A stretch of DNA of 28,657 nt from Cladosporium sp. IMV 00045 (lineage: Eukaryota; Ascomycota; Dothideomycetes; Cladosporiales; Cladosporiaceae). Under the pieces are notes generated by a model. It searched no databases, was not told where the DNA came from, and was given only the letters and a program-made list of their open reading frames with translations. Both the position numbers and the translations under genes were made by a program. Where the stretch lies: the NCBI GenBank assembly GCA_001931905.2, contig MSJI02000214.1:1-28657 (forward strand), read 5' to 3'. Below, one piece after another: positions 1 through 28,657 of this stretch. Numbering within the stretch: position 1 is the stretch's first letter; each line of letters starts with the position of its first letter.

Positions 1-345
1 ATGGTCCTCATCTTCTCCATCTGGAACAGCGACGGCGACTTCATGAACTGGATGGACAGCGGAGACGCTGGCCCTTGCAACGCCACAGAGGGGAATCCAG
101 AGCTCATTCTCGCCAACCAACCTGATACTCACGTCACCTGGAGCAACGTCCGCTGGGGTGACATTGGCTCAACCTTCCCTAACGATGGAGGCTCGGGAGG
201 TTCAGGTCCCTCTTCCTCTTCCACTGTCGTTCCGCCGGTCACTACCAGTACCAAAAAGCCGGGCAAACCTGGCAAACCCACCAAGAAGCCTCCACCTCCA
301 CCCAAGCCCACTGGCAAGCCCCCGAGGCCTACTCCGTATGTGTAG
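1..345 (+). CDS. GH7 endoglucanase, 3' end only
   Basis: The reading frame is open from the first base, so the gene is cut by the window edge; the ATG at base 1 is an internal Met. The first 60 or so residues match the C-terminal end of the glycoside hydrolase family 7 catalytic domain, with the runs [28 protein letters not shown] and [11 protein letters not shown]. The pattern favours the endoglucanase branch over cellobiohydrolases. Family knowledge: these secreted enzymes cleave beta-1,4 bonds in cellulose. The domain is followed by a Gly/Ser stretch and a tail rich in Pro and Lys, ending PTPYV. No CBM1 cysteine pattern is seen in the tail or in the next 200 bases in any + frame. A GTATGT string at 337-342 looks like a donor, but no acceptor leads to a sensible exon. 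Confidence 0.85.
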
Positions 346-541
346 ACACATCGATCTTTTTCCAGCGAGCGTAATGCAGCACAGTCAAAACTTAGAGGAT
401 TACTGCAGAGTAGCATGAAACAAATGGACCAGGAGAACATCATGAGGCATACTTTCGTATAGTTGAGAAGCATTCCGTTATCATTACCCATATGATATGA
501 ATCAAGTTCAACTTCTGATGCAAGTCCCAAGTGCCACCGGA

Positions 542-1508
542 TCACTGAGCAGTGTAACCTCCATCGACGATGAGTGAATGTCCTGTCACCCAGGCACTGA
601 GAGAGATCGCGATCAGTATGACGATGCAGCCGCATTTGATAACAGACTTACGCCTCATCGCTCGCCAGAAACAGTGCAGCATCGGCAACGTCTTCTGGCC
701 TTCCCAACGCCTTCCAAGGATGACTGCCGGCCAGTTTCTTCTCGCTTTCTGGTGTCGAGATGTAGTTCGTGATCATCGGAGTGTCGACGAAGCCTGGGTT
801 GACGCAGTTGATGTGGATGCGGTCTTGCGCGTAGTCAATCGCCATCTGCTTGGTCATTCCGACAACCTGCTAAGATCAGCTTTTGTGATAGAGATATACT
901 GCTTCAGACCACTTCTTACCGCGTGCTTGCTCGGCGTGTATCCGGGTGCCGATGCATTTCCCACAACACTGAAAAACTACGTCAGTACCATAACTCTCTC
1001 AGACGACTGTCTTCGTTTAAGATCTACCCTGCAATACTCGCCGCGTTGATAATCCAACCTCTCGTCCTGTCCCCACGAGCATTCGGCTCCCGCGGCTCCT
1101 GCTCCATCATCTGTCTCAAAGCATATAACACAGCCAGACCCCTCTGCAATTGACTTCCATATCCTGATCAAAGTGCTTCGTCTCCATCGTGTGGCAGCGG
1201 ACGGCAAAGTTGTACTGAGCCTCCGTGGCGACGCCGGCGTAGTTGCAAATGATGTCGAGGCGTCCGGCCCATTCGACCGTTTTCCTGATCAGGTTTTCGA
1301 TCTCAGTCTCGTGGCATACGTTGCAAGCCATGAAGATGGAGGATTCTTCGCCATGCTGGTTATTGATCTGGTCTTCCACGCCGCTCGATCGAAGGTCTGC
1401 GATTACCACTCTGGCTCCGGCGTTTGCGAAGCGGACGGCGGTGGCTTTTCCGATGCCGGAACTGGCACCAGTGATTATGGCTATGCGGCCTTGGAGGCGA
1501 TTGTCCAT
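542..1508 (-). pseudogene. SDR-family oxidoreductase with a frameshift
   Basis: Four exons on the minus strand: 1508-1028, 968-920, 866-652 and 596-542; introns are 59, 53 and 55 nt. The product is a classical short-chain dehydrogenase: TGASSGIG cofactor loop near residue 13, a CNYAG motif, the NAASIAG serine region, YTPSK catalytic Tyr/Lys, then an NPGFVDTPM stretch and a WVTGHSLIVDGGY end. Substrate unknown. The frame breaks inside exon 1: after GVWLCYML a TGA lies at 1118-1116, while the expected continuation ALRQMMEQEP lies one frame over. Relative to the usual spacing between the GVWL and ALRQ parts, about 4 nt are missing (adding 1 nt would also restore the frame). Read literally, translation stops after 130 residues, before the catalytic residues. 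All other exons join perfectly, so the break is recent or a sequencing error. The start at 1508 gives the normal SDR N-terminus. Confidence 0.8.
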
Positions 1509-1927
1509 GGCGGAGTTTTTCGGAGTTGTGAAATGACAGTTGCTTGCGTTGTTGATCTTGAGGTAGACAAGGAGGATGTTCACATTTCAATGATATGTTG
1601 CAGCTTATATCTGCTGTTGTGTTATGGCTCCACTTTGGCTATGCTTGGCCTACTAATCGCTCCACTCATGCATGTCAGGCTGTCGTAAGCTTAGGCCTTC
1701 AGCTCAAGAGCTCTAAAACGGTGTAGCAAAACTGTGTGAGTCTCATGAAACGATTTTTTCATCTTCTCTGATAAGAATCACTTGCAAAAGTGTCGAATCC
1801 ACATCTACGCTCTTCGTCCTATGAATGTATAGCTCAGATCTTGCATGAAGCACATATCAACCCTGACGTACAGTCGAACCTAGCTCCGACTATGATCCCT
1901 CATGCATGACCCTTCGACAACAGTCGT
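1509..1927. other. intergenic, no gene seen
   Basis: This 419 nt stretch lies upstream of the SDR start (minus strand) and downstream of the D-2-hydroxyacid dehydrogenase stop (minus strand). It should hold the SDR promoter and the dehydrogenase 3' region. Short ORFs crossing it have no recognisable content. Confidence 0.5.
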
Positions 1928-3129
1928 TTACAGCACATTTTGCGGTTTGCCAGAAACGAAACCCTCGATGTTATCCTTCAACACTTCAACGGTCCCATTC
2001 AATGTCCTGGAGCTATACCAAGCAATGTGCGGAGACAAGATGAGGTTCGGTATTGTCTCATCAAGCAAGACTGACGTTTCCCTAGTTGCAGGCTCGACAG
2101 CATAAACATCTGTCGCGAATCCACCGATCTTGCCATCCTTGAGAGCCTGTGCGACGGCTTCTTCGTTGACAACGCCACCCCTGCCAGTGTTGACTATGTT
2201 AACGGTGTTGTCCATGACTTCCAGCTCCGGGGTGCTGATCATGTTGATCGTTTCATTATCTCGTGGAACGACGACGAAGATCAATGTGGCTTGACGGATG
2301 GCATCGGAAAATGACGTGCGGCCTTTGCGGATACTCGAGGCATTTTTGCGTTCGGCGATGATGACTTTCATTCCGAGGGCCTTGCCTATCCGTTCAATTT
2401 GTTGACCTGATTCTAATCAGTGCGCCGTTTCAGACGAATAAATTAGGCATAGGGACCTACCTAGAGCGCCATATCCGATGACACAACTATCGCTTGAGGT
2501 TAGCACTTCGTTTCTCTATGTGGCACAGTAAAAGTTTGCGTCTTACTGTTCCGTAATTAGTAAGAAAACTTCATCAGGCTTCATTGAGCCTTAGACCTAC
2601 CAGCTTTTCTTCTGAATTGGTTCTCGGGGGTTCGCCAAATGCCAGATGTGGCCCACGAACTTCCGCCCATTTCTTGCCTTCGATCGTCACCTGATGCATC
2701 GGCATGATCCTGCGTTTCAACGCGGACGCAAGAGCAAAGGCGTGTTCGCTAACGGTCTCTGTCAAGAATTTCAATTAGCCTTACTTCCAAGATCTATAAA
2801 GGAATCATTGAAAGTACAACTACCAACGCACCTGTATTCTGGGCCGGGACATTGGTAACAGTAATCCCACGGGCTCGGGCGAATTCCTTGTCGATGTGAT
2901 CAGTTCCAGCTCCCGTTCCGGCAATCAGTTGGAGCTTTGGCATGTGCTGCAAAAGATCTTTTCTGATCGGTGTCGCGGAGTTGACCACAATAGTAGCGTC
3001 TTTCAGCTGTTCTGGGTTGGTGAGGGCGCTGCCGTCTCTGATGATGTGAGAAGTGTGTTCGAATGAAAAGAGCGATGAATCAAAGACGACCCATGCGTCT
3101 AGGCCTACAATGTGATGCTTGAGAGTCAT
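1928..3129 (-). CDS. D-isomer-specific 2-hydroxyacid dehydrogenase
   Basis: Exons on the minus strand: 3129-2832, 2758-2602, 2486-2461 and 2406-1928. They total 960 nt, exactly 319 codons plus stop. The product reduces 2-oxo acids or oxidises D-2-hydroxy acids with NAD(P); specificity (glyoxylate/hydroxypyruvate reductase-like or other) cannot be read from sequence. Seen: the N-terminal half of the catalytic domain with GTGAGTDHID; the Rossmann loop GYGALG at residues 156-161; catalytic Arg236 in NTGRGGVVN; Glu265 in AVEPA; His287 in SPHIAWYS. Length is normal for the family. The intervening sequence 2487-2601 cannot be removed as one ordinary intron without breaking frame. Excision in two steps (see the stwintron entry) gives EEKLCVIGYGALG. 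The other introns are 2759-2831 and 2407-2460. Confidence 0.9.
2487..2601 (-). other. candidate [D1,2] stwintron (nested intron)
   Basis: Read on the minus strand, an internal intron (2600-2546, 55 nt; donor GTAGGT, branch-like TACTAAT, acceptor ACAG) sits between the first G (2601) and the T (2545) of the donor of an external intron. Removing it restores the donor GTAAGA. The external intron (60 nt once reassembled) has a TGCTAAC branch point and ends ATAG at 2487. The exons then join as CT+T, in frame, just before the GYGALG loop. A single 114 nt intron from the GT at 2600 to 2487 would shift the frame. This matches the stwintron class described in Pezizomycotina, in which the internal intron splits donor nucleotides 1 and 2. 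It is inferred from sequence only. Confidence 0.8.
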
Positions 3130-3977
3130 TGTTGGCCTGATTTCCGAATGCCAATGTCTTTATTGTCAGTGAGAAGTGCTGATTGCAATGTGTTCTTCGC
3201 TGTTGTCGTGATTGATCCATCACGCCCTACGCTAATTCACCGAATATTACCCGTGTCGTATTAAAAATGGATTCGACGCAGACGCGAAGGTCTTGGCTAG
3301 AGATAGTGAGACAACAGAAACTGATAAATCAGAATAAACAGAACTCTCAAGTGTTCACGCTTCTTGTGTACTTGTTTCATTTGTCGTCGTACCAGGCTTA
3401 CACTTCCTCCTAAGGTTCGCCAACTATTTGTTATAAGAGGCGAATTGTACGCCTTCTCCGATTCATTGTCTTTTCCCAATGACCATACGAGAGAGGATAT
3501 CTGCATCGTGCCTGACAGCTCTCCTCAGAGCTTGGTTAGGCGTCATACGCAGCACGTTGGATCCGTTTCTATACGAATTTTTCCCTATGAAGGTTGAAGA
3601 CGACGTTGTACACGTTTGGCTAAAAAGTCGTTCGCTTGCCGCCCGAGTCATATGTCAGAACATCAAGACGTATACTGATCGCTACTATCGCTGACGATGT
3701 ATAATAAGCATACATACCCATGTAGGTGGTTGGCCTTGTGAGGGCTGCTACGCCCTACCACCTAGAAACTCCGTGCCGGCAATTCAACATTGAGTGCCCA
3801 TTTCGGCTGTCTCGGACAGAGACAAATTAACGGCAATTTACCCTTCCTGCTGCGCCTCTTCTCCCCTTCTCCAACCCCCTCACCTCCACAATCTGTACTC
3901 CATTCACTCAGCATCAAGTTTTCTTGGAGCTCACGGGCTGTCGAAGAATGATCACCGAACGATGTCGGTCACGCCAA

Positions 3978-4043
3978 AGGATACCGCAATCGGTAAGAAT
4001 AGGCTCCACAAAGGCTAGGTCCTAGGATACCGCAATCGGTAAG
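3978..4043 (+). promoter_or_regulatory. direct repeat carrying CCG-N4-CGG sites
   Basis: A perfect 20-nt repeat, AGGATACCGCAATCGGTAAG, occurs at 3978-3997 and 4024-4043 (46 nt apart). Each copy contains CCGCAATCGG (3984-3993 and 4030-4039), an everted pair of CGG half-sites spaced by four bases. Fungal Zn2Cys6 activators bind CGG half-site pairs. The copies lie about 60-115 nt upstream of the TATA box of the Sde182-like gene. A regulatory role is inferred. Confidence 0.5.
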
Positions 4044-4097
4044 GATAACCTCAAGAGCCGGTGCACATTACACCGAGAACGAGTTAGCCAGATGCTT

Positions 4098-4103
4098 TAT
4101 AAA
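4098..4103 (+). promoter_or_regulatory. TATA box of the Sde182-like gene
   Basis: TATAAA within TTTATAAATTAG, 74 nt upstream of the ATG at 4172. Spacing fits a core promoter with a leader of roughly 40-50 nt. Confidence 0.55.
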
Positions 4104-4171
4104 TTAGGACTGTATCCTCTCAGCTACAATCGCATCAGCTCAAGCATCTCTATCGATTTGTCTCTTCAACC

Positions 4172-5748
4172 ATGTTGCGACAACTTTGCGGTCTGCTGTT
4201 AGCAGGCCATGCTCTAGCGCAACAATGTCCACCTGCGATACAGATTGACCGCAAGCCTCAAGTATTCGTCATGTCTGACATAGCGAACGAACCGGACGAT
4301 ACGCAGTCTTTCATTCGCCTGTTGCTCCATGCGGATCAGTACAATATTACAGGCATGGCTGCCTCCACAAGCGTCTGGCTCAATTCAACTACAGCACCAG
4401 ACCAGATCTTGAAGTTGACTAAAGCCTATGGCGAGGTGGTCGACAATCTCAATCGTCACTCCGCAGGACAATTTCCAAGTGAGGAGTACTTGAGCTCTAT
4501 TGTCCGGTCTGGACATCCTGTGTACGGTACAGCAGCGATCGGAAAGCCGCTGTCATCTGGAGCAGAAAGAATGATAGAAGTTCTAGATGGCATGGATGAT
4601 AATGAACTCTTGCACTGCCAGGCGTGGGGAGGTGCCAACATTCTGGGCGAGGTTCTTGCCCACGTCCGCAACACCAGGACACAGCTTGACCAAGACAGGT
4701 TGTACAAGAAGATCCGTGTCTACACCATCTCGGACCAGGACAACGCGGGCATGTACATTCGACTTAACTTTCCTCAGATCCCATACATTGTCTCCGTTCA
4801 TGCGTTTAATCAATACGACTTGTCGACCTGGATTGGAATCAGCGGCGACGTCGTAAGTTTCTTCACTCGTGGCAAGCTATTCTGATTATCCTGACAATTT
4901 TCTAGGACGAAGGTGGACCGGACGCTAGTATTGTCAGCAACAACTATGTCTCGAAGAATTTCCAGATCGGCCCCCTTGGATCTCTATACCCAGACATTAT
5001 GTACATCATGGAAGGAGACACACCTTGCTTTTTGCACATCATGCAAAATGGACTGAATGGTGGACCGTTTGACCACCCAGAATGGGGCGGTTGGGGCGGT
5101 CGCTACACATTGACAGACTTGACGAGACAGAGTATGCACTACGGTGACACGATTGATAATGTTGTCGGCAAAGACAACAAGACATACGCTACCAACAAAG
5201 CCACCATCTGGCGCTGGAGGCAAGCCTTCCAGGACGAAATGAGCGCTCGCGTGCAATGGAGTGTGCAAAGCAACTACAGCGCCGCCTCGCACCCACCCGT
5301 CGTCAGCATCAATTCCTCCTGCGGGAGCGCACCTTTGGAGATCGAAGTCGACCCCGAGCAGACCATCACGCTTGACGCTTCCGAGACATACGACCCAGAC
5401 GCCAATTTGACGGACAGGAATGCGCTGCAGTTCAGATGGTTCAATTACCGCGACATCAACACCTTGCGAGGGGACGACGATGCGGTAGCAAACCTCAACC
5501 ACACGCTGTCTGGCGCTATTCATGGCAGTGTGCTCACCACTACTTTGCCTTCGGCGGAGGTCGCTTGCGCAGGAGGCCCAGGCTTGTTTGCTCCTGAGGG
5601 TGTGCAGGCGGTGTGTGAGCAGTATCACGTTATCCTCGAGGTGCTCGGAAGTGGCACACCACCTATGAGGAGGTATAAGAGAGTTATCTTGAAGGTGCAA
5701 TCTCCTCTTGAGGCGCAAACGACAAGGAGGAAGAGAGACGAGCTGTAA
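4172..5748 (+). CDS. secreted Sde182-like (DUF1593) protein ending in RDEL
   Basis: Two exons, 4172-4852 and 4906-5748, with a 53-nt intron (GTAAGT...CTAG), give 507 residues. The N-terminus is a signal peptide with likely cleavage after ALAQ (about residue 17). The body matches the family named 'cellulose-binding Sde182, nucleoside hydrolase-like' (formerly DUF1593): an Asp-rich start VMSDIANEPDDTQS resembling the metal-binding loop of nucleoside hydrolases, then HCQAWGGAN and YTISDQDNAG, then a C-terminal beta-rich domain (PEQTITLDASETYDPD). The family is linked to plant cell-wall material; the true substrate is not settled. The last residues are KRDEL, an ER-retrieval-type tetrapeptide, which is odd for a secreted wall-active protein. 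Several Asn-X-Ser/Thr sites are present. The start has a good ACCATG context and a TATA box upstream. Confidence 0.85.
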
Positions 5749-5808
5749 AGAAAGGGAAGACCGTCACCAGCACGTTGAGGTTGGTCGAACATACAAGCTA
5801 CTTCACGC

Positions 5809-6621
5809 TCAAGAGCTCTTGTTGTAAATCTTACACGTGTAGGCTTGTTTAAACCCAGCTTTCTGGATATTCCTCCCACTGCCTGAACCCTCTCTTGCCC
5901 CAACGGTGGCAAAGTCACAATTACGTTCTTTTGCCACCTTCAATCTTGTCAAAAGGAGAGCTTGGTGCACGCCTCTCCTCCGAGCAGTCGGAACACAGCT
6001 GTTACCGTAGAAGATGGCAACCCTGCATTCATCAACTTCGACCATGGCCATTGCAGCTGTGCCTACCACCTCGCCGCCCAAGGTTGCAAGAAATAACATC
6101 GTATCCGGCCTAGCAACTGCACTTTCCGCCAGAATCTTCAGGAGTTTAGGAGAGCGGCCTGTATCGCGAAAGCCCTCCACTAATGCTTGGACGAAAGCTT
6201 CACGATCCGATGATGAAAACACTTCTACCTTTCCCAAGTCCGTCGGTTGAAAGTCAAAGTCCGAAAGATCGAGCCGGTATTGACATATCTTGCCGGTAGC
6301 TAAGTAACGTGTCGAAAGCAGATCGAAAGCTGTTTTGTCCGCGTGCTCGCAAATACATAGCTGCGGCTGGAAGCCATGGTTCTCATAAGCCTTCTCGATG
6401 TCGAGAAGATCGGCCTCTTTCACTGGCCCGAATAAGCCGAAACCATACGTGTTGTTGAGTTTGTGACCGTACGCTTCTGGTGATTGTACGGTGATTGAAC
6501 CTCCCACGAAAAAGGCTGTGAATGCTTCATGTGGTCATATCGTTTTTAAAGCTTCAACTCGATGGTGCAGGTGAGTGATTTCCGCCTTTGCGATTTGGCG
6601 TATCTTTGAAAGATCTCTCAT
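5809..6621 (-). pseudogene. GNAT acetyltransferase with in-frame stop at codon 29
   Basis: The main reading frame (from about 6534 to the TGA at 5811-5809) encodes a GNAT-fold N-acetyltransferase. The acetyl-CoA-binding part is visible as VPTARRRGVHQALLLTRL, preceded by a strand EVVGTAAMAMVEVDECR and followed by REGSGSGRNIQKAGF. The substrate is unknown. The first in-frame Met after the N-terminal third lies deep inside the domain, so a start downstream is unlikely. An ATG at 6621 opens the same frame as MRDLSKIRQIAKAE and continues for 28 codons, then meets TGA (6537-6535), then resumes as PHEAFTAFFVGG without a shift. The full span is 271 codons including both stops, a normal GNAT length. 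No intron that would remove the stop is credible (the best GT-AG pair is only 34 nt). It is therefore a likely nonsense mutation, less likely readthrough or sequence error. Confidence 0.7.
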
Positions 6622-7167
6622 GGTCAGGAAAAAGGGTGCTTGAGCAGAATAGTTACAACGAAGAACAGAAGCATCTGAGATTGGTGCCTATTGAAACTGC
6701 CATAGAACTTGTCGATGACTCAGAATACTTATCTATCATGATTCTTGACATCTACTTGCCTAAAGTGAGCAATTTCTCTTCACCCCAAGGTGGCAATTCA
6801 ATGATGGGAACGACCAGAACAAAATATCAGCGAACCATTCTTGTCTTCGGCTCCAAGCTTTTTCTCCTTCGATAGTATCAGCGATTTGTGTCTTCGCTTG
6901 ATAAGAACAATCGTTGTATAATGCATTCACGGTCTACGCAGACTGAGTGCCGTCTTTGTTGCCACACGGCAAGCCAGCCACCAGCCCCGCCCCGCCCTCT
7001 CATTGTACCGAACCGAGCCGACAACACTTGCTACACTACCGACAACCGCGTAGTACCTCTGATAGATAACAGAAGATGGGGTGCGTGTCTTTGTTGGCGA
7101 AATCTCACTTGCCATCAATTTTCATTGGCATACCTCTGGCATATTTCGTACACGAGAATCTTGAATA
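6622..7167. other. intergenic, divergent promoter region
   Basis: This 546 nt stretch lies between the GNAT start (minus) and the acetoacetyl-CoA synthetase start (plus). Small ORFs are present but nothing is recognisable. A C-rich block (CCAGCCCCGCCCCGCCC) near 6980-7000 could be a GC-rich promoter element. Confidence 0.45.
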
Positions 7168-9378
7168 ATGGCTGGACAACACCCTCTTCCGCCAAAGCTT
7201 TGGGAACATCCTGATCCCAAGAGCACCAATGCATGGAAGTTCATGCAAGACATTAACCACAAGTATGGCTTGAAAATGCAGAATTGGGATGATCTACACG
7301 ATTGGTCTGTCAAGTCCAACTCTGCCTTCTGGGAGGAGGTCTTCCAAAGATACCCCATGATTCACTCTGGCAGCTACACCAGAGTCGTCGACGAGAATGC
7401 TACAATGGAGTCGATCCCATCTTGGTTTGAGGGTGTCAAGGTCAACTTCGCCGAGAATGTACTCTACTCTCCGGATCCGTCAGACCCTGGTCGAGCTACC
7501 ACGATCGATAAAGAAGACGATGCCATCGCTTGCAGCGAGGTGAGAGAAGGGTGCACCGAGGTCAGAGATTGCTCGTGGAAGGAGATCCGCGAGAGGACTG
7601 CTCTTCTTGCCAATGCGATGCGAGCTCGGGGTGTTGGCAAAGGCGACCGTATCGCGGTAGTTGCGTCCAATTCGATTGACACCCTTACGGTCTTCTACGC
7701 TGTGACAGCTCTGGGAGGACTGTTCAGCAGTAGCTCTACAGACATGGGTACGAAAGGTGTCCTTGACAGACTGCTGCAGATCAAGCCCAAGTATGTCTTC
7801 GTCGATGACTGGGCCGTGTACAACGGCAAAACTGTGGATCTCCGTCCCAAGATGAAGGAGATCATCCAAGGTATGAGCGGCGTTTCTGAATTCCAAGGCA
7901 TTGTAAGCATGCCACGATGGCAAGACAGACCCGACGATATCAGCTCTGTTCCACGCACAGAGAAGCTTGCTACTTTCCTTCAAGCCGCTGGCGGCAAGAC
8001 GACACTTCGCTTTGAGCGTGTTGCCTTCCGCGATCCGTTCCTGATCGTCTACAGCTCCGGCACGACTGGAATGCCCAAGTGTATCGTGCACGGCATCGGA
8101 GGCGTTCTGCTCAACAACAAGAAGGAGGGCAAGCTTCACCGCGATATGAGCCCTTCATCAACTGTCCTGCAATACACGACTACCGGCTGGATAATGTATT
8201 TGGTATCGTGCAGCAGCATGATTCATGGTTCTCGAGCAGTGCTCTACGATGGCTCGCCTTTTCTACCAGAGCCCACGGCTTTCCTTCGCCTGCTAGAATC
8301 CCAGCGAGTGACGGACTTCGGTACCTCGCCACGCTACATGCAGACTCTTGCAACCGCACACCCTCCCATCTACCCGCGTGAGGTGGCAGATCTGAGCGCC
8401 CTGCGACGCGTGACGAGTACAGGCATGGTGCTTTCCGAGCCTCAATTCCATCAGTTCTACTCCCAAGCCTTCCCAGCACACGTTCAACTGAGCAACATCA
8501 GCGGAGGTACCGATCTTGCCGCATGCCTGACGATGGACACCCCTCTGAAGCCGCTCTACCCCGGCGGCTGTCAAACCGCAGCATTAGGTATGGACGTCCA
8601 AGCATTTTCTGCGGACATCCTGGAGGGCGAGACAGGTCATTCCGTCCCGCTGGGTGAAGCAGGCGAGCTAGTTTGCACCAACGCCTTTCCGACCATGCCT
8701 GTACGCTTCTGGAATGATGAGCCAGAAGCCAACAGCGCCAGACCACAGATCGGTCCCAAGTACTACGGCGCTTACTACGCGCGCTTCCAGAACCCATCCG
8801 TTTGGGCACATGGCGATTTCATCTCCATACACCCGGCTACGAAGCAAGTGCACTTGCATGGCCGCGCGGATGGCGTGCTAAATCCTTCCGGTGTGCGTTT
8901 TGGCAGTGCAGAGATCTACAACGTGCTCGATGCGCGGTTCCCTGATTCGATCCAGGACAGTATTTGTGTTGGGCAGAGGAGGCCCAACGATGAGGATGAG
9001 CGCGTGATGCTGTTCTTGTTGATGAAGCCTGGAGTGAAGTTCACCAGCGAGCTCGTCAAGAAGGTCAAGGAGGCAATTTCGAATGATGTCGGCAGGCGGT
9101 GTGTGCCGAAATATGTCTTCGAGACGCCTGAGATTCCTGTAAGTCTTTTCTGTGTTTGTTCAATTCCGGGTTATAGACATCTGCTAATGTGTGCGATTCT
9201 ATAGACAACGATCAATCTCAAGAAGGTAGAGCTTCCGGTCAAACAAATTGTTTCCGGAAAGAAGATCAAGCCGTCTGATACACTCGCCAACAAAGAATGT
9301 TTGCAGTTTTATTATCAGTTCGCCAAAGTGGATGAACTGGTGGACGGAGGAAATGTTCGACCGAAATCGAAGCTTTAA
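7168..9378 (+). CDS. acetoacetyl-CoA synthetase
   Basis: Two exons, 7168-9138 and 9205-9378, with a 66-nt intron (GTAAGT, CTAAT, ATAG), give 714 residues. The enzyme belongs to the ANL adenylate-forming superfamily and activates acetoacetate to acetoacetyl-CoA with ATP in the cytosol, linking leucine/ketone-body breakdown to sterol or lipid synthesis. Seen: the N-terminal WDDLHDWSVKS and WFEGVKVNFAENVLY signature of the acetoacetyl/acetyl-CoA ligase group; the AMP-binding loop YSSGTTGMPKCIVHG at about residue 295; the VWAHGDF and GRADGVLNPSGVRFG motifs; and the C-terminal catalytic Lys region VSGKKIKPSD. Length is close to the family norm. It ends 300 nt from the convergent transporter gene. 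Its upstream region lacks the ACCCCCAA motif of the neighbouring cluster, so it is probably not part of that regulon. Confidence 0.93.
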
Positions 9379-9678
9379 GGTCGATCTGACGAGTCCTGGT
9401 TTTGCGATCACTGATCAAACGGTATCTTCCATCGTAAGCTGAAGACAAGATGATACAAGATATTGCAGGGACCTACACATACATTGAGAATCATAAAGCT
9501 ATCCATGGTCACTATCGGTTTTCACAGACATCTTCACAGCTTGTGGGATATGCTGAGAACAGAAAGCCTTCTTCAAGACGTCTACTTGCTACAAATCAAT
9601 CGAAACATCGCGGGTGGGAAAAACATCTGAGTATTTAGCCGTTTTATGGCCAGCTAACCATTTGCCAAGCTCTTCAAT
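9379..9678. other. convergent intergenic spacer
   Basis: 300 nt between two converging genes (synthetase on plus, transporter on minus). It holds 3' untranslated sequence only; no gene or repeat is seen. Confidence 0.5.
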
Positions 9679-11251
9679 CTAGTAGTACCATCTGAAATCG
9701 GGACTCCGAGGTCCATCCTTCATCAACGCAGTCGAGACATCTGGACCACGCATGCGAACGCCAGGTCCCTGCTTCCTGTCTCGCCGCCTGTTGTCGAAAA
9801 TCATGAACGTGCCCAGACTCAAAGTCAGGACTATGCCCATGGCACCGAATGCGGCTGTCGTCGCGAGCGCGGGGATGTAGTCAGGAGCGTCCTCGTTTCT
9901 GAAGATATTGGAAGACACCAGACCCATCAAGTTTGCGAGCGGGATACCGATCGAAGTGAGAAGAACACGGCGACCTTCGTGTGCTATGTTGTTGTTGAAG
10001 AGCACATCGAGCAGGACCGAAGGCGCCGAAGTGCCCCAAGTCATCATGAAGCAGGCAAAGTAGGCCACTTGCAGCGATTGCTCGACGTCGATGGCGGCGT
10101 AGATCACAAACCCAACGAAGGTGAAGAAGAAACCCAGGGCGACGAATGGGAATCTCCAGCGAGTGTAGTCGGAGGCGAAACCAAGGATGAGTAGCATCAC
10201 GGCGCCAGTGATGTTCGGCGCTACGGTGTACAGGTTGGTTTTCACGGTAGTGTAACCAAGTCGGGCCACGATTTGCGGCAAAAATAGCGCTACACTCTGC
10301 AGTGGGATGCCCAAACAGACTTCGATACCCAGGATGACCCAACTAGTCGGTTCTTTCAAGATACGAATGGCGTCCTTGAAAACGAAGGGCTCGTTGACAA
10401 CCGATGAGGAGTCGACCTGCATGCGATGGAATGCGAGCTTCTTCTCGTCCTCGGTCAAGAATTTGGCGTGCGCCGCAGAGTATGGTAGGAAAATGAAGGC
10501 GATGATTGACATGCAGATCGTCAAGCCGCCTTCGATGGCGAAGAGGTAGCGCCAGTTATCGAGCGCACCGCCTTCGATCTGGAATGTGCCGAAAGCGAGC
10601 AGTCCACCAAAAGCGTAGGCAATGTTGGATGCTGCGTAGAAGATAGCGAGACGACGAGCCAGCTCTCCACGACGATAGAACTGCGTTTGGTAGTATATCA
10701 CCAAGGGGAAGAAGGCACCTGTTTGGACTAGTGTTAGCAAGCAACTCATAACAGTAGCCAAGCGAGGTGGAGTTGAGCTTACTTTCAGCCATTCCAAGAA
10801 ACCAGCGCAAGGCGAAGAGGCCGGAGAAGCCTTCCACGGTAATCACCAGCAGTGTCATCGAGCCGAAGGTGAACATCATAGCCGGAAGCACACGACTTGG
10901 TCCGTACTTCTTTCCCAAGATGGCCAGGAATGGTGCTGTCAAGACATAAGGTACGAAGAAGATAGACAAGATGATGTTGTATTGGTTGGTGCCGAGCATG
11001 CCCAGATCTTCCTCCAGACCAGCAGTCTTCGCGTTTCCAAGGTTCGATTTGTCGAGTGCGTTGAACAGATACATGACAGACAGTAGTGGTAGAATCCGAA
11101 AGTCGAACTTCCTCACCAGCCGTCTTTCAGCAGCTGGGTCGATGCTGTATGTCTCAGCGACCGTTGCTTCGGTTTGTGGGCCATCTTCTTTGGCTCCACA
11201 TTCTGGGTCTGAGGTCTTCACTGCCGTGGATTTATCTTCGATCGATGCCAT
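9679..11251 (-). CDS. MFS transporter, ACS (anion:cation symporter) family
   Basis: Exons 11251-10783 and 10718-9679 on the minus strand with a 64-nt intron (GTAAGC, GCTAAC, ACAG) give 502 residues. About 12 membrane segments are apparent. The ACS/allantoate-permease signature is clear: an acidic N-terminus, RKFDFRILPLLSVMYLFNALDKSNLGNAK, the GKKYGPSR loop, GMAES-AFFPLVIYY (spanning the intron), and a central loop with LTEDEKKLAFHRM. Family members carry carboxylated solutes such as allantoate, nicotinate, pantothenate and small peptides across the plasma membrane. It is divergent to the D-serine dehydratase gene and shares its 426-nt promoter, suggesting uptake of the cluster's substrate, perhaps an N-acyl-D-amino acid (inference). 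A 17-nt tandem repeat lies just upstream of the start. Confidence 0.92.
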
Positions 11252-11677
11252 TGATTTGCGTGATCCAGTGTTCGCTTGGTAGGTGTGTTCGCTTGGTAGG
11301 TGTGTTCGCTTGGTAGGTGTGTTCGCTTGTTCAAGATAACAATGATCACTGGAATCGATTCAGACTTAAATGTAACTTGCCAGAAGCAAAAACACCTCCC
11401 TGGCGCTCATCCTCTCGAGTATATGTACATCGCGTTGATTGCGGGGGAACCAAGACACACGCGACACCCCATGGAGATAAGAACTGCAAACGCACGTGGG
11501 ATCGACACCCCCAAGGTGCCAATCAATCATCCTTATCTGTGACCCCACTCGGTTGGGGGTCACCCTTTGGTGCGATCACCGATAGCCGGGGATTAGAACA
11601 ACGATAAGAAGTAATTAAGATCTTGTTCTCCTACAGAATCTTCTGCATCATCAATCTCATTGGCTGTATTCGAAATC
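11252..11677. promoter_or_regulatory. bidirectional promoter, transporter / D-serine dehydratase
   Basis: The 426-nt divergent promoter. G5/C5-core sites: GGGGG at 11443-11447, ACCCCCAA at 11507-11514, and TTGGGGGT at 11553-11560. The last is one arm of the inverted repeat GTGACCCC (11539-11546) / GGGGTCAC (11556-11563). GATA-type sites (HGATAR): AGATAA at 11334 and 11475, TTATCT at 11533, CGATAA at 11602. The 17-nt tandem repeat sits next to the transporter start. Binding by the cluster's C2H2 factor and a GATA factor is inferred. Confidence 0.55.
11268..11329. repeat. 17-nt tandem repeat, about 3.7 copies
   Basis: Unit GTGTTCGCTTGGTAGGT starts at 11268, 11285, 11302 and 11319; the fourth copy is partial and diverges after GTGTTCGCTTG. 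The array begins 17 nt before the transporter ATG, so it lies in its 5' leader or core promoter. Confidence 0.95.
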
Positions 11678-13191
11678 ATGGACATCACTGCGAGATACCC
11701 GAATGCCCTCAAGGAAGACCTCAGGACGACGTACCTCGGGAAAAGTCTACAGGAGGCCGACACCCCAACCGCCATCATTGATGTTGCTGCTGCACGTCGG
11801 AATTGTCAGTCGATGCTCGAGGCTTGTGACGCTCTCGGTGTCAAATTTCGAGCCCACGTAAAAACACACAAAGTCAGTAAAAGCCTATTGAACACATACA
11901 CGACGTACTAATTCGATACAGACTGTCGAGCTCACGAAGCTGCAAGTAGGCGAAGGGCCCAGACCTGTGAACTTGGCCGTTTCGACGATCTCCGAGCTCG
12001 AATTTCTGTTACCTTTATTGATCGAATGCGTGAAACAAGGTCGACTGGTCAATGTAAGTCTAAGTGCTGGGTTTGATATCTTGCATACCATTAACCCCAA
12101 CGCAGGTGTTATATGGACTCCCGGTATCGCCATCCGTCGTTCCTAGATTATTGAAGGCGCAATCACTGCTTGGGGAAGGCAGCATTTCAGTCTTGATTGA
12201 CAATGCAGAAGCTGTAACACTGTTGTCCGACGCTTTCAAGGCAGCCCATCACAAGATTAGTGTCTACATCAAACTTGACACTGGGGGCAATCGTGCTGGA
12301 GTGCATCCAGCATCTCCTCAACTTTCGGAGATCTTGGAAGCCTTCAAAGCCCATCGTGTGAATCCCGAATGGCCATTCGAACTTCATGGATTCTACAGTC
12401 ATCTCGGGGCAAGCTACAGCTCAAGCAGCACGGGCGAGGCGCTGGCATTCCTTCTTCAAGAGATTGAACGTTGTGCCATCGCTTCCACTACGGCGAAGAA
12501 GGTCTTTCCCACCGACTCATATACGATTGCTGTGGGAGCAACACCGACAGCTATGGCTGCGCAAAATCTACTAGACCCGAAGACTTTCGACCCAGCCACG
12601 AAACAAGCCAAAGACTCTCTGGACCGGATCAAAGAGTCCTTCAACATCGAAATACACGCCGGTGCCTATTGCACGCTTGATATGCAACAACTAGCCAGTC
12701 GTTCCCGTCCAGAGAACACCAATCTTGGTTATGACGATGTCGCTCTGACGGTTCTTGCTGAAGTCGCCAGCTTATATCCGCATAGGAGTCCGCCTGAGGC
12801 TTTGATAGCTTCGGGATGCTTAGCATTGGGTCGGGAGGCTTGCAAGAGCTACCCCGGCATGGGCGTCATCACGCCATGGAAATCTTCAGAGTCGAGAGCG
12901 CACTTGCAGAACCGGACGCAGAAGAGTCTTGAGTCTTCATTTTTCGATCCACTTGGTGCTCGCCAGGGATGGATTGTCGATCGCATTGCTCAGGAGCATG
13001 GTATCCTCAGCTGGCAAGGTTCACAGGACAACATTCGCCCCCTGGCCCTGGGACAGAAAGTTCGCATCTGGCCGAATCATTGTTGTATCACCGCGGCATG
13101 TTTCGGTTATTTCTTGATTGTAGATAGCTCGGCTGATGGCGCGGAAAAGGATCGCATAGCAGACGTTTGGGTGCGTTGCCGAGGCTGGTAA
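11678..13191 (+). CDS. D-serine dehydratase (DSD1-type, PLP/Zn)
   Basis: Three exons, 11678-11872, 11922-12053 and 12106-13191, with introns of 49 and 52 nt, give 470 residues. The fold is the alanine-racemase-like (fold III) PLP family that includes eukaryotic D-serine ammonia-lyase, D-threonine aldolase and D-threo-3-hydroxyaspartate dehydratase. Seen: an ADTPTAIIDVAAARRN start; the PLP lysine Lys62 in RAHVKTHK; YIKLDTGGNRAGV; VGATPTA; HAGAYCTLD; and the zinc-binding His434-x-Cys436 in PNHCCITA near the C-terminus. The zinc site favours a dehydratase or related lyase over a racemase. Dehydration of D-serine releases 2-aminoacrylate, which goes to pyruvate and ammonia. The ATG at 11678 is the only good start. 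The gene is divergent from the transporter, and its 3' neighbour RidA is a natural partner. Confidence 0.9.
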
Positions 13192-13449
13192 TGATGAATC
13201 GATATGGGAATACTTCAAGCCTAAGCATTCGAGTTCCCTCTGAATCGCTGCTTTGTTTTCTTTTCGTGTTTACGGCGCTCGAGTTCTTGTTCTACATCCA
13301 CTGGTTCCATATCAGCCGATGGATTCATTGTAAAGTCTCAAGCAGATTACAGTGAACATGAAGACCGCATGGTATCATGGCACAATGATGGTTCTTTTCG
13401 TGGAGTCATTTCATTCTTCATCGGATCGCTATGAATGCACTATATTGCC

Positions 13450-13946
13450 CTAAAGGTGGCCGGAGCACTCGATCTCGACATCTGTACCAAGAGGAAGCGA
13501 CTTCACGCAAACGCAGGTACGAACCTGTTTAGAGTCAGAATTGGACGACTTGGGGTACTGATGCTATGGCGACACTTACAGGCTTGGGATCAGGGAAGAA
13601 TTTGCCGTATACCTCGTTCACCGCAGCAAAGTCGCCCATGTCCGCAAGGAAGATGTTGACTTTTACGGCCTTAGCGAGACTTGAGCCACCAGCTTCGAGG
13701 ACTGCGCTGAGATTCTTGAGGACTTGCTCCTGGATGTGGGTGTTAGCGCTGGTCTTGAAGTGTTGCTCGGTTTTGGAAACTCACTGTTCTGGCCTGTACA
13801 TCGCCCTCTACCAGCTTTCCGGTCGCGGGGTCGGTGCCGACCTGACCAGAGCAGTATACCATGTCTCCGACGACGAGGCCCTGGTTGAGGACCGGAATAG
13901 GCTTGGGCGCCTTGTCGGTAAGAATGACTTGCTTGGTGAGCGGCAT
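13450..13946 (-). CDS. RidA family enamine/imine deaminase
   Basis: Three exons on the minus strand: 13946-13785, 13729-13580 and 13524-13450, with two 55-nt introns, giving 128 residues, the standard RidA (YjgF/YER057c/UK114) length. Seen: the N-terminal MPLTKQVILTDKAPKPI; the VYCSGQVGTDPATGKLVEG core; the AVLEAGGSSLAKAVKVNIFL segment; and an Arg in the VRTCVCVKSLP strand, which in the family binds the substrate carboxylate. RidA hydrolyses reactive 2-aminoacrylate and related enamines/imines made by PLP-dependent dehydratases, protecting other PLP enzymes. It is convergent with the D-serine dehydratase gene and divergent from the D-aminoacylase gene. This placement next to a 2-aminoacrylate-forming enzyme is strong contextual support for a joint role. 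Confidence 0.93.
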
Positions 13947-14611
13947 TTTGATCTTGATTCTTCTGTTGTAATATTTCTTCGCTTCGAGTTGGATTGATGT
14001 GAGTCTGTCTGATAGAATCTGTGTAGCACTGGACAACTGATACCTTGGACATGAAGAAGGCAAAGGTGTCCTGTAGATGATGTTCCCCACTCCGACCCCC
14101 AATGTTGACCCCCACCACGCCCTACGGAGAGAAAGTAGTGGAGGTTTGATAAGCGACTTGCGAGGTCGGCACCATCCATGAGTCCTCGGTCGGCGAGCCA
14201 TACCGGCGCCCTTCAACCCCGCAGCTTCATTTCAAAGCTTGTGTCGCCATTTGTTGAACGCGATTGTCGTTGCGTGATCGATACTACGAACTTGTGTAAC
14301 GTTGCTGATAACGATGCTTGTTATCGGTTTAGCAAAATGCAACACCGCCTTGTAAGGTATGTAGTTACTACTGTACCCCCAAATCGGAGTATCATTCAAG
14401 TGCTTGAGGTTCAACAAGATTCTCGGCATGAATCGGCTATTCTCACTGTCAAGTAGGGCTGATAACAACCAACAATGGCCTTTCGAATGGCGTTAATATG
14501 GGGATCAGTTGTGGCGGGCTGGAGGGAAACTGACCCCTAGATCCCATCCTGGCTGCAAGTGCAAGCCTCAACCTCTTCCCTTTCCATCGCACCAATTTTT
14601 CAGCTTGTATC
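13947..14611. promoter_or_regulatory. bidirectional promoter, RidA / D-aminoacylase
   Basis: 665 nt with no gene. Motif copies: ACCCCCAA at 14095-14102, ACCCCCA at 14108-14114 and ACCCCCAA at 14375-14382. GATA-type sites: TGATAA at 14147, 14306 and 14460. The one at 14306 pairs with TTATCG at 14321, so that GATAAC and GTTATC form a 6-nt inverted repeat with a 7-nt spacer. This suggests nitrogen-source control together with a pathway regulator (inference). Confidence 0.5.
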
Positions 14612-16372
14612 ATGACAATCAAGTGCATAAACAGCATCCTATTCAAGTCTGCCAACGTCATCGATGGCACAGGCTGCACTCCAGCTTTCAATGCGAATGT
14701 CTTGGTGAAAGATGGCTACATTGAAACGATCCAACCGCTCGGCGACGATAATGACCTTAAGGACGTCTCCGACCACAATGCTCGAGTGATTGATTGCGAG
14801 AACGGCAAATGGACTCTTTGCCCGGGCTTTATTGATATGCATGCCCATTCGGATCTTTCTTTACTTCACACACCGAAACATCTGGCAAAGATCACCCAAG
14901 GAGTTACCTTAGACGTCGTCGGTCAAGACGGAATATCGTACAGTCCGGTCACCGATACCTCGATGGCCCGTATCAGAAAGCAAATCGCAGGCTGGAATGG
15001 AAATCCATCTGAGCCGCCAGACTTCTTCGACAGATGGCGTAGCGTTAAAGAGTATCTCGATGTTCTCGACCATTCGAAGATCGCTGTGAATGCAGCCTAC
15101 CTGGTGCCACAAGGCAATCTCCGGATCCTTGTTAAAGGCTGGGATAAATCACCTTGCACTCAAGAAGAGATCGATTTGATGAAAAATCACCTGCATACCG
15201 CATTCAAAGATGGAGCTGTAGGCATGTCATCGGGTCTCACATATGTGCCGGGCATGTTCGCGGACAATGCTGAGCTCACACAACTATGCCGAGTAGTGAA
15301 GCAGTACGACGGCTACTTCTGCCCTCATCACCGGTCCTACGGTAAAGGTGCAATTCAAGCTTATGCCGAGATGCTTGATCTTGCCCGCAAGACTGGTATC
15401 AGGCTACATCTGACGCATGCCACTCTCAACTTCCCCGAGAACGCTGGTCGGGCTGATGAGCTGATAGCCATGATTGACGCAGCGTTGGAAGAGGGCTTAG
15501 ACATTACGTTGGACACTTATCCTTACCTCCCTGGCTCTACAACACTGGCCGCACTCCTTCCCAGCTGGGTCTCATCGGCTGACAACAAACTCGACATTCT
15601 GAGCGATGGGGAACAGCTTGCAAAGATCAGGCATCAAGCACTCATCTTGGGCACGGACGGATGCATGGGCTGCACTTTGGATTGGGACACCATCGAGATT
15701 GGCGGTGTTCAAAATCCTTCACTTGCCGAACCGTATGTTGGCAAGACGATTGATCAAATCGCCCGCGAGGAAGGAAAGGACGCCTTCGATGTTTGGATCG
15801 AGATCCTCAAGGCGGATGACTTTGGTACTACTATCATGCAACACGCGGGTCACGAAGGAAACGTACGCAAAATCATGCGTCACCGTGTACACACCGGGGG
15901 CTCCGACGGTATTCTGACGTCCACCAAACCACATCCGAGAGGCTGGGGAACGTTCGCTAGGTATTTGGGTCATTACCACCGCGATTTGAGTCAAGGCAAA
16001 TCACGGAACATCACTGGCACTCAAGGCTCTGTGGGTGGCGATATCTTCGAAAGCGTCGAGCCCGAGACTATATTCGCTGGAGGGCTGGTGGAGGTTGTTA
16101 GTCACTTGACAGGTCGACCTGCTGCGATCCTTCGGCTACGCGATCGCGGCCTTGTCAAAGAGGGCTACCGGGCAGACCTATTACTGTTTGATGCAGATAC
16201 CATTAGTGATGCTGCAACATTTGCTGTGCCGGAGCAGCCGGCCAAAGGAATTCGTACAGTTATGGTAAATGGCACGATCGCGGTGAATGAGGGTAAGCCC
16301 ACAGGGGCGAGAGCTGGAAAGACTATTCGATTACGAGAGGTGAAAAGAGATGCCGAGTACGTTGTTAGCTAG
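14612..16372 (+). CDS. N-acyl-D-amino-acid deacylase (D-aminoacylase family)
   Basis: A single exon of 586 residues in the amidohydrolase superfamily. The layout is an N-terminal beta sandwich (residues 1-65), a metal-dependent TIM barrel opening with GFIDMHAHSDL (metal ligands His77 and His79), HLTHATLNFPEN, DTYPYLPGSTTL, and the catalytic Asp at about 432 in HTGGSDG followed by KPHPRGWGTF. The C-terminal beta part has LRDRGLVKEGYRADLLLFD and VMVNGT. Family knowledge: these enzymes hydrolyse N-acyl-D-amino acids to a free D-amino acid plus a carboxylate. The segment TLDVVGQDGIS has Asp where the best-studied D-aminoacylases have a metal-binding Cys (GNCG), which points to a different subfamily. 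A dipeptidase or other cyclic amidase activity is possible. It is divergent to RidA and followed by the DapA-like gene. Confidence 0.88.
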   Translation: MTIKCINSILFKSANVIDGTGCTPAFNANVLVKDGYIETIQPLGDDNDLKDVSDHNARVIDCENGKWTLCPGFIDMHAHSDLSLLHTPKHLAKITQGVTLDVVGQDGISYSPVTDTSMARIRKQIAGWNGNPSEPPDFFDRWRSVKEYLDVLDHSKIAVNAAYLVPQGNLRILVKGWDKSPCTQEEIDLMKNHLHTAFKDGAVGMSSGLTYVPGMFADNAELTQLCRVVKQYDGYFCPHHRSYGKGAIQAYAEMLDLARKTGIRLHLTHATLNFPENAGRADELIAMIDAALEEGLDITLDTYPYLPGSTTLAALLPSWVSSADNKLDILSDGEQLAKIRHQALILGTDGCMGCTLDWDTIEIGGVQNPSLAEPYVGKTIDQIAREEGKDAFDVWIEILKADDFGTTIMQHAGHEGNVRKIMRHRVHTGGSDGILTSTKPHPRGWGTFARYLGHYHRDLSQGKSRNITGTQGSVGGDIFESVEPETIFAGGLVEVVSHLTGRPAAILRLRDRGLVKEGYRADLLLFDADTISDAATFAVPEQPAKGIRTVMVNGTIAVNEGKPTGARAGKTIRLREVKRDAEYVVS

Positions 16373-16689
16373 AATTTTTCTTATTGGTATTCCGAAGAAG
16401 GGTCCTGTATCAATTTTTTGAGACAAATGCAAATCGAGCCTTACTGAGCAAGAGCTCTTGACTTCTGCAAAGGCGCCATTACTCCCTTGGCTGGTGTGGC
16501 CATCTTCTCTGCTAAATTTGTGCCCCCAAATATGGGCGATCAAGCTGCGTCTTGTGAATTGGGGTGAATCATTAGACATTGGGGGTCAACCGTCGATTTA
16601 TTCAACATACAAATGATGAATCGTGAAGCATACAGACTCTTCTTCATACCAACCCAATCCAAATCTTAACATTGAGAACTATTCGAATC
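16373..16689. promoter_or_regulatory. promoter of the DapA-like gene
   Basis: 317 nt between two plus-strand genes. It contains GCCCCCAA at 16522-16529 and TTGGGGGT at 16579-16586, in opposite orientations about 50 nt apart, plus a four-G variant TTGGGGTG near 16559. They lie about 105-170 nt upstream of the start codon. Confidence 0.5.
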
Positions 16690-17673
16690 ATGGCTCCAAG
16701 CATCGCTACCGAATCACCAATGAGTGGCCAACACATCAGTCAGTCGCGGACGCATTCTCTCAAGCCTGGTATCTACGTGCCCACTGTTGCTTTCTTTGAA
16801 GCCGGTGAGCATCAAGCAGTCGATGTCGAAACCACCAAAAGACACGTTGAGGTACTTGCCAGCTCTGGGGTTACGGGCATCGTAACACATGGAAGCAATG
16901 GCGAGGCAGTCCATCTCAGCCATGAAGAACGAATGCTCATTACTCGGACAACACGAGAAGCTCTTGCGAGCAGTGGTCATGGCGATATGGCGCTGTTGGT
17001 AGGCTGCGGTGCACCATCAACACAAGAGACCATCAAGTTGTGCAAAGATGCAGCCGAGAGCGGTGGCAACTATGCACTTGTATTGCCACCAAGCTATTAC
17101 GGCTCTTTGTTGAACTCGAGCCTGATACTCGGCTTCTTCCGCGCCGTTGCAGACGCATCACCCATTCCTCTCGTGATCTACAATTTTCCCGCGGTACAAG
17201 GCGGTCTTGATCTCAACTCTGATCAGATCATTGAGCTCTCTCAACACCCAAATATCGTTGGCGTCAAGCTGACATGCGGCAACACTGGTAAATTGACTAG
17301 AGTGGCTGCTGCGACCTTATCGAGCGGGTTTGCAACCATGGGAGGCAGTGCAGATTTCTTGCTACCCACTCTCATCGCAGGAGGTCAGGGTGTTATCGCG
17401 GGTCTCGCAAATCTGAGTCCCAAGACTCATGTCAAGACCATGCAATTATACGAGCAGGGTCAAATCCAAGAGGCGCAGAGTCTGGCGACAGTACTTGCGC
17501 GAGGAGATTGGGTGGCGATCAAGGGCGGCTTCATTGCTGTCAAGACCGGATTGCAATCTTTCCGCGGCTACGGCGGTGTACCACGGCTGCCATGTGTCAA
17601 ACCTGACGAAGTCGCCGAGGCCAACATGGGAGAAGGGTTTGCTGAGATGATGAAACTGGAGGCCTGTATCTGA
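16690..17673 (+). CDS. DapA-family (DHDPS/NAL) aldolase or lyase
   Basis: A single exon of 327 residues in the class I aldolase family of dihydrodipicolinate synthase and N-acetylneuraminate lyase. Seen: THGSNGEAVHLSHEER, the equivalent of the GTTGE carboxylate-binding loop; Tyr164 in IYNFPAVQGG; the Schiff-base Lys193 in GVKLTCGN; and the GGQGVIAGLAN loop. Fungi do not make lysine by the DAP route, so this is not lysine biosynthesis. Family members in fungi include 4-hydroxy-2-oxoglutarate aldolases, 2-keto-3-deoxy-sugar aldolases and uncharacterised pyruvate lyases. In this cluster it could split or process a 2-oxo acid formed from a D-amino acid (inference). The ATG at 16690 gives a short, poorly conserved leader of about 25 residues; no targeting signal is clear. 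Confidence 0.88.
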   Translation: MAPSIATESPMSGQHISQSRTHSLKPGIYVPTVAFFEAGEHQAVDVETTKRHVEVLASSGVTGIVTHGSNGEAVHLSHEERMLITRTTREALASSGHGDMALLVGCGAPSTQETIKLCKDAAESGGNYALVLPPSYYGSLLNSSLILGFFRAVADASPIPLVIYNFPAVQGGLDLNSDQIIELSQHPNIVGVKLTCGNTGKLTRVAAATLSSGFATMGGSADFLLPTLIAGGQGVIAGLANLSPKTHVKTMQLYEQGQIQEAQSLATVLARGDWVAIKGGFIAVKTGLQSFRGYGGVPRLPCVKPDEVAEANMGEGFAEMMKLEACI

Positions 17674-17977
17674 AGCAGTTGGGCGCCTGTTGATAAGTAG
17701 GTAGCATCTAATACACATACGATTGATCGATCGTAGCATGTCATAAAGTCACGTTTCTCCGCCGGATTGATAGCTTATCAATTTGAATGTTGCTGGGGTG
17801 ACATCTTCCACACCTCGGCTGTAACATCGATACAGGGTACTGCTTTACAAGGCATATCAATCAACCCCACCCTGCCTATCTCTCCACATCCATTATGATC
17901 CACATAACCCCCAACGTGCCCCCACTCTCCCATTCGACATTGGAAATTGTCTTCCCCAACCCCCAAATTGATGTTAG
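17674..17977. promoter_or_regulatory. promoter of the cluster transcription factor
   Basis: 304 nt. Motif copies ACCCCCAA at 17907-17914, GCCCCCA at 17918-17924 and ACCCCCAA at 17959-17966; the last is only 11 nt before the ATG at 17978. The regulator gene may therefore control itself (inference). GATA-type sites are TGATAA at 17691 and TTATCA at 17775. Confidence 0.5.
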
Positions 17978-20479
17978 ATGTTCACCAACACGATGAGCAT
18001 GGAAGCGGAGACAGTGGACGCTCGACATGGTGTGAAGAGGAAACGCGCGAGTCGGGAAGGACTCCCAAAACGATTCCCCTGTCTCCATCCTGGATGCGAC
18101 AAACGATACTCACGAGCTGAACATCTCCAGAGGCACGCCTTGAATCACAGCTCCGACCCCTTGTATCGTTGCGAGGAGAATGGTTGCCACCAGACGTTCG
18201 TACGACAGGACCTTTTCGAACGGCATACCGCCAGGCATGGAACATCGTGTCCTGCTCAGAGCTCACCTGCAACAACACGAACAAGTGATGTGCGTGAGGT
18301 GGTTGCCTTTTCATATCCACAAGCGTCAGAGGATGACGGGCAATCACATGCGCCAGTACCAAGCTCTGCTCATCACAATGCTGAATTTCTAGTCGATGAA
18401 ATAACCATGGCAGGTGCGGACTGGTCGCTTCTTTCGCACGCAGGCGACGCCTCTGTTGTCGACCCATCTCAGAACAGCGACAATTTTGCCTCATGGCTTC
18501 TGAGTCCTCAAGCCCCTCATGGCTGGGATCTAGACCTCACTCCATTACTGTTTGCCGACTACGGTGTAGACTCTGGTTTGGGCCTGAGCAACAGCAATGG
18601 CTTCGGGGCAAGTCAATCAGAAATAGCCCCATCTGTTGATTCACTTGGGACATTGTTTGACGCAGCGAATGCGGATCTGGGGAATCTATCTCTACCACAC
18701 GCCACATACTCATTGGGCAGCAAGATCTCCATCTCTGGAAGACGGCTCAAGGAGATGAAGAACCTTATTCTAAGCTTCCGTTGCAGGAACGCATCCAACG
18801 TTTTCTTCAGTGATGCCGGAGCAGACAGTCTTCTCTTCCAGTCAGCTGAAGGAGACCTTCCCAACATCAGTGCCTCTGTCATCGATCAATGCGTGTCTTC
18901 ATTCTGGAAAGACGTGGCAGAGCAGATCTCAATCTTTCACTATCCAACGTTCTCCGTTGAGCATTGCCCTCCACTGCTGCTTTTGAACATTATCTCACTA
19001 GGTGCCGCGCAGCTGGTCCGAACTTCTTCTCCTGATGTCTTGAAACATTATCGAAGCTTTGCCGACATGATCATCACCAGCGTCCGATGGGAGATCTACA
19101 CACATGACGATGCTCAGCCTCCAGTCAAGCTGTGGGTAGCGCAGGCTCTCTTGTCGCTTGAATTCTACGAAAAGATGTACTCAAGTCGTCAACTACACGA
19201 ACGCGCACACATTCATCATGTCTCTACATTGACGCTACTGCGAAGAGGAAGTCCCCTGGGCGGGCAACCAGGTACAGAGATGCCTATCGATACCTCTACC
19301 AGCGCATCCCAGTATGCGAGCCGTGAGCAAAGTGAGAAACCACAGGTTCCAGTTGCTGACCCGGATGCATGGTGGAGACGATGGGCAAAGACGGAGTCTA
19401 TGCTGCGAGTCGTCTTCACAGCCTTTGAGATGGATACGTTGCACGCCATGATGTTTGGTCATGAGAGTAACTTGTTCCCCTACGACGTCAGTCTACCACT
19501 TCCTTGTGACAACATACTTTGGACAGCTACGTCTGCCGAACAGGTTCGCGAACTCGAAACCACTTTCTGCATGCAAGGCATTAGATCTTTGAAATTTCTG
19601 GATGGCCTCAAGAAGTACTTGCATGGCAACGACGTACAAACACATCAATATGCCCGCCAGATTTTGCTTGTAGGCCTGCTCAACGTCGGCTGGCATATTC
19701 GTCACCAAGAAAAACACATGCACCTGATCGACAGCGCCCCTGCGCAAGAGGAACGCAGCAAGTGGACGCGCAAGTTGCTTCGAGCGCTCGATCGATGGAA
19801 GCGCTCCCTGACAGACGTTCTCGAGAGCATCAAACCACACCAAACAATAAAATCCGATGACCGAAGCATGGCCAAGCCAAACACGCTCTATCGGCTGGCT
19901 TATATAACGATGCACGTCGACATAATCGACTGCCAGATTCTGGCTGGCTCGAAACTTTTATTGGGCAGACATGTCAGCGCGAGAGAGCGTGCTGGTGCAG
20001 CCTTTCGTGCTAAGACCTGGGCAAGCTCTCCAGAAGCCAACTTAGCAATCTTTCATTCTTTCAATTTGCTTTCGGAAACCCTCTTCCCTCAGCATATGTC
20101 GAGAAGTGACAGCGACTTATTGGAAAATGGAGCAGAATCCCACTACTCCAGTCGATCAGACCATTGTGTCTATCGTCCCTGGTCCCTCTACCTCGCCGCT
20201 CTTGCCATCTGGAAATACAACTACGCAAAGAGATCAAATTCACAGATCTCGAACACGAATTCGGCTTCAGCTGACAAGCAGAAAACTGTTTACGATTACA
20301 TCTCGAAGCATGCTAAGTCAGATGACCCACTCACATTGTCAGAAAGTGTATCAAAGCCCGATTGCATAGCACTTCTTCAATTCCTTGCAGACGACCTTGC
20401 TACAGCAGAACCTGAGATCTTGACCGAGGCTTCAAAACGACTTCGCGAATGCTGCAAATTGCTTTTTTCTCCAGTCTGA
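17978..20479 (+). CDS. C2H2 zinc-finger transcription factor with fungal-type regulatory domain
   Basis: A single exon of 833 residues. A basic stretch, KRKRASREGLPKR, precedes two C2H2 fingers: Cys35/Cys40/His53/His57 and Cys65/Cys70/His83/His87. Helix positions -1, 2, 3, 6 are R, E, H, R in finger 1 (typical for GGG) and R, D, L, R in finger 2 (G-rich triplet). The long remainder (about 280-700) resembles the 'fungal specific transcription factor' middle region, with blocks such as FWKDVAEQISIFHYPTF and SLEFYEKMYSSRQLHERAHI. It sits at the end of the D-amino-acid gene set and its own promoter holds three copies of the G5/C5 motif, so it is the likely pathway regulator. Two in-frame Mets at residues 6 and 8 are alternative starts. 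The C2H2 pair with this domain is well known in Pezizomycotina. Confidence 0.9.
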   Translation: MFTNTMSMEAETVDARHGVKRKRASREGLPKRFPCLHPGCDKRYSRAEHLQRHALNHSSDPLYRCEENGCHQTFVRQDLFERHTARHGTSCPAQSSPATTRTSDVREVVAFSYPQASEDDGQSHAPVPSSAHHNAEFLVDEITMAGADWSLLSHAGDASVVDPSQNSDNFASWLLSPQAPHGWDLDLTPLLFADYGVDSGLGLSNSNGFGASQSEIAPSVDSLGTLFDAANADLGNLSLPHATYSLGSKISISGRRLKEMKNLILSFRCRNASNVFFSDAGADSLLFQSAEGDLPNISASVIDQCVSSFWKDVAEQISIFHYPTFSVEHCPPLLLLNIISLGAAQLVRTSSPDVLKHYRSFADMIITSVRWEIYTHDDAQPPVKLWVAQALLSLEFYEKMYSSRQLHERAHIHHVSTLTLLRRGSPLGGQPGTEMPIDTSTSASQYASREQSEKPQVPVADPDAWWRRWAKTESMLRVVFTAFEMDTLHAMMFGHESNLFPYDVSLPLPCDNILWTATSAEQVRELETTFCMQGIRSLKFLDGLKKYLHGNDVQTHQYARQILLVGLLNVGWHIRHQEKHMHLIDSAPAQEERSKWTRKLLRALDRWKRSLTDVLESIKPHQTIKSDDRSMAKPNTLYRLAYITMHVDIIDCQILAGSKLLLGRHVSARERAGAAFRAKTWASSPEANLAIFHSFNLLSETLFPQHMSRSDSDLLENGAESHYSSRSDHCVYRPWSLYLAALAIWKYNYAKRSNSQISNTNSASADKQKTVYDYISKHAKSDDPLTLSESVSKPDCIALLQFLADDLATAEPEILTEASKRLRECCKLLFSPV

Positions 20480-20594
20480 TCGATAGTCATACAATTTGCT
20501 TCTATTTCTAGCCGACAAGCTTGCAAAAGCAGCTAAAAACCTGTTCAAATGGATCCAAAGCAGAATCAGTCAACACCAAAATTGCCGTTCTGAA

Positions 20595-21745
20595 TCAACC
20601 CTGGAAAGTCGGGTTAGGATACAAGACCAAAGGGGACGGCCCTTGCGGCGTGCCAAAGGCGTCCTCAAACTGATTCTTCCACCACTCGACGGTCGCACGA
20701 TCGTTCTCAAACTGCCGGAAACCAGCTGTCTGCGTAACGTTGCTCAGCAGAGGATTCGTCTCCTCCGTCTGCAAAGCATACTGCGTGCTCGACTGGGTCT
20801 CCTGGAACTCCCTACTCGCCAACCAAGAGATGAACAGCTTCGACGCCTCGGGCCTCGGCGTGCTTGCGAAAATAGCACCCGTCTGCGCCCAGGTCATGTA
20901 CTGGTCATTGGGGATCACGTCGCCCCACCAGTCCTCCGAGCCAGCACCGCCGCTGGTGAATGTGAGTGCTCTTGACGAGTTGGTCGAATTGTGCTGGTCC
21001 TCGAGTTCGAAGACGGGGGTGCCGGTGCCTCGCACCCACTGGACGTCGTTTGCGGCGACGCCCTCGAGCCAGGAGTGGCCGTATTTGGAGACGATGAGGG
21101 CGAAGAGGTAGGCTACGGCATCGTCGTCGTTGGGCCAGGTTAGAATGAGCTTCGACTTCCAGGCCGGGTCTGCGAAGGCTTCGAAGGTTGATGGGACGTC
21201 GGAAGCATCGAGCTTGGTCTTGTCGTAGAGCAGGTGACCGAAGTTGTCTGCACGAGTGTCAGTCTTCGAAGTCTTTCGATAGTTGAAGAGGCAGACTCAC
21301 AGTTGAAAAGACCCAACCAAGCGCCATCATGATCCTTCTCCCCATTGAAGATATCATCGAACTCCGCAGGCTTGTAGTACAGCAACCTGTTCTGGCTCTT
21401 CCACCTAGGAAAGTCCTGCAAAGTCTGCAGAACAGCGATGTCCGCGACATGGCCTCCCTCGTAAAATGCTCTATCAGCGCGTCCATCATGATACTTGCTG
21501 AGGTCGACCGTCAAGTTCAACGGGATGTTCGGGAAACGTTCCTTCCACGCGCTGCGAACACCATCGCCCTGTTCACCAGCATCGCCACCCCAAAAGACCT
21601 GAAGCGGCTGACTGCCATTCGAAGACTCCTGCTGAGCAGCGGCGTAGATTTCATCGAGAGACCTCGTCTCCTTCGGCACGTTGGGCTGCCATTGGGCAGA
21701 AGCGCCGATGATGGCCAAGGGCAACGCGGCGGTTTGGATTCTCAT
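20595..21745 (-). CDS. secreted bacterial-type extracellular solute-binding protein
   Basis: Two exons on the minus strand, 21745-21301 and 21247-20595, with a 53-nt intron, give 365 residues. A signal peptide is visible (MRIQTAALPLAIIGASAQ). The body resembles family 1 type periplasmic binding proteins of bacterial ABC importers, often labelled Fe3+/thiamine/spermidine binding: LQVFWGGDAGEQGDGVRSAWKERFPNI at the first ligand edge, then HVADIAVLQTLQDFPRW, and late in the chain WAQTGAIFASTPRPEASKLFISWLAS. Fungi have no matching ABC importer, so the role is open: ligand scavenging, effector or enzyme. The downstream gene set has no matching transporter. The promoter region lacks the ACCCCCAA motif. 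The stop at 20595 faces the stop of the transcription factor gene 115 nt away. Confidence 0.82.
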
Positions 21746-23668
21746 TGTATCGAACAAACACGAAGGTACGAGTTGAAGGAACGAAATGCGACGATCACGG
21801 TCTATCACCTCAATACATATACACAACAGCCCATCTGTCGTCATGTGGAAACCCTATAGTGCTTCCGTAAGCCACCCTTATACACTTCATTCAATTGACT
21901 TTTCCCACGTCCCCACTTCTGCGCAGGATTCCGCTGTGGGGAGGCGAGGGTTTTTGGCCTTTGCGCAGGAGGTCTCATTTAGAATCATCCTGTTAAGCTC
22001 CTTGCTTCGTAAGACCATTGATCCTGATGAATGATTCAAGATGCCGCACCCTCTGCCGACCGTTGTGCACGCGGCCGTTGGCAATTCCTCGACGCCGAAT
22101 TCGAAAGCATGCCGCGATTTAGCTCCATTTCGCATCGCCTCAGCCACGACGTCGCGGCTCTAGACTGCCAAGTTGACTGCGTGTATTATTGGTAATAATG
22201 CGGAATGAGGAGGTTGACGAGATGAACCATAACCTAGTGTTTGTTTGGTTGGGTTAGAATGAAGAATACCGGTAAGATCTTGATGCCCCCGTCTGACAGC
22301 AAAAAACCAAAAGCCTTCGTGCTCGCTCCTCCTTCTTTTCTTTTTCTCTGCGTCTATCTTCTTCTCGACATTATCATCATCCTATTCCATTTCCCTCCCA
22401 CGAACCTGCTCCACGATCCTCCGCCCTTACCTTACCCTCGAGCCAAAGAAAGAAAAAATCATATCGCATATATCGATCAGGTCCTTGTAAAGCCCTAAAA
22501 TCCGATCTCCGTTCGGTGAAGAAACCATCTTCGATCGAACATGTCATATAAGCAACCTCTACACACTTCTAGCATACAAGATACTCAACTTTCTAAACAA
22601 CCGCCAACCTAGTCGAGACCATTTCAAAACCTCTGTCGAAAAGCAAAAGAAGAAAAAGAAAGAAGGAAAGAAAAAGGAAATAAGAAGACAGGCACAGAAG
22701 AAAAGTAGGAAAAGAATAAATAATAAATGAAAAGAAAGGAAGAGGAAGATATCAGGAACCAAGAGAGCAAAAGCATCAAAGCAGCATTCAATAGCAACGA
22801 TCACAAAACCACAGTAGAAAAAAAGAAAAAAAGAAAAACAATGAAGAACGAAAGAGGATCGGAAGAGAACGGTGATCTTAATCTCTATCTCATACAGAAG
22901 GGGTATAAAAAAACCATTCCACCCTTCGCCCAGCACCCAGCACCGAAGGCCCCCCTTTAGTGAGTATGTGATCATGCGCCCATGCTTTCCCCGCGCACAT
23001 ACGATTAAAAAAGAACTTACGGAGACAGTTGAAAATAGAAAAAATGAAAAACCATAAGAATAGAAAGAAAAAGAGAGAGAGAAAAGTCGAGGATTTTATG
23101 CAATTGACAGGAACGCGTGCTTTTCGAATGAATCTCGATCCTTGTGTATGAAGGTTTTCGAAACGCCGTTTGTAGGATGGTAATGCCGTTAGTGATGGTA
23201 TGGCGTGTGTTTCGATCGAATGTGAATTTGTGATCTGGACTGTTTACTTGTTGTGTGCGATTTCAAGGATTTGATTCGTCCATTATGTGTGTTGGCTGAA
23301 AAGACCAGTTCGGTGTGTATTACTCGCCGTGTGAGTGTCATGGTGTATGAAGAGGAGTAGAGCTGTATGTATTGGTCCGCCGCTCTTGGCCGCGAGGCAT
23401 AACGTCGTGTTGCTGGTCGTGGTGCGAGCTGGATATTCCGGCGAACAACGTTCGATGTCGGCAAGCCTTCTTTTCGAAGCTGTTCGCCGATGCAGTCTAG
23501 TGATCGACCTCGTGGTGACCACCTCCAACTTTCAGAGCCTTTCCACTGGAAATCAATGTAGGAAGTCCTCGCATGCCGTTCTTGCAACTCGATCCAGCTC
23601 TCACAACTCCAGGCTCAATTTCATGATGGACATGGTTGTTCATCATATCTCCGAGAAGACGTCCCAGC
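21746..23668. other. long intergenic region with purine-rich tracts
   Basis: About 1.9 kb between the start of the solute-binding protein gene and the stop of the kinase gene (both minus). No coding region is recognised. On the plus strand there are three A/G-rich blocks: about 22625-22760, 22815-22862 and 23036-23092, made of AAAG/GAAA-type runs (pyrimidine-rich on the minus strand). The proximal part should hold the solute-binding gene promoter; the distal part may be kinase 3' untranslated sequence. ORFs here are low-complexity. Confidence 0.5.
22625..23092. repeat. low-complexity purine-rich blocks
   Basis: Three stretches of nearly pure A and G on the plus strand (about 22625-22760, 22815-22862, 23036-23092), with simple units such as GAAA and AAAAG but no regular period. 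Confidence 0.7.
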
Positions 23669-25452
23669 TCAGCCCGAACTAATGACCACTCTCGCGCCCT
23701 CCTTGCCCAAAACACCCCTCTCCTTCTCCTTGCCCTTCGGACTACGATCGCGGCCCTTCTTCCTCGAGAACAAACCCAGCATGCCCGGTGAGCGTTCAGC
23801 CCTCTTGTCACGAGCGCTCTCATCAACCATACCCGCGCTCTGATTCGCCATATCGCTCCAGCTGCCTTGCTCGTTCAGGACGACCTGCACGCCACCACCC
23901 ATGGAAGTGCTGCGTGTGCTGCCTCGCGGGCGGGGCGGAGGGCGCGATGTCGAAGGTTTGTCAGACGGCGCGGTATCTTCGTACCGGACTGTTCGTGGGC
24001 CTCTTTCCCGAGGTGGGTCGCGGGCTGGTTGAGGAAGTTCTGATGTTGGCGGTATAGGGGGAATTGGGGGAAGGTCTGACTGAGGTGGTGGGCCTTGGGG
24101 TGGCATGGGGTACAAGGGAGGAGATCCGGTTCCGGAGCGAGTCGATGAGCGGGTGCGCGAAGTGCTTCCTGGTGTGTGTGCTCTGGGCGGTGGGGTGGAT
24201 CGCCCTTTATCTTGTTGCCTGACTGTTTCTACAGATGGGTTCTTTTCCGATCCGGCTGGTGCTGGTGCAGAAGCTGCAGCGGCGGCTGCGGCTGCGGGAT
24301 CTCTAGTCTCGGGGACGAGGGTGTAGTTGAAGGGCTCGAACATCGTCTCGACCATGCGGTGCAGTTCGTCCGCACGAATCTCTTGAGGTGTGGCATCATC
24401 TCGCAATTCTGCGCGAGGCTTCTGTTTCCGCGCTCTGGCCTCCAACGGTGCTTCCTCGAGAAGAAGTTCCTCAAGATCGTATGTCGCATCGAAATTTGTC
24501 TTTTCGCTGGAAGGGCAAAATACCGGCTCGATTTCCTTTCTGAGCAAAGCATTAAAGTCAAGCTCCCTGAAGAAAGGGTTGTCGGTGAAAGTATCGAATC
24601 CAGCAGAGCCAATTCTCTGTGTCTTGTCCTTTTCGAGAAGACTGCTGATTGCATGCAGACAAGGCATCGAAACAGGCGGAGATGTGACGGGGAATGATGG
24701 GTCTGCCTTGACGATGGCCTGCGCCAAAGCATCGTGATGGCTGGCCTCGAAAGGTCGCTTGTTGTAAATGCACTCGTAAAAGAGTACGCCCAGCGACCAC
24801 CAGTCAACTTCTGAGTGATATCCCTTGCCCATGTATACTTCCGGTGCCAGATAAGCCAAAGTTCCAGATTTACTAGTAAGTGGCTTATGGGGCGTCAGGT
24901 CGGAAGCCACATTGAAGTCTGCCAAATGGACATGGCCTTCGTTGTCCAGTAGTACGTTATCGGGCTTGACGTCTCGATGTACGATTCCCTGTCCGTGGAC
25001 GTATCTGAGCGCACAGCCAAGCTCTGCTACCCAGAATCGCACTGCTTCTTCGGTGAAGGTCTTTCTTGAAATGTGGAATCGGAGATCTCCACCAGTCATC
25101 AAGTCCACGACAATGTATCTTTCCCTAATGTCAGCGCACGTTCTCTTGAATGTCCGTATGGAAGGACGACTCACAAATACTCCATATCCTGAAAGCTGTA
25201 CCGCAAGTTGCACAGGAATGGATGGTTCAAGTGCTCCAGCATCCTTCTCTCTCGTATTATATTCCTAACACTTTCCGAGCGTACCACTTCATCTTTCCGG
25301 ATGTATTTCAGGGCAAACGTGAGACCGGTATCCTTTCGCTCGACAATTCGTACTTTTCCGAATGCACCCTTTCCGACAACTCGTAAAAGTCGGAAGTGAT
25401 TAAGGTTGACCTCGTCGGTCATGCAGATTGGCTTGCCATTTGAGTTACCCAT
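23669..25452 (-). CDS. AGC-type protein kinase, STK32/YANK-like
   Basis: Two exons on the minus strand, 25452-25175 and 25118-23669, with a 56-nt intron, give 575 residues. The kinase domain spans about residues 20-285. Seen: the Gly loop GKGAFGKV (27-34), Lys49 in FALKY, the catalytic loop HRDVKPDN with Asp142, the metal-binding loop as DFN (160-162) instead of DFG, SGTLAYLAPE, and DWWSLGV. DFN with VVDLMTGGDLRFH is characteristic of the STK32 (YANK) group. The N-terminus MGNSNGK could be myristoylated at Gly2. The C-terminal half is low-complexity: an eight-Ala run, Pro-rich and Ser/Arg-rich segments, and a basic end (FSRKKGRDRSPKGKEKER), suggesting a disordered regulatory tail. Substrates are not known. 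It is probably a conserved housekeeping regulator unrelated to the cluster. Confidence 0.92.
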
Positions 25453-28400
25453 GGCGGGTAGTAGGCTCGGCCGCTATCGAGCGGCGTTGTGAATTATCGA
25501 ATTATCGGTAGGGACCTGAAGTAGATCGAAAGTCAGCATTTGCGCATTGTGAAAATGTCGTTTTGGTTCACACGTCGCCCATCTGGCTTCATCCACGAAC
25601 GACGATGATCGACAGACGCAGTCCGGCGTCAGGGTGGTTGACCTGCAGCATACGTACAGTATTCGTCCTAGGGACGTGGTATCTCGCGCGCCGCAAACAG
25701 CGTAGGCGAGAAGGGATGTAGCCAACCTTGAACTCCAAGGGCAAGAGAAGATAACAAAAACACTCCCGGGCTGTTGGCAATGTTTATTTCCAGGAAAGAC
25801 TACCGCAGCATGTCCCTTAGTGGTGAAGAGATGAAAAGCGTGGTAGGTCAAAAGTGTATGCTTGCAATCAGCAACAGCAGCGATTCCATACGAAAGGCAA
25901 CCCCTCAATGAAAAGGCTACCTCTCCCTCAGTACTTCCTCTCCGGCAAATGCCTTTGTTGGAGACGTCAGATGCCGCGATGGCCTTCCCAATTGCGCTCG
26001 GAGTGCAGCAATGTATGCAAGCTGCCGGGGTGCCGACGTCAAGATAGCGTGGCCTTGTGCGACGTGGGCGTGAGCAATGGTGAGAGGCGGTGCGGTGTTG
26101 CACGAGGGCGTGATGTGAGAGAGCAAACCGGGATGTCGGGACCGGCGTGGTAGGTGGAGGAAGGTGGTGGGTGGTGACAGGCACGGAGTAGTGAAGGCGC
26201 TTTCAGTTGCGAGAAGTGAGATGCAAAAGACCTGAAGCGGAAGGGGCTGCCGGAGCCGCGTGGGAAAGGCGTGGGCAAGGCGAGGCGGTAGGCGACAAGC
26301 CGATAAGCGGTATGCGGTGCACGAATGGGTTGACCGGGGTGGTGATGTTGATGGGTGAGAGAGATAGAGCGGGAGTCGCAGTGTGGCGGCTGATGAGGGT
26401 GCAGCGTGGTTAGAGTGACAGGGAGAGAGCTGACAACTCGTGATGTGTGGCTGCTGCTTCTACTCTCTCAGCTGTAACCAGAGACAGAGAGGGGAGGGGA
26501 TGGAGCGGTCGGAGGTTTGTCGGAGTTGGTGAGAACAGGGAGACGGCGGTGGCGGCGTGGGCGGTTTTTGGTGGAGAGGGAGGTGGCCTGGCCTTGTGGG
26601 CGGAGGAGTGTTTCGAAAGGGGAGGATCAGCGTCGTGCTTCTGGTTCATGCCATGAAGGACGCAGTACACGAATCATGCAACTGATACAATGAGAGAACG
26701 CCGCAATGCACGCGCCACAGAGCGAGAAGTAAGAAAGAAAACACTGTTAAAGACAGACGGACACGAGAAAGGGACCCTGATCGCTTCCTCTACGTTACCA
26801 GGTATCCTTCTAGAAAAATGCGAGAATGGCTTTTGCAGGGTTGGACGGTTGAAGACCTTTCCGTTTGCCACTCGTCTAGCACGTGTGATCGTGCATATCC
26901 CAGATCCTTACATTTCTTGTCCTTCGCGAGGCGCATAATCGATCATCCCGACACACGATATCAATTTACAGGATTCACGTAGACAACAATGCATGACAGA
27001 CCTCCTATTCCACGAGGTGTCATCTCACATCAATACCAAAATGGCCCCCAAATACAAAACCACGCTACTACTCTCCCTCACTCCCTCGCCTCCCCCAAAA
27101 AGACCCAGCTGGACGGACGCCCAGCGCGCTCTAAATTTGCTTTTCCCTTTTGCTTGGAGCTTCGCCAGGACCAGCCAGCGCCACCCGCTCGAGCCGCATG
27201 TCCCGAGCACGTCTTGAGTTCGCGTGGTGGGCGGTCGTCTTCGAGTAAAAGAGAGATGGATGCTCTTTGAAACAACCCGTCCCTCGTTCATTTCTCACGA
27301 ACAGCCGAAAGGATTCCTCGCTAACTGCGGGAATACCTCGAGGTTCAGCTCGAGTAGCGTGGTTTCGAGTCCATCTGATGATGAGGGGGATGCTTTCGAC
27401 TTCACTTCTTGCATGCCCATGGTATCAATGGGAAACTCCTCTGTTGTTACTGCATACCAATCTCTTCACGCACTTCCTCCTCTGCATTACGAATTAAACT
27501 CACCTAATCTTCTCGGCCTCCCAACCCGAACCAAAGAGACGGCAAAAAACTTCACAGCCCTATCGGCACCTCCGGCGATGGGCGTTCCTTTCTCCCTTCC
27601 AATCCCAATCCCATACTTCCCAATTCCCCCCCAAGACTTTCGCCCAACACCCATTAGCCTCCGCGGTCCGAATTGACAAGTCTACGACGGAATGCCGAAA
27701 ATACCCCCATCCTCTTTGAAAAGCCGAAATGACAGATAAACAATAATAAGGTACTACCGGGGCTTACGAATGCTGTTGATGCACATACACGTCGTTCTTG
27801 TCGCGTCTTCGCTTGTCTCCGTCTATCTCTCCCTTTCGGAGTCGCGTCCGCTGCAAATTCACTTCCTTGGATAGATCAGACCTGCACACACAACTACTGT
27901 AGCTACTAAGCGACAAAGCGACAAAGCAAGGACTGCACGATCCATGTTCAATTCCAAGCAGTGCCGTCACACCGCATTCCCAGGCACCTACTTGCTCTTC
28001 ACGCTTGCAATCATACGTACTAAACCTAGGTAAAGAGCCCATCGTCTGTCTCGGCGCCGTGGAGAAGAATACGGAGCCGGCTCGCGTAGCATGGACGCCC
28101 TTCGTTACTTCGTACACCACCCGAGCCACAAGTAGGTACGGTAGGCACGGCAGGTCGCCAAATCACATCTCAGAGAAAGCGGATTCTGTACAGATCTACA
28201 AAGAAAGAACGGTATTTACCGACCAAGCGCGCCCATCTTCTCCACTCCCTGTCTATCAAACCCACAGAAAACCGGTATGATCTTCCACGCTATGCAACTA
28301 CAGTATGTACTATCAAGGTAGCGATGCTTCCTGGCAGTAGTAGTATTAAATAGTAGTAGCTCACGGTCTCGTAGAGGGTGTCAATAGACGAACAAGCGAA

Positions 28401-28657
28401 CAGCCGAGGAAACGAACAAACGCAAACCATACCCAAGTAACGTTACATAAGCAACCACCGACCTGGGCAGGCTCGCCTCCCAAACGCCGACATGTCGAAC
28501 GTGCGGACCTTTTCTTGGTGTTTTCAGCAAACAGATCACATCTACATGTACTCATCCTCTAGCAATCTCCCGGGAAGTCATGTGCCTCGGCGATTGAGCC
28601 TCAAGATATGTAGGTAGGTAGGCAGCTCCATCAGTCTCTTTTTCTTTTTTCTTTTTT
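25453..28657. other. 3.2 kb without a recognisable gene
   Basis: No ORF here shows a known domain or plausible codon pattern; the longest (25474-26184 minus, 27224-27676 plus) are composition artefacts. From about 25.9 to 26.7 kb the plus strand is G/A-rich; from about 27.0 to 27.7 kb it is C/T-rich. Fungal leaders and promoters are often pyrimidine-rich on the coding strand. The left half therefore fits the leader/promoter of the minus-strand kinase, and the right half fits an unseen plus-strand transcript. Short simple repeats occur at 28338-28360 (GTA units) and 28610-28622 (TAGG units), and T-rich sequence closes the window. Confidence 0.5.

Follow-up and report, generated by a model that had tools for sequence, protein, structure and literature searches.

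Six clustered Cladosporium genes as a candidate kinase-free pathway for an acylamino aldonic acid

Six neighbouring genes at positions 9679-20479 of a Cladosporium sp. IMV 00045 contig, in a 28.7-kb window (the whole stretch of DNA that was analysed), seem on balance to encode a fungal, kinase-free pathway for the breakdown of a 2-acylamino-2-deoxy-aldonic acid. The likeliest substrate is N-acetyl-D-glucosaminate (GlcNAc1A) from oxidised chitin, and the pathway would end in a DapA-type aldolase acting on 2-keto-3-deoxygluconate (KDG). As we infer each step from gene family and context, the MFS protein would import the GlcNAc1A anion, and the amidohydrolase would strip the acyl group to leave D-glucosaminate, a D-amino acid at C2. 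From this, the DSD1-type PLP enzyme would form KDG and ammonia by removing water between C2 and C3, with RidA speeding or detoxifying the enamine/imine stage, and the DapA-family aldolase would split KDG into pyruvate and glyceraldehyde without phosphorylation. The C2H2 regulator is predicted to turn the genes on via CCCCCAA sites.

The gene models are predictions, assembled by hand via splice consensus, and the family calls are Pfam matches above curated cut-offs. The transporter, a predicted importer of 502 aa, lies on the minus strand at 9679..11251 (exons 10783-11251 and 9679-10718, one intron) and matches PF07690 (MFS_1) at 114.5 bits; no solved structure matches it at E<=0.01. The DSD1-type PLP dehydratase (470 aa; plus strand, 11678..13191; exons 11678-11872, 11922-12053 and 12106-13191, two introns) carries D-ser_dehydrat and Ala_racemase_N domains, and the RidA-family protein (128 aa; minus strand, 13450..13946; exons 13785-13946, 13580-13729 and 13450-13524, two introns) matches Ribonuc_L-PSP and TIGR00004. 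Intronless genes on the plus strand encode an Amidohydro_3 N-acyl-amino-acid deacylase-like protein of the GQDG/HAT type (586 aa, 14612..16372), a DapA-family class I aldolase/lyase with a DHDPS domain (327 aa, 16690..17673) and a transcription factor with two C2H2 fingers (zf-C2H2) and a Fungal_trans domain (833 aa, 17978..20479), the predicted binder of a shared promoter motif. A sequence-only reading of this DNA had proposed these families, with an ACS-family transporter, and two divergent gene pairs; the six genes are where it placed them, Pfam bears the families out, for the transporter to the MFS level, and the strands of the hand-built models confirm both pairs. The upstream neighbour is an acetoacetyl-CoA-synthetase-like gene whose first exon matches AMP-binding and ACAS_N.

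All seven occurrences of the 8-mer ACCCCCAA in the window fall inside four promoter regions of the six genes. Only 0.67 occurrences would be expected in the window, and seven were reached in none of 100 shuffles and in none of 3000 promoter shuffles. Among all 8-mers scanned, ACCCCCAA was the most enriched (7 in promoters versus 0 elsewhere in the window). CCCCCAA sites number two in each of the four regions, eight in total. The bidirectional promoter between transporter and dehydratase (11252..11677) has a convergent ACCCCCAA pair at 11507-11514 (+) and 11553-11560 (-), and that between RidA and deacylase (13947..14611) has motifs at 14095-14102 and 14375-14382 (+). The lyase promoter (16373..16689) has GCCCCCAA at 16522-16529 (+) and ACCCCCAA at 16579-16586 (-), and the regulator promoter (17674..17977) has motifs at 17907-17914 and 17959-17966 (+). 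The locus occurs a second time in the genome, with roughly 90% DNA identity, and all eight promoter CCCCCAA sites are kept there; the convergent pair occurs at only two places in the 49.9-Mb genome, the locus and this second copy. Tandem motif pairs occur at 13 places genome-wide versus 9 for a reversed control. One identical tandem pair elsewhere, the one place inspected, was judged by eye to lie inside an intron of a methyltransferase-like gene, two other such places are homologous to each other (92%), and the divergent pair was found nowhere in the genome. The cluster was found in close relatives only, and in Cladosporium fusiforme the gene order is kept for three of the six genes, with the lyase, deacylase and dehydratase at locus tags 000723/000724/000726. 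Because the shared motif is confined and the order of three genes is kept in this species, the six genes are more than chance neighbours. The sequence-only reading had staked itself on co-location in some related genome, and it survives since Cladosporium fusiforme has these three genes together.

That reading had the cell import an N-acylated D-amino acid, deacylate it, dehydrate it on PLP with RidA and cleave the product with the lyase. We retain the cluster and this order of steps as probable, but not the substrate class. Aldolases of the DapA kind require a 2-oxo-4-hydroxy acid, and a dehydratase of the D-Ser/D-Thr type gives such an acid only from a 2-amino-3,4-dihydroxy acid. The substrate class was revised to an amino-sugar acid because only that would give the DSD1-type dehydratase a product usable by the lyase. 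Of the hydroxylated D-amino acids, to which the earlier reading turned to account for the lyase, D-glucosaminate (2-amino-2-deoxy-D-gluconate) is the best supported, via the bacterial ong precedent and two actinobacterial operons. The lyase itself is a DHDPS-family protein (PF00701, 141.7 bits) with Lys193 and Tyr164, which we take to be the class I aldolase catalytic pair, and no NCBIfam model run against it passes its cut-off. KDG aldolase activity is said to have been reported in Aspergillus niger by Allam in 1975. In the relevant passages of PMC4279801, L-KDGal aldolase and dihydrodipicolinate synthase are listed as two separate genes. The fungal non-phosphorylative D-galacturonate route (L-KDGal aldolase LGA1/GaaC), as outlined in parts of PMC11219438, likewise needs no kinase to split a 2-keto-3-deoxy-hexonate into pyruvate and glyceraldehyde; unlike the proposed pathway, it starts from a uronic acid and proceeds by reduction and dehydration, without nitrogen removal.

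The ong precedent, established in marine bacteria, comes from Pseudoalteromonas prydzensis, as described in passages of Jiang et al. 2022 (PMC9537276). There, the D-aminoacylase-like OngB deacetylates GlcNAc1A; OngC, a fold-type III PLP enzyme for which D-Ser and D-Thr are also substrates, makes KDG; OngD, a RidA, is essential in vivo; and KdgK acts next. Like the fungal cluster, the ong cluster in these passages groups a D-aminoacylase-like deacylase, a D-Ser-dehydratase-like fold-III PLP enzyme, RidA, a transporter and a regulator. The ong-type gene classes present in the fungal cluster are the deacylase, the fold-III PLP deaminase, RidA and a candidate KDG-consuming enzyme, with KDG as the presumed intermediate. 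By comparison with ong as described there, the fungal cluster has an MFS rather than an SSS transporter, a C2H2 regulator, a DapA-type aldolase rather than a KDG kinase, no hexosaminidase, no outer-membrane receptors and a deacylase of a different subfamily (Asp for Cys).

The closest bacterial relatives of the deacylase found by tblastn in plasmid records are from Arthrobacter sp. StoSoilB13 (51.8%) and Tsukamurella (50.4%), the next match being at 34.1%. In the alignment they are 55% and 54% identical to the fungal protein, respectively, and have the same GQDG and HAT motifs. Both adjoin genes for a PF14031 dehydratase, a PfkB kinase, a KDPG aldolase and a GntP permease, and the Tsukamurella neighbourhood additionally includes RidA. 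Each kinase scores highest with an NCBIfam KDG/KDGal kinase model, though under its cut-off, and the KDPG aldolases match TIGR01182 at 185.9 and 169.4 (cut-off 156.05). These operons (Tsukamurella tyrosinosolvens and Arthrobacter sp. StoSoilB13) thus resemble the fungal cluster in pairing a GQDG/HAT deacylase with a PF14031 dehydratase, and differ from it in their KDG-kinase-like PfkB, KDPG aldolase, GntP permease and IclR regulator; their dehydratases are remote relatives of the fungal enzyme. It is on the ong precedent and the KDG-type genes beside these plasmid-borne deacylases that we propose a fungal, kinase-free version.

The fungal dehydratase has the DSD1-type features, matching PF14031 at 86.4 bits against a cut-off of 22. 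Lys62, presumably the PLP lysine, and His434 and Cys436, presumably the zinc pair, are invariant in a 28-row alignment. Like the yeast/fungal DSD1 D-serine dehydratase, it has PF14031, the NHxC zinc motif and the PLP lysine, and it differs in having Ala as x in the GxSY motif, a variable position. In a tree that omits three bacterial rows and three partial cluster rows, it falls outside the Dothideomycete DSD1 clade on a long branch, whereas the ordinary DSD1 of the organism, present in two copies elsewhere in the genome, falls within that clade. Judged by sequence, the cluster enzyme is distinct from the ordinary DSD1. The RidA-family protein scores 144.6 bits with TIGR00004 (cut-off 106.25) and has Arg106, which we assume to be the catalytic arginine.

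The active-site residues claimed by the sequence-only reading are present across the dehydratase, RidA, lyase and deacylase, except that the deacylase has Asp106 where D-aminoacylases have a zinc cysteine. Its other active-site residues we take to be His77, His79, His239, His269 and Asp432. Both Asp106 and Thr271, which stands in place of a lysine (HAT versus HHK), are invariant in 31 aligned sequences. A genome contig scan found three loci at 22-31% identity, and ORFs from two of them entered the deacylase alignment only. According to sections of PMC12017989, the OngB family has a subtype V metal site (Cys97, His222, His252), a Lys254 that anchors the alpha-carboxylate, the residues Tyr285, Ser291, Asp368 and Arg379, and the sugar contacts Ser292 and Gln298. 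With positions mapped via alignment to D-aminoacylase structures plus an offset, Tyr285, Ser291, Asp368 and Arg379 correspond to Y303, S309, D432 and R443, and the two metal-site histidines are kept as His239 and His269. The metal-site cysteine is replaced by Asp106, Lys254 by Thr271 and Ser292 by Thr310, and the region of Gln298 holds a longer insertion. Membership in this GlcNAc1A deacetylase family was rejected on three features, because the zinc Cys, the carboxylate-binding Lys and the Ser292 sugar contact are lacking; the subtype V Cys ligand and Lys anchor of AfDam-type D-aminoacylases are lacking as well. The predicted structure has a mean pLDDT of 81.1, with values below 50 in two loops that carry active-site residues, 306-309 and 433-445. 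Structure comparison was uninformative for separating a D-aminoacylase from a GlcNAc1A deacetylase because the solved relatives tie.

A fuller version of the proposal can be put forward only tentatively, being rather less probable than the pathway in outline. It would be a phosphorylation-free eukaryotic GlcNAc1A pathway in which a new Asp-for-Cys deacetylase subfamily, also present in the actinobacterial KDG operons, supplies a recruited DSD1 paralogue working with RidA; a KDG aldolase would then yield pyruvate and glyceraldehyde, and a pathway-specific Adr1-like regulator would control the whole set via TTGGGGGT sites.

It is unlikely, although worth weighing, that a simple N-acyl-D-amino acid such as N-acetyl-D-Ser or N-acetyl-D-Thr is imported, deacylated and dehydrated with RidA and its 2-oxo acid used, with the lyase doing something unrelated or secondary. 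In several sources the deacylase family goes under the name D-aminoacylase or N-acyl-D-amino-acid deacylase, Thr310 is at a D-aminoacylase-like position, and the DSD1 domain of the dehydratase has the His-x-Cys zinc pair. Moreover, an Azospirillum operon combines a deacylase, RidA, an 'alanine racemase' (for which only Ala_racemase_N is shown) and an ABC transporter with no KDG genes, so simple N-acyl-D-amino-acid pathways may exist. We rank this route lower because it leaves the lyase idle, even though the lyase promoter has the shared motif; the organism also has its separate ordinary DSD1, and the closest bacterial deacylase relatives found adjoin KDG-kinase-like and KDPG-aldolase genes. 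More doubtful is that the same reactions serve a different amino-sugar acid or acyl group (N-acetyl-D-galactosaminate or -mannosaminate, say), leading to KDGal or KDG. The PpOngB sugar contact Ser292 is not conserved in the fungal deacylase, the best-matching models for both actinobacterial kinases are those of bifunctional KDG/KDGal kinases, and a Klebsiella ong-type cluster is annotated with a KDGal kinase and a KDPGal aldolase; however, the products of known chitin-active LPMOs end in GlcNAc1A, as stated in a passage of PMC12017989. It is very improbable that N-acyl-3-hydroxy-D-aspartate is dehydrated to oxaloacetate for the lyase to act on. D-threo-3-hydroxyaspartate dehydratase is indeed the second-best solved relative of the cluster dehydratase (89.6 bits), but oxaloacetate requires no aldolase, and none of 14 examined prokaryotic neighbourhoods is annotated for such a route. 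Least credible of all is that the genes are neighbours by chance and no pathway exists. Adjacent fungal genes can have separate functions, and in 7 other species the deacylase is not linked to the DSD-like gene, but the shared motif is confined and the order conserved in Cladosporium fusiforme.

Some fungi, at least, produce chitin-active LPMOs that leave C1-oxidised ends, as a passage of PMC10617569 describes for Ustilago maydis AA10. The open-access literature searched yielded no described fungal route for C1-oxidised chitin acid, and the fungal passages of the ong papers PMC9537276 and PMC12017989 name none for GlcNAc1A. If the proposal is true, one regulated pathway would have been pieced together from a deacylase of bacterial type and two fungal enzymes, a DSD1 paralogue and an aldolase; for it the locus supplies genes, substrate and cis-motif, all named, for testing. 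The widespread fungal annotation 'N-acyl-D-amino-acid deacylase' may then have the wrong substrate.

The six genes at 9679-20479, and the families that the sequence-only reading had named for them, were confirmed by Pfam and by gene models made by hand, with splice sites taken from consensus and open frames rather than from RNA. They encode a transporter (502 aa, one intron), a DSD1-type dehydratase (470 aa, two introns), RidA (128 aa, two introns), a deacylase (586 aa), a DapA-family lyase (327 aa), and a C2H2/Fungal_trans regulator (833 aa). The window is the complete contig C212 of a 49.9-Mb genome of 954 contigs. Upstream of the cluster, at 4103-5748, lies an Sde182 nucleoside-hydrolase-like gene (PF07632) that lacks the promoter motif described below, and at 20595-21296 on the minus strand lies a gene weakly like a bacterial extracellular solute-binding protein (SBP_bac_6, 24.4 bits against a cut-off of 24.6).

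Protein searches identify Cladosporium fusiforme (Dothideomycetes) as the closest named relative, with 87% for the deacylase, 84% for the dehydratase, and 82% for the lyase. Co-location of the genes in relatives holds there for the three genes looked up, the lyase (Q7P37_000723), deacylase (Q7P37_000724), and dehydratase (Q7P37_000726), whose contig size is equal; the RidA gene is presumably Q7P37_000725. In three more deacylase/dehydratase pairs, both members are on contigs of equal size (80944, 10235, and 8459), and therefore each pair probably shares one contig; the pair at 80944 is probably the counterpart of a second copy of the locus (95 and 94% to the window). For the remaining species that both sets of matches allow to be compared (Dothistroma, Ramularia, Polychaeton, Bimuria, Lecanosticta, Recurvomyces, and a Teratosphaeriaceae strain), the deacylase and a DSD-like gene are on contigs of unequal size in 7 of 7. 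This comparison drew on the best 120 matches of each search and excluded Meristemomyces, whose tags belong to different assemblies. Thus, as far as seen, the cluster is lineage-restricted, whereas the deacylase has a wide distribution among fungi.

The second copy, on contig C893 (20001-50000), is collinear with most of window 4751-28638, with DNA identity of 77-94% by segment and about 90% across the cluster. Further genes also occur as pairs, among them two ordinary DSD1 copies. Together, the collinear copy and the other gene pairs suggest that the genome is hybrid or doubled, or that the assembly contains two related strains. Contigs C725 and C950 have a 3,043-base stretch in common at 100% identity, in contrast to the pairs at roughly 90%.

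The motif ACCCCCAA (reverse TTGGGGGT) occurs seven times in the 28,657 bases, each time inside one of the six genes' four promoter regions, which together comprise 1,712 bases; it is absent from the tested 3' spacers and from the flanks in the window. Its expectation in the window is 0.67, and seven copies were reached in 0 of 100 shuffles; dinucleotide shuffles of the promoters (n = 3000) gave a mean of 0.07 and never seven. The motif was first spotted by eye, and a scan of all 8-mers made afterwards ranks it first, with seven in the promoters against none in the remainder of the window. The shorter CCCCCAA occurs exactly twice in each of the four regions and four more times outside the cluster in the window. 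All eight promoter sites are retained in the C893 copy, where the promoters match those of the locus at 75.6-88.0% and 45.7% of their 7-mers are intact, a rate at which the chance of such retention is about 0.002. The copy tests the motif and not the clustering, because collinearity extends beyond the cluster. Genome-wide, the convergent pair ACCCCCAA-N25-55-TTGGGGGT is found at only two places, the locus and its copy (reversed control, 0). The tandem pair lacks such specificity (13 places, two of them the locus and copy; reversed control, 9), and the divergent pair was not found anywhere in the genome. The transporter promoter also contains a short tandem repeat at 11270-11330 (GTTCGCTTGGTAGGTGT, about three to four units), 34 bases of which are absent in the second copy.

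Two C2H2 fingers can be read in the regulator, and the best Pfam stretch gives one. The solved relatives of the regulator include yeast ADR1 (2adr, E 8.6e-6), and many other proteins, mostly vertebrate, outscore it. The Adr1 consensus, given as TTGGRG in a published table (PMC3897899), falls within TTGGGGGT. The finger helices probably match those of Adr1, and binding of the regulator to the shared motif is therefore a prediction.

The deacylase lies within the D-aminoacylase fold group. A 2025 study of PpOngB, the deacetylase of the ong pathway by which Pseudoalteromonas prydzensis breaks down N-acetyl-D-glucosaminate (GlcNAc1A, from oxidised chitin), states that GlcNAc1A deacetylases and D-aminoacylases strictly conserve a zinc cysteine and a carboxylate-binding lysine (PMC12017989). 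In the Cladosporium deacylase, Asp106 replaces the cysteine (GQDG vs GNCG) and Thr271 the lysine (HAT vs HHK), and both are invariant across 31 aligned sequences (the window plus 30 of 120 listed matches, fungal wherever named). Because both residues are replaced, membership of either family as defined is ruled out. The enzyme groups with two actinobacterial proteins that have both changes (54-55% identity); the single haloarchaeal relative aligned has GQDG and retains the lysine. The changed pocket may accommodate another epimer or acyl group. Among the matches listed, GQDG-type relatives come from many Dothideomycetes, and also from Sordariomycetes and Basidiomycetes, and are often labelled D-aminoacylase, although the zinc cysteine is Asp in 31 of 31 aligned.

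The cluster dehydratase retains the zinc pair and PLP lysine. The two ordinary DSD1 copies elsewhere in this organism match it at 47% (C434) and 45% (C888). In a 30-row tree (query, 27 of 120 matches, and these two), the ordinary copies group with Dothideomycete DSD1s (support 95/89) and the cluster enzyme groups, on a long branch, with Onygenales, Eurotiales, and Xylona sequences (100/99). GASY is present in 5 of 5 cluster-type enzymes, against GHSY in 19 and Ala in 0 of 28 other fungal rows, which is weak evidence because the position is variable. The presence of a separate paralogue beside the ordinary DSD1 copies points away from D-serine as its substrate.

Fifteen prokaryotic deacylase loci were opened, with flanks of 6 to 14 kb, from 60 listed plasmid matches (130 records matched); plasmid gene tables are incomplete, and 14 loci were read. 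Outside these, the unannotated Ciceribacter locus has a DSD-type match 8.7 kb from the deacylase. A DSD-type or racemase-like gene lies near the deacylase in 4 of the 14: a PF14031 gene in Tsukamurella, Arthrobacter, and Klebsiella, and in Azospirillum an "alanine racemase" whose only domain match is Ala_racemase_N. Genes handling 2-keto-3-deoxygluconate (KDG) adjoin three of the four, all with PF14031, versus 0 of the 10 others. Since the Azospirillum locus lacks KDG genes, a plain D-amino-acid version of the pathway may also exist. GQDG/HAT deacylases are two of the seven prokaryotic ones aligned, nine opened loci being outside the alignment, and both belong to the three PF14031 and KDG loci. 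The Tsukamurella locus holds RidA, IclR, PfkB kinase, dehydratase, deacylase, KDPG aldolase, and GntP permease; Arthrobacter has this set minus RidA, none being recognised among the ORFs listed. Both kinases have KDG/KDGal kinase as best models, below cut-offs, and both aldolases score above the TIGR01182 cut-off. The Klebsiella locus is of the ong type, and its annotation includes a KDGal kinase and a KDPGal aldolase. Its deacylase (L049, 7986-9425) matches, by eye and over the part compared, the chain of PDB 9g5m, which is named an N-acyl-D-amino-acid deacylase; given the ong-type cluster, its natural substrate may be GlcNAc1A.

In the ong pathway (PMC9537276), OngB removes the acetyl group of GlcNAc1A, and OngC turns glucosaminate into KDG with release of ammonia. 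OngC also acts as a deaminase on D-Ser and D-Thr. The RidA of the pathway, OngD, is indispensable in vivo, and KdgK phosphorylates KDG. The fungal cluster likewise has the first three classes (deacylase, PLP dehydratase, and RidA); unlike ong, in the proposed reading it has one DapA-family aldolase, which would cleave KDG without a kinase and so replace kinase and KDPG aldolase. Fungal breakdown of galacturonate and galactonate is described as including kinase-free cleavage of 2-keto-3-deoxy-hexonates (PMC11219438), and an A. niger KDG aldolase is reported in a title among the references of PMC5814732. Weaker points of this reading are that, among characterised solved enzymes, the lyase is closer to 4-hydroxy-2-oxoglutarate aldolase than to YagE, and that none of the NCBIfam models scores above its cut-off for it. 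We infer every enzymatic step in the Cladosporium pathway, and the grounds for the KDG reading are reaction logic, two actinobacterial operons, and one characterised bacterial pathway. The substrate quite probably belongs to the amino-sugar-acid class, taking GlcNAc1A and the rival epimer together, and we lean slightly toward GlcNAc1A itself. The earlier idea of a catabolic cluster for import, deacylation, dehydration with RidA, and a lyase step is thus partly supported, with an N-acyl amino-sugar acid now proposed in place of its N-acyl-D-amino acid. As proposed, the Cladosporium cluster would be a testable variation on an established type of pathway.
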